Source: Desulfatitalea tepidiphila | Lineage (GTDB): Bacteria > Desulfobacterota > Desulfobacteria > Desulfobacterales > Desulfosarcinaceae | Direction of reading: 5' to 3' | Assembly (NCBI RefSeq): GCF_001293685.1 | Contig: NZ_BCAG01000003.1 | Location: 930,001 to 994,000 of the forward strand | Length of the DNA: 64,000 nt | Shown: piece by piece, positions 1 through 64,000 of the stretch | How positions within the stretch are numbered: the stretch's first letter is position 1 | How the letters are laid out: each line of letters opens with the position of its first letter | Program-made: the position numbers and the translations under genes | Notes under the pieces: generated by a model | What the model was told of the DNA's origin: nothing | The model's database searches: none | The model's input: only the letters and a program-made list of their open reading frames with translations

Positions 1-1121
1 CCGGGCTGGCGCAAAGCCGCGGTTGCCCGGTTATAACTGTTTCTCGTGCCTGGCAGTCCGCCAACCATGGCTATGATTCTGCCGGTTTTCACGTCCAGGG
101 AAATCAGTGCCGCCTGCGGTGTCGCCTGGGAAAGGCCGTTGTGCTGCATCCTGATGCGCAAATCCTCCAATCCGGCGGCGACGGCGGCTTCGGCGGCTTC
201 TTGATGGCGATATATGAGCGTGGTGTAGATCGTGAGCCCTCCCTTGTAGAGCAGGTTGTCGCCCAAGTTGTCTTCAAGGTCATTCTTGATGTACTCCACA
301 AATTCCGGGGCTTTTCTACCTTGTGGGTCCCTTGGGGAAACAGCTACTGGCGAGGATACGGCCTGTGCGTATGCGGCTTCATCGATCACACCGGTGGTAA
401 GCATCTGTTTGAGGACGATATCGCGTCGGCGGGTGGCCAAATCCGGATGGACGAGCGGCGAATATCGCGATGGTGCCTTGGGCAACCCGGCAATGAGGGC
501 GCATTCGGTCAGGTCTAGATCTTCTATGGCTTTATTGAAATAGATCCTTGCCGCCGATGCTACGCCATATGCGCCGCTGCCGAAGTAAATCTGGTTCAGG
601 TAAAGCTCAAGAATTTCCTTTTTGGTATAGCGTCGTTCGAGCTGCAGGGCCAGGACCGCTTCTTTCAATTTGCGGGTGAATGTTTTGCGGGGGGTTAAAA
701 ACAGCGTTTTGGCCAGTTGCTGGGTCAGTGTGCTGGCGCCTTCGGAGAGACGCCGGCGAAGGATGTTCTTGACGGCAGCCCTGAAAATTCCTTTGATGTC
801 AATACCATTATGTTGATAAAATTTTCGATCTTCGGTGGTCAGCAAAGCACGCTGAAGGTGTCCAGGTATCTGTTCGAGGGTAACAGGGTCTCTTCTTTCG
901 ATGAAAAGCTCGGCCAGCAATACCTGGTCGGATGAGTAGACCCTTGTAATGGCTGATGGCCTGAAGTCTTCCAGGGACTCGATTTGGGGAAGATCGCGGG
1001 TCAGCGACAACAATCCACCCGCCGTGACGCCGCAAAGGAGCCCGATAAAAAGAGCCGCCCAGATCAAGCCCCGGAGTTTGTTTCGCCTTTCGGAAGGTGC
1101 CTTTTTAGCGTTGGCTGTCAT
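1..1121 (-). CDS. Penicillin-binding protein 1A-type peptidoglycan synthase, N-terminal part
   Basis: Bifunctional class A PBP that polymerises and cross-links peptidoglycan in the periplasm. The gene runs off the left edge, so only about 373 N-terminal residues are present. Visible are a short basic N-terminus, one membrane anchor (about residues 17-38), and the GT51 transglycosylase signatures TTEDRKFYQHNGID, RRLSEGASTLTQQLAKTLFL and LELYLNQIYFGSGAYGV. The transpeptidase domain is just beginning (ALISLDVKTGRIIAMVGG) where the window ends, so its active-site serine is not seen. The ATG at 1121 gives a normal short cytoplasmic tail. It is divergent from the small gene at 1207. PBP1A is preferred over PBP1B/1C by motif spacing; the exact subclass is an inference. 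Confidence 0.93.
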   Translation of the reverse strand, partial: MTANAKKAPSERRNKLRGLIWAALFIGLLCGVTAGGLLSLTRDLPQIESLEDFRPSAITRVYSSDQVLLAELFIERRDPVTLEQIPGHLQRALLTTEDRKFYQHNGIDIKGIFRAAVKNILRRRLSEGASTLTQQLAKTLFLTPRKTFTRKLKEAVLALQLERRYTKKEILELYLNQIYFGSGAYGVASAARIYFNKAIEDLDLTECALIAGLPKAPSRYSPLVHPDLATRRRDIVLKQMLTTGVIDEAAYAQAVSSPVAVSPRDPQGRKAPEFVEYIKNDLEDNLGDNLLYKGGLTIYTTLIYRHQEAAEAAVAAGLEDLRIRMQHNGLSQATPQAALISLDVKTGRIIAMVGGLPGTRNSYNRATAALRQP

Positions 1122-1206
1122 GATTGACTATTATGGCGCATGGCGATAGTAAGTGTCCATACTGCAGAGACCGCTTTTTGAATTTTTTCTTTCCGGAGCA
1201 TATCAA

Positions 1207-1470
1207 ATGAGCCATCATCACCATGATCACGATTCACATCCTCAATCCGGCCAATCACTCAGTTTCAACGAAAAAGGTGAAAAATTGTTGCACCACTGGC
1301 TGCACCACAATGAGGAACATGCCCAAAATTATCGGCAATGGGCCGTCGAGTTCCGTCACTACAAGCTGGAAGACGTGGCGGCGCTGCTCGACCTTGCATT
1401 CGAATTGAGCCAGAAAATCAATGACGCTTTAAATGAGGCGTCGATCCTTTTGAAATCCCACGGCGATTAG
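1207..1470 (+). CDS. Small His-rich protein (DUF8180-like)
   Basis: An 87-residue protein that starts MSHHHHDHDSH and continues as a predicted helical segment rich in His, Glu and Ala. The His/Asp-rich N-terminus could bind metal, but that is inference. It resembles a family of short conserved proteins with a His-rich start and a motif like HWLHHNEEHAQNYRQWA, which I recall as DUF8180; function unknown. The start at 1207 is chosen because GGAG at 1195-1198 sits 8 nt upstream; an upstream in-frame ATG at 1153 lacks this. Its stop overlaps the stop of the convergent U32 gene by 4 nt. Confidence 0.8.
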   Translation: MSHHHHDHDSHPQSGQSLSFNEKGEKLLHHWLHHNEEHAQNYRQWAVEFRHYKLEDVAALLDLAFELSQKINDALNEASILLKSHGD

Positions 1471-2774
1471 GTGTGCCGCCGAAGGCCTCGGTCCGTGCGA
1501 TCCCCCGTTCCTCCATGTTGAGGGGTTCCATTGGCTTGATCATCCAGACAAAGCCTGATCAGGTCGAGCGGACGGCATTGAGTGTTTGAAAACCGGAGCC
1601 TTGCGCGGGTACCCGGATGGGCGACGTCGATGGCATTCCCGTCCCAATCCGCGATGCCTTCGATGGTATCGGGAATCGGTGGCCCTTTGGGCTGGACGAT
1701 TTCCACGGCATTGCCCGTTCGAATCTGGTTGCGAACTTCTACGCAGGCGTGTCGCGCGGCGGGGGTCGAGATGACTTTCGCCGCCAAGGTATGACGTGAA
1801 GGTCCCGGCGCCTGGTAATTCGGCTGGGTCTGTTGGTTTTCGTCAAGATAAAACCCGGTGCAGTATCCACGGCTCGTGACCTTATTGAGCTCCTCCGGCC
1901 AGTAAGGCCGCACATGGTAATCGGAGGGGGCATCGTAGTACCTGTCGATTGCTTCCCGGTATATCTTTACGGTAGTGGCCGCATAATGAATGCTTTTCAT
2001 GCGCCCCTCGATCTTGATCGCGGTGATGCCGCTTTTTACCAGATCCGGCAGGTGCTCGATCATGCAAAGATCTCGTGAATTAAAAATATAGCTACCCCTT
2101 TCATCTTCTCCGATAGCTAAAAATTGTCCCGGACGTGTCTCTTCTACAACGGCATATTTAAATCGACAGGGCTGGCAGCACATGCCCTGGTTGCTCGGGC
2201 GTTGGGCCAGGAAGTTGCTCAGCAGGCAGCGTCCCGAGTAAGAGATACACATCGCGCCATGCACGAAGACTTCTACTTCCAATCCGGTGCAGGTGTGTGC
2301 GATAGTTCGAATTTCGGAAAGCGACAACTCGCGCGCCAGATTGATGCGGCCGACACCTTGCGATTGCCAGAAAGAGGCGGCCGCTGCGTTGGTGGTGTTG
2401 GCCTGGGTGCTTAGATGAATGGATACATGGGGAAGGATGCGGCGCGCCAATTCCACCACGGCCGGATCGGCCACGATGAGGCCGTCGATCTCGATGGATG
2501 ACAGTTGCTCCAAAAAATTCCTTATACCATGAAGGTCTGCATTACGCGCATAGATATTGACGGCAATATACGCCCTGGCGCGATAAGCGTGGGCCATGGC
2601 GACGGCTTCTCTGATTTCCGGGGTTGAGAAGTTGGCCGAGAAATTACGAAGACTGAACTGCCGGCCGGCCAGGTAAACGGCGTCCGCGCCATAATGCAGG
2701 ACGATTTCCAACTTTTCCATGCTTCCGGCCGGAGCCAGTAGTTCGATTTTTCCTTGGTGGCTGTCGCTGGTCAT
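1467..2774 (-). CDS. U32 family protein (TrhP-like, tRNA/rRNA hydroxylation family)
   Basis: Peptidase U32 family member, similar in length (about 435 residues) and layout to TrhP, which takes part in tRNA wobble-uridine 5-hydroxylation; protease activity is no longer thought to be the main role of this family. It opens with IELLAPAGSMEKLEIVLHYG and carries the U32 signature VFVHGAMCISYSGRCLLSNF followed by the Cys cluster NQGMCCQPCRFKY, residues expected to hold an iron-sulfur cluster. An upstream in-frame ATG at 2864 and another at 2786 are possible; none has a convincing ribosome site, so 2774 is chosen from family alignment. It is the last gene of the cobU-cobS-cbiR run, about 40-130 nt after cbiR. 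Substrate is not determinable from sequence. Confidence 0.88.
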   Translation of the reverse strand: MTSDSHQGKIELLAPAGSMEKLEIVLHYGADAVYLAGRQFSLRNFSANFSTPEIREAVAMAHAYRARAYIAVNIYARNADLHGIRNFLEQLSSIEIDGLIVADPAVVELARRILPHVSIHLSTQANTTNAAAASFWQSQGVGRINLARELSLSEIRTIAHTCTGLEVEVFVHGAMCISYSGRCLLSNFLAQRPSNQGMCCQPCRFKYAVVEETRPGQFLAIGEDERGSYIFNSRDLCMIEHLPDLVKSGITAIKIEGRMKSIHYAATTVKIYREAIDRYYDAPSDYHVRPYWPEELNKVTSRGYCTGFYLDENQQTQPNYQAPGPSRHTLAAKVISTPAARHACVEVRNQIRTGNAVEIVQPKGPPIPDTIEGIADWDGNAIDVAHPGTRARLRFSNTQCRPLDLIRLCLDDQANGTPQHGGTGDRTDRGLRRHT

Positions 2775-2900
2775 GTGGCGATTCATTTCGATGGGTGGGT
2801 CGATCCTTTTAACCTCATTGTTAATCTTCTTGATTTTGGGTTTGATGTTAGATCCGGGTCTCATGTTGTTGGCGACCGTATGGGGTCACCGGCTATATCG

Positions 2901-3719
2901 TCAACGGAGGAACATTTGGGCCAGGCAAGGCAGGCTGGAATTCAGGCGATCGAACGAGAACACCTCTAAAGAAAGTGCACCCGTGTAGGAGTTCAGGCAA
3001 TCCCGAACGGTTTTGATGGCCATCTTTGGCATTTGGTCCAAGCCGAGATGATCCCGGCCGCCGCAGACACCATGCAGATGGACCATCGTGGTGCGATCAC
3101 CGTATATTTCCCATGTTTTTTCGAGGTCGTATCCGAAACGCAAGACATGGCCCATATCGATGCAGACGGCCAGATCGATTTGATGGACCAGCGCTTCGAA
3201 CCATTCGGGTGGATAATCGAGTGTCTCGATCGATATTTGCCTGGGACTCAGCCGGCTCATGGTCAGGAGATCGATGAGACTTTCCGCGTTGCGTATCTCC
3301 CAGCTATTGATCAATGGTTTCTGATGATCGGTCTCATGATAAGGCAAGTGCAGGGTATATGTGGTTGGAGCCAACGGGTGGGCCCGTTCGATAGCCCTGC
3401 AGAGCCGTTCCACTGCCCATCGGCGATCTGTTTTGCTTGAGGTCGAGAGATCCAGATCGGTCGGCAGATGAATGTTGTAGGTCAGGTCATTGGCGATGCC
3501 CAGGGCTGCCAACTCCTCAATTTCCGATTCGGAGGGCAGTCGGTCGTCACCGCTTTCCAAAAGCAAGAGTTCTATTTCATCCACAAAAGAGGCCAGCATT
3601 CGCACATTTTCGGCATATCCCGCCGGATAGATGAACGAAGGTACGCTGAGTCGAAAAGGAAAACGCCGTTTATACGGTTCGCTTAGATCTGAAAATACGC
3701 GAGTTGAGTCTGCGTTCAT
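2901..3719 (-). CDS. cbiR: Cobamide-remodelling phosphodiesterase CbiR-like (AP endonuclease 2 superfamily TIM barrel)
   Basis: Predicted 272-residue TIM-barrel hydrolase. CbiR (described in Akkermansia) cleaves the nucleotide loop of cobamides to release cobinamide phosphate, so that another lower ligand can be installed. Family-like stretches are RLSVPSFIYPAGYAENVRML, VDEIELLLLESG, the metal-binding type strands TYNIHLPTDLDL, YTLHLPYHE, ISIETLDYPP, VCIDMGHVL and MVHLHGV, and a C-terminal LSLEVFS. The His and Glu residues in these strands match the metal-ligand pattern of the superfamily. It lies 14 nt downstream of cobS and in the same orientation, which supports a role in salvage. Assignment is by motif memory plus context; another sugar isomerase/endonuclease-like role is possible. 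Confidence 0.8.
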   Translation of the reverse strand: MNADSTRVFSDLSEPYKRRFPFRLSVPSFIYPAGYAENVRMLASFVDEIELLLLESGDDRLPSESEIEELAALGIANDLTYNIHLPTDLDLSTSSKTDRRWAVERLCRAIERAHPLAPTTYTLHLPYHETDHQKPLINSWEIRNAESLIDLLTMSRLSPRQISIETLDYPPEWFEALVHQIDLAVCIDMGHVLRFGYDLEKTWEIYGDRTTMVHLHGVCGGRDHLGLDQMPKMAIKTVRDCLNSYTGALSLEVFSFDRLNSSLPCLAQMFLR

Positions 3720-3733
3720 TTTAGCTGTTTCTA

Positions 3734-4471
3734 CTACAAGAGCCGGTTGACAGCCGCGAATACTAAAAAAAGGCCCGATTCCGTCACTTCTATCATCGCC
3801 CCCAGCATATCACCGGTAACGCAGTTGATTTTCACACGATAAAATAGCAAAATCGAAGCCGTGATGGAAACGGTGGCGGTAACGGCCCAAACGAATCCCC
3901 ATGGCGTGATCCATACCATGATGGCGGCTGGCACGCCTAAAGGCCAATAATCGGCGAGCTTCAGGCGGCGCTCGAAAAATGAGTGCCCGGTGCCGCCGTC
4001 AGGACGGCCGTATGGCAACACGTGCACGGCGAACATGACGGTTGCCCGTGATAGGGCCGGTATGATCAGAAGCCACAGCGGGCGATAAACCTGAATGGCC
4101 GACAACCCGGCCCATTTGATCCCCAGGCAACAAATCACGGCAATCACGCCGATGGCGCCGACGCGGCTGTCTTTCATGATTTCCAGGGCGCGTTGGGGTG
4201 GGCGGCGACCGTATAATCCATCTGCGGTATCCGCCAGACCGTCCAGATGCAACGCACCGGTGATGACCACCAGAAAAAGAACACTTACGGCCGATACAAC
4301 TTCGGGCGGCCAGATCAAGGTTCCAAGATAATCCGCTGCGACCAAAAGGCCGCCGATGATTAATCCACACAATGGGAAAAAGGGAAGGGTCTTATGCGCT
4401 TGGAACACCCCGGTCGGGCCACAGGGGATGATGGTCAAAAATTGAATCGAAGCGATTAAACCACGCCACAT
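3734..4471 (-). CDS. cobS: Adenosylcobinamide-GDP ribazoletransferase
   Basis: Integral membrane enzyme that joins alpha-ribazole (or its phosphate) to adenosylcobinamide-GDP, the last assembly step of the cobamide nucleotide loop. The protein begins MWRGLIASIQFLTIIPCG, the typical CobS start, and contains the conserved GALHLDGLADTADGLYG motif near residue 85, an acidic metal-binding site, plus about five hydrophobic segments. ATG at 4471 is chosen by family alignment; a GTG at 4486 would overlap the cobU stop in a GTGA arrangement and would also be consistent with translational coupling. It sits between cobU and cbiR, all on the minus strand. Confidence 0.93.
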   Translation of the reverse strand: MWRGLIASIQFLTIIPCGPTGVFQAHKTLPFFPLCGLIIGGLLVAADYLGTLIWPPEVVSAVSVLFLVVITGALHLDGLADTADGLYGRRPPQRALEIMKDSRVGAIGVIAVICCLGIKWAGLSAIQVYRPLWLLIIPALSRATVMFAVHVLPYGRPDGGTGHSFFERRLKLADYWPLGVPAAIMVWITPWGFVWAVTATVSITASILLFYRVKINCVTGDMLGAMIEVTESGLFLVFAAVNRLL

Positions 4472-4482
4472 GGGGCTGACGT

Positions 4483-5034
4483 TCACACTTTCTGATCGCA
4501 AGTATCGATCGCTTGAGGCTTGATGGTGAAGGGGATGCCGGCCACCATCCAGATAACACACTGGCAGGCAGCGGCGATTCGCTGGTTGACCCAGCCAGTC
4601 AGGTCCCGGTACCGACGCGCCAGCGCATTTTCAGGCACAATGCCGGCCCCCACCTCGTTGCTGACTAGAACAATGGGACAAGGCGGAACCTTCAGGACGT
4701 CGCAAAGCTTTTGGCATTCTTTCAGGATGGTGGTGTCATCCGCCTCTGCCATCATCATGTTGCTGATCCACAAAGTGAGACAATCTATCAAAATCAGTCC
4801 GGCCTGGTCGCCACGCGAGGTAATGGCCGCTGCAATTTCGATGGGTACTTCGAGGGTTTGCCACTCCGCACCGCGTTCCTGCTGATGCCGCTGAATGCGT
4901 CTTCTCATTTCTTCGTCCTGGGCTGTGCAGGTAGCAACGAAGGTCTTCGGTCGCGCACCGAGTCCATCGGCCAGCGATAGCGCGTGACTGCTCTTGCCAC
5001 TTCGGCAGCCGCCGATGACGAGGGTGCTTTTCAT
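4483..5034 (-). CDS. cobU: Bifunctional adenosylcobinamide kinase / adenosylcobinamide-phosphate guanylyltransferase
   Basis: Phosphorylates cobinamide and then adds GMP, feeding CobS. The 183-residue protein has the P-loop GGCRSGKSS near residue 8, the family motif LVSNEVGAGIVPEN and the C-terminal RYRDLTGWVNQRIA. Length matches the family. The open frame extends upstream to 5163, but those codons run through a decayed tRNA sequence (see 5097-5147), so the ATG at 5034 (MKSTLVIGG) is preferred; ATG at 5046 is an alternative. First gene of the run cobU-cobS-cbiR-U32. No cobalamin riboswitch box was recognised in its leader. Confidence 0.94.
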   Translation of the reverse strand: MKSTLVIGGCRSGKSSHALSLADGLGARPKTFVATCTAQDEEMRRRIQRHQQERGAEWQTLEVPIEIAAAITSRGDQAGLILIDCLTLWISNMMMAEADDTTILKECQKLCDVLKVPPCPIVLVSNEVGAGIVPENALARRYRDLTGWVNQRIAAACQCVIWMVAGIPFTIKPQAIDTCDQKV

Positions 5035-5096
5035 CGTTTCGATCATCTCAAATAATAGAGGGCCGATAAGCGCACGGCATATTGGCCCTGGATCGC

Positions 5097-5147
5097 TGGC
5101 AGGCGATACCGGATTTGAACCAGCGAGTTCCATCGTGTGAAAGCAGT
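5097..5147 (-). pseudogene. Decayed 3' half of tRNA-Val (anticodon arm to CCA)
   Basis: Read on the minus strand, this stretch aligns without gaps to the 3' half of the intact tRNA-Val(CAC) at 7472-7546, from the anticodon stem-loop through the T-arm to the CCA end, with about 43 of 52 bases identical. The anticodon loop TTCACAC and T-loop TTCAAAT are intact, but the anticodon stem is mismatched and two T-stem pairs have become wobbles. The acceptor 5' strand and the D-arm are absent upstream, so it cannot fold as a tRNA. It is in the same orientation as the intact gene, so the two form a direct repeat with the kinase gene between them. This is the pattern left when a tRNA 3' end serves as an attachment site. 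Confidence 0.82.
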
Positions 5148-5292
5148 AAATCGGATATACCAATATTCATCTTAAAAAAACAGTTAGATACAAGGAGCAA
5201 TGGTTTAATTGGCAGCTTACGGCGGCTACCATATCTTGGTTTGCGGTCGAAGGCAAGGCCACATCCTCGCAGCCGACAGTATTAAAATTACA

Positions 5293-5322
5293 TTGCCGCT
5301 TTAGCGAATATCAAATTATACT
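5293..5322 (+). promoter_or_regulatory. Candidate sigma-70 promoter for the hybrid kinase
   Basis: TTGCCG (5293-5298), an 18-nt spacer, then TATACT (5317-5322), a 5-of-6 match to the -10 consensus. Transcription would begin near 5329, about 40 nt before the kinase start. Seen by eye only. Confidence 0.42.
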
Positions 5323-5367
5323 TGTGAAAAATGGTCAAAAAACACTCCAAAGGGGAAGGGCGATGTC

Positions 5368-7341
5368 GTGGCCTCTGAGCTGAATCTATCGGACCTGGAG
5401 AAAAAAGTTGCCGAATTGGAGCAAAGAGAAAAGGCGCTTCTGAAGGAGCTTGATCTTTACAAGCTGGCCATCGACTCGGCGGAATTGGGAATTTGGGATT
5501 ACAAACCGCTGACAGGCGACTCCCGCTTCAGTTCGCAGTGGCTCGGCATGCTGGGGTATGAAACGGATGAATTGCCATCGACCTATGACACCTTTCTGAA
5601 CCTATTGCATCCCGATGACAAAGAGGCGATCGCGGCGGCCGTACACGATTTCGTGGCACAGCCTAAGGCCATATTTTCCTTAAAATTCCGGTTGCGAGCG
5701 AAAAATGGCGACTGGCGTTGGATCCATTCCAAGGGCGTGGTCGCCGCAACGGATCCGCAGGGCAGGGTGACCCGGATGGTCGGGGTGCATTTTGACATCA
5801 CCGATCGCCAGCGGTTGGAAATCGATTTGAGCACGACCCGTTTCAGCTTCGACAATGCCCCCATCGGTATTTACCGGATCGCGTCGGACGCCAGGATTCT
5901 GGATATTAACAAACAGGCAGCCATGAATCTTGGCTATTCGGTGGAAGAGATGCGCGGCATGACCCTCTTCGACATCGATCCGGACGTGAAAGGCGGCATA
6001 TGGAAGGAGCTCTGGAAGGTCTTGAACAAACGGGGAAATGACGGTTTTGAGAGAGTCCATAGACGCAAGGACGGTACCCAGATGCCAGTAGAGATTTCAT
6101 CCAAACTGCTCGAATATGACGGTACGCCATTTGCCATTTCGTTTGTCAAAGATATCACGGAACGGAAGAACGCGGAAAAGGAAAAGGAGTATTTGCAAAA
6201 GCAACTGCTCCAGGCCCAGAGAATGGAGTCGGTTGGCCACCTGGCCGGCGGCATCGCACACGATTTCAATAACATTTTGTCCGTCATCATCGCCAATGCA
6301 GATTTGGCGATGCGCAATCCGGCGGTGGGCAACAGCGCCGACCGTTATCTCAAGCAGATTCAGGATGCGGCATGCCGATCCTCGGATTTGGTCAGGCAGT
6401 TGCTCGCATTCGCAAGGAAACAGACGATCAAACCGGTCGTGCTGGACATCAACGAAACGATCGCCAAGATGCTTGGCATGCTGCGCAGGCTCATCGGGGA
6501 AAACATCGAGCTGACCTGGGTGCCCGTCCCGGAACGGTGCCGGGTGATGCTGGATCCTTCTCAAATAGATCAGTTGCTGGCCAACCTGATGGTCAACGCA
6601 AGGGACGCCATCGATGGCACCGGAAAAGTGACCATCGAGACCAAACGCGTCGAAATCAACGAATCGTATCGAAAGAAACGGTTATGGTTCAAGCCGGGCA
6701 TCTATGTGATGCTGTCCGTCAGCGATACGGGCTGCGGCATGGATAGGCAAACCCAGGAGCGGATTTTCGATCCTTTTTTCACGACCAAGGGTGTCGGGCG
6801 GGGTACGGGGCTGGGGCTGGCGACGGTGTACGGCATCGTCAGGCAAAACAAGGGGTTTATCCACGTGTCCAGCGAAATCGGCCGCGGAACCACATTCAAA
6901 CTCTATTTTCCAGCCACCGAGGTGCCAGTGGAGAAAATCAATTCGGGGATTTCCCCGGAGTCGACACTAACAGGCTCGGAAACGGTGTTGATCGTGGAGG
7001 ATGATCCGGGCATTCTGGAGGTCGCGGAAGCGATTCTGAGCCATTGCGGTTACACCGTCATGGCCGCTCGAGCCCCCGGGCAGGCCGTCGACATGGTGCA
7101 ATCTTCTTCCGGAAAGATAGACCTGCTGCTCACCGATGTGGTCATGCCGGTGATGAATGGCCGTGAGCTGGCTCAGCGCATCGAGGAGATCAGACCCGGC
7201 ATCAAATGCCTTTTCATGTCTGGCTACACGGCCGATGTCATTGCCGATCACGGTGTGCTGAACGAAGGGGTGAATTTTCTTTCCAAGCCGTTTACCGTAC
7301 CCGAACTGGCCCGAAAGGTGCGCGAAGTCCTTGACGGGTGA
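5368..7341 (+). CDS. PAS-PAS hybrid histidine kinase with C-terminal receiver
   Basis: Predicted cytoplasmic 657-residue hybrid sensor kinase. Order: short coiled coil (about 5-40), PAS domain with PAC ending DITDRQRLE (about 40-150), second PAS ending DITERKNAEKEKEYLQ (about 155-280), HisKA with phospho-acceptor His298 in GGIAHDFNN, HATPase with DTGCGMD and FDPFFTTKGVGRGTGLGL, then a receiver domain whose phospho-acceptor is Asp590 in LLTDVVMP. No membrane segment and no DNA-binding output. Start is the GTG at 5368 with strong GGGGAAGGG 7 nt upstream; a nearby ATG at 5363 is out of frame. No partner regulator is adjacent. It lies alone between a tRNA-Val remnant and tRNA-Val, suggesting possible past insertion. 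Signal unknown. Confidence 0.95.
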   Translation: MASELNLSDLEKKVAELEQREKALLKELDLYKLAIDSAELGIWDYKPLTGDSRFSSQWLGMLGYETDELPSTYDTFLNLLHPDDKEAIAAAVHDFVAQPKAIFSLKFRLRAKNGDWRWIHSKGVVAATDPQGRVTRMVGVHFDITDRQRLEIDLSTTRFSFDNAPIGIYRIASDARILDINKQAAMNLGYSVEEMRGMTLFDIDPDVKGGIWKELWKVLNKRGNDGFERVHRRKDGTQMPVEISSKLLEYDGTPFAISFVKDITERKNAEKEKEYLQKQLLQAQRMESVGHLAGGIAHDFNNILSVIIANADLAMRNPAVGNSADRYLKQIQDAACRSSDLVRQLLAFARKQTIKPVVLDINETIAKMLGMLRRLIGENIELTWVPVPERCRVMLDPSQIDQLLANLMVNARDAIDGTGKVTIETKRVEINESYRKKRLWFKPGIYVMLSVSDTGCGMDRQTQERIFDPFFTTKGVGRGTGLGLATVYGIVRQNKGFIHVSSEIGRGTTFKLYFPATEVPVEKINSGISPESTLTGSETVLIVEDDPGILEVAEAILSHCGYTVMAARAPGQAVDMVQSSSGKIDLLLTDVVMPVMNGRELAQRIEEIRPGIKCLFMSGYTADVIADHGVLNEGVNFLSKPFTVPELARKVREVLDG

Positions 7342-7383
7342 TCTGTGCCGGACGCACTTGTAAGCAGCCAGCCGTGAATAAAA

Positions 7384-7433
7384 AAAGCCGAACTCTTTTT
7401 GGTAACCTTTTGGCACCCAAATAGTACGGCTTT
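7384..7433. terminator. Weak imperfect hairpin between kinase and tRNA-Val
   Basis: AAAGCCG (7384-7390) can pair with CGGCTTT (7427-7433) around a long loop that itself contains a short TTGG/CCAA stem. It follows the kinase stop by 43 nt and also lies downstream of the convergent tRNA gene. A-rich and T-rich flanks fit a weak bidirectional terminator, but the large loop makes this uncertain. Confidence 0.35.
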
Positions 7434-7471
7434 CAAATTGAAAAATCGGCGTAGCTGACCGATTGAATAGC

Positions 7472-7546
7472 TGGTAGGCGGTACTGGATTTGAACCAGTG
7501 ACTTCCACCGTGTGAAGGTGGCACTCTCCCGCTGAGTTAACCGCCC
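7472..7546 (-). tRNA. tRNA-Val (anticodon CAC)
   Basis: A complete 75-nt cloverleaf on the minus strand: acceptor GGGCGGT pairing with ACCGCCT (one G-U at the end), D-stem ACTC/GAGT, anticodon stem CCACC/GGTGG around loop TTCACAC giving anticodon CAC for GUG codons, variable loop AAGTC, T-stem ACTGG/CCAGT with loop TTCAAAT, discriminator A and an encoded CCA. Its 3' half is duplicated in decayed form at 5097-5147. Confidence 0.97.
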
Positions 7547-7615
7547 GTTTTCCGGCGCAGACCGCAACATCGTCACGTGTTTTCCAGTCGGCGCAATAAT
7601 GGCAGGTTATAAAGG

Positions 7616-8242
7616 TTACGGCTCTTCCAAGTCAAGACCTTTTTTGGTTTCGTCGAGTGACCCTTCCATATCCGCTTCCTGGTTATCTTCAGGCAGATCG
7701 ACCGCTTGCGGAATATCCAAATTGGCCCCGAACTCGGCAAGCTCGGCAGGAGTGGGTAAATCATTCAAATCTTTAAGATCAAACATTTCGAGAAAAAGCT
7801 TGGTCGTGGCGTAGATGAGGGGACGCCCCGCAATCTCTTTTCTGCCCAGAACACGGATGAGTTTACGCTCCATCAGCTGGCGCAGCACGCCGCCGCTGTC
7901 CACTCCCCTGATGTATTCGATATCCGCACGAATGATCGGTTGTTTGTAAGCGACTATGGCCAGGGTTTCCAACGCGGCTTTACTCAAGCGCTGCGGTGAC
8001 GGTTGCAGCATTTTTTTGATCCACTCGTGGTATTCGGGGCGGGAGCGCATTTGCCAGCCGCCGGCCACTTCGCTCAACCAAAAACCACCGCCACGTTGTC
8101 CATACTCTTGCGATAGCGCTTGCAAGGCATCTCGTATGTCTTTGGCCTCTGCCGTTTCGATTATGGTGCGCAATTTGTCGACGGTGAGCGGATCTTCCGC
8201 GACAAACAACAGGCTTTCGATAATGTATTTGAGTTGTTCCAT
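7616..8242 (-). CDS. scpB: Segregation and condensation protein B
   Basis: Kleisin-associated winged-helix protein of the Smc-ScpA-ScpB condensin, which compacts and helps segregate the chromosome. The 208-residue protein starts MEQLKYIIESLLFVAEDPL and carries the conserved block LSKAALETLAIVAYKQPIIR and IEYIRGVDSGGVLRQL, with GRKEIAGRPLIYATT after it. An acidic C-terminal tail (about residues 165-208) is typical. It begins 8 nt after the end of scpA, in the usual scpA-scpB order, so the two are co-transcribed. Confidence 0.96.
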   Translation of the reverse strand: MEQLKYIIESLLFVAEDPLTVDKLRTIIETAEAKDIRDALQALSQEYGQRGGGFWLSEVAGGWQMRSRPEYHEWIKKMLQPSPQRLSKAALETLAIVAYKQPIIRADIEYIRGVDSGGVLRQLMERKLIRVLGRKEIAGRPLIYATTKLFLEMFDLKDLNDLPTPAELAEFGANLDIPQAVDLPEDNQEADMEGSLDETKKGLDLEEP

Positions 8243-8250
8243 ACTTCGAT

Positions 8251-8961
8251 CTATTGATAGAAGATTCGAATCGTGCCACTTTGAGTGTGTTGCGCGACCC
8301 TTACCAAACTCATCTTCATCAACTCCAAAAGGGCCAGGAAGGTAACGATGATATCCCTTTTCCGGGGATCTTGGGGAAACATCTCCAAAAAGGCAATAGA
8401 GCCTTTTTCTTCCAGAACGGTGATGATGGCGTTCATGCGATCCTTTACCGAGATCGTTTCTGCCGATAGATCGACCGTATGCTCCTTTGAGACCTTTTGG
8501 AGAATACGTTGGAATGCATCTATGAGCTCGAAGAGTCCGACTTGAATCAAATCCTGGTCATCTTTGAGAAAATCAACGGACTTGGTGCGTCGTGTGAAAA
8601 TTTTGTCGCCGAGCATATTTCGGTTGGCCAGTTCTTCGGCTGCGGATTTGATTTGCAGATATTCCGCCAAAGGGCGGACGATCTCCATGCGTGGGTCCTC
8701 CTCCTCCTCTTCGGAACCGTGAGAAGGAAGCAGCATGCGTGATTTGATCTGTGCAAGGGTAGAGGCCATCACCAGAAAGTCACCGACATTATCGATATTC
8801 AAAAGCTGCATCCATTCCAGATGGGCCAAGTATTGTTCGGTGATCAGGGCAACCGGGATGTCGTAAATATCGACTTCATTCTTCTTGATCAAATGCACCA
8901 GAAGGTCCATCGGTCCTTCGAAGACATTTTCAAGTTTTACTTTATAATCGGATTCGACCAT
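8251..8961 (-). CDS. scpA: Segregation and condensation protein A
   Basis: Kleisin subunit bridging the Smc heads. It starts MVESDYKVKLENVFEGPMDL, with the family core FEGPMDLLVHLIKKNEVDIYDIP-type motif, then FLVMASTLAQIKSRMLLP, an acidic linker and a C-terminal winged helix (DIIVTFLALLELMKMSLVRV). The frame is open to 9009, but the ATG at 8961 has GGAAACGGA just upstream and matches family N-termini. It is followed by scpB after 8 nt. Smc itself is not in the window. Confidence 0.96.
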   Translation of the reverse strand: MVESDYKVKLENVFEGPMDLLVHLIKKNEVDIYDIPVALITEQYLAHLEWMQLLNIDNVGDFLVMASTLAQIKSRMLLPSHGSEEEEEDPRMEIVRPLAEYLQIKSAAEELANRNMLGDKIFTRRTKSVDFLKDDQDLIQVGLFELIDAFQRILQKVSKEHTVDLSAETISVKDRMNAIITVLEEKGSIAFLEMFPQDPRKRDIIVTFLALLELMKMSLVRVAQHTQSGTIRIFYQ

Positions 8962-9090
8962 GGTTGTCCGTTTCCACCCACAGCGGGGGATCCATCTGGG
9001 CTTGAACACTTATCAAAATTTAATTTTGTACTGTTTCAAAGAGTTGGAATCAAGAAAATTGTTTATGAGTTGGTCGATATCGGTGCCACC

Positions 9091-11799
9091 TCAATGGACA
9101 TTCGTGTGATCTGTGATGATCTGTTTGACAAATTCGATTTCATCGGTGCGGGTTTCAACCTGCTTATTGATTTTCGCATCCAATAGCTTGTCGAGTATCT
9201 TGCTGAATAGGGGGCCGGGGCGTAGTCCCATGTCGATGAGGTCTTTTCCTCCGACGGCGGGTGCGATGTTGCGCAGGTGGTTATAATATCGAGAAATCGC
9301 CTTCTTCACGGGTTTCATGTCAGTCACGGCCATCATGTAAAGAATCAACTCTGTTTTGAATCCCTTGAGGAGATGGTACAGGTCGCTATCGGTATCGGGT
9401 AGTCGCATTTCCATCTGGTTCAGACAATTTTGGGCAACAAATCGGTCTTTACAGACGAGTCGTTCATATTTCGGAGCCAGTTCGAATCTCTTGCAAATCT
9501 TTTGCGATTCATCCTGGTCAAATGAATGGATCAGCGCCATGAAAAAAACGGTCCATCGCAGATAGGTGCTGCCGGTGAATAGCAAATCGTGCCAGGCAAT
9601 GGCACTCGCCACAGCATTGAGCATGTCGATAAGCTCTTTGTCGAGGACGATCGTGGGATGGATGACTTTAAGGAGGTCGAAATCCTGCATCCTGACCAGG
9701 GATGGTATGGGGTTTTCCTCTTCCAGGATCAAGCGAATTTCGGTAAACACGCGGCGGCCGCTCAAGCGCTCAAAAAAATCCATTTTTACGGCATTTTCAA
9801 TCAGACTCGCCGTCAATTTTCCAATAGCGAAATCAAAACGCTGCTCAAATCGGATCGCTCTGAAAACCCGGGTTGGGTCCTCGACGAAACTCAGGTTGTG
9901 CAATACCCGGATCGCTTTGTTTTTTAGATCTTTCTGAGCCGAAAAAAAATCGATGAGTTGGCCGAATTTTTCGGGTGTGAGCTGTATCGCCAGGGTGTTA
10001 ATCGTAAAATCGCGCCGAAACAGATCCAATTTGATCGAACTCATCTCAACATCAGGCAAAGCGGCCGGCGAGCGATAGTATTCCAGTCGGGCGGTAGCCA
10101 CGTCGATTTTAAATCCATCTGGAAAGATGAGCACCGCCGTACCAAAAGCTTTGTGCGCATGAATACGCGTTTTGTTCTGATCGGCAAACGCCTTCGCAAA
10201 AGCGATTCCATCGCCTTCGACGACAATGTCGATGTCCTCGTTGGAACGATAAAGAAATAGGTCTCGGACGAAGCCGCCGACCACATAAGCCGAATAGTTT
10301 AACTGTTGGGCGACTCGTCCAATATCTTTCAGCAGTTGAATGACCCGACGGGACAGTCGCTCCCGCATGAAATTGGCGACGTTTCGAGAATGCCGCTGGG
10401 ATGCCTGCTGGAATGTATCTTGATGCCGTTCTTTACCGCTGCGATGTTGCTGTACCAGCATATTGAGCAGATCGGTCCGGGTAATCACCCCGACAATCTT
10501 GTCTCCTTCCATGACAGGCAAAACACGTTGTTTGTTTCCGATGATCTTTTCCTGCACCTCTGACAATTCGGCCTGAGGGGAAACAGTGAGAAGTTCAGTG
10601 TTCATGTAATCCTGGACCGGCACTTGACCGAGGTGGTGAAAGATGGCCTTTTCGATGACCTGTCGCGTGATATAACCCACGAGTCGGCGCTTACCGTCTG
10701 ACTCGGAAGTGACCAGCAGCGCATTGATATTGTATCTTGTCAGGGTCGTATTGGCTTCTGCGCAACTGATCCCCACGTCCACCGAGATGGGCGGTGCAGA
10801 CATCAGGTGGCTGGCCATACGTTGAGCTCTGACCCTCTGGTTGAGCTCTTTGAACAACGATTGTTCGACCTGAGTCAAGGTTTGGCCCTTTATCGCCGCT
10901 GAAGCGGCATACGGATGGCCACCACCGCCCAAGGCAGTGATGATGTCCCCGACATCCACCTCCTCGGTGCGACTGCGTGCAACGACGTATACCTTGTTTT
11001 CCATCATGGCCAGAGCGAAAACGGCGTTGATATCCTCCATTTTTATCATTTTATGGATCAAAAAAGCGAAATCCGGCAGGTAGTGTTCGAAAGTCGCTGT
11101 AGTGACAACGATTTCGATGCCGTTGATGACATAGCGGGTCGCGGCTTGAATCAAATCGTTCAGATATTGGATCTGTTCAGGGCTGATTTCACGTGCAATG
11201 AGATTGGCGATGACGTTTATATTGGCGCCCTGGGATACGAGAAAGGCGGCGGCCTTTAAATCTTCGGCGGTCGTCGAAGGAAATGTAAAGGCGCCCGTGT
11301 CTTCATAGATCCCCAGGCATATGATGGTGGCCTCTTCGGCGGTCAGGCTTTTATTTTGCGCCTGTATCAGTTCTGTGAGAATTGTGGCTGTTGCGCCGGT
11401 TATTCGATGGACCTCGTGCTGGCCGAAGATATCTTCGTCTTTGATGGGGTGATGGTCGTAGATATGAATTTCCAACCCGGGATTGTGAAGAATTTCGGCC
11501 AATTTGCCAATGCGGTCGGCACTGCGGGTATCGACCAGTACCAATCGCTTTACCTTTTTTAAATCTAAGTCTTTGATCTCTGCCAGATTGTACAGGTAGA
11601 CCATGGATTGAATAAAAAAGTTGCGCAAGTTCTTCTCTTGGGATCCGGGAAAAACGACTAGTGCACCCGGGTACAGCTTTTGTGCTGCCAGCATGGATGC
11701 CATGGCATCGAAGTCGGCGTTAATATGGGTGGTAATGATCGTTAGGTCATTATCCGCCAGTAAGGGATCAAAACTCGTAACGGGGTTGGGTGACGACAT
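9091..11799 (-). CDS. tRNA nucleotidyltransferase/poly(A) polymerase with N-terminal DHH and CBS domains
   Basis: A 902-residue fusion. Residues about 1-315 are a DHH/DHHA1 phosphoesterase resembling NrnA (HINADFDAMASML, DTRSADRIG, YDHHP, GGGGHPYAASAAI). Residues about 325-450 are a CBS pair. Residues about 480-902 are a class II CCA/poly(A) polymerase head and body: GGFVRDLFL and the catalytic EDIDIVVEGD, RRDFTINTLA, then EDPTRVFRAIRFEQRF. It probably repairs or completes tRNA 3' ends; relatives may add only CC or only A, and this cannot be told by eye. Start ATG at 11799 has GAGGAA 4-5 nt upstream. It stands alone between scpA and the pil genes. Confidence 0.92.
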   Translation of the reverse strand: MSSPNPVTSFDPLLADNDLTIITTHINADFDAMASMLAAQKLYPGALVVFPGSQEKNLRNFFIQSMVYLYNLAEIKDLDLKKVKRLVLVDTRSADRIGKLAEILHNPGLEIHIYDHHPIKDEDIFGQHEVHRITGATATILTELIQAQNKSLTAEEATIICLGIYEDTGAFTFPSTTAEDLKAAAFLVSQGANINVIANLIAREISPEQIQYLNDLIQAATRYVINGIEIVVTTATFEHYLPDFAFLIHKMIKMEDINAVFALAMMENKVYVVARSRTEEVDVGDIITALGGGGHPYAASAAIKGQTLTQVEQSLFKELNQRVRAQRMASHLMSAPPISVDVGISCAEANTTLTRYNINALLVTSESDGKRRLVGYITRQVIEKAIFHHLGQVPVQDYMNTELLTVSPQAELSEVQEKIIGNKQRVLPVMEGDKIVGVITRTDLLNMLVQQHRSGKERHQDTFQQASQRHSRNVANFMRERLSRRVIQLLKDIGRVAQQLNYSAYVVGGFVRDLFLYRSNEDIDIVVEGDGIAFAKAFADQNKTRIHAHKAFGTAVLIFPDGFKIDVATARLEYYRSPAALPDVEMSSIKLDLFRRDFTINTLAIQLTPEKFGQLIDFFSAQKDLKNKAIRVLHNLSFVEDPTRVFRAIRFEQRFDFAIGKLTASLIENAVKMDFFERLSGRRVFTEIRLILEEENPIPSLVRMQDFDLLKVIHPTIVLDKELIDMLNAVASAIAWHDLLFTGSTYLRWTVFFMALIHSFDQDESQKICKRFELAPKYERLVCKDRFVAQNCLNQMEMRLPDTDSDLYHLLKGFKTELILYMMAVTDMKPVKKAISRYYNHLRNIAPAVGGKDLIDMGLRPGPLFSKILDKLLDAKINKQVETRTDEIEFVKQIITDHTNVH

Positions 11800-12238
11800 G
11801 GATTCCTCATATTTTTAAATGGTTCTATAGTTTTTACATTTACATATACGAGTCCTTTTGGCAAGCACTACCCATATATCATGCTGTCTTCTGGCGGTCG
11901 TGCGTCGATCCACTCCGGACGATTACCCAGTTTAGATTATGGGATGATATAATTTTATTGGTATCGGATTTGCATGATATTTCGCAATTCGGTTTGCAGA
12001 AGCGTATAAAATGCTGTGAAATAAATGTGTTGTTGTTTAAACGAGTTTATGGTAGCAAAATTATGAACAAAATCAGGCTATGCGAGTTGCCGACAAGGCA
12101 GAATCGCAGGAGAGGGATAGCGGGCCGAATGGTTGGGTTAGGTGTTGTGTCGGTTTTTCGACGGTGGCGAATCTAAGAGGGCAAGTCCATATTTCCCTTT
12201 TTTAGCTTGAAACTGCACTGATAGCTTTGGAGAGTCCT
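11800..12238. other. Intergenic region upstream of pilC and of the tRNA nucleotidyltransferase
   Basis: About 440 nt between divergent genes. No convincing coding sequence: a 128-codon plus-strand open frame here lacks a ribosome site and family features. The only element I can support is an extended -10 promoter-like TGATATAAT at 11945-11953. A+T content is visibly higher than in the neighbouring genes. Confidence 0.5.
11945..11953 (+). promoter_or_regulatory. Extended -10 promoter-like element ahead of pilC
   Basis: TG-A-TATAAT, a perfect -10 hexamer with the TGn extension; no good -35 is seen 17 nt upstream, as is common for extended -10 promoters. It would start transcription near 11960, some 280 nt before pilC. 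Confidence 0.35.
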
Positions 12239-13451
12239 ATGCCGGTTTTTTTGTGGGAAGGAAGGAATCGAAACAACCAGATTCAAAAAGGGGAGCTGGA
12301 GGCCGTCAGTGCCGAGGCGGTCCGGGCGCATTTAAATCGAATTCGAATTTCCCCGACCAAAGTCAAGAAAAAGCCCAAAGATCTATTCGAGAATGTCGCT
12401 TTTCTTCAGCCCAAGGTCAAAGAGAAGGACATCATCATCTTTTCGCGTCAATTTTCCACCATGATCGATGCCGGTCTGCCCATCATTCAGTGCATGGACA
12501 TCCTGCAATCACAGCAGGAAAATCCGACGTTTAAAAAAATGTTAAAGGAGATCAAGGAGTCGGTCGAGAGCGGGGCCACCCTGGCCGATTCTTTGAAGCG
12601 ATATCCCAAGCATTTTGATAACCTTTTCGTCAACATGGTGGCCGCGGGTGAGGCAGGCGGTATTCTCGATATCATTTTAAAGCGGCTGTCCGGTTATATG
12701 GAGAAGGCGGCAGCGCTGAAGCGCAAAGTAAAGGGGGCCATGGTCTACCCGGCCATCACCATTTCCGTGGCCATCATCGTCGTTGCCATTATTCTGGTTT
12801 TTTGTCATTCCCGTTTTTCAGGAGATGTTTGCCGATTTTGGATCGGCGCTACCAGCGCCGACGCTCATCGTGATCGCCATCAGTGAATTCGTAAAATCCA
12901 AAATCCACTACATCATCGGCGCGGTCATTCTTTTTGCCCTCGCATTCAGGCAGTATTACAAGACCAGTAAAGGGCGATTGGTCGTGGATGCAGTGATGCT
13001 TAAATTGCCCGTATTCGGGATTCTATTGCGCAAAGTGGCGGTCGCCAAATTTACGCGTACCATGGGGACCATGCTGGGCAGCGGTGTGGCCATTCTGGAC
13101 GCATTGGATATCGTCGCAAAAACGTCGGGCAATAAAGTAGTTGAGAATGCCATTTATTCGGTTCGGACCGGGATTGCCGAAGGTCGCACAATGGCCGATC
13201 CGTTGCAGGCCAGCGGGGTTTTTCCTGCCATGGTGTGCCAGATGATCGCCGTTGGTGAATCCACCGGTGCTTTGGATGCCATGTTGGAGAAAATTGCTGA
13301 TTTTTATGATGAAGAGGTCGACCAGGCTGTTGAAAATCTGACTGCCATGATCGAGCCGATGATGATTGTGTTTCTGGGGGTCGTCATCGGTGGTTTGATT
13401 GTAGCTATGTATCTCCCAATCTTCAAGATGGCAGGCGCAGTCGGAGGGTAA
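12239..13451 (+). pseudogene. pilC: Type IV pilus inner-membrane platform protein PilC, split by a one-base frameshift
   Basis: PilC/GspF-family platform protein that anchors the pilus assembly and retraction motors. The 5' part (12239-12886 frame) gives MPVFLWEGRNRNN through two-helix GspF domain 1 (SRQFSTMIDAGLPI, VAAGEAGGILD) up to VVAIILVF; the 3' part (frame of 12783-13451) resumes with FVIPVFQEMFADFG and contains the second GspF domain (FTRTMGTMLGSGV, IAVGESTGALD) and last membrane helix. Removing one T from the six Ts at 12798-12803 joins them into one normal PilC of about 403 residues. It may be a real mutation or a homopolymer sequencing error. Start ATG 12239 has GGAGAG 6 nt upstream. 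pilS follows; pilB and pilT are not adjacent. Confidence 0.9.
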
Positions 13452-13593
13452 TCTTCTTCTGTTTAGTTTCACCAAAAATGAGTCGGCACTCCCGAAGATC
13501 AAGGTGAAAGTAATTCATCAAGATTTTGGCGGAACATGGTAAAGTTCCAAAAGGGATCGGGTTTAACTTCTTCATAAATGGATCTATATTTTT

Positions 13594-14910
13594 TTGGTTC
13601 AATTTCAATCAGCTAACTCGCCAAGTAAAGCGATTAGCGTTCATATTCATCCAAAGCTTCGATGGCTGATGCTCGCGCGGGTGCTGTTCACCGCATTGCT
13701 TCTGGGCGCAACCATCATTTTTCAGTCCCGACTTGGCAGCACGACCAATCCCTTGGTAGGGCTGATTTATGTCCTCATTGCCGCGATTTTCGTGCTCTCC
13801 CTGATATATGCGGCGTTATTCCCGAAGATCACACGACATGAACTGTTCGCTTTCATTCAAATTGCGATCGACTCTTTTATAGTATCGCTTATCGTCTTGA
13901 TTACTGGCGGATTTTTCAGCTTGTTCACTTTTCTTTACCTGGTGGTCATTATTTATGCCAGCATGATCCTTTATCTGCGAGGGGGCCTATTGATCGCTAT
14001 CTTCAGCAGTATTCAATATGCTGCTCTTGTCATAGCACAATTTACAGAGGTAGCCCCCTGCCTCGCAGCCGTGGCAGATGGTTCGCCGGGTCGCTTGGAT
14101 GGCCTTTATGTCACCTATAAAATTTTGATCACGACCGCTGCCGGTTTCGCAGTCGCAGTTTTGAGTGGAATGTTGACCGAACAAAACCGCAAAACACAAA
14201 AAGAGCTGACAACCATGGAAGCCCATCTAAAACGGGTTGAGAAGATGGCGTACATGGGAGAGATGGCAGCCGGCTTGGCCCATGAGATCAAAAATCCGTT
14301 GGCATCTCTGGTGGGTTCAATCCAAATTCTCAAGGAGGATTTGAGATATAATCCCGACCACGAACGCCTGATGGACATCGTACTGCGTGAGACTGACAGG
14401 TTGGGAACCCTGGTCAACGATTTTTTGTTTTTTGCCAGACCGCCTGCAGGAAAACCTGAGATCCTGGACCTGGAGGAGGCCATATGCGATATCGTACAAC
14501 TCTTTGAAAAGGACACTCACCACGCCAGGCATGTCGAGATCAAGCAGACCCTATCCCCCGGTATCCGGGTGCTGATGGATTCCGCTCACCTGCGTCAAAT
14601 TATATGGAATTTGTTGTTGAATGCGGCTGAAGCCGTATCGGAGGATGGTCGGATCGAAATTCACGCCGTGGCCATCAAGAACAACGAGGTGAGCGTCCAC
14701 GTCATCGACAATGGATGCGGTATCGCGGACAATGTGATACAGACCATTTTCGATCCTTTTTTCACAACCAAATCTGAAGGGACTGGGCTGGGGCTGTCTA
14801 TTGTCCATCGTATCCTGGAAGCCTATGACAGCCGTCTTCAGGTTCAGTCGGAACTTGGTAAGGGCACAACTTTCTCCTTTACGCTAAAACGATCCGGCAA
14901 GGTCCATTGA
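13594..14910 (+). CDS. pilS: Membrane sensor histidine kinase, PilS type
   Basis: Two-component sensor expected to act with a sigma-54 activator of the PilR type to control pilus genes. About six hydrophobic helices fill residues 25-200, as in PilS; then HisKA with phospho-acceptor His230 in AAGLAHEIKNPLASL, and HATPase motifs NLLLNAAEAV, VIDNGCGI, FDPFFTTKSEGTGLGLSIV. The frame has no good ATG start; the TTG at 13594 is used and lacks a strong ribosome site, so the N-terminus is uncertain. It follows pilC by about 140 nt. A pilR gene is missing downstream, but a sigma-54 promoter is found 255 nt after its stop. Confidence 0.88.
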   Translation: MVQFQSANSPSKAISVHIHPKLRWLMLARVLFTALLLGATIIFQSRLGSTTNPLVGLIYVLIAAIFVLSLIYAALFPKITRHELFAFIQIAIDSFIVSLIVLITGGFFSLFTFLYLVVIIYASMILYLRGGLLIAIFSSIQYAALVIAQFTEVAPCLAAVADGSPGRLDGLYVTYKILITTAAGFAVAVLSGMLTEQNRKTQKELTTMEAHLKRVEKMAYMGEMAAGLAHEIKNPLASLVGSIQILKEDLRYNPDHERLMDIVLRETDRLGTLVNDFLFFARPPAGKPEILDLEEAICDIVQLFEKDTHHARHVEIKQTLSPGIRVLMDSAHLRQIIWNLLLNAAEAVSEDGRIEIHAVAIKNNEVSVHVIDNGCGIADNVIQTIFDPFFTTKSEGTGLGLSIVHRILEAYDSRLQVQSELGKGTTFSFTLKRSGKVH

Positions 14911-15165
14911 CCTCATTAACAGAACCCACCTGGACGTGACCTGAAGGACCGTAACCGGGTCCATTCTTCCGACTTCTTCCCCTTCCAGTTGTGATATCCA
15001 GCAAGGGAAAATTGAAAAATAACGTATTCGTTTGTGCACTTTCAGTGTTTGTATTTTTATACTTTCCACATGCTGTCTTTTTCTCTTTTCTGACCCATGG
15101 TTTGTATCAGACTCAAAATTGCTGGAAAATTCAACTGTTATTGCAATATAAAACTCCGTTGTGGA
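14911..15165. other. Non-coding region between pilS and the sigma-54 promoter
   Basis: About 255 nt with no gene I can support. A 60-codon plus-strand frame (14991-15173) is hydrophobic but lacks a ribosome site and runs into the promoter. As sigma-54 activators bind 80-200 nt upstream of -24/-12 elements, this stretch is the expected place for an enhancer site; I cannot point to a clear palindrome. Confidence 0.5.
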
Positions 15166-15181
15166 TGGCATAGCTTTTGCT
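15166..15181 (+). promoter_or_regulatory. Sigma-54 (RpoN) promoter
   Basis: The 16 bases TGGCATAGCTTTTGCT match the -24/-12 consensus TGGCAYRNNNNTTGCW at every specified position, with correct GG-to-GC spacing. Start of transcription is expected near 15193, about 30 nt before the c-di-GMP riboswitch and 180 nt before the surface-protein gene. Confidence 0.85.
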
Positions 15182-15224
15182 TTTATGGCTGATAAATCGA
15201 TCCACCATTGCTCTCTAACTTTTA

Positions 15225-15316
15225 GCTCGAAAAAGGCAAATCATTCGAAAGAATGAGACGCAAAGCCACTGGCCTAAGTCCTGACCCATCGGGATATGGT
15301 AGCAGGGTTGCCGGGC
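15225..15316 (+). promoter_or_regulatory. Cyclic di-GMP-I (GEMM) riboswitch
   Basis: Matches the GEMM-I aptamer closely: GGCAAA (15235-15240), hairpin CATTC-GAAA-GAATG with its GNRA loop (15242-15255), the invariant GACGCAAAGCC (15257-15267), GGCCTAAG (15271-15278) and the receptor arm GGTAGCAGGGTTGCC (15298-15312). GCTCG at 15225-15229 can pair with CGGGC at 15312-15316 to close the aptamer. It lies in the leader made from the sigma-54 promoter and upstream of the surface-protein start. No T-run terminator follows, so control is more likely at translation (see 15342-15370). Confidence 0.93.
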
Positions 15317-15341
15317 GAAGGCGACATCTCCTGATTCACCG

Positions 15342-15370
15342 CCGATCGCACGGTATATGGTAATCGGGGG
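15342..15370 (+). promoter_or_regulatory. Possible Shine-Dalgarno-sequestering hairpin (riboswitch expression platform)
   Basis: CCGAT (15342-15346) is complementary to ATCGG (15363-15367), which overlaps the ribosome site GGGGG (15366-15370) five bases before the ATG at 15376. Folding this stem would hide the ribosome site, giving the aptamer something to switch. Five base pairs only; inference. Confidence 0.45.
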
Positions 15371-15375
15371 ATGCC

Positions 15376-17034
15376 ATGTTTAAAAAAAGATCGTTTTATC
15401 TCGTCAGACGTTGTCTTGCCGCTCTCCAATTTATTATTCTGACGTTGCCGCTGGCTGTTTCAGCCGCTCAAGTGACGTTGCAGTGGGATGCCAACGACCC
15501 TTCTCCAGCAGGTTATCGTCTCTATCAGCGCACATCGGGCCAATCGTATGATTATAATTCGCCCGTCTGGAGTGGTACTCTAACGACGGCTACCCTGAAT
15601 GGCTTGATAGAGGGAACCACCTATTATTATGTTGTGAGAGCTTACAGCGGAAGCGACGAGAGCGGTGATTCCAACGAGGTGCAATTCACCCCCGTTGCCA
15701 TTAATATGGATAGTGACGGTGACGGTATCGACGATGCATCGGATGCGTTCCCTAACGACTCATCTGAATGGTTGGATTCGGATGCTGACGGCATCGGTGA
15801 TAATGCAGACACGGATGACGATGGCGACGGCCTGCCTGATGCCTGGGAAGTACTTTATGGCTTAAATCCGCTATCCGATGACGCCGGTCACGATCTGGAC
15901 AACGATGGCGTTTCAAACATGGAGGAGTATCTTGCCAACAGTGATCCATCCCAGGCGCCTGCCAACCTCTCACCAGAAAAGCCGCGTCACCTGGCTCCGT
16001 ACGATGCTGAAGCATCCGTCGGTCTGACGCCCATTCTGGCCACCGAACCGTTTGCAGACCCGGACGATGATGGTCATGCCCGTAGCTGCTATCAAATCAG
16101 CACTTTTGAGGATGATTTTACCACCCTGGTTTACGAAAAGACCAGCTCAGTTCACCTGACGCAGCTGGATCTCCCCGATCTGGTTCTCGATCCGGATACG
16201 ACATATCTTTGGCGTGTCCGCTTCTACGATAGCCGCAATGGTATGTCCGAATGGTCTGACCCCACCTCATTTACGACCGTCGCTTATGGGGAGACTGGTG
16301 ATGAAAATGGTAATGGAATATTGGATGTCCAGGAGATAGATGGTTATTTGGATCTCGATCAGGACGGCAACAACGATGCACAGCAAGATGGCATGTTGGC
16401 TGTCCAATCGAACGATGCGTTCAACCCATATATCGCGATAAAAAGGGTTGACGCCAACACCCAATTGATCAGCATTGAAGCGATAAGCGGCGAGGGACTT
16501 TCCCTGGCATCCAACCACAACCAGCCGGAGTTTTTGACCGGAATCATCAATTTCAAACTCTACCTTTTGAATGGGGCCACCGAGACATCCGTTGTGGTTT
16601 ACTTCTCACAACCAGCTCCTTCAAATGCCCGGTGGTACAAATATGATCCTGACCAAGGCTGGTCGATCTACTCGGATGTGGAGTTCAGCAGTGACCGCCG
16701 ATCACTGACGCTGCACCTCGAGGATGGCGGTATCGGCGACACGGATGGCGTGCAGAATGGTGTCATCGTCGATCCCGCCGGTTTAGGCTACAGCACCCAG
16801 GTTTCCGACGATGCCTCGGGCTCGACTTCCTCGGGTTCGGGTGGGGGCGGTGGGTGCTTTATATCGACGACAATCACGGCGGAGTCGGGTCCCTCTGGAT
16901 GGGACGCGATCGCTCTTCTACTGCTTATCAGTGGGTTGGCGGCCGTGGGCGGATTTTTCTTCGCCCATCATGGTGGTCGAGGGTCTGAAGCGTCGGGGCA
17001 GAAGCCGGGATCGGAAGAGGGCACGATCCGGTAG
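15376..17034 (+). CDS. Secreted surface protein with fibronectin III, thrombospondin type 3 repeats and a C-terminal anchor
   Basis: A 552-residue exported protein. A signal peptide covers about residues 1-31 (basic start, hydrophobic core, AVSAAQ). A fibronectin type III domain (about 32-108) is followed by calcium-binding thrombospondin type 3-like repeats (DSDGDGIDD, DSDADGIGD, DTDDDGDGLPDAWE; about 111-160), a second Fn3-like domain (about 195-305), another Asp-rich linker and a choice-of-anchor U-like domain (about 355-475). The C-terminus has a Gly-rich stretch, Cys494 in GGGGCFIST, one hydrophobic helix and a basic tail: a sorting-signal layout. Adhesin or matrix role inferred, supported by control from a c-di-GMP riboswitch and sigma-54 promoter next to pil genes. 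ATG 15376 has GGGGG 5 nt upstream. Confidence 0.9.
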   Translation: MFKKRSFYLVRRCLAALQFIILTLPLAVSAAQVTLQWDANDPSPAGYRLYQRTSGQSYDYNSPVWSGTLTTATLNGLIEGTTYYYVVRAYSGSDESGDSNEVQFTPVAINMDSDGDGIDDASDAFPNDSSEWLDSDADGIGDNADTDDDGDGLPDAWEVLYGLNPLSDDAGHDLDNDGVSNMEEYLANSDPSQAPANLSPEKPRHLAPYDAEASVGLTPILATEPFADPDDDGHARSCYQISTFEDDFTTLVYEKTSSVHLTQLDLPDLVLDPDTTYLWRVRFYDSRNGMSEWSDPTSFTTVAYGETGDENGNGILDVQEIDGYLDLDQDGNNDAQQDGMLAVQSNDAFNPYIAIKRVDANTQLISIEAISGEGLSLASNHNQPEFLTGIINFKLYLLNGATETSVVVYFSQPAPSNARWYKYDPDQGWSIYSDVEFSSDRRSLTLHLEDGGIGDTDGVQNGVIVDPAGLGYSTQVSDDASGSTSSGSGGGGGCFISTTITAESGPSGWDAIALLLLISGLAAVGGFFFAHHGGRGSEASGQKPGSEEGTIR

Positions 17035-17040
17035 CAGGAC

Positions 17041-17730
17041 TCAGGGCGTTTGGTGACCGAAATAGCCGTCTGCCTGGATGGTAATCCGCATCAGTTCACT
17101 TTCGAGGCTGCGCGTACACTGCTGCAGTTGAGCCAACTTTGCATCGGCCGGCACCATGACAGGTTTGCCGTAGGCCAATAGACAAGGGCTGGCAGGGTAG
17201 GGCAGCATGAAACGATCCCAACTTTTGAACACCTTGCACCATTTGGCACTGTAGGTCACCGGTATAATCGGATAACCGCTCTTTTGAGCCAGGAAAACAA
17301 CCCCCGGCTGCACTTTGTAGCGCGGCCCCTGTGGGCCATCGGGAACGATCCCACCGACCTTGTCATGGTCACGCATCTCTCTGATAAGCCTGGCCATTGC
17401 CCGTGTACCGCCCTTGCCGGTCGACCCTCTTACCGTCGTGTGACCCTGGCGTTGAAGGATTTGGGCAATGATTTCGCCATCGGCAGAATTACTCACCAGT
17501 ATGGCCGCGTTCCAGCCCTGGTGCAGATAACTCACCAATAGGATGCGAGAGTGCCAGAAGGCAAAAATGTATTGCCTGGATTCCAATAGAGACGCGACCG
17601 CGTCTCGTCCTCTGACTTTAATCCTGGATCCAAGGAACAGCAGATCGACCAGCGACTTTCCCGCCCGTCCAATGATACGCCATTTGAGTCCTGGCCCCGT
17701 TTCGTTTTTACTAAAAAGCATCTCTGTCAT
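17041..17730 (-). CDS. Lysophospholipid acyltransferase family protein (DUF374)
   Basis: About 229 residues of the DUF374 family, distantly related to PlsC/LpxL acyltransferases and regularly found next to lipid A genes. Visible are FAFWHSRILLVSYLH (His of the acyltransferase type motif), a GSTGKGGTRAM loop, and VPDGPQGPRYKVQPGVVFLA, the family signature. Probably acts at the inner membrane on a lipid A or phospholipid acceptor; its substrate is unknown. The first codons overlap the end of lpxB by 20 nt (ATG at 17721 is an alternative), so the two are translationally coupled. It is the last gene of the lpx run. Confidence 0.88.
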   Translation of the reverse strand: MTEMLFSKNETGPGLKWRIIGRAGKSLVDLLFLGSRIKVRGRDAVASLLESRQYIFAFWHSRILLVSYLHQGWNAAILVSNSADGEIIAQILQRQGHTTVRGSTGKGGTRAMARLIREMRDHDKVGGIVPDGPQGPRYKVQPGVVFLAQKSGYPIIPVTYSAKWCKVFKSWDRFMLPYPASPCLLAYGKPVMVPADAKLAQLQQCTRSLESELMRITIQADGYFGHQTP

Positions 17731-18865
17731 CCATTAACGCTTTGGCAATTTGCGCTACCTGATGCGATGCTCCCGGTGCTCCCAGTTTTTGACGGACAGA
17801 GAGCAGCGCTTCGCACATTTGCATGTAACGATGGGGATCGGATAGAATTTCCAAGGCGGTTTCAGATATGATTTCCGGAGAGGCGTCTTTTTGAATCAGT
17901 TCGGGCATGATACGTTCTCCGGCAATTAAATTGACCAGTCCAATATGCGCCACATCTATCAGCGCCCGGCCCAGCCAATAACTAACGGGAGAAACCGTAT
18001 AGACAATGATCATGGGGATACCACAGATGGCGGTCTCAAGCGTTACGGTTCCCGAGGCGACAATGGCCAAATCGCAGCGTGGCAACAGATCACAGACGGC
18101 TTGGTTGGTGACTTCGACGGTGTTGACCGGATGTCGCGCCATGATATCGTCAATCATGAGAGGGTCGATAGAGGATGCACAGGAGACCAGCAGGCGTAGC
18201 GATGGAATATTTTTCTGTAAGCGCCTCGCAGACTCGAGCATGATCGGCAAAAGTGTGGCGACTTCCCGATCCCGCGATCCGGCAAGCAGGGCAACGACCG
18301 GAGAGGGACCTGGCGGTGCACAGTTCCGCACCGGCACGCGTCCGGTGGGTGAATCCATGAGCGGGTGCCCTACGAATGTCACCGGCACGTCATGCTGCTG
18401 ATAAAAGGACGCTTCAAAGGGTAGAATAACCGCCATATGGTCGACGCGCGCCTTGATTTTTTTGACCCGACCCGCACGCCAGGCCCAGATTTGAGGGCTG
18501 ATGTAATAGAGAACTGGAATTTCCAGTTTTTTGGCTACTGCGGCCAGATGCAAATTAAAGTCGGGGAAGTCGATCAGAATCAGCAGATTCGGTCTCAAAC
18601 CGGCCAGCAGCTTCTTCAATCGCGACATGGATTTGAGCACTTGCGGTGCTTTGGATAATGCCTCCGTGATACCGACGACCGCCACCTCGCGCGCATCGAT
18701 GAGTACCCTGGCGCCGGCATCGCGCATGCGCGGTCCACCCATGCCGCAAACGAAGACCGGGCCGCAATATGATTGCATCGCCTGGATCAGGTGGGCGCCG
18801 TGGGCATCCCCGGATGCTTCGCCGGCAACCATTACCACCGTTTTTGTTTGTTCTGGGCTGGGCAT
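17711..18865 (-). CDS. lpxB: Lipid-A-disaccharide synthase
   Basis: GT19 glycosyltransferase joining UDP-2,3-diacylglucosamine and lipid X into the lipid A disaccharide at the inner membrane. The 384-residue protein has the typical start VVMVAGEASGDAHGAHLIQA, the block LLILIDFPDFNLHLA, YYISPQIWAWRAGRVKKIK, FVGHPLMD, LLAGSRDREV and ASGTVTLETAICGIPMIIVY, all LpxB hallmarks. It lies 8 nt after the Gfo/Idh gene and overlaps the DUF374 acyltransferase. Length is normal. Confidence 0.97.
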   Translation of the reverse strand: MPSPEQTKTVVMVAGEASGDAHGAHLIQAMQSYCGPVFVCGMGGPRMRDAGARVLIDAREVAVVGITEALSKAPQVLKSMSRLKKLLAGLRPNLLILIDFPDFNLHLAAVAKKLEIPVLYYISPQIWAWRAGRVKKIKARVDHMAVILPFEASFYQQHDVPVTFVGHPLMDSPTGRVPVRNCAPPGPSPVVALLAGSRDREVATLLPIMLESARRLQKNIPSLRLLVSCASSIDPLMIDDIMARHPVNTVEVTNQAVCDLLPRCDLAIVASGTVTLETAICGIPMIIVYTVSPVSYWLGRALIDVAHIGLVNLIAGERIMPELIQKDASPEIISETALEILSDPHRYMQMCEALLSVRQKLGAPGASHQVAQIAKALMDDRDAF

Positions 18866-18873
18866 TTGAAAGA

Positions 18874-19866
18874 TTACTTTACAAGCTGATCACGGGTGCG
18901 ATGAATCTGATCCATAATGCTCAGAGCGATCTTCAGCGCGTCGCGACCCATTTGGCCGGTCACTTCCGGCGTCTGTCGATGGATTACCGACTTCACAAAC
19001 GATTTCAGTTCATCTTCCAATGCATCGGCCTGGGTAAAACAACGTTGATCGATGGTCATTCCGGGAATGATGCTGTCACTTTTGCGACCATCCGGGTGAA
19101 TGATGGTGATTTCGCGTTTCGAAAAATCGACGGAGACATAGGCATTTTTCTGAAACATCCTGATTTTACGCTCATTTTTCATTGAAATGCGACTGGCTGT
19201 CACGTTCGCCACGCAACCGTTTTCAAACTCCAGGCGTGCATTGGCAATGTCTGCATTGTCTGAGATCACCGGGACACCGGCCGCATAGATGTTCTTAATC
19301 TTGGAAGGAACGAAATTAAGGATGATGTCTATATCGTGGATCATCAAATCCAGCACCACGCTGACATCCAACCCACGTTCTTTGAAGATGCTCAACCGGT
19401 GCGACTCGATAAAACGGGGGCTGTCGACGACGCCCCGCAGTGCCATCACTGCCGGGTTGTAACGCTCAAGATGACCCACCTGAATGATGCATCCCTTCTG
19501 TTCGGCTATTTGAATCAACTCTTCCGCTTGGTCCAGAGTGGTGGTCATCGGCTTTTCGATGAGCACATCCACATGATGATTCAAAAAATCCCGGCTGATC
19601 TGGTAGTGATATTCCGTTGGCACGGCGATGCTGACCGCATCCAGGCGGTCGATCAAGTCTTTATGGTCGTAAAATGCCTGGGTATCAAATTTGCGGGCGA
19701 TTTCATCAGCTTGTTCGCGCCGTTGATCTACGACCCCCACCAATTCCACATCCGGCATACGGGCATATTTTTCGGCATGGAATTTCCCCAAGTATCCGAC
19801 GCCCACCACACCCACGCGAAGCTTTGCACCATCGAGGGGCCGCTTTCCCGATAAATCAGTCGTCAT
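18874..19866 (-). CDS. Gfo/Idh/MocA family oxidoreductase in the lipid A operon
   Basis: NAD(P)-dependent sugar dehydrogenase family. Rossmann motif VGVVGVGYLGKFHAEKYA, the catalytic-type EKP motif in VLIEKPMTTTLDQAEELI, and a C-terminal domain with DLMIHDIDIILNFV. Sits between lpxI and lpxB, which ties it to lipid A or a sugar precursor. Relatives include GnnA, which oxidises UDP-GlcNAc on the way to 2,3-diamino lipid A, but the aminotransferase partner GnnB is not present in the window, so this is only one option. Start ATG at 19866 is preferred (GGAAG 5 nt upstream) over 19878. Confidence 0.9.
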   Translation of the reverse strand: MTTDLSGKRPLDGAKLRVGVVGVGYLGKFHAEKYARMPDVELVGVVDQRREQADEIARKFDTQAFYDHKDLIDRLDAVSIAVPTEYHYQISRDFLNHHVDVLIEKPMTTTLDQAEELIQIAEQKGCIIQVGHLERYNPAVMALRGVVDSPRFIESHRLSIFKERGLDVSVVLDLMIHDIDIILNFVPSKIKNIYAAGVPVISDNADIANARLEFENGCVANVTASRISMKNERKIRMFQKNAYVSVDFSKREITIIHPDGRKSDSIIPGMTIDQRCFTQADALEDELKSFVKSVIHRQTPEVTGQMGRDALKIALSIMDQIHRTRDQLVK

Positions 19867-19917
19867 AGGCACTTCCATTCATGCAGATATAAACGGGTCA
19901 TGTTGTCATCAAGACAA

Positions 19918-20766
19918 TCAACTACCATTCTCATGGGCATGACCATTTCTAATGTCATCATCGTTGAGGGCGATGATGGTCATGCCATATCGATCTGCTG
20001 TTCGAATCATCGTCTCCCGGTCGAAGACCACGGCTTTTCCGGATTCGATCGCCAGAGTCCTGATCTTCGCCTGCTGCATGGTCTCGATGGTATTCAAGCC
20101 TACCGCCGGGATGTCGAAGCGGGTGTCCTGGTTAGGCTTACAGACTTTTACGACGACCGCCTGGCCCTTGGATAGTGCACCACCGCGGGCGATGGCCGCG
20201 TCCGTACCTTCGATCGCTTCCACTGCCAGAACGGTGCCGCCGCCAGTCACCACGCACTGTCCGATATCCAGGCGTCCGATCTCTTTGGCAATTTCCCACC
20301 CCAGACGAATGTCCTCGGTTTCCGTGCGCGACGGCTTTCGTCGTGTCCAATTACCTGCCGGTGCCAATAGTTCGGGCAGTAAAAAGGTCGAAGCCTGAAT
20401 TTGAACGCCTTCACTGGCCAACAGTTCAGCAAAGGCCCTCAAGATGGCATCATCGTGGGTGTGCCGCATGGTGGCAAGCAGGGCCACCGCCTTGATGTCC
20501 GGCCTCACATTGGTGAACATCTTGGTTTTGGTAACCCCACCGAGCATCACAGCGTCTTTAATGTCATTGCTTCGGAAAAATTTGATGATTTTTTTGATCT
20601 GGCCCAGATAGAGCCACTCCAAGGCAACGACATGCTCGACCAGGGTCGGATCGGTTTCGCCCTGATACGCCACGGCATACACCTCCAACCCCTTCTGGCG
20701 TGCCGTTTGGGCAAAGAGCAGGGGGAACTGACCGTTCCCGGCGATCAGGCCTATTTTTTTGGGCAT
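19918..20766 (-). CDS. lpxI: UDP-2,3-diacylglucosamine pyrophosphatase, LpxI type
   Basis: Hydrolyses UDP-2,3-diacylglucosamine to lipid X, replacing LpxH in many non-enteric bacteria. The 282-residue protein begins KKIGLIAGNGQFPLLFAQTA and contains the DUF1009 blocks VMLGGVTKTKMF, CVVTGGGTVLAVEAIEGTDA and DIPAVGLNTIETM. It lies between lpxA and the Gfo/Idh gene; no lpxH-type gene is seen in the window. The gene order lpxD-fabZ-lpxA-lpxI-gfo-lpxB supports the role. Confidence 0.96.
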   Translation of the reverse strand: MPKKIGLIAGNGQFPLLFAQTARQKGLEVYAVAYQGETDPTLVEHVVALEWLYLGQIKKIIKFFRSNDIKDAVMLGGVTKTKMFTNVRPDIKAVALLATMRHTHDDAILRAFAELLASEGVQIQASTFLLPELLAPAGNWTRRKPSRTETEDIRLGWEIAKEIGRLDIGQCVVTGGGTVLAVEAIEGTDAAIARGGALSKGQAVVVKVCKPNQDTRFDIPAVGLNTIETMQQAKIRTLAIESGKAVVFDRETMIRTADRYGMTIIALNDDDIRNGHAHENGS

Positions 20767-20788
20767 ATGTGTGTCTCGATCAGGGTAT

Positions 20789-21559
20789 CTACCGAGTGAT
20801 GCCGCGCTCCGACGCCTTGATGAACGCGATGAGTGTTTTTATCTCAGGCACCGGTTCCACTTCTGCCTCCACCCGCTCGATGGCTTCGTTCAATGTCAGG
20901 CCGAAACGAAAGATCAGCCGGTAGGCCTTTTTAAGTTGAGCCACCGCCGACGGAGAAAAGCCGTGGCGTTGCAGTCCGACCTTGTTCAACCCATGGAGGG
21001 TGGCCCGGTCGCCGGAAGCGATCACGTAGGGCGGGATATCCTTCACCACTGCGGATTTGCCGCCGATATAGGCATGTTCGCCCACGCGAACGAACTGATG
21101 GATGGCCACCAATCCTCCCAGGATCGCATGGTCGCCTACGGCAATGTGGCCGGCAAGAGTGGCATTGTTGGACATGATGACATTGTTGCCCACCTTGCAG
21201 TCGTGGGCAATATGGGCATAATTCATGATCAGGCAATTGTTGCCCACCAGGGTCAGGCCGCCGCCTTCGGCCGTTCCTCGATGAATGGTGACAAACTCGC
21301 GAATCATGCAGTTATCACCAATCTTGACCCACGTCTCTTCGTTCTTGAATTTGACCGCCTGTGGCTGGGCTCCAAGGGCGGCAAATTGAAATATTTTGCA
21401 GTTGGCACCTATTTCCACGTAGGGGTCGATGACCACGTGGGACATGATCTGGGTGCCGGGCCCGATGCTGACATTTTCTCCGATGATGGCATAGGGCCCC
21501 ACAGACACACCATCACCGATATGGGCTTTGTCGCTGACAATTGCAGTTGGATGAATCAT
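20789..21559 (-). CDS. lpxA: UDP-N-acetylglucosamine O-acyltransferase
   Basis: First committed enzyme of lipid A synthesis, adding a 3-hydroxyacyl chain from ACP to UDP-GlcNAc. The 256-residue protein starts IHPTAIVSDKAHIGDGVSVG and is a left-handed beta helix built of hexapeptide repeats (residues about 1-185), with the catalytic-His region MNYAHIAHDCKVGNNVIM, followed by a C-terminal helical domain. If the acceptor is a 3-amino sugar (see the Gfo/Idh gene), the acyl link would be an amide; the sequence alone does not say. It starts 3 nt after fabZ, in the classical fabZ-lpxA order. Confidence 0.97.
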   Translation of the reverse strand: MIHPTAIVSDKAHIGDGVSVGPYAIIGENVSIGPGTQIMSHVVIDPYVEIGANCKIFQFAALGAQPQAVKFKNEETWVKIGDNCMIREFVTIHRGTAEGGGLTLVGNNCLIMNYAHIAHDCKVGNNVIMSNNATLAGHIAVGDHAILGGLVAIHQFVRVGEHAYIGGKSAVVKDIPPYVIASGDRATLHGLNKVGLQRHGFSPSAVAQLKKAYRLIFRFGLTLNEAIERVEAEVEPVPEIKTLIAFIKASERGITR

Positions 21560-21562
21560 GGT

Positions 21563-22003
21563 TTATTCCTCGAATGTTGCCATTAGCTCGGCTTCGGCCG
21601 CAACTTGATCGTCGACCTTGGCGATACCTGCCAATTTGATGACCTTGGCCCGCAGTTTGATGATTTCCACTTCAAGAATGAGTTGATCACCGGGAACGAC
21701 CGGTTTTCTGAATTTAACTTTATCCAGCCCCATGAAATACATCAGTGTTCTTTCAGACCTTTTTTCCCGGTTGGCCATGAATAGTACGCCACCGGCTTGG
21801 GCCAAGGCCTCGACAATGAGAACGCCCGGCATGATGGGCGTTTCGGGAAAATGGCCTTGAAAGAACGGTTCGTTGAAGGTCACATTTTTCAGCGCCTTGA
21901 TTTTCTGTCCGGGAATGCATTCCAAAACGCGGTCAACCAAAAGAAAAGGGTATCGATGGGGCAGGAAGCTCAGTATTTTTCTGATATCTATCGATGTATC
22001 CAT
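21563..22003 (-). CDS. fabZ: 3-hydroxyacyl-ACP dehydratase FabZ
   Basis: Hot-dog fold dehydratase of fatty acid synthesis; it competes with LpxA and LpxD for 3-hydroxyacyl-ACP, which explains its place between them. The 146-residue protein shows the active-site block LPHRYPFLLVDRVLE (catalytic His) and FFQGHFPETPIMPGVLIVEA (catalytic Glu region). It ends 3 nt before lpxA and follows lpxD by about 60 nt. Confidence 0.97.
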   Translation of the reverse strand: MDTSIDIRKILSFLPHRYPFLLVDRVLECIPGQKIKALKNVTFNEPFFQGHFPETPIMPGVLIVEALAQAGGVLFMANREKRSERTLMYFMGLDKVKFRKPVVPGDQLILEVEIIKLRAKVIKLAGIAKVDDQVAAEAELMATFEE

Positions 22004-22062
22004 TTTTCGATTCCTTTGATAGTTTCGGCGCCAGCCCCTCTGGTACGGCGCCGAAAAAAGTC

Positions 22063-23103
22063 CTATTCAGTAATGGACGCCTCTTTTTCCAATCTTGCGA
22101 TCCGTTTTTCCATCTGTTTCATTTGCTTATACAGGTCCGGCAAATTGGGTATGACGTGCTGCACTCGCAACCATGTACGGTGGGGGATTGCATTGATGCC
22201 ACCGGAGACGACTTGATGGTCGCCTATGTTATGGCCGACGCCTGTTTGAGGCCCGACGATCGCGCCGTTTCCAATGGAGATATGGTCTGCAATGCCCGCT
22301 TGCCCCGCCAGAATGGCGTGATGCCCAATGGTGGTGCTGCCGGAAATTCCCACTTGCGCCACGAGAATGGCGTGTTCGCCCACGACCACGTTGTGGGCAA
22401 TGTGGACCTGATTGTCCGTTTTGACCCCTTGCTGTATCCAGGTTTTGCCGAAAGTGGCCCGGTCGATGGTATTGGCGGCACCAATTTCGACATCGTCGTC
22501 GATTTGCACGATGCCGGTTTGGGGCATTTTTAAATGCCTGCCGGCCTCTTGAACAAAGCCGAATCCATCGCTGCCGATCACACTGCCGGCATGAACGATC
22601 ACACGACGGCCAACACGGCAACGTTCCAGGATCGACACATGTGGATAGATGATGCTTTCTGGACCGATGGAGACATTGTCGCCGATGAACACCAGCGGGT
22701 GGAGGATGACCCCGTCGCCGAGCACGACATTTAGTCCGACAACGGTTCCTGCCCCTATGCAGACGTCTTCGCCGAGCTGGCAATTGTCGCCGATCACAGC
22801 CGACGGGTGAATGCCCGGATCCGGCTTCGGCATGGGATGAAATTGGGCCAGCACCTTTACAAAGGCGAGCTTTGGATTGTCCACTTGAATCATGGAGACG
22901 CCCGCCTCGGTCACATGCGATGGTACGATCACCGCCGACGCTTTGGTTTGATCCAATTTTTTAAGGCTGGCGCCCTTTTCGGCGAAAGTGATATCTCCCG
23001 CTTGTGCTTGGTCGATGGGGCCTGCACCCGATATCACACAGTCAGGGTCACCCAAAAGGTGGCCGTCTACCAGCTGTGCAATTTCATTCAGGGTCATTTG
23101 CAT
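22063..23103 (-). CDS. lpxD: UDP-3-O-acylglucosamine N-acyltransferase
   Basis: Third enzyme of lipid A synthesis, adding the N-linked acyl chain. Residues about 1-100 form the uridine-binding N-domain (MTLNEIAQLVDGHLLGD), residues about 100-305 a left-handed beta helix with hexapeptide repeats and the motif ANTIDRATFGKTWI and VHIAHNVVVGEHAI (catalytic His), then a C-terminal helix (about 320-346) that forms the trimer coil. 346 residues is the normal length. It follows the Skp gene by 6 nt in the conserved bamA-skp-lpxD-fabZ-lpxA order. Confidence 0.97.
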   Translation of the reverse strand: MQMTLNEIAQLVDGHLLGDPDCVISGAGPIDQAQAGDITFAEKGASLKKLDQTKASAVIVPSHVTEAGVSMIQVDNPKLAFVKVLAQFHPMPKPDPGIHPSAVIGDNCQLGEDVCIGAGTVVGLNVVLGDGVILHPLVFIGDNVSIGPESIIYPHVSILERCRVGRRVIVHAGSVIGSDGFGFVQEAGRHLKMPQTGIVQIDDDVEIGAANTIDRATFGKTWIQQGVKTDNQVHIAHNVVVGEHAILVAQVGISGSTTIGHHAILAGQAGIADHISIGNGAIVGPQTGVGHNIGDHQVVSGGINAIPHRTWLRVQHVIPNLPDLYKQMKQMEKRIARLEKEASITE

Positions 23104-23109
23104 CGCACA

Positions 23110-23673
23110 CTATCCTTTGGGGCCTTGATTCTGCTTGCCCCGTTTGGCGTATTGTTCATTATACAGCTTGATGATGGTGTCGGTGATGTCCAGATTGCCC
23201 GGTGCGTAGACCACGCTGATATCCTCAAGAATCAAAAGATAGCCCTCCTTCTTGCCATAGGATTGGATCAGCTGGAGAACTTCCTGACGCACTTCGTTGA
23301 CCAACCGGACCTGCATCTCTTGAATTTTTCTGTCATATTTTATCTTCAGAGCTTTGACATCGGCAATCTTCCGATCCAGTTCCCACTTGAGTTCCTCGCG
23401 TGCCTCTTTACTCATGATGCCCGAGTCTTTTTCGAGCCTTCCCTCCATAGTCTTGATTTCTTCACCCTTTTGCTTGAGATCCTGCTCCATGCGCTGCCCC
23501 TCGGTATTGACGAGGTCTTTTACCGCCTTGCCACCCGTGGAGTTTTCGAAAATGGTTTGAAAGTTGATCGTTCCTATTTTAGCCACATCCGCACAGAATC
23601 CGGTCGTTACGACCGCAGTCAAAAGAAACGCAAACATCGTCAGGGTTGCACCCACTGTCTTTCGAATTCGCAT
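23110..23673 (-). CDS. skp: OmpH/Skp family periplasmic chaperone
   Basis: Periplasmic holdase for unfolded outer-membrane proteins on the way to BamA. The 188-residue product has a signal peptide (MRIRKTVGATLTMF through TTGFCA) and a long, charged helical hairpin rich in Lys/Glu (about 45-140), the tentacle of Skp, with VAKIGTINFQTIFENS as the typical first strand. The frame is open to 23766, but ATG 23673 has an excellent GGAGGTG ribosome site and starts the signal peptide. Placed between bamA and lpxD as in many Gram-negatives. Confidence 0.95.
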   Translation of the reverse strand: MRIRKTVGATLTMFAFLLTAVVTTGFCADVAKIGTINFQTIFENSTGGKAVKDLVNTEGQRMEQDLKQKGEEIKTMEGRLEKDSGIMSKEAREELKWELDRKIADVKALKIKYDRKIQEMQVRLVNEVRQEVLQLIQSYGKKEGYLLILEDISVVYAPGNLDITDTIIKLYNEQYAKRGKQNQGPKG

Positions 23674-23843
23674 GACACCTCCATGGTATGGATGATGACG
23701 AATCATCCGTTTTGTGGACGGGCACTCATTAGAATGATGATTAACGAGTGATTCGGCCGATCTCACGGTTCGTTATTAACGCAAATTATCGCCCATGGCA
23801 AACGATGGCTGCGACGGGCAATATCTTACGGCATGCGCCGCGT

Positions 23844-26534
23844 TTAGAAGGACCCTCCCAATGTAAACTCCCAATTGCCACCGGATTCCCCCTCCTCGCG
23901 GTCGAGAATCCATCCATATTCCAGCCGAATGGGGGCAAACGGGGAGTTCCAGCGGATACCCACGCCAGCGCTCTGGCGCAGATCCCCCAAGTCTATCCGG
24001 TCGTCATAAACATTCCCGGTATCGTAAAAGACCACACCGTTGACCCCGGCTTCGGAAACGATAGGAAAGATGATTTCGAAGTTGAACATGGCCATCTTTT
24101 CTCCGCCGATTTCCACCTCCCGGCCGTCGCTGTTAATCTCGGTCAGGTGGACACCCCGGTATCCGAAACCGCGCATGGAATTGATGCCGCCGAGATAAAA
24201 CTTTTCATAGTCCGGGAGCAGCTTGTCGTCGCTGTTCTCGTGCACGACACCGACCTTGGCATTGGCAAAACCGATGATCGGTTTCCAAATCGGGAAGTAC
24301 CACGAGGTTTGGCCCACATATTTCGTAAAACCGATGTCGCCGCCCAATCCGGCATATTCCACGGAGACCAGGTGTCTTGAACCTTCGGTGGTATTGAATG
24401 CCCGATCGCGAGAATCATAGACCAGGCTGACGTCCGCGCTGCTGGTCAGGTTGGTGCCCTCCAGCTCCTTGATGTTGTCGGAAACCTCCGATCGGTATGC
24501 ATCCTCTATGCTGATGTCGCTGATGTCCAGGTTGTATCCCCAGTACACATTGGTGTAATCGGCCACCGTGTAGCCGAAGGTCACGCCGCCGCCTTTGCTG
24601 TCCCGGTCATATTCATCGTAGTCCTTGTCCTGATTGTAAGCGCGGACAGTTCCCTTCAAAAGCGTATCCATGATGTAAGGTTCAGAAAAGCTCGCCACAA
24701 AGTTGGTGGTGCGGGACCCGATCTGCCCGGAAAAACTCATGGCCTGGCCGCGGCCGAGGAAATTGCGTTTGCTGATCGAACCGGTCAAAAAGACGTTCTC
24801 CTCGGAGCTGTACCCGGCTCCGAAACTGAAGGTGCCGGTGGGCTTTTCGGTGACATCGATTTTCAGGACCATCTTGTCCTCGGAGCTGCCCTTGATCGTA
24901 TCGACCTTGATATCTTCGAAATAGTCGAGACGGTAAAGGTTCCGTATGCTTCGCTTGAGCGCCTTGCCGCTGAACAGACCCTGTTCGTGGACGTGCAGTT
25001 CACGTCGAATCACCTTGTCCCGGGTGATGGTGTTGCCGTTGATCAGAATCTTTTCGAAGTAGACCTGGGCGCCCATTTTAATATGAAAGACGATATCGGC
25101 CGTCAGGGTTTCCTGGTTTTGATCGATAGATGGTGAGACATCGGCATAGGCATATCCGTAATCTGAGTAGAAATCGGTGAGCGCCAGAACATCGCTGCGA
25201 ACTTTGTCCCGATTGAGGAAAGCTTCCGAAACGATGCCAAGCTGCTGCAACAACTCTTCTTTAGGCACGATGAGATCGCCCGCAATATCCACCTGGCCGA
25301 CTTTATAGCGCGATCCTTCTTCGATTTTTAGGGTGACTTGGATGCCTTCTTCCCCGATCTCCACCACCGGCTCCCCGACGCGGGCATTGATGTATCCGTT
25401 GTTGCTGTAAAAAGCATTTAGCCGGGCCACATCCTGGTCCAGCTTGACGCGGTCGAGGTCGCCGGATGAGGTGAGCCAGTAGAAAAACCCCTTTTCAGAG
25501 AGGTCCATCTCTTTTTTGAGCCTTTTTGCCGTGAAGGCCTTGTTTCCCTCGAACACAATAGAAGTGACATACAGCTTGGGGCCTTCGTCGATGATGAATT
25601 CAAGGTCGGCCTGGTTGTTGTCCAGGGGGTTGAGCTCATAATCGACTCGAACTTTATGATAATTTTTTTCTTTGTAAAGCGTTTCGATCTGGTCGATGTT
25701 GCTGCGGATTTTGAAGATGTTGAGTATCGCGCCGGTGCTGATGGTCAAATTATCGCGGATATCCTCTTCCTCGATGAAGGAGTTGCCCTTGATGTTGATG
25801 CGACGGATGGTGGGTTTTTCTTTCACATGAAAAACGATGCGGCGGCGGTCTCCATCCGGCTCGGCTTCGACCCGCACATCATCGAAATATCCCATGGCGT
25901 AAATGGCGCGCAAATCTTCCGAAAGCGCTTGCGGTTTGAATACACTATTGGGTCGGGTTTGCAGAACGCGCATGATGGCATCGGCCTCGATGCGTTGCTG
26001 CCCCATGACCTTGACTTCGCTGACCAGTTGACGTTCAAACAATTCCATCCCGATCTGGTTGGCGAGATCGTTGGTAATGGTGATGAGGTTTTCGAGGTTC
26101 CGACCTTGGGTGAAAAAACGCTTGGGTGTGCTATCCGCTTTAGTGGCCAGTAATTGGGCGTCGATGCTGAAATCGTTTCCGATAAGGGTAAAGCTGCCCC
26201 AGATGACCTGATCTGCATCCTGGCCGATGGCAAACTGCCGAACCTGGGCTTGCCCGGCACGAGCGGCCGCTGCGGCCGTTTCCATATCGGAATCTTGCGG
26301 CGTAACGGTGATGGCCCCTTCTTTTTCGAGCTGTCGCGCCAGCACGGATGAAATCTGGCTGCTTAAATAGCCGACGTCTCGATCTGCGTTGATATTTAGG
26401 GGCATAACCATGACTTTTGGTGTTTTCGATATGCCGTTGGCCGCCATGATAACATCGAGGGGAAAAATCAAGAGAAATGTCAGGAAGGTGACCCAGATGG
26501 TTTTCATGGGAGGAATCAGTCGGTTCAATGGCAT
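23844..26534 (-). CDS. bamA: Outer membrane protein assembly factor BamA
   Basis: Omp85 protein that folds beta-barrels into the outer membrane. After a signal peptide (MKTIWVTFLTFLLIFP, about residues 10-33) comes an extra N-terminal domain of about 130 residues (MVMPLNINADRDVGYLSSQI onward), then five POTRA domains (about 170-560) and a C-terminal 16-strand barrel with the conserved MRGFGYRGV turn and a terminal aromatic residue (ends LGGSF). At 896 residues it is longer than the E. coli protein because of the N-terminal domain, which is common in deltaproteobacteria. ATG 26534 is chosen; ATG 26507 and upstream codons are alternatives. Between lolD and skp. Confidence 0.95.
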   Translation of the reverse strand: MPLNRLIPPMKTIWVTFLTFLLIFPLDVIMAANGISKTPKVMVMPLNINADRDVGYLSSQISSVLARQLEKEGAITVTPQDSDMETAAAAARAGQAQVRQFAIGQDADQVIWGSFTLIGNDFSIDAQLLATKADSTPKRFFTQGRNLENLITITNDLANQIGMELFERQLVSEVKVMGQQRIEADAIMRVLQTRPNSVFKPQALSEDLRAIYAMGYFDDVRVEAEPDGDRRRIVFHVKEKPTIRRINIKGNSFIEEEDIRDNLTISTGAILNIFKIRSNIDQIETLYKEKNYHKVRVDYELNPLDNNQADLEFIIDEGPKLYVTSIVFEGNKAFTAKRLKKEMDLSEKGFFYWLTSSGDLDRVKLDQDVARLNAFYSNNGYINARVGEPVVEIGEEGIQVTLKIEEGSRYKVGQVDIAGDLIVPKEELLQQLGIVSEAFLNRDKVRSDVLALTDFYSDYGYAYADVSPSIDQNQETLTADIVFHIKMGAQVYFEKILINGNTITRDKVIRRELHVHEQGLFSGKALKRSIRNLYRLDYFEDIKVDTIKGSSEDKMVLKIDVTEKPTGTFSFGAGYSSEENVFLTGSISKRNFLGRGQAMSFSGQIGSRTTNFVASFSEPYIMDTLLKGTVRAYNQDKDYDEYDRDSKGGGVTFGYTVADYTNVYWGYNLDISDISIEDAYRSEVSDNIKELEGTNLTSSADVSLVYDSRDRAFNTTEGSRHLVSVEYAGLGGDIGFTKYVGQTSWYFPIWKPIIGFANAKVGVVHENSDDKLLPDYEKFYLGGINSMRGFGYRGVHLTEINSDGREVEIGGEKMAMFNFEIIFPIVSEAGVNGVVFYDTGNVYDDRIDLGDLRQSAGVGIRWNSPFAPIRLEYGWILDREEGESGGNWEFTLGGSF

Positions 26535-26580
26535 CGTCGTTTCGCCTGTATCTTCTGGCACTCTTCGCAACGCATGAATA

Positions 26581-27312
26581 TCATAAATAAACGAGCCGGC
26601 CATCGGTGATGGTGGCCTGACGTTCCATGACATGGGCCAGTTCCATATTGTGTGTTACGACCACCATGGCCATCCCCATTTCACGGTTCAACTCGAGCAA
26701 AAGTTCATGGATCTGTTCACTGTTCTTCTTATCCAGGTTGCCTGTGGGCTCGTCGGCGAACAAAATCGGTGGGTTGAGAACCAATGCCCGCGCCAGGGCA
26801 ACGCGCTGCTGCTCGCCACCGGAAAGATCGGTCGCCTTGTGGTGAAACCGGCCGGCAAGGCCAACGCGATCCAGAATGGATGCCGCCAACTGCTCGGCGC
26901 GCTCTTTATCCATTCCTTGGATCAGCGCAGGCATTAACGTGTTCTCCAAGGCTGAAAATTCGGGAAGGAGATGATGAAATTGGAATACAAACCCCATCGT
27001 CTGATTGCGAAAACGTGCCAGTCTATGTTCGTCGAACAGGAACACATCTTCACCCTTAAAATAGAGCTTGCCGCTGTCCGGGTAATCCAATGTCCCTAAA
27101 ATATGCAACAAGGTCGATTTCCCGATGCCCGATGCACCCACAACCGCCACGGTCTCACTCATACGCAAGGCAAAGTCAAGTCCATCGAGCACCCACAGGT
27201 CGGCGTCGCTGCTTCGAAAGCTTTTGCTCAGTCCGATAGCACGCAGAAGCTCCGTCGTGCGTTTTCTGTCTGAGCTGTTTGCGCAAGCGTGGCCACGTGA
27301 CTGTTCAACCAT
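26581..27312 (-). CDS. lolD: Lipoprotein-releasing ABC transporter ATP-binding protein
   Basis: ATPase of the LolCDE machine that extracts lipoproteins from the inner membrane. Walker A GASGIGKSTLLH, signature LSGGEQQRVALARAL, Walker B PPILFADEPTGNLDKKN. The FQFHHLLPEFSALENTLMPA Q-loop region is typical for LolD. The first codons overlap the end of the upstream permease gene by 8 nt, so both are translated together. About 18 extra N-terminal residues precede the usual start; a start nearer to residue 22 is possible. Confidence 0.95.
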   Translation of the reverse strand: MVEQSRGHACANSSDRKRTTELLRAIGLSKSFRSSDADLWVLDGLDFALRMSETVAVVGASGIGKSTLLHILGTLDYPDSGKLYFKGEDVFLFDEHRLARFRNQTMGFVFQFHHLLPEFSALENTLMPALIQGMDKERAEQLAASILDRVGLAGRFHHKATDLSGGEQQRVALARALVLNPPILFADEPTGNLDKKNSEQIHELLLELNREMGMAMVVVTHNMELAHVMERQATITDGRLVYL

Positions 27313-28540
27313 ACCGGATCGCCTCCAGCGGGTTGAGCCGCGATGCCTGGCGGGCAGGGTAAAGGGTGGACAGGAAGCTGATCGTCATGGCGCAAAGCGC
27401 CACCAGGGTCACATCCCATGCATTGAGATGCACCGGCAGGGCAGAGATGTAATACACGTCACCGGGGAGACGAACCAGTCCATAGCGGCTTTGCAGATAA
27501 CAGAGCAGAACGCCTAAAAGAACCCCCGAAACCGTCCCGATCGTTCCGATGAGCATGCCTTGAAAGACAAATATGTGCCTGATGCTTTTGCTCGTGGCGC
27601 CCAACGTTCTCAGTATGGCGATATCCTTCACTTTTTCCATCACCATCATCACCAGTGAACTGGTGATACTGAACGTCGCGACCAGTGTGATGAGTGTTAG
27701 GGCGATAAACATGGCGGCTTTTTCCAGCTTGAGTGCTGAAAACAGATTCTTGTTGAGCTGGGACCAGTCGCGCAGGCGAAAATCGTTGCCGAGACGGGCG
27801 GCAAGTTCCTCGCTGATATTCAGGGACCTGAATACGTCACCCACCCGCACTTCGACGGCACCCACCGCTCCATTGGATTGGTTCAGTGTTTGTGCGTCTT
27901 CTAACCTCATAAAGGCCAGGCTTCCATCGTATTCATACATACCGGTTTGGAAAATATCCGCCACAACAAAGCGTTTCATGTATGGGACGAAACCCACCGG
28001 CGCTAATTTTCCCCTAGGGGAGACGACGAAAAGGGTATCGCCGCGAATGAGGCCAAGGTTTCGAGCCAGATCCCTTCCCATGATGAGTGGCGGCCATTGG
28101 ACCCCAGATGGTGAGGAGGTCTCGGGGTGGGATTGCGAGAGCAACGCCTTCAGCTGAGCCAGTCGAAGACCGTCGCCGGCCGCTGCCGGGTCGACGCCTT
28201 TGATCACCGCGATGGCAACGCGCGTTTCCGATTTGAGCATGACTTGCAGCTCCTCGAGTGGCCAGACCGCTTCGACACCTGGTACCTGTCGGGCCATGGC
28301 CACTATCTGCGCGTAGTCGTGTATCGGTCCTTCTTTCTGATCAATAACAATGTGGGGCTCGATCCCCATGATACGTGTTTTAAGGTCTGTCTCGAAACCG
28401 GCCATCACGCCGATAACGACGATGAGAGCGGTGACGCCGATCATCACGCCGGCGATGGACAACAGGGTGATCAACGACAGGAGCGTTCCCTTGGGTTTGG
28501 ATTTAAAGTAGCGTCGGCTTATAAATAGTTCGAACCGCAT
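27305..28540 (-). CDS. lolC: Lipoprotein-releasing ABC transporter permease (LolC/LolE family)
   Basis: Inner-membrane permease of the lipoprotein-sorting transporter. The 411-residue protein starts MRFELFISRRYFKSKPKG, has a first membrane helix followed by MAGFETDLKTRI, a large periplasmic MacB-like domain (about 50-265), and three C-terminal helices around ATFSITSSLVMMVMEKVKDI and the last helix before YPARQASRLNPLEAIRYG. Only one permease gene accompanies lolD, so the complex may be a homodimer (LolF-like) rather than LolC plus LolE; that is inference. lysS lies 72 nt upstream. Confidence 0.93.
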   Translation of the reverse strand: MRFELFISRRYFKSKPKGTLLSLITLLSIAGVMIGVTALIVVIGVMAGFETDLKTRIMGIEPHIVIDQKEGPIHDYAQIVAMARQVPGVEAVWPLEELQVMLKSETRVAIAVIKGVDPAAAGDGLRLAQLKALLSQSHPETSSPSGVQWPPLIMGRDLARNLGLIRGDTLFVVSPRGKLAPVGFVPYMKRFVVADIFQTGMYEYDGSLAFMRLEDAQTLNQSNGAVGAVEVRVGDVFRSLNISEELAARLGNDFRLRDWSQLNKNLFSALKLEKAAMFIALTLITLVATFSITSSLVMMVMEKVKDIAILRTLGATSKSIRHIFVFQGMLIGTIGTVSGVLLGVLLCYLQSRYGLVRLPGDVYYISALPVHLNAWDVTLVALCAMTISFLSTLYPARQASRLNPLEAIRYG

Positions 28541-28612
28541 TATCCCCCAGATCGATGGACCGGCACACCTTGACGAACAACGACAACCTCGCGACGAATA
28601 TTGCCCGCGTGG

Positions 28613-30094
28613 TCAGCTTTTAGGCTTCATGTGGGGAAACAGGATCACCTCCCGGATAGACGGAGAATCGGTCAAGAGCATGGCCAGCCGATCGATGCCG
28701 ATTCCTTCGCCGGCCGTGGGAGGCATGCCATATTCCAGCGCTTCGATGTAATCTTCGTCCATGAGATGGGCTTCTTCATTCCCTTCCTGTCTGTCTTGGA
28801 CCTGTTCGAGGAAGCGGGCGCGCTGGTCGTCCGGATCGTTGAGTTCCGAGAAGCCGTTGGCGATCTCAAAGCCGGCAATAAACAGCTCGAACCGTTCGGT
28901 GAGGCCCGCTTCCGTATCGCTCCTTCGCGACAACGGAGACACCTCAACCGGGTATCCCGTAATAAATGTAGGTTGAATCAGTTGCGGCTCCACCAATGCC
29001 TCGAAAAGTTTGGTAATGATCTTGCCGACGGATCTGGTTTTGGTCAGCTGGACCCCTTTGGCAGAGGCGAAATCGATCAGCCCCTCACGGTCTGAGAGCA
29101 GTCCGGGATCGACGCCGCCGAGTTGTTGCAGCGATTCGGTCATGGTCATCCGGTGCCACGTGCCCTTCAATTGAACTGTTTGGCCTTGATAAACCAGTGT
29201 GTCGGAGCCCAGGATGTCGGTCGCCAGATCGGCAAACAGCGACTCGGTCAACGCCATCAAGTCATGATAGGTGGCATAGGCCTGGTAGAACTCGAGCATG
29301 GTGAACTCTGGGTTGTGCTGGGTGGAAATACCTTCGTTGCGGAAGTTGCGGTTGATTTCAAAGACCCGTTCGAAGCCGCCGACCACCAGCCGCTTCAGAT
29401 AGAGTTCCGGGGCGATGCGCAGGTAGAGATCCATGTTCAGCGCATTGTGATGGGTCACAAACGGTGCCGCCTCGGCCCCGCCCGCAATTGGTTGCATCAT
29501 CGGCGTTTCGACTTCGAGAAAATCGTGCCGCAGAAAAAACTGGCGAATGGCCTGGATAATCCTGCTGCGCGTCATGAATATCCGCCGAACGTCGGCATTC
29601 ATGATCAGATCGACATAGCGCTGGCGGTACCGTTTTTCAGGGTCTTTCAACCCATGAAATTTTTCCGGAAGAGGACGCAAGGCCTTGCTCAAAAGCGAGA
29701 CCTCGGTGGCCAGCAGGGTCCACTCCCCGGTTTTGGTTCGAAACAGGCTCCCCGTCAAGCCCACGAAGTCGCCGATATCGAGCCGTTTGAAAATGGCGTA
29801 GGCGTCCGGTCCGACTTTGTCCTTACGAATGTAGGCCTGCATCTGGCCGCTACGATCACGGAAACGCACGAAAGCCGATTTACCGAAGCTGTTGACGGCC
29901 ATCATTCGACCGGCCGTCGTGAAGCGCATCCCGTCGAGTGCATCGGCCTCGTTTTGAACCACGGCCGCCTGGATTTGAGCTATTGTATGTTCGACCTTGA
30001 AACCGCTTGGAAAGGGATTGATGCCTTCATTGCGCAGCGCCTCCAATTTGATTTTGCGCTGCTCCATCACATTGACTGTTTCGGTATTCCCCAT
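28613..30094 (-). CDS. lysS: Lysyl-tRNA synthetase, class II
   Basis: Charges tRNA-Lys. N-terminal OB-fold anticodon-binding domain (about 50-150, with VRFRDRSGQMQAYIRKD), then the class II core: motif 1 near RRFMTRSRII, motif 2 NFRNEGISTQHNPEFTMLEF, and motif 3 GEGIGIDRLAMLLTDSPSIR at the C-terminus. 493 residues, normal. Start ATG 30094 has GAGGG 6 nt upstream. First gene of the long minus-strand outer-membrane run; its leader carries a strong hairpin (30117-30157) and a candidate promoter (30202-30230). Confidence 0.97.
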   Translation of the reverse strand: MGNTETVNVMEQRKIKLEALRNEGINPFPSGFKVEHTIAQIQAAVVQNEADALDGMRFTTAGRMMAVNSFGKSAFVRFRDRSGQMQAYIRKDKVGPDAYAIFKRLDIGDFVGLTGSLFRTKTGEWTLLATEVSLLSKALRPLPEKFHGLKDPEKRYRQRYVDLIMNADVRRIFMTRSRIIQAIRQFFLRHDFLEVETPMMQPIAGGAEAAPFVTHHNALNMDLYLRIAPELYLKRLVVGGFERVFEINRNFRNEGISTQHNPEFTMLEFYQAYATYHDLMALTESLFADLATDILGSDTLVYQGQTVQLKGTWHRMTMTESLQQLGGVDPGLLSDREGLIDFASAKGVQLTKTRSVGKIITKLFEALVEPQLIQPTFITGYPVEVSPLSRRSDTEAGLTERFELFIAGFEIANGFSELNDPDDQRARFLEQVQDRQEGNEEAHLMDEDYIEALEYGMPPTAGEGIGIDRLAMLLTDSPSIREVILFPHMKPKS

Positions 30095-30116
30095 GCTATT
30101 CCCTCTATATGCAGAA

Positions 30117-30157
30117 AACGGGTCATTCGATGTTTTAGTGAAAACATCGTACCCGTT
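30117..30157. repeat. Near-perfect 16-bp inverted repeat in the lysS leader
   Basis: AACGGGT (30117-30123) pairs with ACCCGTT (30151-30157), and CGATGTTTT (30128-30136) with AAAACATCG (30141-30149), around a 4-nt loop with a small internal bulge. It ends 22 nt before the lysS start. In the lysS transcript it would be a 5' leader hairpin; read as DNA it could be a protein-binding palindrome. It is not followed by a T-run long enough for an obvious terminator on either strand. Confidence 0.8.
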
Positions 30158-30201
30158 ATTTTAAAAATCGGCTGCCCTTTTGGCTGTCGATTGAACAGAT
30201 T

Positions 30202-30230
30202 TTGCTAACCTATTTGAAGGGTTGTGTCAA
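30202..30230 (-). promoter_or_regulatory. Candidate sigma-70 promoter for lysS
   Basis: On the minus strand: perfect TTGACA (30230-30225), 17-nt spacer, TAGCAA (30207-30202; 3 of 6). It would start near 30195, giving a leader of about 100 nt that includes the 30117-30157 hairpin. Confidence 0.48.
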
Positions 30231-30346
30231 GGTATAGTTTTTTCGCGAATGCACTGCGGTTGCCGATTCCGCCTGCCTGAACCGGTTCCAAAGCAGTGGA
30301 TGGATCGAGGCATTTTTTGCCCATATGGCCAGTATGCATTTGAAAA

Positions 30347-30375
30347 TTGACATAATGCTTTCCCGCCCATAGGAT
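30347..30375 (+). promoter_or_regulatory. Candidate sigma-70 promoter for lptF
   Basis: Perfect TTGACA (30347-30352), 17-nt spacer, TAGGAT (30370-30375). Start of transcription near 30382, about 30 nt before the lptF ATG. Confidence 0.65.
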
Positions 30376-30412
30376 AGCCGCGACATAAATTGAATACGGA
30401 TAGAGATTGTCC

Positions 30413-31567
30413 ATGATCATTCAGCGTTACATTTTCAAGGAATTTTTGCCGCCTTTCGGGATCAGCCTCATCTTTTTCTCATTCATATTTTTGATGATGC
30501 AGTTGCCCGAGATTGCCAACTACGTGGTGAACTTCCAGATCGGCCTATCGACTGTCGGGCTTCTGATGCTTTACACTATGCCGTTCTTTTTGCAGTTTAC
30601 GATACCCATGTCGGTCATGATCGCCGTGCTGCTCTGCTTTTTGAGGATGTCCGGAGACATGGAAATCGTTGCCCTTAAAGCCGGCGGTGTTCATCTCAAT
30701 CGATTGCTGCCACCGGTTTTGGTATTCGGTTTGATCGGCGCCCTGTTGACCTGCTGCATGGCCGTTTTCGCATTGCCGGCAGGGCGCAAACATTCCAAAC
30801 AGTTGCTTTACGATGTGGCGTCATCCCACGTGGATGTCGGTCTCAAACCACGCCAGTTCATTGATATGTTTAAAGGTGTTGTCATCTACATCAACGATAT
30901 CGACAACGAGGCCAAGACGCTTTCCGACGTCTTTATCGAGGACCGGCGGTCCAACCAGCTCACGAGTACCGTGCTCGCCCCCAAAGGACAGCTCACTTAC
31001 GATCCTGAGCAGGCCGTGGCCAACCTCAGGCTCTTTAACGGTACCATCCACCAGGTCGACCTGGTTCAAAAGCACGCCAATGCCATACAGTTTGAAACCT
31101 ATGACCTTCGGCTGGATATGAGCAGCAGTCTGTCCTCGGGCGACATTGGCAAGGAGCATGTGCAGGAGATGAGCTTGTCCAGGCTGCGGGAAACCATACA
31201 ATCCGCAAAAGAAAAAAACAGTTCCTACTACAAGGCCTTGAAGGAGTACCATAAAAAATTTTCGTTACCGGGAGCCAGTCTGGTCATGGCCCTGTTGGCC
31301 ATGCCGCTTGGTATCCGGTCGCGGACTTCCAAACGAGCCTATGGTATTGGATTGGGATTGTTCTTTTTTTTGCTCTATTATGTCATGCTGTCGGGTGGAT
31401 GGGTCCTTGGGGAATCGGGATTTTATCCTCCCGCCATCGGCATGTGGGCCCCCAACATCGTGATTCTGGCGATTGGTGTGTTTTTATTGATCCGGGCCAA
31501 TGACGAGAAACCCATACTGCAATTTAATATATCTCATTGGATAAGCAGATTAAGTAGTAACAATTGA
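30413..31567 (+). CDS. lptF: LPS export ABC transporter permease LptF
   Basis: Inner-membrane permease of the Lpt bridge that pulls finished LPS out of the inner membrane (with LptG and the LptB ATPase, not present here). YjgP/YjgQ family: starts MIIQRYIFKEFLPPFG, has three N-terminal helices, a periplasmic beta-jellyroll (about 130-265) and three C-terminal helices with LVMALLAMPLGIRSRTSKRA. 384 residues. ATG 30413 preferred over an upstream TTG because of GGATAGAGA spacing. First gene of the divergent plus-strand LPS run, 73 nt before lptG. Confidence 0.94.
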   Translation: MIIQRYIFKEFLPPFGISLIFFSFIFLMMQLPEIANYVVNFQIGLSTVGLLMLYTMPFFLQFTIPMSVMIAVLLCFLRMSGDMEIVALKAGGVHLNRLLPPVLVFGLIGALLTCCMAVFALPAGRKHSKQLLYDVASSHVDVGLKPRQFIDMFKGVVIYINDIDNEAKTLSDVFIEDRRSNQLTSTVLAPKGQLTYDPEQAVANLRLFNGTIHQVDLVQKHANAIQFETYDLRLDMSSSLSSGDIGKEHVQEMSLSRLRETIQSAKEKNSSYYKALKEYHKKFSLPGASLVMALLAMPLGIRSRTSKRAYGIGLGLFFFLLYYVMLSGGWVLGESGFYPPAIGMWAPNIVILAIGVFLLIRANDEKPILQFNISHWISRLSSNN

Positions 31568-31640
31568 AGTGTAAGTTTTATGATATGAGTGTCATTATTC
31601 TGATTTTGACGACAAGCCGCCACCTGCAATAAGACGACAT

Positions 31641-32708
31641 ATGACCCTATTCGGCCGTTACATCGCCACTGAAATTGCCAAGTCCTTTCTCATCATTCTG
31701 ATGGTCGTGACCGGTATTTACCTGACCGTCGATTTTATCGAAAAAGTGGACAACTTTATCGAAGCCGGTTTGCCGGTTATTCGCGCATTGCTTTTTTTCA
31801 TCTTCAAGTTACCTTTGATCCTCGTCCAGGTCACACCCGTGGGTATTCTTTTGGCTGTGATCATCACCTTCGGATTGATGGCCAAGAACAACGAACTGCT
31901 GGCTCTGCGGGCAAGCGGCGTGAATTTGATGTCACTTCTCGGGCCGATCATGTGGTGCGGTGTGGCCGCCTTTTTGTTTGTCATGCTGATCGCCGAAGCG
32001 GTGATGCCTCTCACCGTGCCCCAATCCGATCAGATTTGGATCGAGGAGGTAAAGGGACGAAAGACCTCAGGTGTCAAAAGAAGTGATATCTGGTTGAAAG
32101 GGAGCGACACGGTTTTACACGTAAAATATTTCGATCCCGGCGATAGGATCGCCAAGGGGATCACGATTCATCGATTCGATGGGAACTTTGGCTTAAAGGA
32201 GCGTATCGATGCCGAGACCGGGCAATTCCAGGACGGCCGATGGGTGCTCGAGAAGGGCTTGGTTCAGAGTAAAAGCAATGGGTACACGGTGGAACCATTT
32301 GACAGGAGGGAGGTCGTGCTCGAGTTTGTTCCTGAAGATTTGGTGCAGCTGGCACCCAAACCTGAAGCCATGAATATCGCTCAGTTATATCGATACATTC
32401 AAAAAGTGGAATCAGAAGGTTACGACGCCACCCACTACCGTGTCGATTTGCATGCCAAGTTCGCTTTCCCTGTCATCGCATTGATCCTGACCATGATCGG
32501 CGCCGGTTTGGCCGCCCGCGGAAAGATTAAGGAGGCCCTGGCGGGAAGTGTCACCTATGGATTGGGCATTGCTTTTTTGTATTGGATCGTTTTCAGTTTC
32601 TGCCTCTCCCTGGGTTATGCCGGCAAGCTGCCGCCGATTCTGGCAGCTTGGGGGGTGAATCTCATATCCACATGCGTGGCTGGGTATCTACTTCTCAATG
32701 CAGATTAA
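31641..32708 (+). CDS. lptG: LPS export ABC transporter permease LptG
   Basis: Second YjgP/YjgQ permease of the LPS exporter. 355 residues: MTLFGRYIATEIAKSFLIIL at the N-terminus, three helices, a periplasmic domain (about 125-265), then FPVIALILTMIGAGLAARGK and two more helices. The pairing lptF-lptG and the following lpxK support the assignment; which of the two is F or G is set mainly by order. Its end overlaps the first codons of lpxK by 11 nt. Confidence 0.93.
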   Translation: MTLFGRYIATEIAKSFLIILMVVTGIYLTVDFIEKVDNFIEAGLPVIRALLFFIFKLPLILVQVTPVGILLAVIITFGLMAKNNELLALRASGVNLMSLLGPIMWCGVAAFLFVMLIAEAVMPLTVPQSDQIWIEEVKGRKTSGVKRSDIWLKGSDTVLHVKYFDPGDRIAKGITIHRFDGNFGLKERIDAETGQFQDGRWVLEKGLVQSKSNGYTVEPFDRREVVLEFVPEDLVQLAPKPEAMNIAQLYRYIQKVESEGYDATHYRVDLHAKFAFPVIALILTMIGAGLAARGKIKEALAGSVTYGLGIAFLYWIVFSFCLSLGYAGKLPPILAAWGVNLISTCVAGYLLLNAD

Positions 32709-33927
32709 AAATAAATGGTCAACCGTGTTGAATATGGAGTTGCGTGACCCTATGCATAGACTGTTGAAGGAGATAGCTGACGTGCTGGGCAGTCGTCGCC
32801 GGTATCCCTTTTTCTCACTGGCGACCCTCCTGCATGGTGGATCGCTGCTCTACAGCACTGCAACAGCGTCACGAAATGCGCTTTACGACCATGGGATGTT
32901 GCCGACTCGAGGGGTGGACCGTCCGGTCATCTCCATCGGCAACATCACCGCCGGCGGTACCGGCAAGACACCCATGACCGTGCAGCTGGCAAAACTGCTG
33001 AAGTCATTTGGTTTGAAGGTGTTGATCGTCAGCCGGGGCTACAGGAGCCTCGGCGAAAAAGCCGGGGCCGTGGTCAGCGATGGCAAAAGGCTGCTTTGCG
33101 ATGTCCACACGGCAGGCGACGAACCCTATTTGATGGCGAGCCTGCTTCGTCAGGTGCCGGTGATGGTCGGACAAAATCGATTCAAGACGGCCCGCAGGGG
33201 GGTGAAGCTGTTCTCACCGGATGTGATTCTGCTGGACGACGCGTTTCAACACCAGGCCATGCTACGGGACATCAACCTCGTGTTGATGGACGCCAACCTG
33301 CCTTTGGGGAACGGTCATTTGCTGCCCCGTGGGCCGTTGCGGGAACCGCTGTCGGGTTTAAACCGGGCCGACGCGATCGTATTCACCAGGTGCGGGCCTT
33401 CCCAAATCACAGTGCACTCCGATTTAGCCCATCTGCTGTCCACTAAACACGTATTCCATTGCCGACACATCACCGTCTTGCGCGGCATGGTTCCGGCCGG
33501 CCACTCCCTTGACCATATGGCCATGGCAGGCGAAAAGGATTCGCTTGCAACGATATCGCAGGGAGGGCCGGTTTTCGCCTTTTCGGGCCTGGCCAACAAC
33601 CCCAATTTTTTCTGCTCTATTTCCAAAATGGGTAGAGATGTCAGAGGCACGGCCGGCTTTCCGGATCACCATTACTACAGCAGCGGGGAGATCGGCGACC
33701 TGGTCCGGCGTGCCGAGCAATTGGATTCTCATGCCTTGATCACTACCGATAAGGATTTTGTGCGGCTGCCCAGGTCCATTTCGCTCAAACTGGATTTGTT
33801 CGTTTTGGGGGTTGAGATCGACTTTCGGGAAGATACGGAGCGATGGCAAGGTTTCATTCGCCAACGATTGGCAGCATGCGACGCCCAGATATCAAAAGAT
33901 TCCCAAATATCGACGCGGGTCGATTGA
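32698..33927 (+). CDS. lpxK: Tetraacyldisaccharide 4'-kinase
   Basis: P-loop kinase adding the 4' phosphate to the lipid A disaccharide at the inner membrane. Conserved PVISIGNITAGGTGKTPMTV (Walker A), LIVSRGYRS, AGDEPYLMA, DVILLDDAFQHQAMLRDINL and LPRGPLREPLSGLNRADAIV. About 409 residues from the ATG at 32698, which overlaps lptG; ATGs at 32734 and 32752 are also possible and give more typical N-termini, since no clear ribosome site is seen. A heptosyltransferase follows after a single base. Confidence 0.94.
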   Translation: MQIKNKWSTVLNMELRDPMHRLLKEIADVLGSRRRYPFFSLATLLHGGSLLYSTATASRNALYDHGMLPTRGVDRPVISIGNITAGGTGKTPMTVQLAKLLKSFGLKVLIVSRGYRSLGEKAGAVVSDGKRLLCDVHTAGDEPYLMASLLRQVPVMVGQNRFKTARRGVKLFSPDVILLDDAFQHQAMLRDINLVLMDANLPLGNGHLLPRGPLREPLSGLNRADAIVFTRCGPSQITVHSDLAHLLSTKHVFHCRHITVLRGMVPAGHSLDHMAMAGEKDSLATISQGGPVFAFSGLANNPNFFCSISKMGRDVRGTAGFPDHHYYSSGEIGDLVRRAEQLDSHALITTDKDFVRLPRSISLKLDLFVLGVEIDFREDTERWQGFIRQRLAACDAQISKDSQISTRVD

Positions 33928-33928
33928 A

Positions 33929-34942
33929 ATGGATATCCTGATCGTAAAACTGGGAGCCTTGGGAGACATCATCAACACCCTCCCACTCGCGATTCAACTG
34001 AAACAGCATTTCAAGGCCCAAATTCATTGGATCACGGCCCCCTTGAGCTATCCGCTTCTGGCCGGACACCCCGATATCGACCAGGCCATCCTGTTCGACC
34101 GCAATAAGAGTGGGGTCGCCATCCGTTCATTGCTGCGTCGAATCAGGTCCCAACAATTTGACCTGGTGCTCGATCTGCAGCGAACAATGAAATCGGGCCT
34201 GATCTGCACCGCTGCCCGTGGCAAACGGAAAATCGGATTCGATAAGGGACGATGCAAGGAGATGACCTGGCTGCTGCCCTTCGAAAGAATACCGGCGGGC
34301 GATCCACATGCCCACATGGTCGATCAATACCTGGATTTTGCCCGCTACCTCGGTATCCCGGCCGGCAAGGTACAGTGGCACATCCAGTCCGGTGGGCATA
34401 AGGTCCAAGGGCTGCCCCGTCGTTACGTGGTGCTGAATATCGGTGCCACTAAACCGGCCAACCGCTGGACGGTTCAGGGATTCGCCGATCTGGCAATGAT
34501 GATTCGAAAACAGTGCGGTATGCCCTGTGTGTTGACCGGCGGACCGGAAGATGTGCCCATGGCTTCACAAATCGTCGAGCAGCCCCCTGATAGCAACATC
34601 ATCAATCTTGTCGGGAAAACGAGTTTGCTCGAACTCGTCGATCTCCTCAAGGACGCTATCATGGTGGTTACCTGCGATACCGGTCCGATGCATTTGGCCG
34701 TGGCTTTGGGCAAGAATGTGGTGGCTCTTTTCGGCCCTTCTGATCATCGGCGAACCGGGCCCTATCGTGGGAAAGTCATCCGCGCCAAGGTCGATTGCAT
34801 ACCTTGTAACCGGCGTAGCTGCCGTAAGCCCATTTGCATGTCCGGCATTCGGGCCGAGGATGTCTTCCCTGTCTTGAAAAAATATCGGGTTCTTTCGGAA
34901 ATCGATGAACCGGAAGTAAATGAAATAGATGATAAATTTTAA
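33929..34942 (+). CDS. LPS heptosyltransferase I-like (GT9)
   Basis: GT9-family transferase expected to add the first L-glycero-D-manno-heptose to Kdo of the inner core, using ADP-heptose from the gmhA/hldE pathway encoded at 48.6-50.8 kb. MDILIVKLGALGDIINTLPL is the typical WaaC start; further marks are IGFDKGRCKE, LNIGATKPANRWTVQGFADL, VTCDTGPMHLAVALGKNVVALFGPSD and a Cys cluster VDCIPCNRRSCRKPICM near the C-terminus that is also seen in relatives. Starts 1 nt after the lpxK stop. WaaC is the best fit, though another GT9 acceptor is possible. Its stop overlaps that of the convergent kinase. Confidence 0.9.
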   Translation: MDILIVKLGALGDIINTLPLAIQLKQHFKAQIHWITAPLSYPLLAGHPDIDQAILFDRNKSGVAIRSLLRRIRSQQFDLVLDLQRTMKSGLICTAARGKRKIGFDKGRCKEMTWLLPFERIPAGDPHAHMVDQYLDFARYLGIPAGKVQWHIQSGGHKVQGLPRRYVVLNIGATKPANRWTVQGFADLAMMIRKQCGMPCVLTGGPEDVPMASQIVEQPPDSNIINLVGKTSLLELVDLLKDAIMVVTCDTGPMHLAVALGKNVVALFGPSDHRRTGPYRGKVIRAKVDCIPCNRRSCRKPICMSGIRAEDVFPVLKKYRVLSEIDEPEVNEIDDKF

Positions 34943-35670
34943 TACGTTGCAGCTTGGATGGGGGTGCATAGCAGGTGGGGCAAGCCATGTTTAAGAACTG
35001 CCCGACACCATCGCCGACAATACCTCATCTTCAGACTTTCTAAACTTCCATGATATACCGTGCTCTTATCAAAATCGATGATATAGACCTGCTCTTGGTC
35101 GTCTACAAGAACGTTGCCAGGATGAAAATCGGCATGTAAGATTCGATTCTCAACCAAGAGTCTGACTTGCACAACGAGCCTTTCCATGATCCCTGAAATG
35201 CGCTCGGGAAATGTTTGGCTCAATTGGGCCAGGGTCTGGCAATTCGGTACCTTCCTTGAAATGAGCCAGCCTTCGTAAAATAGCCGCCCACGATAACCGA
35301 AGGCCAGGGGTTCGGGTACGTTGATGCCGGCCTTGCTGGCGCGTTCCATCTGTTCGTATTCGATTTGACCTCGTGTTTTTGAGATCCTCAAATAGTGTCG
35401 CTTGACCAGGTTTGCGATCAACCCACCGCGGTGGTAATGTTTGACGACAGTTGCGCCAAACCCTTCCAAGTGTGCATCTAAAACGGCAGTTCTGCCGGCC
35501 AAAAGGCCGTCTGGCTTTTGGGGCGGTTTTTTGAACACCTCGACCATCTGCCGGGTTTGAAGGGCCGTCAGTCGTTGTGAACTCCCGATCTTGAAATGAT
35601 CGATGCAATGACAAACGATATCACTCAAAAAGGACTCCCGTTCAACAGCGTAACCCGCTTCACTGGACAT
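34939..35670 (-). CDS. LPS core sugar kinase (KdkA/WaaP-like)
   Basis: About 243 residues of the lipopolysaccharide kinase family, protein-kinase fold. Visible: VVKHYHRGGLIANLVKRHYL (KdkA-type glycine/basic segment and catalytic Lys region), the catalytic loop HADFHPGNVLVD with Asp and Asn, and the metal-binding IIDFDKS. KdkA phosphorylates Kdo; WaaP phosphorylates heptose. The HADFHPGN loop with RGG..A..V fits KdkA better. ATG 35670 has AGGA 5 nt upstream. It lies 14 nt after waaF on the minus strand and is tail-to-tail with the heptosyltransferase at 33929. Confidence 0.87.
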   Translation of the reverse strand: MSSEAGYAVERESFLSDIVCHCIDHFKIGSSQRLTALQTRQMVEVFKKPPQKPDGLLAGRTAVLDAHLEGFGATVVKHYHRGGLIANLVKRHYLRISKTRGQIEYEQMERASKAGINVPEPLAFGYRGRLFYEGWLISRKVPNCQTLAQLSQTFPERISGIMERLVVQVRLLVENRILHADFHPGNVLVDDQEQVYIIDFDKSTVYHGSLESLKMRYCRRWCRAVLKHGLPHLLCTPIQAATY

Positions 35671-35684
35671 ATGGTCCTGACTAC

Positions 35685-36701
35685 TTAAATAAGCTCTCTA
35701 TTCACTAACTTTTCAATGGCTTGAATCACTTCTTGCGCCTGTGGCCCCCTCATACAGGCTTCGGTGCCGTTGGGGCATCTCATTGAGCCATGTCGACGAC
35801 AAGGTTTGCATGCAAGATCTTTTTGTTCGATGACGATAGCCTTGTTCTGCCATGGCCCGTAGCCAAATTTTGGCGAAGTGGCGCAAAAAATTACGACTGT
35901 GGGAATCTTGAGAGCCGATGCCATGTGCAGAGCCATGCTGTCATTGCAAACCACCACGCGTGCATGCTGCATCACAAAGGCGGATTCGGATATGGAGCTA
36001 CGACCTGCAAGATTGAGCACTTCAAGGTCTCGTGCGACTCTATCGCATATCTCCTTCTCAGAAGAAGCACCTAAAAGAACCACACTGATTTTTTTCTTCA
36101 GCAAATAACGGGAGACCTCCCGGTATCCCGTCCAATTCCACATTTTGGTTCGCCAGGCACTGCCGGGTACGAGGACGGCGTATTTGCCTGATGGTGGTAA
36201 ATCTTGTTTCCAAGTCGCATCAATTTCGCCTGCTTTTGGCGGATAGAGCCTCATTTGAGCAAATTCTGGGTTGATTCGACACTCTCCTGAAAGAATAGAC
36301 AAATTTCGCAGCACATCGTGCTGGCTGAAATCGCGTGATGTCAAGTGGTGGTACAAGAATTTGCCCTTTGCATCGTGACAGCCGATTCGCAGTGGTATGC
36401 GTGCCATCCATAGCAAAAGAGAGGTGCGGTAGGATCGATGTAGTGAATAGACTCGGTCAAAGGCCATGGATTTGAGCCTGCGGCTCATCCGTATTAAACC
36501 GGAAAGACCGGCATCACCGGCGCGTTTGTTCAGCGGGATAACGCCAGTTAACAGCGGATCCCGGCGTACCAGATCGGCGGCCAATGGCGTGGTCATCATC
36601 CAGAGATCCGCCTTGGGGAATAGGTCTTTGATGGCGGCGATCACAGGCGTCGACAGGATCGTGTCACCGAGAAAGCTGGTCTGTGCGAGTAATATTTTCA
36701 T
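35685..36701 (-). CDS. waaF: LPS heptosyltransferase II-like (GT9)
   Basis: GT9 transferase adding the second heptose of the inner core. MKILLAQTSFLGDTILSTPV is the WaaF start; also MTTPLAADLVRRDP, LHRSYRTSLLLWMARIPLRI, VLVPGSAWRTKMW, the nucleotide-site stretch VVCNDSMALHMASALKIPTV and a C-terminal CKPCRRHGSMRCPNG. 338 residues, normal. ATG 36701 with GAGGTG about 10 nt upstream. Followed by the KdkA-like kinase after 14 nt. Divergent from the glycosyltransferase at 36922. Confidence 0.91.
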   Translation of the reverse strand: MKILLAQTSFLGDTILSTPVIAAIKDLFPKADLWMMTTPLAADLVRRDPLLTGVIPLNKRAGDAGLSGLIRMSRRLKSMAFDRVYSLHRSYRTSLLLWMARIPLRIGCHDAKGKFLYHHLTSRDFSQHDVLRNLSILSGECRINPEFAQMRLYPPKAGEIDATWKQDLPPSGKYAVLVPGSAWRTKMWNWTGYREVSRYLLKKKISVVLLGASSEKEICDRVARDLEVLNLAGRSSISESAFVMQHARVVVCNDSMALHMASALKIPTVVIFCATSPKFGYGPWQNKAIVIEQKDLACKPCRRHGSMRCPNGTEACMRGPQAQEVIQAIEKLVNRELI

Positions 36702-36921
36702 TTAAAAAGACACCTCAAATTCAGGCGATCGCATAATATGGTCGTGTTCACAATAAAAAACCCGCCAAGTTGAGCAATTGAATAATTGCTATCCAGCTTC
36801 AGGTGTGTGAGGTGGTTGCATATACTCATAATTCTGGTTGACAATAATAACGGGAACTGTTTTTTAGCGCCTTTACCGAATTGGTGATTTTTATAACAAT
36901 TACGAACCGATTGGAACAGCG

Positions 36922-37974
36922 TTGTTTAGAATTTGCCACATAAACCTGGCCAAGGGGTTTCGAGGCGGAGAACGGCAGACCGAACTGTTAATCAGAGCGA
37001 TAGGTGCTTTTGAAGATGTCTCTCAGACAGTTATCCTTCGCAAGGATTCGCCGTTGATCGACCGGCTTGATGGCAGTTCTCCAAGGCTTGAACTGCATGT
37101 CGTATCCAAGCCATATATCCGATATGCTTTCTTAATCCGTGATTGCAGCCTCATCCATGCACATGAGGCCAAAGCCGCCCAGTTTGCGTACCTGTCAAGC
37201 AGGCTGTATCGGCGACCTTATTTAATTACCCGACGGGTCCCCAACCCCATTAAGTCCAACCCTCTAAGCAGGCGGATTTATATCAAATCAAATATGGTGG
37301 TGGCATTGTCCGGAGCCATAAGGGATTTGCTTGTGAAATATGACAGTAGGCTGAAGCCAGTGATCATTCCCAGCATGGTCAGCAATCTGCCGTTTGACCC
37401 GGTGTCAAAGGACGAAATCAGGCGTCGCTTTACTGGCAAGTTCCTGGTCGGCCATGCCGGCGCCTTGGTCAATCGTCACAAGGGGCAGCAGTACCTGTTG
37501 GAAGCTGCAAGTATCCTGGAAAATGTCTATCCGAACATCCATTTTCTTTTCTTAGGACAAGGAGAGGACGAGAGCTGGTTGAAAGGCCTGGCAGATGGGT
37601 TGAGCAATGTGACTTTTACAGGATTTATTGAAAACTTAGGCGATTATCTTGCTGCTTTCGACCTCTTTGTATTTCCGTCTCTCCAGGAAGGTCTGGGCTC
37701 GGTCCTTTTGGATGCGATGCAATTCAGATTGCCTATTGTGGCAAGTGATGTAGATGGAATTCCAGATATCATTGAACACGAGAAAACAGGTTTGCTAGTG
37801 CCTCCAAGGGATGGCAAGGCCCTTTCCAGGGCCATCGAGAACCTGTACCTGAGTGGGGATAAGCGCTTGATGTTGTCCGAAAACGCTTATGCAGCAACAG
37901 TGAAATATCATCCGCGAGAGATTGCCGCTCTTTACTTAAGTGCATACAAGCAAATACTCAGCAGGCTGATCTGA
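36922..37974 (+). CDS. Glycosyltransferase family 4 protein
   Basis: GT-B fold transferase for the outer core or O-chain. About 350 residues: N-terminal RICHINLAKGFRGGERQTEL, then the GT4 acceptor/donor part with VGHAGALVNRHKGQQYLLEA, FLGQGEDESWLKGL, and the E-x7-E nucleotide-sugar motif FPSLQEGLGSVLLDAMQFRL. The start is a TTG at 36922 with GGAAC 4-5 nt before it; there is no ATG nearby in frame. First gene of an A+T-richer block of surface-sugar genes. A TTGACA at 36838-36843 lies upstream but without a convincing -10. Sugar specificity unknown. Confidence 0.87.
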   Translation: MFRICHINLAKGFRGGERQTELLIRAIGAFEDVSQTVILRKDSPLIDRLDGSSPRLELHVVSKPYIRYAFLIRDCSLIHAHEAKAAQFAYLSSRLYRRPYLITRRVPNPIKSNPLSRRIYIKSNMVVALSGAIRDLLVKYDSRLKPVIIPSMVSNLPFDPVSKDEIRRRFTGKFLVGHAGALVNRHKGQQYLLEAASILENVYPNIHFLFLGQGEDESWLKGLADGLSNVTFTGFIENLGDYLAAFDLFVFPSLQEGLGSVLLDAMQFRLPIVASDVDGIPDIIEHEKTGLLVPPRDGKALSRAIENLYLSGDKRLMLSENAYAATVKYHPREIAALYLSAYKQILSRLI

Positions 37975-38048
37975 ATCCCCCCTCAGGGGGTTAAACGCGC
38001 ATGTCGATTATCAGAATTTAGAGCAGAACCAAATCGTCAAAGGGTGTT

Positions 38049-39377
38049 ATGATTAAAAATATTCAAGAATTACATCAATTCCTGCCATCCATAAACGGCG
38101 CAAGCCGTTCCAAGAATCATTTTTGTGAAACCATGGGGCTTCTTGGAGTCGCTATCTATGCCTTTTCTTTTCCCTTTTCCAAAGATCTCTGTTACGTTGG
38201 TGAGTGGTTGATGCTTGGCGCTTTCGTCTTATCTCTTCCCCACATCTGGCCCATCATGAAAAACGATCCCTTATGGATCGCCTTTGTGGCATTTCTCATT
38301 TTTATGTTGTTTAAAGCCATTTTAACGTTGGTGGCATATTCAGGTGAGCTGGGTGAGGTCTTGAATGCTATCCGTTGGCGTGCGCGTTTTTTCTGGCTTT
38401 TTATTGTCGCCTGGTGGGTCGGCGGTACGAAAAGCTCTATATTGAGATTAATGGCTTTCGCCCTTGTTGGTTTTTTCATCTTATTGTTAATCGGCTATGA
38501 GCCCCACCTTTTTCAAAAAATAATGAGAGGAATGAGGGTTGGTTTCGGGTTGAATCCCCAACATTTCAGCTTGTTTGCAGCTACAGCGCTCTGTGGATGT
38601 CTTTTTTTTGCAAAGAATTTTTGGGGAACCAGATATCGATACGCAAGAATTGTAATATGGAGCCTGCTGGTCTCGTGGTTATTGGTGCTGATAATTGCAT
38701 CCCAAGTACGTGCCACCTGGATAGCAGTGATCGCTGTCTTGGTTTCATCAGGAACATACGCTCTGTTCGCCGTTCTTTTTAATGAAGCGAAAAAAAGATC
38801 GATGCATATGGTTTTAGGGCTTATTTTTTTGGGAGTGCTTTTGGGGGTGGGATATCATTTTTTTCATGAGCCGTTACATAATAGAGTATATCGTGATTGG
38901 GATTCCGTGAATAACATGATTTCTTCAGGTTTTGAAAATATCGACCCTACGACCTCTTCGGGGATTAGGATGACATTGTGGAAGTGGGCGGTCGATAAAA
39001 TCAAGCAACACCCGATCGTCGGATGGAAAATTGACAACAGCAGCAGGGACTATCTCGGAAAGGAAGGTCTAGACAAACGTGTTGCAAAATTTCATCATGT
39101 GCATAACAGCTACCTGGAAATCTTGTTGAATCAAGGTGTGTTGGGTTTCGCACTGTTTCTATTTTTTCCATGCTATGTAATTTTCTCAGTTTCTTCATGT
39201 TACCGAAGGGAGAAAATCCCGTTTCATTATTACGCCTTTTTCTTAAGTGTCGTCATTCTTTTCAGTATCGTTAACCTGTTCGAGGCCTATTTTACGACTT
39301 GGCTTTTTTGGCCATATTTTTCGGTTTTTTGGGGCGGTTTTTATTCGTTCGCGCTATGGTCTCGGAAAAATCCTTAA
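38049..39377 (+). CDS. O-antigen ligase / polymerase family membrane protein (WaaL/Wzy-like)
   Basis: A 442-residue polytopic membrane protein with about ten hydrophobic helices. The Wzy_C type region shows RATWIAVIAVLVSSGTY, a large periplasmic loop (about 280-365) with GWKIDNSSRDY and the conserved HHVHNSYLEILLNQGVLGFA, the histidine loop typical of O-antigen ligases. It would join O-chain or oligosaccharide to lipid A-core, or polymerise O-units; ligase is favoured by its place in the core locus. Visibly A+T-rich (one sampled 60-base stretch near 38.8 kb is about 37% G+C). ATG 38049 after AAAGGG. Confidence 0.87.
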   Translation: MIKNIQELHQFLPSINGASRSKNHFCETMGLLGVAIYAFSFPFSKDLCYVGEWLMLGAFVLSLPHIWPIMKNDPLWIAFVAFLIFMLFKAILTLVAYSGELGEVLNAIRWRARFFWLFIVAWWVGGTKSSILRLMAFALVGFFILLLIGYEPHLFQKIMRGMRVGFGLNPQHFSLFAATALCGCLFFAKNFWGTRYRYARIVIWSLLVSWLLVLIIASQVRATWIAVIAVLVSSGTYALFAVLFNEAKKRSMHMVLGLIFLGVLLGVGYHFFHEPLHNRVYRDWDSVNNMISSGFENIDPTTSSGIRMTLWKWAVDKIKQHPIVGWKIDNSSRDYLGKEGLDKRVAKFHHVHNSYLEILLNQGVLGFALFLFFPCYVIFSVSSCYRREKIPFHYYAFFLSVVILFSIVNLFEAYFTTWLFWPYFSVFWGGFYSFALWSRKNP

Positions 39378-39391
39378 AACACACTGCCGAA

Positions 39392-40321
39392 ATGACTAAT
39401 TCCGATATCAACTTTTCGATAATCATCCCCTGCTACAATGCCTCCATGTACATAGATAGAGCCATCAACTCAGCATTGGCCCAAAGGATAGGCAACTATG
39501 AGATCATAGTTGTAGATGATGGCTCCACCGATACGACGGATGATATCTTGCACGCATACGTATCCACGAATAAATATCGAATTTCCTCTATTCGTCAAGA
39601 AAACAGAGGGCCTGCCGCTGCACGAAATAGGGGAATATCCGAATCTAAAGGCGAATATCTGCTTTTTCTTGACGCAGACGATGAGTTGTTGCCAGACGCA
39701 TTACAGGCGTTTCAATCAACTCTGTGTGAAGCCAACTTCAAATACGATTTTGTTTATGCCGGGCATTATTCTGTAAATATAGCTGGTAAAACCAAAAAAT
39801 TGTGTCCGGAATCAAGAGAGGTTAAGGGTCCCCGCGAATTTAAGCGGCTCATTGAGGGCAAGGGTGTAAGCCCGACCCATGGTGCTATAGTTATACGCAA
39901 GAGGTGCTTCCAGAAACTGTCTTATCCAGAATCGATTCGATGCAACGAGGATTTTGTTCTGTTTGCGCATTTGTTCGCTTTGTATTCAGGTAGAGCGATA
40001 TCGCGCCCTGTGGTTTTCAAATACAAGCGGGAAGGAAGCTTACGTGGTGACACACAGGCTATTGTCGATGCCGTGACCAAAGCGCCCGCCCTGCTTTTCG
40101 ACCCAACTGTGCTGCCGGATGAGTATTTTAAGTTCAAACCGCTTTATGTCGCCAAAAGATATTTGGAGAAGGCAAGAATCAATTTCAAAAACAGGGAATT
40201 TTCTGAATTTCGCAAAACATATCATCAATCAATAGAGGCTTATCCTCGAACCATCTTTAAACACAGGTTTCTTATTAGATATCTCTACGCTATTGCCTGG
40301 TTGGCTTTAAATCATGGGTAG
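39392..40321 (+). CDS. Glycosyltransferase family 2 protein
   Basis: GT-A fold transferase. MTNSDINFSIIIPCYNASMY begins the domain, with IIVVDDGSTDTTDD, the PAAARNRGISESKGEYLLFL block and the metal-binding DADDE, then a C-terminal region without known domains. The frame is open to 39299 inside the ligase gene, but ATG 39392 fits family N-termini; ATG 39356 is an alternative, and neither has a good ribosome site. Likely adds a sugar to the LPS outer core or O-chain; donor and acceptor unknown. Confidence 0.87.
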   Translation: MTNSDINFSIIIPCYNASMYIDRAINSALAQRIGNYEIIVVDDGSTDTTDDILHAYVSTNKYRISSIRQENRGPAAARNRGISESKGEYLLFLDADDELLPDALQAFQSTLCEANFKYDFVYAGHYSVNIAGKTKKLCPESREVKGPREFKRLIEGKGVSPTHGAIVIRKRCFQKLSYPESIRCNEDFVLFAHLFALYSGRAISRPVVFKYKREGSLRGDTQAIVDAVTKAPALLFDPTVLPDEYFKFKPLYVAKRYLEKARINFKNREFSEFRKTYHQSIEAYPRTIFKHRFLIRYLYAIAWLALNHG

Positions 40322-40350
40322 AGAGTATCTCAAAATAGAAGGCAATGTGC

Positions 40351-41157
40351 ATGGTTGATAAAACACTTCCGATATCTCTGGTAATCATTACCTATAACGA
40401 AGAGAAAAACATACGTCGATGCCTTGAAAGCGCTTTTGGGATGGTTTCGGAGATTGTCATAGTAGATTCCGGTTCTACAGATGGAACAACCCGAATCGCC
40501 TCCGATTACAACGCTCACGTTTATCACAACCCGTGGCCAGGTCATGTAGCTCAGAAAAATATTGCACTATCGAAATGCACCCAGCGATGGGCTTTATCTT
40601 TGGATGCCGATGAGGCCATGTCCATAGCTTTGCGTTTTTCCATTGAAAATTTATTCCGTCGAGGTGAACCGGATCGATCCGGATATTGGATCAATCGGAA
40701 GAATTTTTACCTTGGCGAATGGATAGAGCATGCTTGGTATCCCGAATGGCGCCTTCGAATGGTAAAAACAAACAAAGCCCTTTGGGTGGGATCCGATCCT
40801 CACGATAGATTGTCAGTCAGTGGCCCGACTGCTAAATTAACTGGAGATATTTTGCATTATTCATATGCCGATCTCCAAGATCATATCAGCCGGACCATCA
40901 GCTATGGGCGAATTGGGGCTCATACCCTGGTGAGTCGAGGACAGGATTTTAAATGGTATAAGCTTGTTTTTTCTCCTCTTATCAGGTTTGCTAAAAGCCT
41001 GATATTGAAACAGGCATGGCGGGATGGTTGGCGAGGATGGATTATCGCTTACTCCTCTCTGATAGCCTGTTTTGTAAAGTATGCTCTCGTGTTCGAAGCG
41101 AAATTGAATAGAGAATCCAAAGCTGATGAGGAGGCGGAATGGAAAGCGCCGAAGTAA
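40351..41157 (+). CDS. Glycosyltransferase family 2 protein, WaaE/KdtX-like
   Basis: About 269 residues. PISLVIITYNEEKNIRRCLE, IVIVDSGSTDGTTRIA, the DXD-like SLDADEAMS, and the family block YWINRKNFYLGEWIEHAWYP and WRLRMVKTN resemble WaaE, the inner-core beta-1,4-glucosyltransferase acting on heptose I in Klebsiella and Serratia. Ends with a membrane-associated hydrophobic segment (about 225-250). ATG 40351 has GAAGG 8 nt upstream; ATG 40345 is too close to it. Its end overlaps the sulfotransferase start by 19 nt, showing translational coupling. Confidence 0.88.
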   Translation: MVDKTLPISLVIITYNEEKNIRRCLESAFGMVSEIVIVDSGSTDGTTRIASDYNAHVYHNPWPGHVAQKNIALSKCTQRWALSLDADEAMSIALRFSIENLFRRGEPDRSGYWINRKNFYLGEWIEHAWYPEWRLRMVKTNKALWVGSDPHDRLSVSGPTAKLTGDILHYSYADLQDHISRTISYGRIGAHTLVSRGQDFKWYKLVFSPLIRFAKSLILKQAWRDGWRGWIIAYSSLIACFVKYALVFEAKLNRESKADEEAEWKAPK

Positions 41158-41948
41158 TATCGCTGAAATACCCGCTTGTATTTGTGGTGGGTATCGCCCA
41201 CAGCGGATCGACTTTGTTGGGAAAATTGCTTGACATGCACTCTCAAGTGTTGTGCGTCGGGGAATTGTTGCGCATAAGGGATGCAATAGAAAAGGCTTAT
41301 CCTTGCAGTTGTGGCAAGAAGCTCGAGGATTGCGATTATTGGCACAGACACATTGAATGGATAAAAAATGAGGCCGGCCTGAATTTCAAACACTTTACGC
41401 AAGGACTATATGCGAAATTGTGTGCACTTTCGGGCAAAAACGTCGCTGTCGATCTGTCAAAAACAAGGGTGTTGCGTATGATGGATGGTTTTTTCGTCAA
41501 TAGAATGAAGAGATTTAGAGACGCAGGCTTTATTCTGCTCCTGCGAGATCCCAAAGGGATAAGCGCCTCTGCGATGCGCCGAACAGATAAGTCGCTGGAC
41601 AGATTTTTAAATAGATATCTTAAATGGATGAACAGATTTCAGAAATTGGTTGATAACGAAGGTGACAGGGTGCTTATCCTGAAATACGAGGATTTATGCA
41701 ACACACCTGATCAGGAAATTATGCGTCTTTGTCAATTTATAGGTATAACATTCGAACCAGGAATGATGGCCCCTTCTGACAAAGAACATCATTTTGTTCA
41801 TAGCAGTACCTCAAATTATATGAAAAACTTAAACACCCTGAAAGTCGATAATCGCTGGCAGCATGAGCTCCGAAATGATGATATTGCGAAGATTGACTTC
41901 ATCATTAACAAGGTGAAGTTGTTAAGGCAGGCATACGCAGGTAGTTAA
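41139..41948 (+). CDS. Sulfotransferase family protein
   Basis: About 269 residues of the PAPS-dependent sulfotransferase fold. 5'-phosphosulfate loop FVVGIAHSGSTLLGKLLDMH, a Cys segment YPCSCGKKLEDCDYW common in bacterial members, the 3'-phosphate block FILLLRDPKGISASAM, and KYEDLCNTPDQEIMRLCQFI. ATG 41139 lies inside the end of the waaE-like gene and has a strong GAGGAGG, so they are coupled. Its place among core transferases suggests sulfation of an LPS sugar; the acceptor is not shown by sequence. A sulfate reducer has ready APS, but PAPS synthesis (APS kinase) is not in the window. Confidence 0.88.
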   Translation: MESAEVISLKYPLVFVVGIAHSGSTLLGKLLDMHSQVLCVGELLRIRDAIEKAYPCSCGKKLEDCDYWHRHIEWIKNEAGLNFKHFTQGLYAKLCALSGKNVAVDLSKTRVLRMMDGFFVNRMKRFRDAGFILLLRDPKGISASAMRRTDKSLDRFLNRYLKWMNRFQKLVDNEGDRVLILKYEDLCNTPDQEIMRLCQFIGITFEPGMMAPSDKEHHFVHSSTSNYMKNLNTLKVDNRWQHELRNDDIAKIDFIINKVKLLRQAYAGS

Positions 41949-42021
41949 TCATTTTAAGTGCGTTATGAGATGACATCACTGAAGTAATGAATTTAGGTTG
42001 AAAGAGGGGGGATGACTCGGA

Positions 42022-43146
42022 ATGAGGGTGGCTTTGGTTCATCCGCACTATCGTCCAGACGGTGGTGCGGAGACGGCGGTTGTTCATACTTTAAATGCAC
42101 TGCGACTTAAGGGTGCACAGGTAAGTATCATCTCCAGGCATTGGTCAGAAAAGGACAGAGACAATCAGGTAATAACGTGCAATCCGTTTTATATCGGCAG
42201 ATTATGGCGTGAATTGGGATTCGCCAAGAAAGCAGAAGAAATTGTTTCCACACTGCAAGTCGATATCGTTCAATCTCAAATTAGAATGTCCGGTTGTGAT
42301 ATATATCGCGCAGGTGGAGGGGTGCATCGTGAATGGCTGCGTCAAAGGAACAGGATTTCCGGCCCTTTTAGAAGGTTGTTGACTATATTGAGTGCATATC
42401 ATGGCTACAAATTGCATTCCGAGAAGCAAATCTATTCTGATGAACGGTTGAAGGCGGTCATATGTAATTCACATATGGTGAGCCAAGAGATTAAAATGTA
42501 TTACGGAGTACCTGTTGAAAAGATCCATGTGATTTACAACGCAGTGGATCTCCGAAAATTCGATGCAACCGCCAATAAGGAAAGAGGGCGCAATCTTAGA
42601 GACCAATTGGGAATAGCGGATGATAAAATCGTTTTTCTTTTTGTCGGGTCTGGCTATGAGCGAAAGGGTCTATCCACGCTATTGGAGTGCATGGCGAATA
42701 TGCCGGGCGACTGCATTTTGGTCGTGGTTGGTAAAGAATCGCGTATACGGAAATACTATCGTAGATGCAGGCAGTTGGGCCTTTCTGAAAAGGTTATTTT
42801 CGCAGGAATGCAAAAGGATGTGGTGCCATACTATGCGGCTGCCGATGCCTTTGTTTTGCCAACATTATATGATGCCTTCGCCAATAGTGTTCTGGAAGCC
42901 ATGGCTTCCTCGTTGCCAGTCATCACAAGTTTAAAGTGCGGCGCTGTGGATCTCATCGAGAATGAACGAAATGGTTTTTTATGCGACTCCCTCGATAAAG
43001 AACTTATTATTAAGTACATGCACTTACTGAGAAACCCCGCTATTAGATCAACTGTAGGAGATGCAGGCCGGAAAACTGTTGAAAATTTCACTACAGAAAA
43101 TATGAGCAAACAACTCTATACTCTTTATGAAGAAATATTGGGTTGA
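42022..43146 (+). CDS. Glycosyltransferase family 4 protein, WaaG-like
   Basis: About 374 residues, GT-B fold, resembling WaaG (LPS glucosyltransferase I) in the MRVALVHPHYRPDGGAETAV start, the RAGGGVHREWLRQR segment, VICNSHMVSQEI, HVIYNAVDLRKFD, FLFVGSGYERKGLSTLLECM and the E-x7-E-like block LPTLYDAFANSVLEAMASSL. It would add the first outer-core hexose to heptose II. ATG 42022 follows a purine-rich stretch. The tandem-kinase gene overlaps its last 20 nt, an arrangement like the waaG-waaP pair of enterics and pseudomonads. Confidence 0.88.
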   Translation: MRVALVHPHYRPDGGAETAVVHTLNALRLKGAQVSIISRHWSEKDRDNQVITCNPFYIGRLWRELGFAKKAEEIVSTLQVDIVQSQIRMSGCDIYRAGGGVHREWLRQRNRISGPFRRLLTILSAYHGYKLHSEKQIYSDERLKAVICNSHMVSQEIKMYYGVPVEKIHVIYNAVDLRKFDATANKERGRNLRDQLGIADDKIVFLFVGSGYERKGLSTLLECMANMPGDCILVVVGKESRIRKYYRRCRQLGLSEKVIFAGMQKDVVPYYAAADAFVLPTLYDAFANSVLEAMASSLPVITSLKCGAVDLIENERNGFLCDSLDKELIIKYMHLLRNPAIRSTVGDAGRKTVENFTTENMSKQLYTLYEEILG

Positions 43147-44653
43147 AAATATGCTGCCGGTCAAAAGGCGCGTTGTTATAGCACCCTCATGGAAAGGTAA
43201 CCTTGAAGTCACTGCTTTGTGTGACAATTTAGAATTACAAGTATCGTCTGCCACCGCTGAAGTATTTAAAGATGACGCTGCAGCCAAGGTGGTGGCGACC
43301 GATTTTTTTTCACAGAGACTGATTGTGAAGCAGTACAATCCCAAGAACCTCCTAAAATTGTTGAGCCGAATGCTTAGAAAGTCAAATGCTCTAAAAACAT
43401 GGGAAAACGCAAATTATCTTTTCAATGAGGGCGTTGAAACGATCAGGCCGGTTGCATTGATAGAGGATCGTATCGCAATTTTCAGCATCAAATCTTTTTT
43501 TGTAGGAATATTTATTCCCGGAGACGACGCTAGGACATTTTTCAGGGATAGGAGCAAAACTTCCAGTGAGCGGCGTGACGTAGCGGAAAGAATCATCGAT
43601 TCACTGGTTGCGCTGCACTCAAAGAACATCTTTATAGGCGACACCAAGGACACAAACATCGTAATAGGGCTGGATGAAATTTTTTGGGTGGATCTGGAAG
43701 AATTGAGCCACCCGAGATGGAAATGGCTCCGGCGTAAAAAGATGATCCGCGACTGGCAGGTGTTTTTTTACAATTGGAGAAACGATAACCCCAGTCGGAA
43801 GCTTTTTTACGAGGTAGCAAAAGGTAGATTGGATCGACGGCTTTATTGGGCTCTTGTTAGACAAGTGGCATCTTACAGCAGAAAGAAGTTCAAAATTGAT
43901 GAGGTTCAATCACGATTATCGGGGGCAACCGACAATGCAGACAAAATATTGGCCCAGGTGAGACAGATTGTGCAAGGTTCGATCAATCCCGCCTGGGAAA
44001 AAGTGGAAAGTTCCAATTCCGCCATCGTTGCCCGCAGGGATATAGACGGTGCCTTGTTGTACTGTAAAGTATATCTCCCCAGAAACAATAAGGAAGGGTT
44101 GAAGCGATTGTTCAGGGCGGGGCGGGGAAAACGTGCGGTCAGAAACGAGCAAATGATGCGCGCTGCGGGCTTTTCTGTTCCTGAAACGCTTTACTGGGGG
44201 AGGCAAAAAGTGAGGGAATATACTGTCTCCATAGGCATCGATGGGATCTCGATGATTACTTGGTTGAATCAACACCGCCATGATCCAAAAGCCAAGCGCA
44301 CGGTGTTACGACGATTGGGCGAAGAAGTGGGAGCATTGCATTTGGCGGGATTTGCACACGGCGATCTGAGAATGGGCAATGTGCTGTTGCAAGGGCCACC
44401 CGAAATTCCAGAATTCGTGTTTCTCGATAACGAACGTACATCACATTTTAGAAAGATACCAAAAAGACTGGCCATTCAGAACCTGCGGCAGATCAATACG
44501 GACGCCGTATCCAGGTTGAGCCGAAGCGACCGGTTGCGGATTTTCAGAGCCTATCAGAGCGTGTATGGCGCTTTTAAAAAAAAGGCGGAAAAGAGAATGA
44601 TTGCAGAAATAGAACACCTGACCAGAAAACGGCTTGCCGCCGCGTTAAAATAA
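43127..44653 (+). CDS. Tandem LPS kinase protein: two protein-kinase-like (KdkA/WaaP-type) domains fused
   Basis: A 508-residue protein with two kinase-like halves. N-half (about 30-260): VKQYNP as a lysine strand, catalytic-loop equivalent FIGDTKDTNIVI with Asp172 and Asn177, and VDLEEL as the metal-binding Asp; the usual His before Asp172 is replaced. C-half (about 290-490): LYCKVYLPR strand, RNEQMMRAAGFSVPETLYWG, canonical FAHGDLRMGNVLL with Asp413 and Asn418, then FLDNERTSHF. WaaP-type enzymes phosphorylate core heptoses, and gene order after a waaG-like gene agrees. ATG 43127 overlaps that gene; ATG 43151 is an alternative. Both domains may be active, or the N-half may be degenerate. Confidence 0.87.
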   Translation: MKKYWVENMLPVKRRVVIAPSWKGNLEVTALCDNLELQVSSATAEVFKDDAAAKVVATDFFSQRLIVKQYNPKNLLKLLSRMLRKSNALKTWENANYLFNEGVETIRPVALIEDRIAIFSIKSFFVGIFIPGDDARTFFRDRSKTSSERRDVAERIIDSLVALHSKNIFIGDTKDTNIVIGLDEIFWVDLEELSHPRWKWLRRKKMIRDWQVFFYNWRNDNPSRKLFYEVAKGRLDRRLYWALVRQVASYSRKKFKIDEVQSRLSGATDNADKILAQVRQIVQGSINPAWEKVESSNSAIVARRDIDGALLYCKVYLPRNNKEGLKRLFRAGRGKRAVRNEQMMRAAGFSVPETLYWGRQKVREYTVSIGIDGISMITWLNQHRHDPKAKRTVLRRLGEEVGALHLAGFAHGDLRMGNVLLQGPPEIPEFVFLDNERTSHFRKIPKRLAIQNLRQINTDAVSRLSRSDRLRIFRAYQSVYGAFKKKAEKRMIAEIEHLTRKRLAAALK

Positions 44654-44688
44654 ACTCCGGATCGAAGCCAGAATAGAAACCAAAAGCT

Positions 44689-45597
44689 ATGAACACTTAT
44701 AAAAATTCAATGCACGTGCTTCTGTTTACCTTTTTATACGCCTTGGGGCTTATCCCCCGGAGATGGTCGTCCGCCATTGCCAATGCAATAGGGACTATAT
44801 GGTATGCTGTGGACAAAGGCCATAGAGATATAGCCCATGAAAACATGGCCAGAGTGTACGGTGACAAGAAGAGTCGGGTGGAAATTAGAAGCGCCACACG
44901 CCGTAGTTTTGGCCAGATTGCCCAAATTCCGTTTGAAATGGGGTGGGCCTTGAGAATGAACAGGCAGGATTTCATGCGGCACTGCAAGATCACGGGGCTG
45001 CCGAATTTGCGCCGGGCATTCGCCAAGGGCAAAGGCGTGTTGATCCTTACGCTTCACATCGGCAATTGGGAATTGCTACCTATGGCTTATATCGACAGCG
45101 GTTTGAATGTAAGTATGGTTTATCGGCCCTTGGACTTCAAACCTGCCGACGAGTTCATACTCAATTATCGTTCCAGACATGGGGCTCAGCCGATTCCTAA
45201 AAAGAAGTCCATGCGCCGGATATTAAAAGCTTTAGCACAGAGAGATTGCGTGGGCATATTGCTAGATCAGACAGCAGGCATGAAGGCTGGAATCTTGCTG
45301 GAGTTTTTTGACCATCCGGCGTGGACCAACAAAGGCCTGGCGCTGTTGGCCTCAAAGACCCAGGCGCCGGTGATCACTTCATTCCTGATACGTAATGGCC
45401 TGAATTATGAAGTCCATATCGGTCCGGAAATCCCACTGGTTCACACCGGCAGAAAAGAAGATGATGTTCGAATCAATACGCAGCGTTATAATCAAGCACT
45501 GGAGGAGATCATCCGCAAATATCCAGAACAATGGCTCTGGATGCACCGGCGATGGAAACAGAGAGGGAAAAAACGCAAAATCAAAAACGTATCATAA
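44689..45597 (+). CDS. Lipid A late acyltransferase (LpxL/HtrB family)
   Basis: Inner-membrane acyltransferase adding a secondary acyl chain to Kdo-lipid A. 302 residues: membrane anchor near residues 8-30, the H-x4-E active site in LTLHIGNWELLP, VYRPLDFKPAD, LLDQTAGMKAGILLEFF and LWMHRRWKQRG near the end, all standard for the family. Chain specificity (LpxL, LpxM or LpxP) cannot be decided. No clear ribosome site before ATG 44689. Its final 6 nt overlap the end of the convergent msbA. Confidence 0.91.
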   Translation: MNTYKNSMHVLLFTFLYALGLIPRRWSSAIANAIGTIWYAVDKGHRDIAHENMARVYGDKKSRVEIRSATRRSFGQIAQIPFEMGWALRMNRQDFMRHCKITGLPNLRRAFAKGKGVLILTLHIGNWELLPMAYIDSGLNVSMVYRPLDFKPADEFILNYRSRHGAQPIPKKKSMRRILKALAQRDCVGILLDQTAGMKAGILLEFFDHPAWTNKGLALLASKTQAPVITSFLIRNGLNYEVHIGPEIPLVHTGRKEDDVRINTQRYNQALEEIIRKYPEQWLWMHRRWKQRGKKRKIKNVS

Positions 45598-47382
45598 AAA
45601 GGGTATGTTTGAGTCCGCGCCATTGACTTGCTTATCCGCGAACTGAATCTCATACAACTTAGCGTACTCCCCACCGCTTTCAAGTAATTCGGTATGGGTG
45701 CCGGTCTCGACGATGCGGCCATCGACCACTACGGCGATGCGGTCCGCTCCTGATATGGTGGAAAGTCGATGGGCGATGACCAGCGTGGTTCGTCCCTTCA
45801 TCAGGTTTTCCAGCGCTTTCTGAACGATACCCTCCGCTTCAGAATCCAACGCAGATGTTGCTTCATCTAAGATGAGTATCGGAGCATCCTTGATAAGCGC
45901 CCTGGCGATACAGAGGCGCTGCCTTTCACCACCGGAAAGACGCCCCCCCAATTCTCCGATCATCGTGTCGTAGCCTTTGGGAAAACGCTGGATGAAATCA
46001 TGGGCGTAAGCCGCCCGCGCTGCGGCTTCAACCGCATCGTCCGGGGCCTGTCGATTGCCGTAACGGATGTTGTCCCGCACGGTTTCATTGAATAAAATTG
46101 GTTCTTGTGTAACAATTGCAATTTGTCGGCGCAGGTCGGAGGCCTTGAATTCGCGGATGTCGATGCCGTCCAGGGTGATCGATCCGTCCGTTACGTCAAA
46201 AAACCTGGGAATCAAATTGGCTATGGTACTCTTACCGCCTCCGCTCATGCCCACCAAAGCCAACACCTTGCCTGGATCCATGCTGAGGTCGATGCCTTTG
46301 AGGACTGGTTTATCTTCGTAACTGAACTCGACCTGATTGAAATGGATGCTATGGGTGTCGGTGTCGGGAATGGTCTGCGGAATTACCGGATCGGGAATAT
46401 TGTTCGGTGTTTCGATGACATCGTAGATTCGATCGGTTGCGGCCAATCCGCTCTGAACTTTAGTGTTGAGCTTGCTGAGTTTTTTGATCGGTTCGTAAAG
46501 CAAGATGACGCAGGTCAGAAAGCTGATGAATGCACCTGGGGTGGTTTTATCCTTGATTACCTCCCACCCGCCGTACCAGATCACCAAAGCGATGCCGATG
46601 CCGGCGATAATTTCCATCAGTGGAGAGGCGATGGCGCGAACCTTAACGCCTTTGATTTCCAATCTGAAAAGATCGGCGGTCTTGCCGAAGAACCGCTGCT
46701 TTTCGTGCGTTTCCATGCCGAACGCTTTGACGATCTTCGTTCCGGCGAGGGTTTCATGCAAAAAGGCGGTCAGTTCGGCCATCGCCACTTGGCAACCCGT
46801 GCTGATTTTTCTGACCCGACGGCCCAACAGAAAGACAGGGTAGAAGGCGATGGGCAGCACGACAAAAGCCAGAAGCGCCATTCGCCAGTTCAGATATAGG
46901 ATCACCCCCATAAGGCCGAGAACCGATGTCGTATCGCGCAGAACTCCGGCCACTGCGGTGGATACCATATTTTTAAGCTGGTTCACGTCGTTCGTGATCC
47001 TGGACATCAGGACACCGGTGCGCTCTTTTTGAAAATAGGAGAGCGGCAGGTCCTGAATCTTGTCATAAAGTTCATCACGCAGACGACGGATGACGTTCTC
47101 GCCGACATAATTCATGAAATATTCGTAACCATATTCTCCAAAGCCTCTGAATAGAAAGACCACGAGTATAGCCAACGGCAGTAAAAAAAGTCCGGCGGCA
47201 TTCTTGTTCATGAAAATGTCGTCGATCACCGGTTTGGTCAGATAGCCCATGGCGCTGGTGGTGGCCGATATGACCACACTACACAGCCCTGCCATTATCA
47301 AACGTCCCGCGTTCTGTTTGATCAATGCCAGCAATTTTTTGTGGCGCGGTTGGAATTCGAATTTAAATGGAAATTTCAACAA
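45592..47382 (-). CDS. msbA: Lipid A export permease/ATP-binding protein MsbA
   Basis: Homodimeric ABC exporter that flips core-lipid A to the periplasmic leaflet. 596 residues: six-helix ABC transmembrane domain (about 25-330) with FQKERTGVLMSRITNDVNQL, then the nucleotide-binding domain with Walker A VGMSGGGKSTIANL, signature LSGGERQRLCIARAL, Walker B PILILDEATSALDSE and H-loop VIAHRLSTI. MsbA is favoured over a generic exporter by location beside lpxL, heptose and lptFG genes. Divergent from the gene at 47680. Confidence 0.93.
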   Translation of the reverse strand: MLKFPFKFEFQPRHKKLLALIKQNAGRLIMAGLCSVVISATTSAMGYLTKPVIDDIFMNKNAAGLFLLPLAILVVFLFRGFGEYGYEYFMNYVGENVIRRLRDELYDKIQDLPLSYFQKERTGVLMSRITNDVNQLKNMVSTAVAGVLRDTTSVLGLMGVILYLNWRMALLAFVVLPIAFYPVFLLGRRVRKISTGCQVAMAELTAFLHETLAGTKIVKAFGMETHEKQRFFGKTADLFRLEIKGVKVRAIASPLMEIIAGIGIALVIWYGGWEVIKDKTTPGAFISFLTCVILLYEPIKKLSKLNTKVQSGLAATDRIYDVIETPNNIPDPVIPQTIPDTDTHSIHFNQVEFSYEDKPVLKGIDLSMDPGKVLALVGMSGGGKSTIANLIPRFFDVTDGSITLDGIDIREFKASDLRRQIAIVTQEPILFNETVRDNIRYGNRQAPDDAVEAAARAAYAHDFIQRFPKGYDTMIGELGGRLSGGERQRLCIARALIKDAPILILDEATSALDSEAEGIVQKALENLMKGRTTLVIAHRLSTISGADRIAVVVDGRIVETGTHTELLESGGEYAKLYEIQFADKQVNGADSNIPFL

Positions 47383-47679
47383 AATATCCTTTGGGTATGT
47401 TTTCTTGAGTGATCCGGACGGTCAAACCGCCCCGTTTTTAACCCATACCATCTCGTTTGTAAATGGTGCGGGTTTGGCCAATAGGGCAGAAGTGCAGGAA
47501 CAAATGCGGGAAAACCATTGCAGACCCTAAAACAACATGGGTTGGGATATTCGTTGCCAACCTATCTGCAGCGTTATATAAGAACCCAAAAAATGAAGGC
47601 CAAAATGGCGTCTTACCGCTTAGTTTCTGTAATGACTTTGGTGGTGCCCGGCAGCCGAAATATAATCATAAACGAGCCT
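47383..47679. other. Intergenic region between msbA and the heptose operon
   Basis: About 300 nt. It contains one good sigma-70-like promoter for the plus-strand genes (47554-47582). An in-frame upstream extension of the next gene exists here (ATG 47518) but lies across the promoter and has no family support. Nothing else recognised. Confidence 0.55.
47554..47582 (+). promoter_or_regulatory. Candidate sigma-70 promoter for the 47680-gmhA-hldE operon
   Basis: TTGCCA (47554-47559; 5 of 6), 17-nt spacer, TATAAG (47577-47582; 5 of 6). Transcription would begin near 47589, about 90 nt before the ATG at 47680. Confidence 0.62.
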
Positions 47680-48621
47680 ATGCCTCATAAAGAGATCGAC
47701 CTGAATCATCTAAAAACCTATGTCGCCGCTGATCGGCCGTCCAGCGTGACGACCGCCTTGGAAGGCGTGCCGCCGCGGGCAGGTATGACAATCAGGCAGT
47801 TTCTCGACGAATTGCCTGGGCTGCTGAAGGCCGAGGATTTAAAATCAGTGGCCCGGGCCGTCGTTGCGGCAAGGGACACAAGAAAACCGGTCATCGCCAT
47901 GCTGGGTGGCCATGTGATCAAGACCGGCTGCAGTCCGATCCTGGCCGATTTGGCCGTCCATGGTTTCATTACCCACTTTGCGTCCAACGGCAGTGCAGCG
48001 GTTCACGATACTGAGCTGGCCACTTGCGGGCATACCTCCGAGGATGTTGCAGTTCAGCTGGCAGATGGCTCTTTTGGCATGGCATCGGATACGGCTGAAT
48101 TGATCAATCAGGCGGCAATTCGCGCCGTGCGAACCGGCGAGGGGTTCGGCGAAGCGATGGGGGCCATGCTGGTGGAACAAAATGCGCCCTATTTGGAGCG
48201 GGCATTGCTCGCCCACTGCCGGCGGATCGGAATTGCCTATACCCTTCATGTAGCGATCGGCACGGATATCGTCCATCAGCACCCGTCGGCCGACGGTGCG
48301 GCCATCGGAGCGGCCTCCCTGCGCGATTTCAGAATCTTCGCGGCTGCGGTGGCGGATTTGGATGGCGGGGGGGTGGCGTTGAATCTGGGCAGTGCCGTCA
48401 TCATGCCCGAGGTGTTTTTAAAGGCCCTGGCCATTGCGCGCAATCTGACCGGTGGGCCCAGGGATTTTACGACCGCCAATTTCGATATGATCCAGCACTA
48501 CCGACCATCGGTCAATGTGGTTCAACGGCCGATTCTATGCGGAGGACACGGATATGCGATCACCGGCCATCATGAAATCATGATTCCCCTGCTGGCGGCG
48601 GCCATACACGCATATGCCTGA
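47680..48621 (+). CDS. Conserved protein of unknown function, deoxyhypusine-synthase-like, in the heptose operon
   Basis: About 313 residues. I do not recognise a characterised function. Conserved-looking blocks are IAMLGGHVIKTGCSPILADL, THFASNGSAAVHDTELATCG, SEDVAVQLADGSFGMASDTA, HVAIGTDIVHQHPSADGAAI and VALNLGSAVIMPEVFLKALA, with a His-rich C-terminus (GYAITGHHEIMIPLL). The pattern recalls the NAD-binding fold of deoxyhypusine synthase, from memory and unconfirmed; no deoxyhypusine role is expected in such a bacterium. It is followed by gmhA after 38 nt and then hldE, so a link to heptose or LPS synthesis is inferred. ATG 47680 is chosen over 47518 because the promoter lies between them. 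Confidence 0.85.
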   Translation: MPHKEIDLNHLKTYVAADRPSSVTTALEGVPPRAGMTIRQFLDELPGLLKAEDLKSVARAVVAARDTRKPVIAMLGGHVIKTGCSPILADLAVHGFITHFASNGSAAVHDTELATCGHTSEDVAVQLADGSFGMASDTAELINQAAIRAVRTGEGFGEAMGAMLVEQNAPYLERALLAHCRRIGIAYTLHVAIGTDIVHQHPSADGAAIGAASLRDFRIFAAAVADLDGGGVALNLGSAVIMPEVFLKALAIARNLTGGPRDFTTANFDMIQHYRPSVNVVQRPILCGGHGYAITGHHEIMIPLLAAAIHAYA

Positions 48622-48659
48622 ACCGGAATCCGGAAGCTGTGGTAGGGTGAGGAGTGGTG

Positions 48660-49229
48660 ATGTTTGCGGAAATCTTGGAACGCCATCTGGCGTGCTTTAA
48701 GCAACTGCCGGACCTGGAGCGAGAGGTCGACGATATCGCCAAACGCCTGAGCGGCGTGATCGCCGGCGGTCATAAGGTTCTCATCTGCGGAAACGGTGGA
48801 TCGGCCGCCGACGCCCAGCATTTCGCCGCCGAGCTGATCGGTCGTTTCGAAAATGAGCGGGCGGCCTGGCCGGCGGTGGCCCTGACCACCGATACCTCGA
48901 TTCTGACGGCCGTTGGCAACGATTACGGTTTTGACCAGGTATTTGCCCGTCAAGTGCAAGGGTTGGGGCGGTCCGGCGACGCGCTTATCGGCATTTCCAC
49001 ATCGGGGAATTCCGGCAACGTGATTCAGGCCGTTCAGGAAGCCAGAAAACTGGGAATGTATACCGTGGGGTTGCTGGGCAAGTGCGGCGGCGCCATTAAG
49101 CCGCTGGTGGATTCGGCCATCGTCATCGACGATCCCGCCACTGCGCGCATCCAGGAGGCCCATAGTTTTATTCTCCACTACTGGGCCCTGGTGATCGAAA
49201 ACCGCATCTGCGCCGCACGGTCAGAGTAA
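48660..49229 (+). CDS. gmhA: Sedoheptulose 7-phosphate isomerase
   Basis: SIS-domain isomerase converting sedoheptulose 7-phosphate to D-glycero-D-manno-heptose 7-phosphate, first step to ADP-heptose. 189 residues with the signature LICGNGGSAADAQHFAAELI, DYGFDQVFARQVQGLGR, LIGISTSGNSGNVIQAVQEA and the C-terminal EAHSFILHYWALVIE. ATG 48660 follows GAGGAG at 5 nt; GTG codons at 48654 and 48657 are inside that site and unlikely. hldE follows 45 nt downstream. Confidence 0.96.
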   Translation: MFAEILERHLACFKQLPDLEREVDDIAKRLSGVIAGGHKVLICGNGGSAADAQHFAAELIGRFENERAAWPAVALTTDTSILTAVGNDYGFDQVFARQVQGLGRSGDALIGISTSGNSGNVIQAVQEARKLGMYTVGLLGKCGGAIKPLVDSAIVIDDPATARIQEAHSFILHYWALVIENRICAARSE

Positions 49230-49274
49230 AAACCACGCTCAGGCGCAACCGGCATAACCGACTCAGGTACCCTC

Positions 49275-50771
49275 ATGCAGAAAATGCCAATCTTATTTGA
49301 AGAAGCGGATATTCTCGTGGTCGGCGACGTGATGCTGGACCGCTATGTCTGGGGCCAGGTCAAACGCATATCACCCGAAGCGCCGGTACCTGTGGTACAG
49401 GCCCAGCGCACCACGGAAACCTTGGGCGGCGCGGGCAATGTGGCATATAATCTGGCCGCTTTGAATTGCCGGGTGAGCCTCATCGGTGTGTGTGGCGCGG
49501 ACCCGACCGCTCGATCGCTGCGCGATCTGCTCACCGCCAAGAAGATAGACGATCTTCTGCTCGCGGATCCGGCGCGGCCGACGACCACCAAGACCCGCAT
49601 CATGGCCCATAAGCAACAGATACTCCGCCTGGACGACGAGCAGGTCCGTCCCATGGATGCGGAGATCATCGCCGGGATTCGAAATGCCTTTTCAACCGGA
49701 TTGGAGCGCTGCAAGGCGGTGGTCCTTTCGGACTACGGCAAAGGCGTATTAGCGGAGACTTCTTTTGTCCAGGAGATGATTCAGGCCTGCCGCAGCCGTT
49801 CGATTCCCGTACTGGTGGATCCCAAGGGCATGGATTGGCAGCGCTACCGCGGGGCCTCGGGCGTTACCCCCAATACGGCCGAGTTGGAGATGGTGGCCGG
49901 TTCTGCCCTGGAGACCGATGAAGCCGGATTGATCGCTGCGGCCGAGCAGACCCGAGAACGTTACGGCCTGGAATGGTTGCTGGTTACCCGCGGGGCAAAA
50001 GGCATGTGCCTCGTCCGGTCCGATACGACACCGCTTCTCATTCCAGCTCAGGCACGGGAAGTTTTTGACGTGTCGGGTGCCGGCGATACGGTCATCGCCA
50101 CCCTGGCCGCGGCGCTGAGTGTCGGCACGCCGCTGGCCGATGCCGCCCGGATCGCCAATCAAGCAGCCGGGATCGTTGTCGGCAAGCTGGGCACCCAGCC
50201 CATCCTGGCGTCTGAGCTGGCTACGGCCCTGCACTTCAACGACCAGCGTCGCTTTTTTCCCTATTCTGCGGCCAAGTTGTCCGATGTGCCGGCTGCCACG
50301 GAAAAGATCGGCCAGTGGCGTGCCGCTGGAGAACGCGTGGTTTTTACCAACGGCTGTTTCGATCTGCTGCATCCCGGCCATATCAGCCTGCTCTACAAAG
50401 CCCGCTCACTGGGCGATCGCCTGGTGGTGGGGCTCAATACCGATGCCTCGATCAAACGGTTGAAGGGCAGCGGCCGTCCGATATTATCGGAACACGATCG
50501 TGCGGCCATGTTGGGCGCCCTGGCATGTGTGGATTTGGTGGTGGCCTTTGACGAAGATACGCCCATCGAACTCATCAAAGCCTTGCAGCCGGATATTTTG
50601 GTCAAAGGATCGGATTACAAGCCCGACCAGGTGGTGGGTAAAGAGGTGGTCGAGTCGTATGGCGGATCGGTCCAACTGGTGGATCTCGTGGAGGGCTACA
50701 GCACCACCCGCTTGACCGAGAAGGTGATCTTGGAATATCAGCGGCGGAGCACCCGAATTGACGCCAAGTAG
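49275..50771 (+). CDS. hldE: Bifunctional heptose 7-phosphate kinase / heptose 1-phosphate adenylyltransferase
   Basis: Makes ADP-D-glycero-D-manno-heptose. Residues about 1-330 are a PfkB/ribokinase-like kinase (ADILVVGDVMLDRYVWGQVK, ETLGGAGNVAYNLAAL, VFDVSGAGDTVIATLAAALS with the catalytic Asp). Residues about 355-498 are a nucleotidyltransferase (VVFTNGCFDLLHPGHISLLY, VVGLNTDASIKRLKG, ILVKGSDYK). 498 residues; full fusion. GmhB phosphatase and the HldD epimerase of the pathway are not in the window. Confidence 0.97.
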   Translation: MQKMPILFEEADILVVGDVMLDRYVWGQVKRISPEAPVPVVQAQRTTETLGGAGNVAYNLAALNCRVSLIGVCGADPTARSLRDLLTAKKIDDLLLADPARPTTTKTRIMAHKQQILRLDDEQVRPMDAEIIAGIRNAFSTGLERCKAVVLSDYGKGVLAETSFVQEMIQACRSRSIPVLVDPKGMDWQRYRGASGVTPNTAELEMVAGSALETDEAGLIAAAEQTRERYGLEWLLVTRGAKGMCLVRSDTTPLLIPAQAREVFDVSGAGDTVIATLAAALSVGTPLADAARIANQAAGIVVGKLGTQPILASELATALHFNDQRRFFPYSAAKLSDVPAATEKIGQWRAAGERVVFTNGCFDLLHPGHISLLYKARSLGDRLVVGLNTDASIKRLKGSGRPILSEHDRAAMLGALACVDLVVAFDEDTPIELIKALQPDILVKGSDYKPDQVVGKEVVESYGGSVQLVDLVEGYSTTRLTEKVILEYQRRSTRIDAK

Positions 50772-50802
50772 CAAGTTGACCAGACCAATCCACCTGCAAG
50801 GG

Positions 50803-51759
50803 CTACCGGTTCTCCTCTTCGAGCAGCCGTTCAAAGTAGGCAATGGTTTTTTTCAGCCCCTCATCCAGGCCGACCACCGGTTGCCATTGAAGCTCCTTGC
50901 GAGCCAGCGCGATGTCGGGTTTGCGTTGGCGTGGATCGTCCTGTGGTAAGGGTTTGTAAATCACCTCGGAAGCGCTGCCCGTTAACTCGATCACCTTACG
51001 GGCCAGTTCCATGATGGTGAACTCGGCCGGGTTGCCCAGGTTGACCGGTCCGATCATCTCATCGGAAGAATTCATCAACCCGATCAATCCCTCGATCAAG
51101 TCGTCGACATAACAGAATGAGCGGGTCTGTTGCCCCTGACCGAAAACGGTGATCGGCTCGTTTTTAAGGGCCTGCACGATGAAGTTGGAAACCACCCGGC
51201 CGTCGTTGGGGTGCATGCGGGGACCATAGGTGTTGAAGATGCGTGCCACTTTGATTTTCAAGCGATGCTGCCGGTAATAGTCGAAGAAAAGAGTCTCGGC
51301 GCAGCGTTTGCCCTCATCGTAGCATGAACGGATGCCAATGGGATTGACCCGGCCCCAATAGGATTCCGGCTGGGGATGTACCTCCGGATCCCCGTAGACC
51401 TCGCTGGTGGAGGCCTGGAGAATCCTGGCCCTCACCCGCTTGGCCAAGCCGAGCATGTTGATGGCGCCGTGGACACTCGTTTTGGTCGTCTGCACCGGGT
51501 CGAACTGGTAGTGGATGGGTGAGGCCGGGCAGGCCATGTTGTATATTTCGTCCACTTCGAGGTAGAGTGGAAAAGTCACATCATGCCGGATGAATTCGAA
51601 ATCGGGATGATTCAGCAAATGGCGGATGTTGCGTTTGGTGCCCGTGAAGCAGTTGTCCACACACAATACATCATGGCCCTGTTCAAGCAGCCGTTCGCAC
51701 AGGTGGGACCCGAGAAATCCACAACCCCCGGTGACCATGATCCGTTTGGACAGATGCAT
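50803..51759 (-). CDS. NAD-dependent epimerase/dehydratase, UDP-glucuronate decarboxylase (UXS)-like
   Basis: Extended SDR enzyme. Rossmann [20 protein letters not shown], then the UXS-type [49 protein letters not shown], catalytic ASTSEVYGD and [11 protein letters not shown] (YxxxK), and [20 protein letters not shown]. These match bacterial UDP-xylose synthases, so it probably makes UDP-xylose from UDP-glucuronate for a surface glycan. ATG 51759 has AAGGGGAAG at 3-5 nt; the frame extends to 51789 without support. Convergent with hldE. Confidence 0.92.
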
Positions 51760-51971
51760 CTGCTTCCCCTTTTCTGCTTGAGGTATCATTATTTCGGTCC
51801 GATTGCCTTGTAACCGATTTTCACCCTGAAGTCCATGTCCCCCGGCGGTGTTTGGTGCTTGTGTATATTTTAGAATAAAATGCAGAATACTTGGATGTAT
51901 CGCTTGGTGGTTGCACTTTTGATAGAAGTATGGAAAATAACGCTTCCATCAACCCACGAGAAGGAGGGACC

Positions 51972-52154
51972 ATGGCCATCGATCAACATTTACTGGAACT
52001 CCTGGTTTGCCCGCAGTGCAAGGGGGATATCCGTTTGAATGCCAAAGGGGACGGACTGATTTGCGATGCATGCAAGTTGGTTTACGAAATCAGGGATGAT
52101 ATTCCGATCATGCTTATCGAAGAAGCCAAACCATTGTCCGAAACCGCTTCATGA
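51972..52154 (+). CDS. Trm112/YcaR family zinc-ribbon-like protein
   Basis: Sixty residues, MAIDQHLLELLVCPQCKGDI followed by LICDACKLVYEIRDDIPIML: two CxxC pairs of a zinc ribbon and the family's IRDDIP ending. Bacterial members are small proteins often near lipid A or cell-envelope genes; eukaryotic Trm112 activates methyltransferases. The bacterial role is unknown. ATG 51972 has an excellent AAGGAGGG ribosome site. The upstream 51760-51971 stretch separates it from the divergent epimerase; no clear promoter was picked there. Confidence 0.93.
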   Translation: MAIDQHLLELLVCPQCKGDIRLNAKGDGLICDACKLVYEIRDDIPIMLIEEAKPLSETAS

Positions 52155-52235
52155 CATGCATTGCCTGATGGGTCTCTCTGGCCCCGACCGCTTGTTGTAC
52201 TTTAAAAGCCTTTTTCAGCGGGAGGCAATGTTGCC

Positions 52236-52787
52236 ATGAGTCTGCCGCAGCCGCCTCAACCGGCCAAACTGATCGTCGGCCTGCTTTTGAAAGAGCAGTC
52301 CCTGGTGCCGGAGCTGGCCGAGGCACTAGAGACTGAATTTGGCGCCATAGACATGGTGAGTCCTTGGTTTACTTTCGATTATACCAAATATTATGCATCG
52401 GAGATGGGGCAACCCTTGCACCGCCGCATGCTCGTCTTCGAGGAATTGATGCAACAGCATGCGTTGGCCCAAATCAAGCTGACGACCAACCGCATAGAAA
52501 ACCAGTACGCGCGTGACGGTAAACGACAGGTCAATCTCGATCCCGGGTATCTGCTGTATGAGCGATTCGTCCTGGCTACCGGTAAAAACTACACGCATCG
52601 CATATATATAGGTGAAAATATTTATGCCGATCTGACCCTGATCTATCAACAGGGCCAATACCGTGCGTTGTCCTGGACCTATCCGGATTATGCGGATGAC
52701 CAGATGCGCCGGTTTCTTCTGAAGGTCCGTCAAAAATACGGAGCCGATTTGAACCGCAACGGGGCGGGATTGCAGCTCGGATCATAA
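52236..52787 (+). CDS. DUF4416 family protein
   Basis: A 183-residue protein matching, from memory, the DUF4416 family of deltaproteobacteria and relatives: PAKLIVGLLLKEQSLVPELA, MVSPWFTFDYTKYYASEMG, FEELMQQHALAQIKLTTNRI, the NLDPGYLLYERFVLATGKNY core and LSWTYPDYAD near the end. No catalytic motif is known. It sits in a common conserved order before yicC, remA and gmk. Function unknown; single-copy housekeeping role inferred only from conservation. Confidence 0.9.
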   Translation: MSLPQPPQPAKLIVGLLLKEQSLVPELAEALETEFGAIDMVSPWFTFDYTKYYASEMGQPLHRRMLVFEELMQQHALAQIKLTTNRIENQYARDGKRQVNLDPGYLLYERFVLATGKNYTHRIYIGENIYADLTLIYQQGQYRALSWTYPDYADDQMRRFLLKVRQKYGADLNRNGAGLQLGS

Positions 52788-52838
52788 AACCCCGACCTGT
52801 CTCGATCCTTAATACTAATCAAACGAGAGCGAGATCCA

Positions 52839-53720
52839 ATGCTCAAAAGCATGACCGCATATGCCGGTGCCGAAAAATCCGAGGGAGAATTGACCGCCAA
52901 TGTCGAAATGCGTTCCTACAACAGCCGCCATCTGGATCTGGCCGTTCGAATGCCGCACGGCTATGCGGCATTAGAAGAAAAGGTCAAGGGCAAGATTGCC
53001 ACCGCGTTGGTTCGCGGCCGCGTCGAAGTGCGCATCTGGGTCAAGGATACCTCCGAGCAGGCGTGTGCATTCGAAGTGGACAGCGCAAAAGCCAGGGCCT
53101 TTCATGCGGCCGTAACACGCCTGAAAACCGAATTGAATCTGGCCGGAGAGTTGTCGCTGGATCGTCTCATCGATGTCAGCGGGATCATCCAACCGGTGGA
53201 AGATTGCACCGCCACCGATGCTGCCTGGCCGCTGATCGAGGCCGCCTTGTCGGAAGCTTTGGCCTCCCTGGATCAGATGCGGCTGCAGGAGGGCAATCAC
53301 ATCGGGGAGGATTTCGCGCAGCGTCTGGAGCTGATTGAAACACACTTGGACGCGATCGAAAAAGAGTCAGCCGGGCTGCCGGCTCTTTATCGTGATAAAT
53401 TGACATCCCGCATCGAATCCCTGACCCAGGGGGTGGTCGAACTGGATCCGGTTCGCATCGTCCAGGAGGTGGCCGTAATGGCGGACCGCAGTGACATCTC
53501 CGAGGAGATCGTCCGGGCGCGCAGTCATATGCTGCAGTTCCGGGCCCTGGTGAAGGGGCCAGAGCCGGCCGGCCGGCAACTCAATTTTCTGTTGCAGGAA
53601 TTCAATCGGGAATTTAATACCATGGGATCCAAAATCGGACAGGCCGACTTGGCCCATTCCATAGTGGCTGTCAAAGCGGAGATCGAAAAACTGCGCGAAC
53701 AGGTGCAAAATATCGAATAA
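52839..53720 (+). CDS. YicC family endoribonuclease-like protein
   Basis: YicC proteins have been reported as ribonucleases acting in RNA turnover. 293 residues: LKSMTAYAGAEKSEGELTAN and MRSYNSRHLDLAVRMPHGYA at the N-terminus, a coiled central part, then RIVQEVAVMADRSDISEEIV and the C-terminal DUF1732 block GRQLNFLLQEFNREFNTMGS and AVKAEIEKLREQVQNIE. Standard length. In the usual yicC-remA-gmk order, with 30 nt to remA. Confidence 0.95.
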   Translation: MLKSMTAYAGAEKSEGELTANVEMRSYNSRHLDLAVRMPHGYAALEEKVKGKIATALVRGRVEVRIWVKDTSEQACAFEVDSAKARAFHAAVTRLKTELNLAGELSLDRLIDVSGIIQPVEDCTATDAAWPLIEAALSEALASLDQMRLQEGNHIGEDFAQRLELIETHLDAIEKESAGLPALYRDKLTSRIESLTQGVVELDPVRIVQEVAVMADRSDISEEIVRARSHMLQFRALVKGPEPAGRQLNFLLQEFNREFNTMGSKIGQADLAHSIVAVKAEIEKLREQVQNIE

Positions 53721-53750
53721 GCCTCGGACGAGAGGGAAAAAGAGGGGCGG

Positions 53751-54008
53751 ATGGAAAAAAACCTGCTCAATATCGGATTCGGCAACACCGTAGTGGCCGA
53801 GAGGGTGGTGGCCATCGTTTCACCCAACTCATCACCCATGAAACGGCTCAAGGACGAGGCCCGGGATGACCATCACTTGATCGATGCCACACATGGCCGG
53901 CGCACCCGTTCGATCATCATCATGGACAGCAACCATATCGTGCTGTCGGCCATCCAGGCCGAGACCATTTCCCAGCGTTATGAAATGCTCAAAGAGGCCG
54001 AAGAGTAA
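53751..54008 (+). CDS. remA: RemA/DUF370 family extracellular matrix regulator-like protein
   Basis: 85 residues: [60 protein letters not shown]. In Bacillus RemA is a DNA-binding activator of biofilm matrix operons that oligomerises; the role in deltaproteobacteria is unknown, and the gene usually sits beside gmk as here. ATG 53751 follows AGAGGGGCGG directly. gmk begins within a few bases of its stop. Confidence 0.93.
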
Positions 54009-54014
54009 GTGACC

Positions 54015-54620
54015 ATGCACACATGGACCGACACAGATTCCCACGCCCGGACCAACCGCTCAGGAAAACTCTTCATCGTCTCGGCCCCTTCCGGCGCAGG
54101 CAAGACGACGTTGTGCGGCATGGTCAGGCGCCATTTTAAAGACCTGGCGTATTCCATATCCTCCACAACGCGCACACCAAGACCAGGCGAGCGTAATGGG
54201 ATCGACTATTTCTTCGTGAGCCGGGAAGTATTTGAAGATGGGATCGCACAGGGCCGTTGGGCGGAGTGGGCCGAGGTGCACGGCAATCTATACGGCACAT
54301 CGGCCCAATGGATCTCACAAGCCTTGTCTGAGGGCAGGGATATTCTCCTGGATATTGACGTCCAGGGGGCCCGCCGGCTGCTCACCCATTTCCCGGATGC
54401 GGTTACTATCTTCATTTGTCCCCCCTCCATGGCCGACTTGGAACAGCGTTTGAGGCAACGGGGCGATGACGACGAAGCCACCATCGCCCTCCGGCTGCGT
54501 AACGCCCAAGCCGAAATGGATCAGAAGGACATGTATCGACACGTCCTGGTCAATGATGATTTGGACCAGGCCAAATCCGAACTCATTGCATTAATTGACA
54601 GCTACCGATCCCCAGCTTGA
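54015..54620 (+). CDS. gmk: Guanylate kinase
   Basis: Phosphorylates GMP to GDP. About 202 residues: P-loop LFIVSAPSGAGKTTLCGMV, SISSTTRTPRPGERNGIDYF (GMP site), WAEWAEVHGNLYGTSAQWI, ILLDIDVQGARRL. The short extra N-terminus (about 16 residues) is not conserved. ATG 54015 is used; GTG 54009, just after the remA stop, is an alternative. Translationally close to remA. Confidence 0.96.
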   Translation: MHTWTDTDSHARTNRSGKLFIVSAPSGAGKTTLCGMVRRHFKDLAYSISSTTRTPRPGERNGIDYFFVSREVFEDGIAQGRWAEWAEVHGNLYGTSAQWISQALSEGRDILLDIDVQGARRLLTHFPDAVTIFICPPSMADLEQRLRQRGDDDEATIALRLRNAQAEMDQKDMYRHVLVNDDLDQAKSELIALIDSYRSPA

Positions 54621-54690
54621 AAAATCAGTTCATTCACTTACGTTATATCGTAATACAGGGATCGGATGACAGGCGAATGGTTCATATTCA

Positions 54691-55443
54691 ATGGATGTGC
54701 TTTATGGATACCATCCGGTCCTGGAGGCGCTGCGGGCGCGACGGCGCCGGATCGGCAAGGTATGTCTCGGGAAGGGCAAAGGTGCCCCGCGGAGGCAGGC
54801 CATAGCCGATGCGGCTGGTCAAGCGGGGGCCGCAGTCGAATGGATCGCCGCCCAGCAGATCACGGCCATCGTGGGGCACCCGCGCCACCAGGACGTTTGT
54901 GCCCAGGCGTCGCCCTATCCGGTGGTCACACTCGAAGCTCTTATGGACGAAATCACCAAGTCGAGCCGCCCCCCATGGCTGCTGCTGCTCGATCAGGTGG
55001 TCGATCCGCAGAACCTGGGTGCCATGGCAAGGACAGCCCACTGTGCGGGCATGCAGGGGATCGTCATACCCAAGGATCGTTCGGCGCCGCCATCGGCTGC
55101 GGCCAGTAAGGCCTCGGCCGGTGCACTGGAGCACATGCGCATTGCGTATGTGACCAATCTGGTGGATGCCATAGTAAGATTGAAAGAAAAGGGCATGTGG
55201 GTGGCCGGTGCGGATCGAGATGGTGAACAGTCCATTTTCGAGGCCGATCTGGCGGGACCTTTGGCCATCGTCATTGGTGGTGAAGAAAAAGGATTGCGTC
55301 CCCTGGTCCGGAAACACTGTGATTTCATCGTCTCCATTCCGCAGACCGGTCCGGTCGGTTCCCTGAATGCTTCGGCGGCGGCGGCCGTTATCGTCTACGA
55401 ATCCTTTCGGCAGCGCCTCGTCGCATCGCGGCATGGCGACTGA
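54691..55443 (+). CDS. rlmB: 23S rRNA 2'-O-ribose methyltransferase RlmB-like (TrmH/SpoU family)
   Basis: SPOUT-fold methyltransferase. About 250 residues: N-terminal substrate-binding domain starting LYGYHPVLEALRARRRRIGK, then SPOUT motif 1 LLLLDQVVDPQNLGAMARTA, motif 2 LAIVIGGEEKGLRPLV and motif 3 VSIPQTGPVGSLNASAAAAV, which form the knotted SAM site. RlmB (G2251 of E. coli 23S rRNA) is the best fit by length; another TrmH-family target is possible. No ribosome site is obvious before ATG 54691. Confidence 0.93.
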   Translation: MDVLYGYHPVLEALRARRRRIGKVCLGKGKGAPRRQAIADAAGQAGAAVEWIAAQQITAIVGHPRHQDVCAQASPYPVVTLEALMDEITKSSRPPWLLLLDQVVDPQNLGAMARTAHCAGMQGIVIPKDRSAPPSAAASKASAGALEHMRIAYVTNLVDAIVRLKEKGMWVAGADRDGEQSIFEADLAGPLAIVIGGEEKGLRPLVRKHCDFIVSIPQTGPVGSLNASAAAAVIVYESFRQRLVASRHGD

Positions 55444-55576
55444 GCGCTCGTTTAGCCACAAGATTCCAACGAGTGACCGGCCACAAATAGGCAAATTTGG
55501 TTGAGATCAAGGCGTGCGAAAAATTTTACCGCAGGCATATAGTTGATATTCCGAGGATAAAATTTTGAGTAGAACG

Positions 55577-55662
55577 CAGATATCGGGCAAATTGGCCATT
55601 TGTGGATGGGCACTGACGAGTGCCCGTTCAGATATCGGGCCGATTGGCCATTTGTCGATGGG
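55577..55662. repeat. Two 34-bp direct repeats flanking a small hairpin, upstream of icd
   Basis: Units at 55577-55610 and 55629-55662 share CAGATATCGGGC..ATTGGCCATTTGT.GATGGG with only three differing bases, and start 52 nt apart. Between them GGGCAC-TGACGA-GTGCCC (55608-55625) is a perfect 6-bp palindrome. Each unit also contains GATATC and TTGGCCA palindromic cores. The pair ends about 48 nt before the icd start, suggesting paired operator sites or a decayed small repeat element. Not coding. Confidence 0.75.
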
Positions 55663-55709
55663 TTCTCACTATACCAACTGCAGCGCGACAGAGGAGGTCG
55701 ACGATCAAT

Positions 55710-56936
55710 ATGGAAAACAGGCAACCTCAGAAAATTAAACTGAAGGCAGACGGTGCACTCGATGTTCCCGAGACCCCGATCATTCCCTTTATCGAAGGCG
55801 ACGGCATCGGACGCGACATCTGGCCCGCTACCCGGCTCGTCCTGGACAAAGCCATCGAGGCGGCTTACGGGGGCCGGCGCAGAATCGAGTGGCATGAATT
55901 GCTCGTGGGAGAGAAGGGTTTTCATGAAACCGGCGAATGGCTGTCGGAGGAGGCTTTGGCGGCGATTCAGGACCATGTCGTTGCCATCAAGGGACCGATG
56001 ACGACGCCCATCGGCACCGGGATCCGCAGCTTGAACGTGGCCATTCGGCAAAAGCTGGATCTCTATGCCTGCGTGCGTCCGGTCCGTTATATCCATCCGG
56101 TGCCGAGTCCGATGAAATCACCGGAAAAGATCGACATGGTCGTGTTCCGGGAGAACACCGAGGATCTGTATGCCGGCATCGAATGGCAGGCGGGCAGCGA
56201 TGAGGCGCGCAAGGTCATCGACTTTTTGAATACCCAGATGGGAACGGAACTCTCGGGCATGACCGGCATCGGGATCAAACCGATCAGCGAAAAGAACACC
56301 AAAAGGCTGGTGGCCATGGCGATTGCCTATGCCGTCGAACAGGGGCGTAGCAGCGTGACCCTGATGCACAAAGGCAACATCATGAAATTCACCGAGGGCG
56401 CTTTCAGCCGCTGGGGCTACGAAGTCGCCAGGGAACGGTTCGCCGAGCAGACGCTTACCGAGGCGGATCTCTACGACCAGCATGGCGGACGACGCCCGGA
56501 AGGCAAGGTGGTCATAAAGGACCGCATTGCCGATATGCTGTTCCAGCAAGTGCTGCTGCGGCCCGACGAGTTCGACGTCATCGCCACCCCCAATCTCAAC
56601 GGGGATTATATTTCCGACGCGCTCGCGGCCCAGGTCGGTGGGCTCGGTATGGCGCCGGGCGCCAACATTGGCGATACGTGTGCGGTGTTCGAGGCCACCC
56701 ACGGCACGGCCCCCAAGTATGCCGGCCTGGACAAGGTCAATCCGAGCTCCCTGATCCTGTCGGGCGCGATGATGCTCGATCACATGGGCTGGAAGGAGTC
56801 TGCTGACAAGGTCAGGAGGGCATTGCAGGCCACTGTAAAAGACGGGATCGTGACATACGATTTGGCGCGACAGATCCAGGGGGCCAAGGAGGTCAAGTGC
56901 TCGGCGTTTGCAAAGGCGATCACCGAACATCTATAG
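55710..56936 (+). CDS. icd: Isocitrate dehydrogenase (NADP-dependent type)
   Basis: TCA-cycle enzyme oxidising isocitrate to 2-oxoglutarate; in complete-oxidising sulfate reducers it can run in either direction. 408 residues: [20 protein letters not shown], the substrate-site serine in [36 protein letters not shown], and the nucleotide-site region [20 protein letters not shown] (the downstream Lys/Tyr pattern is usual for NADP enzymes). The frame is open to 55620, but ATG 55710 begins a typical N-terminus; GAGGAGG lies about 12 nt upstream. Two 34-bp repeats precede it. Confidence 0.96.
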
Positions 56937-56941
56937 GGCAT

Positions 56942-57832
56942 GTGGACCTCGATTCGAGGTTCTCATCGCCCGACGGCGGGTTTTCGCCGCTTTGCAAAGG
57001 TCTTGGCCAAGTGTGCCGCAACCTGATCCTCACCTTGGGCCAAGCGCTCTTTCCGGCGACCTGCTATGGGTGCGGCCAACTGTTTGGTTTGCCTCGCCCG
57101 GCATCCGGGAATCTCCTGGCGAACCCCGGCGACACCGCTCGTTACCATCCGAGCGACGAAGTGTTGCGCGGCTTCTTGTGCAAGTCCTGTTTGTCCCGCT
57201 ACGAGGCGGCGATTTCGCCGCTTTGCTCGCGATGCGGGTTGCCCTTTGCGTCGTCTCAGGCTGTCGACCATGTCTGTGCAGAGTGCCAGGTTCGACCACC
57301 TGCCTACATCATGGCGCGGGCCAGCGGTGTGTATAATGACGTATTGAAAACCATGATCCATCATTTCAAATATGGCGGTCGCGAACACTTGGCCAGACCC
57401 CTGGGGCGGATGATGTGGCGAACCTTACGTGAAAACTGGCAGCCCGATCAGATTGACCGGGTCGTCCCCGTGCCCCTGCACACCAGCCGTTTGCGATACA
57501 GGGGATTCAATCAGGCGTACGCCTTGGTTCGCGAATGGCCCAGGTTGGCCGCCCATGGCGATTGGCGCCTTTCCGGCGATTGGTTGGCCCCTGACCTATT
57601 GGAACGCCGTCGCCCCACCCAGCACCAGACCGGTTTGGACAAGGGACAGCGATTGGACAATCTTTCCGATGCGTTCGGACTGGCCAAAGGGCATGCCATC
57701 CGTGGCCTAAAAGTCTTGCTGGCGGATGATGTCATGACGACCGGTGCCACCGTGGAAGCATGCAGCCGAGCGCTGCTAGACGCCGGCGCGCGGGAGGTGC
57801 ATGTGCTTGCCGCGGCCCGGGCGGTACGATAG
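56942..57832 (+). CDS. ComF family protein (double zinc ribbon plus phosphoribosyltransferase)
   Basis: ComF-type protein with an N-terminal double zinc ribbon (CYGCGQL, CKSCLSRYE, CSRCGLPF, CAECQ) and a type I phosphoribosyltransferase-like domain with VLLADDVMTTGATVEACSRA, plus RVVPVPLHTSRLRYRGFNQA and RRRPTQHQTGLDKGQR. In naturally competent bacteria ComF aids DNA uptake; in others the role is unclear. The GTG at 56942, 5 nt after the icd stop with AGGG ahead, is used; a GTG at 56897 inside icd and later starts are possible. Confidence 0.9.
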   Translation: MDLDSRFSSPDGGFSPLCKGLGQVCRNLILTLGQALFPATCYGCGQLFGLPRPASGNLLANPGDTARYHPSDEVLRGFLCKSCLSRYEAAISPLCSRCGLPFASSQAVDHVCAECQVRPPAYIMARASGVYNDVLKTMIHHFKYGGREHLARPLGRMMWRTLRENWQPDQIDRVVPVPLHTSRLRYRGFNQAYALVREWPRLAAHGDWRLSGDWLAPDLLERRRPTQHQTGLDKGQRLDNLSDAFGLAKGHAIRGLKVLLADDVMTTGATVEACSRALLDAGAREVHVLAAARAVR

Positions 57833-57841
57833 GCGGACGCG

Positions 57842-58663
57842 ATGCGCTGGGTCCAACGCCATGGCTTGAGATATCTGCAATTCGCGCAACTGGACGCGAT
57901 TCCGGGATTGTGGCACGGCATCTTCACGCGCTTCTGCATGGATGGACGGGAAGGTTCGCCCTCTGCTTTCAATATCGGGTTGAACGTCGGCGATTCGGAT
58001 GCGAGGGTCCATCGTAATCGGTATCGCATGTTGGATGTTTCGGGATGCCGAACCGCCGTTTTTGCACGGCAAGTCCACGGTCATCAGGTGGCCCTCTGGC
58101 AATGCCCCGCGGCGGACCATCCGAAGGGGCAGGGGCGTGATGTGGTTTACCTGGAAGGCGATGCCCTGGTGACCGACCAGCCTGGGGTGGCGCTGGTCAT
58201 TCAGACCGCTGATTGCCAAAGCGTGCTGTTGGCCGATCCGGAACGGGGCGTGATCGCCAATGTACACGCCGGATGGCGGGGGAGTATCGCCGACATCGTG
58301 GGGCGCACCGTTGGCACCATGGTTTCGCAATTCGGTTGTCTGCCCGAGAACATTGCGGTTGGCGTCGGTCCTTCGCTGGGGCCTTGTTGCGCCGAGTTCA
58401 TCAACTACCGTGACGAGATCCCGCCTGTTTACTGGCGCTATAGAGGGGCGGGCGATCGTTTCGACTTCTGGCGTTTGAGCATCGATCAGTTGGTCAGCGC
58501 AGGCGTACCGGATCATCAGATTGCGTTGTCGAACATCTGCACGCGATGCAATACATCCACCTTTTTCTCGCATCGGGGGGAGGCGGGCAGGGCCGGCCGG
58601 TTTGCATCGGTGATCCTGATGGAGAGTCGATTGAGAGAATCCAACACAAGGGAACTCAAATGA
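57842..58663 (+). CDS. pgeF: Laccase-domain protein, YfiH/PgeF family (purine nucleoside phosphorylase / peptidoglycan editing)
   Basis: 273 residues of the YfiH family. Relatives are reported as purine nucleoside phosphorylases/adenosine deaminases and, in E. coli, as PgeF, which removes wrongly built peptidoglycan precursors. Conserved metal-site motifs: AVFARQVHGHQVAL, VIQTADCQSVLLAD and VHAGWRGSIADIVG, with CTRCNTSTFFSHRGEAGRAG near the end. ATG 57842, 9 nt after comF. Its TGA overlaps the pyrK ATG in an ATGA. Confidence 0.92.
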   Translation: MRWVQRHGLRYLQFAQLDAIPGLWHGIFTRFCMDGREGSPSAFNIGLNVGDSDARVHRNRYRMLDVSGCRTAVFARQVHGHQVALWQCPAADHPKGQGRDVVYLEGDALVTDQPGVALVIQTADCQSVLLADPERGVIANVHAGWRGSIADIVGRTVGTMVSQFGCLPENIAVGVGPSLGPCCAEFINYRDEIPPVYWRYRGAGDRFDFWRLSIDQLVSAGVPDHQIALSNICTRCNTSTFFSHRGEAGRAGRFASVILMESRLRESNTRELK

Positions 58664-59460
58664 TCCAGCAGCAAGCAACCGTATTATGGAATCAGCCTGT
58701 GGGCCCCGGATGTTACCGGATGGGTTTGGCGTGCACCGGCGGATACGAGGCGGCCGTGCCGGGCCAATTTGTCATGCTCCAGGTCGAACCGGGATTGGCC
58801 CCGTTATTGAGACGCCCCTTTTCGATCTTTGCGCTCATCGGCGACAGGGATCGTCCCAAGGGCATCGAATTGCTATACAAGGCGGTCGGGAAAGGCACCC
58901 TCAAGATGGCCCGGATAGAACCTGGCCAGCGCGTCGATCTCCTAGGTCCACTTGGGCGGGGGTTCAGGGTGAACGTCGGTGAGTCATCGCAGATATACCT
59001 GGTCGCCGGCGGCATGGGGGTGGCACCGATTCATTTCCTGGCAACCCATCTCAAACAGTCAGGAGTCGATACAACCGGGTACAGACTTTTTCTTGGCGGC
59101 CGGTCGCGAGCCGATGTGTTGTGTCGAGATGAATTCGTCGCCATGGGAATGCCGGTGACGGTGACCACCGACGATGGCAGCAGTGGGGAACAGTGCTTGA
59201 TCACCGATCCATTGGAGGAAGCCGTGCGACGCAAAGCGCCGGATATGATTTTCGCCTGCGGACCTCACGGGATGTTGCACTGCCTTGCCGGCATGGCCAA
59301 GCGTTATCATGTGGCCTGCCAGCTCTCCATGGAAACGATGATGGCCTGCGGGATGGGGGCTTGTCTTGGATGCGCGGTGCCGATGGCCGAGAGCGGGCAA
59401 GGGTACCGCCACGTGTGTGTCGACGGACCGGTCTTCGATGTGGGCGAAGTGAAATGGTAG
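58660..59460 (+). CDS. pyrK: Dihydroorotate dehydrogenase electron transfer subunit PyrK-like
   Basis: Flavin/iron-sulfur subunit that passes electrons from dihydroorotate dehydrogenase B to NAD. About 266 residues: FAD domain with PLLRRPFSIFALIG, NAD domain with YLVAGGMGVAPIHFLAT, and the [2Fe-2S] Cys cluster MACGMGACLGCAVPM followed by HVCVDGPVF. The ATGA overlap with pgeF and AAGGGAA 6 nt upstream fix the start. pyrD is not next to it here. It could also be a related NADP reductase-like subunit, but the C-terminal Cys pattern is the PyrK one. Confidence 0.92.
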   Translation: MIQQQATVLWNQPVGPGCYRMGLACTGGYEAAVPGQFVMLQVEPGLAPLLRRPFSIFALIGDRDRPKGIELLYKAVGKGTLKMARIEPGQRVDLLGPLGRGFRVNVGESSQIYLVAGGMGVAPIHFLATHLKQSGVDTTGYRLFLGGRSRADVLCRDEFVAMGMPVTVTTDDGSSGEQCLITDPLEEAVRRKAPDMIFACGPHGMLHCLAGMAKRYHVACQLSMETMMACGMGACLGCAVPMAESGQGYRHVCVDGPVFDVGEVKW

Positions 59461-59549
59461 GCCGCCTTCTAAGGGCTCATTTTAGCAATGACCCCTTTCA
59501 TGTGAAAAGAAAATCGCGCGTTGGGAGGGCGCCCATAGGCAATTATGCA

Positions 59550-59578
59550 TTGACTTGGACCGTCGGCTGTGTTAGGTG
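59550..59578 (+). promoter_or_regulatory. Weak candidate promoter for the F0 ATP synthase genes
   Basis: TTGACT (59550-59555; 5 of 6), 17-nt spacer, TAGGTG (59573-59578), a poor -10. It lies in the 169-nt gap between pyrK and the atpI-like gene, about 50 nt before the latter. Confidence 0.3.
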
Positions 59579-59629
59579 CTCGATCTTTAGATGCGCTGTG
59601 AAAACAGCTTCCCAACACCGCTCTTTCGT

Positions 59630-59848
59630 ATGAAAAAAGAAACGCGGCGCTACATACAAGAGCTTGCTTATTTCAGCACCATCGGGCTTTCTGTAGCGTT
59701 ATCCATTTTCATCGGTCTGGCCATTGGCGTCTATCTTGATCGGCGTTGGGACACATCACCATGGCTGACCCTCATTTTTATCGGACTCGGGATCGCGGCA
59801 GGCTATAAGAATCTTGGCCTTGCCATAAAGAAGAGCCGCAAATTGTAA
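59630..59848 (+). CDS. AtpI/AtpZ-like F0 ATP synthase accessory protein
   Basis: 72 residues with two hydrophobic helices: AYFSTIGLSVALSIFIGLAI then GVYLDRRWDTSPWLTLIFIG and GIAAGYKNL. This is the short AtpZ/AtpI-family pattern; members aid c-ring assembly or Mg transport for the synthase. ATG 59630 is preferred since an upstream in-frame ATG (59591) has no family match. First gene of the F0 run, 24 nt before the next. Confidence 0.9.
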   Translation: MKKETRRYIQELAYFSTIGLSVALSIFIGLAIGVYLDRRWDTSPWLTLIFIGLGIAAGYKNLGLAIKKSRKL

Positions 59849-59872
59849 ATGTGACCCTGGCGAGGGAGCACC

Positions 59873-60259
59873 TTGGAAATTCAGCAGCGGATCATCCGAT
59901 TCATCAGACGGACAAACTGGATCCTGTTTGCCGTTGCCAGCCTGGCTGGCATCTTGCTTGCGCCGGCGCAATTTGCGTGGGGGATCATTGCAGGCGGTGC
60001 CATTGTCACCATTAACTTCCACCTGCTGGCCAGAACCTTGAAAAGTGCGTTGACCCCGCCACACCTTTCGTCACACAATGTTATCCTTGCCAAATACTAT
60101 GTCCGCTTCATCATCAGCGGCATTATCATTTTTATCCTCATCCGACAGCATTGGGTCAGCCCCCTGGGGCTGTTTGTTGGTTTGTCTGTCGTGGTCGCCA
60201 GTATCACCCTGGCCACGCTCATCGAAGTTAAGCGACTGATTTGCAAGGAGGCGATTTAA
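59873..60259 (+). CDS. ATP synthase subunit I (AtpI family membrane protein)
   Basis: 128 residues with four hydrophobic helices (WILFAVASLAGILLAP, WGIIAGGAIVTINFHLLA, FIISGIIIFILIRQ, LGLFVGLSVVVASITLATLI), the layout of ATP synthase subunit I proteins placed before atpB. Probably a c-ring assembly factor. The start is a TTG at 59873 with a strong GAGGGAG 6 nt upstream; there is no ATG in frame nearby. The atpB start follows 2 nt after its stop. Confidence 0.88.
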   Translation: MEIQQRIIRFIRRTNWILFAVASLAGILLAPAQFAWGIIAGGAIVTINFHLLARTLKSALTPPHLSSHNVILAKYYVRFIISGIIIFILIRQHWVSPLGLFVGLSVVVASITLATLIEVKRLICKEAI

Positions 60260-60261
60260 GG

Positions 60262-60957
60262 ATGGAGCATCCCTATCTGTTTTTCGTGAAATTATTCGAG
60301 CTTTTCGGTGAGGGCGCCGGCCATTTCGCACACGAATACCCCTATGTCGTCTACTCGTGGGTATTGATGGCCTTCTTGATTATCGTGGGTTGGTTGGCGG
60401 GCAAGGGCGTTCAACTGATACCCGGTAAACTGCAGAATCTCCTGGAACTGGTGGTTTCGGGTATCGAAGACTTTATGGTCGAAACCATCGGAGAAGAGGG
60501 GCGTTGGCTCTTCCCGCTGGCGGCCACGGTATTTATCTACATTTTTATAGGGAACCTGATCGGTATCATTCCCGGTTTTTTCCCGCCCACCGCCAATCTG
60601 AACACAACGGCGTCGTGCGCCCTGACGGTGGTCATTTTCACCCATGTGATCGGCGTCAAATATCACGGTGCGGCCTACGTCAAACATTTCCTCGGGCCGG
60701 TATGGTGGATGTCGCCGCTGATCTTCATTATCGAGATCATCGGCCACCTGGCACGTATCCTGTCGCTCTCTTTCCGTCTCTTCGGCAATATGATGGGTCA
60801 TGAAATCGTGCTGGCGATTCTCTTCGGCCTGGCCGGCGCCTTCTTCGCACCGCTGCCCATCATGGCCTTGGGCATTTTCGTGGCATTCGTCCAGGGATTC
60901 GTCTTTTTCCTGCTGTCGATTATCTACTTTCAAGGTGCCATGGAGCACGCCCATTAA
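60262..60957 (+). CDS. atpB: F0F1 ATP synthase subunit a
   Basis: Membrane subunit forming the ion half-channels. About 231 residues: FIGNLIGIIPGFFPPTANLN, and the essential arginine in LSLSFRLFGNMMGHEIVLAI, then the last helix with FVQGFVFFLLSIIYFQGAM. ATG 60262 follows AAGGAGG (which lies in the end of the previous gene); the frame also opens at 60241. atpE lies 105 nt downstream. Confidence 0.96.
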   Translation: MEHPYLFFVKLFELFGEGAGHFAHEYPYVVYSWVLMAFLIIVGWLAGKGVQLIPGKLQNLLELVVSGIEDFMVETIGEEGRWLFPLAATVFIYIFIGNLIGIIPGFFPPTANLNTTASCALTVVIFTHVIGVKYHGAAYVKHFLGPVWWMSPLIFIIEIIGHLARILSLSFRLFGNMMGHEIVLAILFGLAGAFFAPLPIMALGIFVAFVQGFVFFLLSIIYFQGAMEHAH

Positions 60958-61062
60958 GCACGGGTATCTACGAACCTATGCCTCGTAAAGGCATTGAATA
61001 AGTTTGGGTTAATGGAAGAAGCCCATTTATAACTAACACTTCACAAGGAGGTAGTTGAACAC

Positions 61063-61344
61063 ATGGAAGCTCAAGCATTGCAATTCTTTATCGCTTGCGT
61101 CACCGCCGCTGGTTTCGGTATCGCCATCGCCGCTTTCGGTTGTGGCATCGCTCAGGGCCTTGGCCTGAAATCCGCCGTTGAGGGCATCGCCCGCAACCCC
61201 GAGTCTTCAGGTAAAGTGACCGTTACCCTGCTGATCGGTCTGGCCATGATCGAGTCTCTGTGTATTTACTCGCTGGTCGTCGCCCTGATTCTGATCTACG
61301 CACATCCCCAGGCCGGGGCCATTGCAAAGATTTTCGGCGCCTAA
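61063..61344 (+). CDS. atpE: F0F1 ATP synthase subunit c
   Basis: Rotor-ring hairpin of two helices, 93 residues. The loop is ARNPESSG; helix 2 has the ion-binding Glu64 in [20 protein letters not shown]. Helix 1 has Gln31 in GCGIAQGLG. Gln31, Glu64, Ser65 and Tyr69 match four of the Na-binding positions of the Ilyobacter ring (Q32, E65, S66, Y70), while Leu66 replaces T67, so Na use is possible but not certain. ATG 61063 follows AAGGAGG at about 12 nt. Ends the F0 run at a strong terminator. Confidence 0.96.
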
Positions 61345-61376
61345 TTCGACACACGTTCCATACGCACAAGATCCAA

Positions 61377-61421
61377 AAAAAGGGGCATCCTCTGAAGCTA
61401 TGAAGGGGGATGCCCCTTTTT
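61377..61421. terminator. Strong bidirectional intrinsic terminator between atpE and uvrA
   Basis: AAAAAGGGGCATCC (61377-61390) is perfectly complementary to GGATGCCCCTTTTT (61408-61421), a 14-bp stem with a 17-nt loop, A-tract on one side and T-tract on the other. It ends both the F0 operon (plus) and uvrA (minus). The right arm lies inside the uvrA coding sequence (its last codons), so coding and terminator overlap. Confidence 0.95.
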
Positions 61422-64000
61422 CATTTTCAGGACGTGTTTCAGGAAGTGGCCCGTATGTGAACCATTCAGCATGGCGATCTCTTCCGGAGTTCCTGTACCC
61501 AGGACATAGCCGCCACCTTCGCCGCCCTCCGGTCCCAAATCGATAATGTGGTCCGCCGATTTGATCACATCCAGATTGTGTTCGATCACGACAACGGTGT
61601 TGCCGTTGCCTACGAACCGGTTGAGCACCACCAGCAGCTTGTTGATGTCGTCCATGTGCAATCCGGTGGTAGGCTCGTCAAGGATGTAGACGGTTCTCCC
61701 CGTGCTTCGTTTGCTGAGCTCTCTCGACAGTTTGATTCGTTGGGCCTCACCTCCGGAAAGCGTCGTAGCGGATTGCCCCAATTGAATGTATCCCAGCCCC
61801 ACATCCACCAACGTTTGCAGCTTTTCGCGGATGGCCGCAAAATTTCTGAAGAAATCGAGCGCCTGGTTGATCGTGAGATTCAAGACTTCCGCGATGTTTT
61901 TGCCCTTATAGCGGATTTCCAGAGTCTCGCGGTTGTAGCGTTGGCCGTGGCAAATATCACATGGGACATAGATGTCCGGTAGAAAATGCATTTCTATTTT
62001 GATGATGCCGTCGCCATGGCAGGCCTCGCAACGTCCCCCTTTTACGTTAAAGCTGAATCTGGATGGTTTGTAACCGCGCGTTCTAGACTCTGCGGTCTTG
62101 GAGAAGAGATCACGCACAAAGGAGAACAATCCCGTGTAGGTGCCCGGATTGGATCGCGGTGTACGACCGATGGGGGATTGGTCGATATTAATGACTTTAT
62201 CGATCTGTTCCATTCCCGCAATGCTGTGAAACCCACCGGCTGCGATCCGGCTCTGGCGCAATCGCTGAGCCAGTGCGTGATGCAAGGTGTCGATGACAAG
62301 GCTGGACTTGCCTGATCCAGAGACGCCCGTCACACAGGAAAAGCAACCAAGAGGAAAGCGCACCGTGATGTTCTTCAGGTTATTCCGATTGGCACCGTGG
62401 ATGATGATGGCCTGGCCGTTCCCCTTTCTCCGGTTATTGGGGACGGGAATTTTTTTTACACCGGCAAGGTATTGGCCCGTCAGTGAATCTTTGGCCTGGG
62501 ACAACTGCTGGGGTGGGCCGGCAAACACCACGCGACCGCCTTGCACCCCGGCGCCTGGCCCCATATCGACGACAAAATCTGCAGATTCGATGGCCTCTTG
62601 ATCATGTTCTACCAATAGAACAGTGTTTCCGATATCGCGCATTCTCCTCAACGCTTCAAGCAGTCGGGCGTTATCGCGTTGGTGCAATCCGATACTCGGC
62701 TCATCCAGGACATAGAGAACCCCCGTCAGTTTCGCTCCGATCTGAGTGGCCAAGCGTATCCGCTGGCTTTCGCCACCGGACAGGGTATGGGCAGCGCGAT
62801 CCAGGGTCAAGTAGGAAAGGCCGACATGGGAAAGAAACTGCAGACGCTCCGTGATCTCCTTTACGATTTTTTCTGCAACGACCGCTTTCTTTCCCTCGAG
62901 TCGCAAAGATTGAAAAAAGTCAATCGCTTGATCTATTGAGAGCGTCGTGACCTGGTGAATGGCATGGTGTTGAATCTTTACCGCCAGGCTCTCCGGCTTC
63001 AATCTGGCACCGTTGCATACGGCGCATGGCAGGAAGGCCATGTAGGTTTGGAGTTCTTCGCGGATTTGGGCAGACTCTGTTTCGTGATAGCGACGTTGCA
63101 GTTGAGGGATAAGGCCTTCGAATGGATTATTGTACAAATGCTGGCCGGAGTCGCGATCCACGGAAAAGCGAATGACGGTATCTCCGCTCCCGTAAAACAA
63201 GGCTTGCCGGAACGCTTCGGGTAGATATTTGAAGGGGGTGTAAATATCCGTGTGGTACTGGCAGGTAAACGCTTCGAGGAATTCGGTAAAGTAGACCGAT
63301 TGTCGGTTCGCCCACACGAGGACCGCTCCGTCTCGTAACGATAGCTCCGGATTGGGCACGATGAGTTGGGGATCGAACACCGAGCGTGTCCCGAGTCCAT
63401 CACACGCCGGACAGGCGCCCTGAGGAGAGTTAAACGAAAAATCGGCCGGGGTGAAATCTGAATATGTCGTTCCGCACTGATGGCAGGCCGACCTTTCATT
63501 GAAATGAAAGAGACGGCCATCATCATGCGCGTTTCCCTTTTGACAAAGGACTTCGGCACGACCCCCGGAAAGAGAGAGTGCAAGCTCGAGGGAGTCTGCG
63601 AGTCGATTCGAAGCGTTTTTCTGAATAACCAAACGATCGACAACGGCGTCGATCGAATGGTCCTTTTTGGGGGACAGTTTACCAACGTCCTCGATGGGCA
63701 TCATCTCACCATCGATACGAACCCGCGCAAAACCTTCCCTTCTCAGCCGTTGTATAACGTCCGCATGGGAACCCTTTTTGTTACTTACCAGCGGCGCCAT
63801 GATGACCACACGGCTCCCCGCGGAGAGGGTGTTGAGTTCGTCCACCATCTGATCGATGCTTTGGGGTTGCACAGGGCGACCACACAGATGGCAATGCGGT
63901 GTGCCGATGCGCGCATAGAGCAACCGCAGATAATCATAGATTTCGGTTACCGTGCCGACGGTGGACCTTGGGTTGTGTCCGGCCGTCTTTTGCTCGATGG
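61398..64000 (-). CDS. uvrA: Excinuclease ABC subunit A, lacking its N-terminus at the window edge
   Basis: DNA damage sensor of nucleotide excision repair, with two ABC ATPase halves. The reading frame continues past the right edge: codons before 63923 read AIEQKTAGHNPRSTVGTVTE, a UvrA block, so the first roughly 90-100 residues are outside. Seen here are CHLCGRPV and HQCGTTYSDF with CPACDGLG (zinc modules), LSGGESQRIRLATQIG (signature of the first half), GVSGSGKSSLVIDTLH (second Walker A), CEACHGDG and CDICHGQRYN (C-terminal zinc finger), LSGGEAQRIKLSRELS and VYILDEPTTGLH. The protein ends HPPS inside the shared terminator. Confidence 0.97.
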   Translation of the reverse strand, partial: IEQKTAGHNPRSTVGTVTEIYDYLRLLYARIGTPHCHLCGRPVQPQSIDQMVDELNTLSAGSRVVIMAPLVSNKKGSHADVIQRLRREGFARVRIDGEMMPIEDVGKLSPKKDHSIDAVVDRLVIQKNASNRLADSLELALSLSGGRAEVLCQKGNAHDDGRLFHFNERSACHQCGTTYSDFTPADFSFNSPQGACPACDGLGTRSVFDPQLIVPNPELSLRDGAVLVWANRQSVYFTEFLEAFTCQYHTDIYTPFKYLPEAFRQALFYGSGDTVIRFSVDRDSGQHLYNNPFEGLIPQLQRRYHETESAQIREELQTYMAFLPCAVCNGARLKPESLAVKIQHHAIHQVTTLSIDQAIDFFQSLRLEGKKAVVAEKIVKEITERLQFLSHVGLSYLTLDRAAHTLSGGESQRIRLATQIGAKLTGVLYVLDEPSIGLHQRDNARLLEALRRMRDIGNTVLLVEHDQEAIESADFVVDMGPGAGVQGGRVVFAGPPQQLSQAKDSLTGQYLAGVKKIPVPNNRRKGNGQAIIIHGANRNNLKNITVRFPLGCFSCVTGVSGSGKSSLVIDTLHHALAQRLRQSRIAAGGFHSIAGMEQIDKVINIDQSPIGRTPRSNPGTYTGLFSFVRDLFSKTAESRTRGYKPSRFSFNVKGGRCEACHGDGIIKIEMHFLPDIYVPCDICHGQRYNRETLEIRYKGKNIAEVLNLTINQALDFFRNFAAIREKLQTLVDVGLGYIQLGQSATTLSGGEAQRIKLSRELSKRSTGRTVYILDEPTTGLHMDDINKLLVVLNRFVGNGNTVVVIEHNLDVIKSADHIIDLGPEGGEGGGYVLGTGTPEEIAMLNGSHTGHFLKHVLKMKKGHPPS

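Follow-up and report, generated by a model that had tools for sequence, protein, structure and literature searches.

A tandem WaaY-like and WaaP-like kinase in a lipopolysaccharide core locus of Desulfatitalea tepidiphila, a putative bifunctional sugar kinase

Does a single protein of Desulfatitalea tepidiphila carry two lipopolysaccharide (LPS) kinase sites, or one working kinase joined to a domain that has lost catalysis? The question is raised by a gene in a 64,000-nucleotide stretch of the genome (hereafter the window; contig NZ_BCAG01000003.1, positions 930,001 to 994,000), in which the initial annotation had seen a fusion of two LPS-kinase-like domains. Phosphates on the LPS core bridge divalent cations, holding the outer membrane together, and to our knowledge the core kinases have been studied one domain at a time. 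The open reading frame was present as annotated (Table 1), and the gene occurs once in the 7-contig genome. A promoter and terminator scan returned no more sites than were found in shuffled sequences.

Table 1. Positions in the window of the tandem kinase gene, its domains and predicted active-site elements, and neighbouring genes.
Feature	Position	Strand	Basis
Single-domain KdkA-like kinase (third kinase domain in the locus)	34939..35670	-	Pfam Kdo 59.4 bits
Sulfotransferase, at the start of the accessory block	41139..41948	+	Pfam Sulfotransfer_3 63.5 bits
GT4 glycosyltransferase, 3' end overlapping the kinase gene by 20 nt	42022..43146	+	Pfam Glycos_transf_1
Tandem LPS-type kinase gene	43127..44653	+	508 aa, no internal stop, two Pfam kinase domains
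N-terminal kinase domain, WaaY-like (residues 1-255)	43127..43891	+	Pfam PF06176; AlphaFold model
N-domain P-loop, residues 48-56 (KDDAAAKVV), Asp50 in place of the Gly of relatives	43268..43294	+	alignment
Lys68, predicted ATP lysine of N-domain	43328..43330	+	invariant, 40/40 aligned sequences
N-domain catalytic loop, residues 170-177 (IGDTKDTN), Ile170 at HRD His position	43634..43657	+	alignment
N-domain DFG equivalent, Asp189-Leu-Glu	43691..43699	+	Asp189 invariant, 40/40
C-terminal kinase domain, WaaP-like (residues 267-508)	43925..44650	+	Pfam PF06293; AlphaFold model
Lys314, predicted ATP lysine of C-domain	44066..44068	+	alignment; Arg in G717
C-domain catalytic loop, residues 411-418 (HGDLRMGN)	44357..44380	+	alignment
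C-domain DFG equivalent, Asp434-Asn-Glu-Arg (DNER)	44426..44437	+	alignment; Thr at Asp434 in G717
Lipid A acyltransferase of LpxL type, next gene downstream of the kinase gene	44689..45597	+	Pfam Lip_A_acyltrans 171 bits

Both halves were recognised by Pfam models, the N-terminal half by the WaaY family (PF06176) at 31.4 bits against a curated cut-off of 20.3, with the best stretch at residues 43-192, and the C-terminal half by the Kdo/WaaP family (PF06293) at 44.9 bits against a cut-off of 21.3, over residues 303-476. The protein fell well below the NCBIfam equivalog cut-offs for RfaP (25.3 against 170 bits) and RfaY (22.3 against 248 bits), and likewise below that for KdkA. The halves were modelled apart with AlphaFold because a combined MAFFT alignment stacked the N-half rows on the C-half, and each model covers one half. 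Mean pLDDT was 89.2 for the N-half (alignment with 38 relatives) and 87.8 for the C-half (11 relatives). The models include helices at the C-terminus, the part of WaaP that forms an acyl-ACP-binding subdomain. When compared with solved structures using Foldseek and VIA-align, the C-half was best matched by the heptose kinase WaaP (6DFL, chain A; E 1.2e-13, Z 20.4, rmsd 3.4 over 218 residues), while the N-half was nearest to PRPK/Bud32 (E 9.6e-10, Z 19.0) and its alignment with WaaP, covering 222 residues, had a Z of 18.0. On these models both halves are predicted to be protein-kinase folds. The initial annotation had named a non-kinase N-terminal half as the result that would count against it; since both halves group among protein kinases, that result was not obtained, and two kinase domains in tandem are supported by family scores and models alike.

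The catalytic residues lie where they had been placed, Asp172 and Asn177 within IFIGDTKDTN and Asp413 and Asn418 within FAHGDLRMGN, and position 170 is Ile, confirming that the histidine preceding Asp172 has been lost. That HRD histidine is present in 37 of 40 aligned N-type sequences, and the catalytic Asp and Asn in all 40. The P-loop glycine, found in 36 of the 38 N-half relatives, is replaced by Asp both in the window protein and in its nearest full-length relative, G717; it is Ile in E. coli WaaY, which also has Ser at the HRD His position (VSGDPHRGN). The C-half retains Lys314, His411, Asp413, Asn418 and Asp434. If a pseudokinase is taken to be a domain missing its ATP lysine, catalytic Asp or DFG Asp, neither half is one, as Lys68, Asp172 and Asp189 and likewise Lys314, Asp413 and Asp434 are all present, and by these strict residue criteria the window protein looks two-sited. 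PKA has Tyr at the HRD position, so that the histidine is not universally required, which counts against reading its loss as a loss of catalysis.

When 84,980 genomes were searched with the C-half alignment, 80 loci were identified. Neither a genome scan queried with the full-length protein nor a plasmid search found a relative. In 21 of the 80 loci the C-type domain was fused to a second kinase domain (17 in C-N order and 4 in N-C order); among the unfused loci, 11 had a same-strand kinase gene adjoining, 20 had another kinase within the fetched flanks, and 28 had none. X-N proteins, which form a third tandem class, occur frequently in the taxonomic order and phylum of the window organism. 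The premise of the initial annotation that most kinases of this type are single-domain therefore underrated tandems, with about a quarter of the C-half loci fused and two-kinase frames of about 500 amino acids frequent in the order and phylum. Tandem LPS-type kinases are common, not rare. Two of the C-N proteins (L088:7917-10250, 778 aa, and L140:3694-6069, 792 aa) have about 270 extra C-terminal residues that matched no Pfam family, and three other loci encode fusions of a C-half-type kinase domain with GT4 glycosyltransferase domains, in either order (L123:7878-9824, L143:7875-9824 and L159:6858-8702).

Loss of a site, defined as loss of the Lys, the catalytic Asp or the DFG Asp, was rare in this wider set, and most tandem proteins thus look two-sited. 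Among single-domain kinases it was seen in 2 of 60 C-type and 0 of 27 N-type domains. For N-type domains the counts were 0 of 30 in X-N proteins and 3 of 17 in C-N proteins, and for C-type domains 0 of 19 in C-N and 1 of 6 in N-C proteins. In X-N, the largest tandem class, the N-type sites were kept in 30 of 30 domains, as were the Asp, Asn and Asp of the X-type domain, with its Lys kept in 29. The second domains of three C-N fusions (L083, L084 and L145) are candidate pseudokinases, having either Gly or Asn for the DFG Asp, or Ala for the catalytic Asp.

G717, a protein of 530 aa from the same taxonomic order (E 3e-69), shares the N-C arrangement and is sister to the window protein in the trees of both halves (support 99 and 96). 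The N-C fusions among the 80 loci are Phycisphaerae proteins, colinear with the window protein (at best 30% over 486 columns, E 3e-44) and adjoining genes for LpxI, LpxD and a heptosyltransferase, identified by Pfam in one locus and by eye in the others. A single origin of the window/G717 and Phycisphaerae fusions was rejected by AU tests for both halves (p 0.014 for N and 0.003 for C), so the N-C architecture probably arose twice; this evidence for independent fusion is moderate, as the trees were quick searches with long branches. A pair in which an N-type gene lies just upstream of a C-type gene (L029/L115) was considered as the unfused ancestor and set aside; the pair is real, but its domains are placed elsewhere in the trees, and it thus shows partnership and not ancestry. 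In L076/L115, single-domain N-type and C-type genes overlap by 7 nt in the order of the fused protein, within an hldE-gmhA locus.

The N-half of G717 is canonical, HRD His included. In its C-half, on a branch of length 2.63, the ATP Lys is replaced by Arg and the DFG Asp by Thr, so that two sites are not always retained in the fused lineage and one-site versions may exist. We regard this decay as a lead, since a Lys two residues further on could substitute and the genome is a draft, 77% complete. Tentatively, tandem LPS sugar kinases may form a recurrent, unnamed architecture of several origins in which, within the lineage of the window protein, either half can decay to leave a kinase-pseudokinase pair, one domain regulating or feeding the other. 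The literature that we searched held no description of such a design for LPS core kinases.

The gene lies in a locus that reads lptF, lptG, lpxK, a heptosyltransferase, the KdkA-like kinase and a second heptosyltransferase on the minus strand, a GT4 gene, a member of the O-antigen ligase family, two GT2 genes, the sulfotransferase, a further GT4 gene, the tandem kinase, lpxL, msbA, gmhA and hldE; the names lptF/lptG, lpxK, msbA, gmhA and hldE, and a WaaE-like identity for one GT2, are our own reading of the sequences. With the KdkA-like gene, which scored 94.9 bits against an NCBIfam KdkA equivalog cut-off of 142, the locus holds three kinase domains, as the initial annotation had counted. None of the other ten genomes of the genus, some of which are incomplete, carries the tandem kinase gene. 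In the matching locus of one of these relatives (G009), the WaaE-like gene leads directly into lpxL, with the sulfotransferase, GT4 and kinase genes missing, and the tandem kinase is therefore assigned to an accessory block. The GC content of this block and its immediate upstream neighbours is 0.42-0.45, compared with 0.52 for the window. Within the kinase gene, the N-half (0.431) resembles the AT-rich upstream block and the C-half (0.496) the lpxL side, a step too small to base a claim on, and none is made from it.

Our moderately favoured reading is that the gene encodes a bifunctional sugar kinase that takes part in assembling the inner LPS core, with two sites for two sugars of one lipid A-core molecule. 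The halves would be separate ATP-dependent kinases, each belonging to the WaaP/WaaY/KdkA superfamily, and would probably phosphorylate different sugars of the same growing molecule, most plausibly two heptoses, the WaaP-like half acting on HepI and the WaaY-like half on HepII. Phosphorylation would take place in the cytoplasm, ahead of export by MsbA, and the fusion would hold two consecutive steps on one polypeptide. The analysis shows the two folds, the conserved residues, the LPS-core neighbourhood and the recurrent pairing of the domain types, and we infer the activity of both halves, the sugars acted on and the order of steps. The multi-site core phosphorylation proposed in the initial annotation is the likeliest role. 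Because the protein lies below both equivalog cut-offs, HepI and HepII are assigned solely by its likeness to WaaP and WaaY.

The strongest challenge to two working sites is that catalysis falls to the C-half, while the N-half, its own catalysis lost or being lost, binds substrate, ATP or a partner or regulates the C-half, the roles being reversed in G717. The N-half lacks both the HRD His and the P-loop Gly, and the histidine, which the N-half of G717 retains, is needed in P. aeruginosa WaaP, where the H161A variant fails to support growth (PMC6147952); the altered C-half of G717 on its very long branch, and the essential residues lost from some N-type domains of C-N fusions, point the same way. 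Nonetheless, Lys68, Asp172, Asn177 and Asp189 are all kept, both sites persist in most tandem relatives, and E. coli WaaY, an active kinase that adds phosphate to HepII (PMC3526765), works without the same two residues. The lost histidine was therefore ruled out as proof of a pseudokinase. It is unusual and may lower activity, and it leaves a weak hint of a pseudokinase in the N-half; of the suggested pseudokinase regulator fused to a kinase, the missing histidine stood, whereas the retained residues and the example of WaaY speak for a working site, and we consider such a pair unlikely, if worth taking seriously.

The two sites could also serve other sugars than those of the HepI/HepII inner core, such as an outer-core sugar from the accessory block, or could both act on one sugar. 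The gene shares its accessory block with a sulfotransferase and a GT4, and the otherwise matching G009 locus lacks this block. Since the KdkA-like kinase and both heptosyltransferases are present in G009 all the same, the basic core can do without the tandem kinase. We nevertheless think such targets rather doubtful, as in fold and family both halves are closest to core kinases, and relatives adjoin genes for heptosyltransferases and for lipid A synthesis. It is highly improbable that the protein is a protein kinase, or another kinase unconnected with LPS, that happens to be located in the locus: although its structural neighbours include Bud32/PRPK and Hanks-type kinases and it is matched in sequence by Bud32 models, the LPS context recurs in the window, G717 and Phycisphaerae, and the domain is fused to glycosyltransferases in three loci.

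Compared with the HepI kinase WaaP (RfaP), the C-half belongs to the same Pfam family and has the Lys, HxD and Asp, but WaaP is a single domain with His in place of Asn418 and DLHR in place of DNER. The HepII kinase WaaY (RfaY) is likewise a single domain, sharing about 23% identity with the N-half over 154 columns, the kept Lys, Asp, Asn and Asp, and the absence of the P-loop Gly and HRD His. KdkA, the Kdo kinase, is of the same superfamily and has a counterpart in the locus, but is also single-domain, and neither tandem half is specifically KdkA-like. The X-N class (about 485 aa) and the C-N class (about 530 aa), from Desulfobacterota and other groups, resemble the window protein in having two LPS-type kinase domains, and differ from it in domain order or in the first domain; we found no characterisation of either class in the literature searched. 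In Pseudomonas aeruginosa, the LPS-core kinase operon encodes PA5006, a putative LPS kinase at least 493 aa long that self-interacts in two-hybrid tests (PMC8707732). Judged by its published length alone, it fits a tandem kinase and probably has two domains, and it may belong to another tandem class. No description of LPS-core kinases in tandem was found in the literature searched.

If the recurrent two-site reading is correct, two core phosphates would often be added by one coupled enzyme, and the window protein and G717 would form a natural test case for loss of catalysis in one domain of a pair. It would also offer an annotation route for many proteins of about 500 aa that are now named at best 'LPS kinase'.

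The sulfotransferase gene beside the tandem kinase (41139..41948) probably encodes its partner in decoration of the core, and this neighbourhood suggests phosphate and sulfate on the same core. The G717 contig carries two sulfotransferases on the minus strand (L175:4328-5149 and 6516-7340), along with a GT4 and a heptosyltransferase; a core both sulfated and phosphorylated is possible. Elsewhere in the window, a c-di-GMP-I riboswitch was detected at 15225-15315 on the plus strand (84.3 bits).
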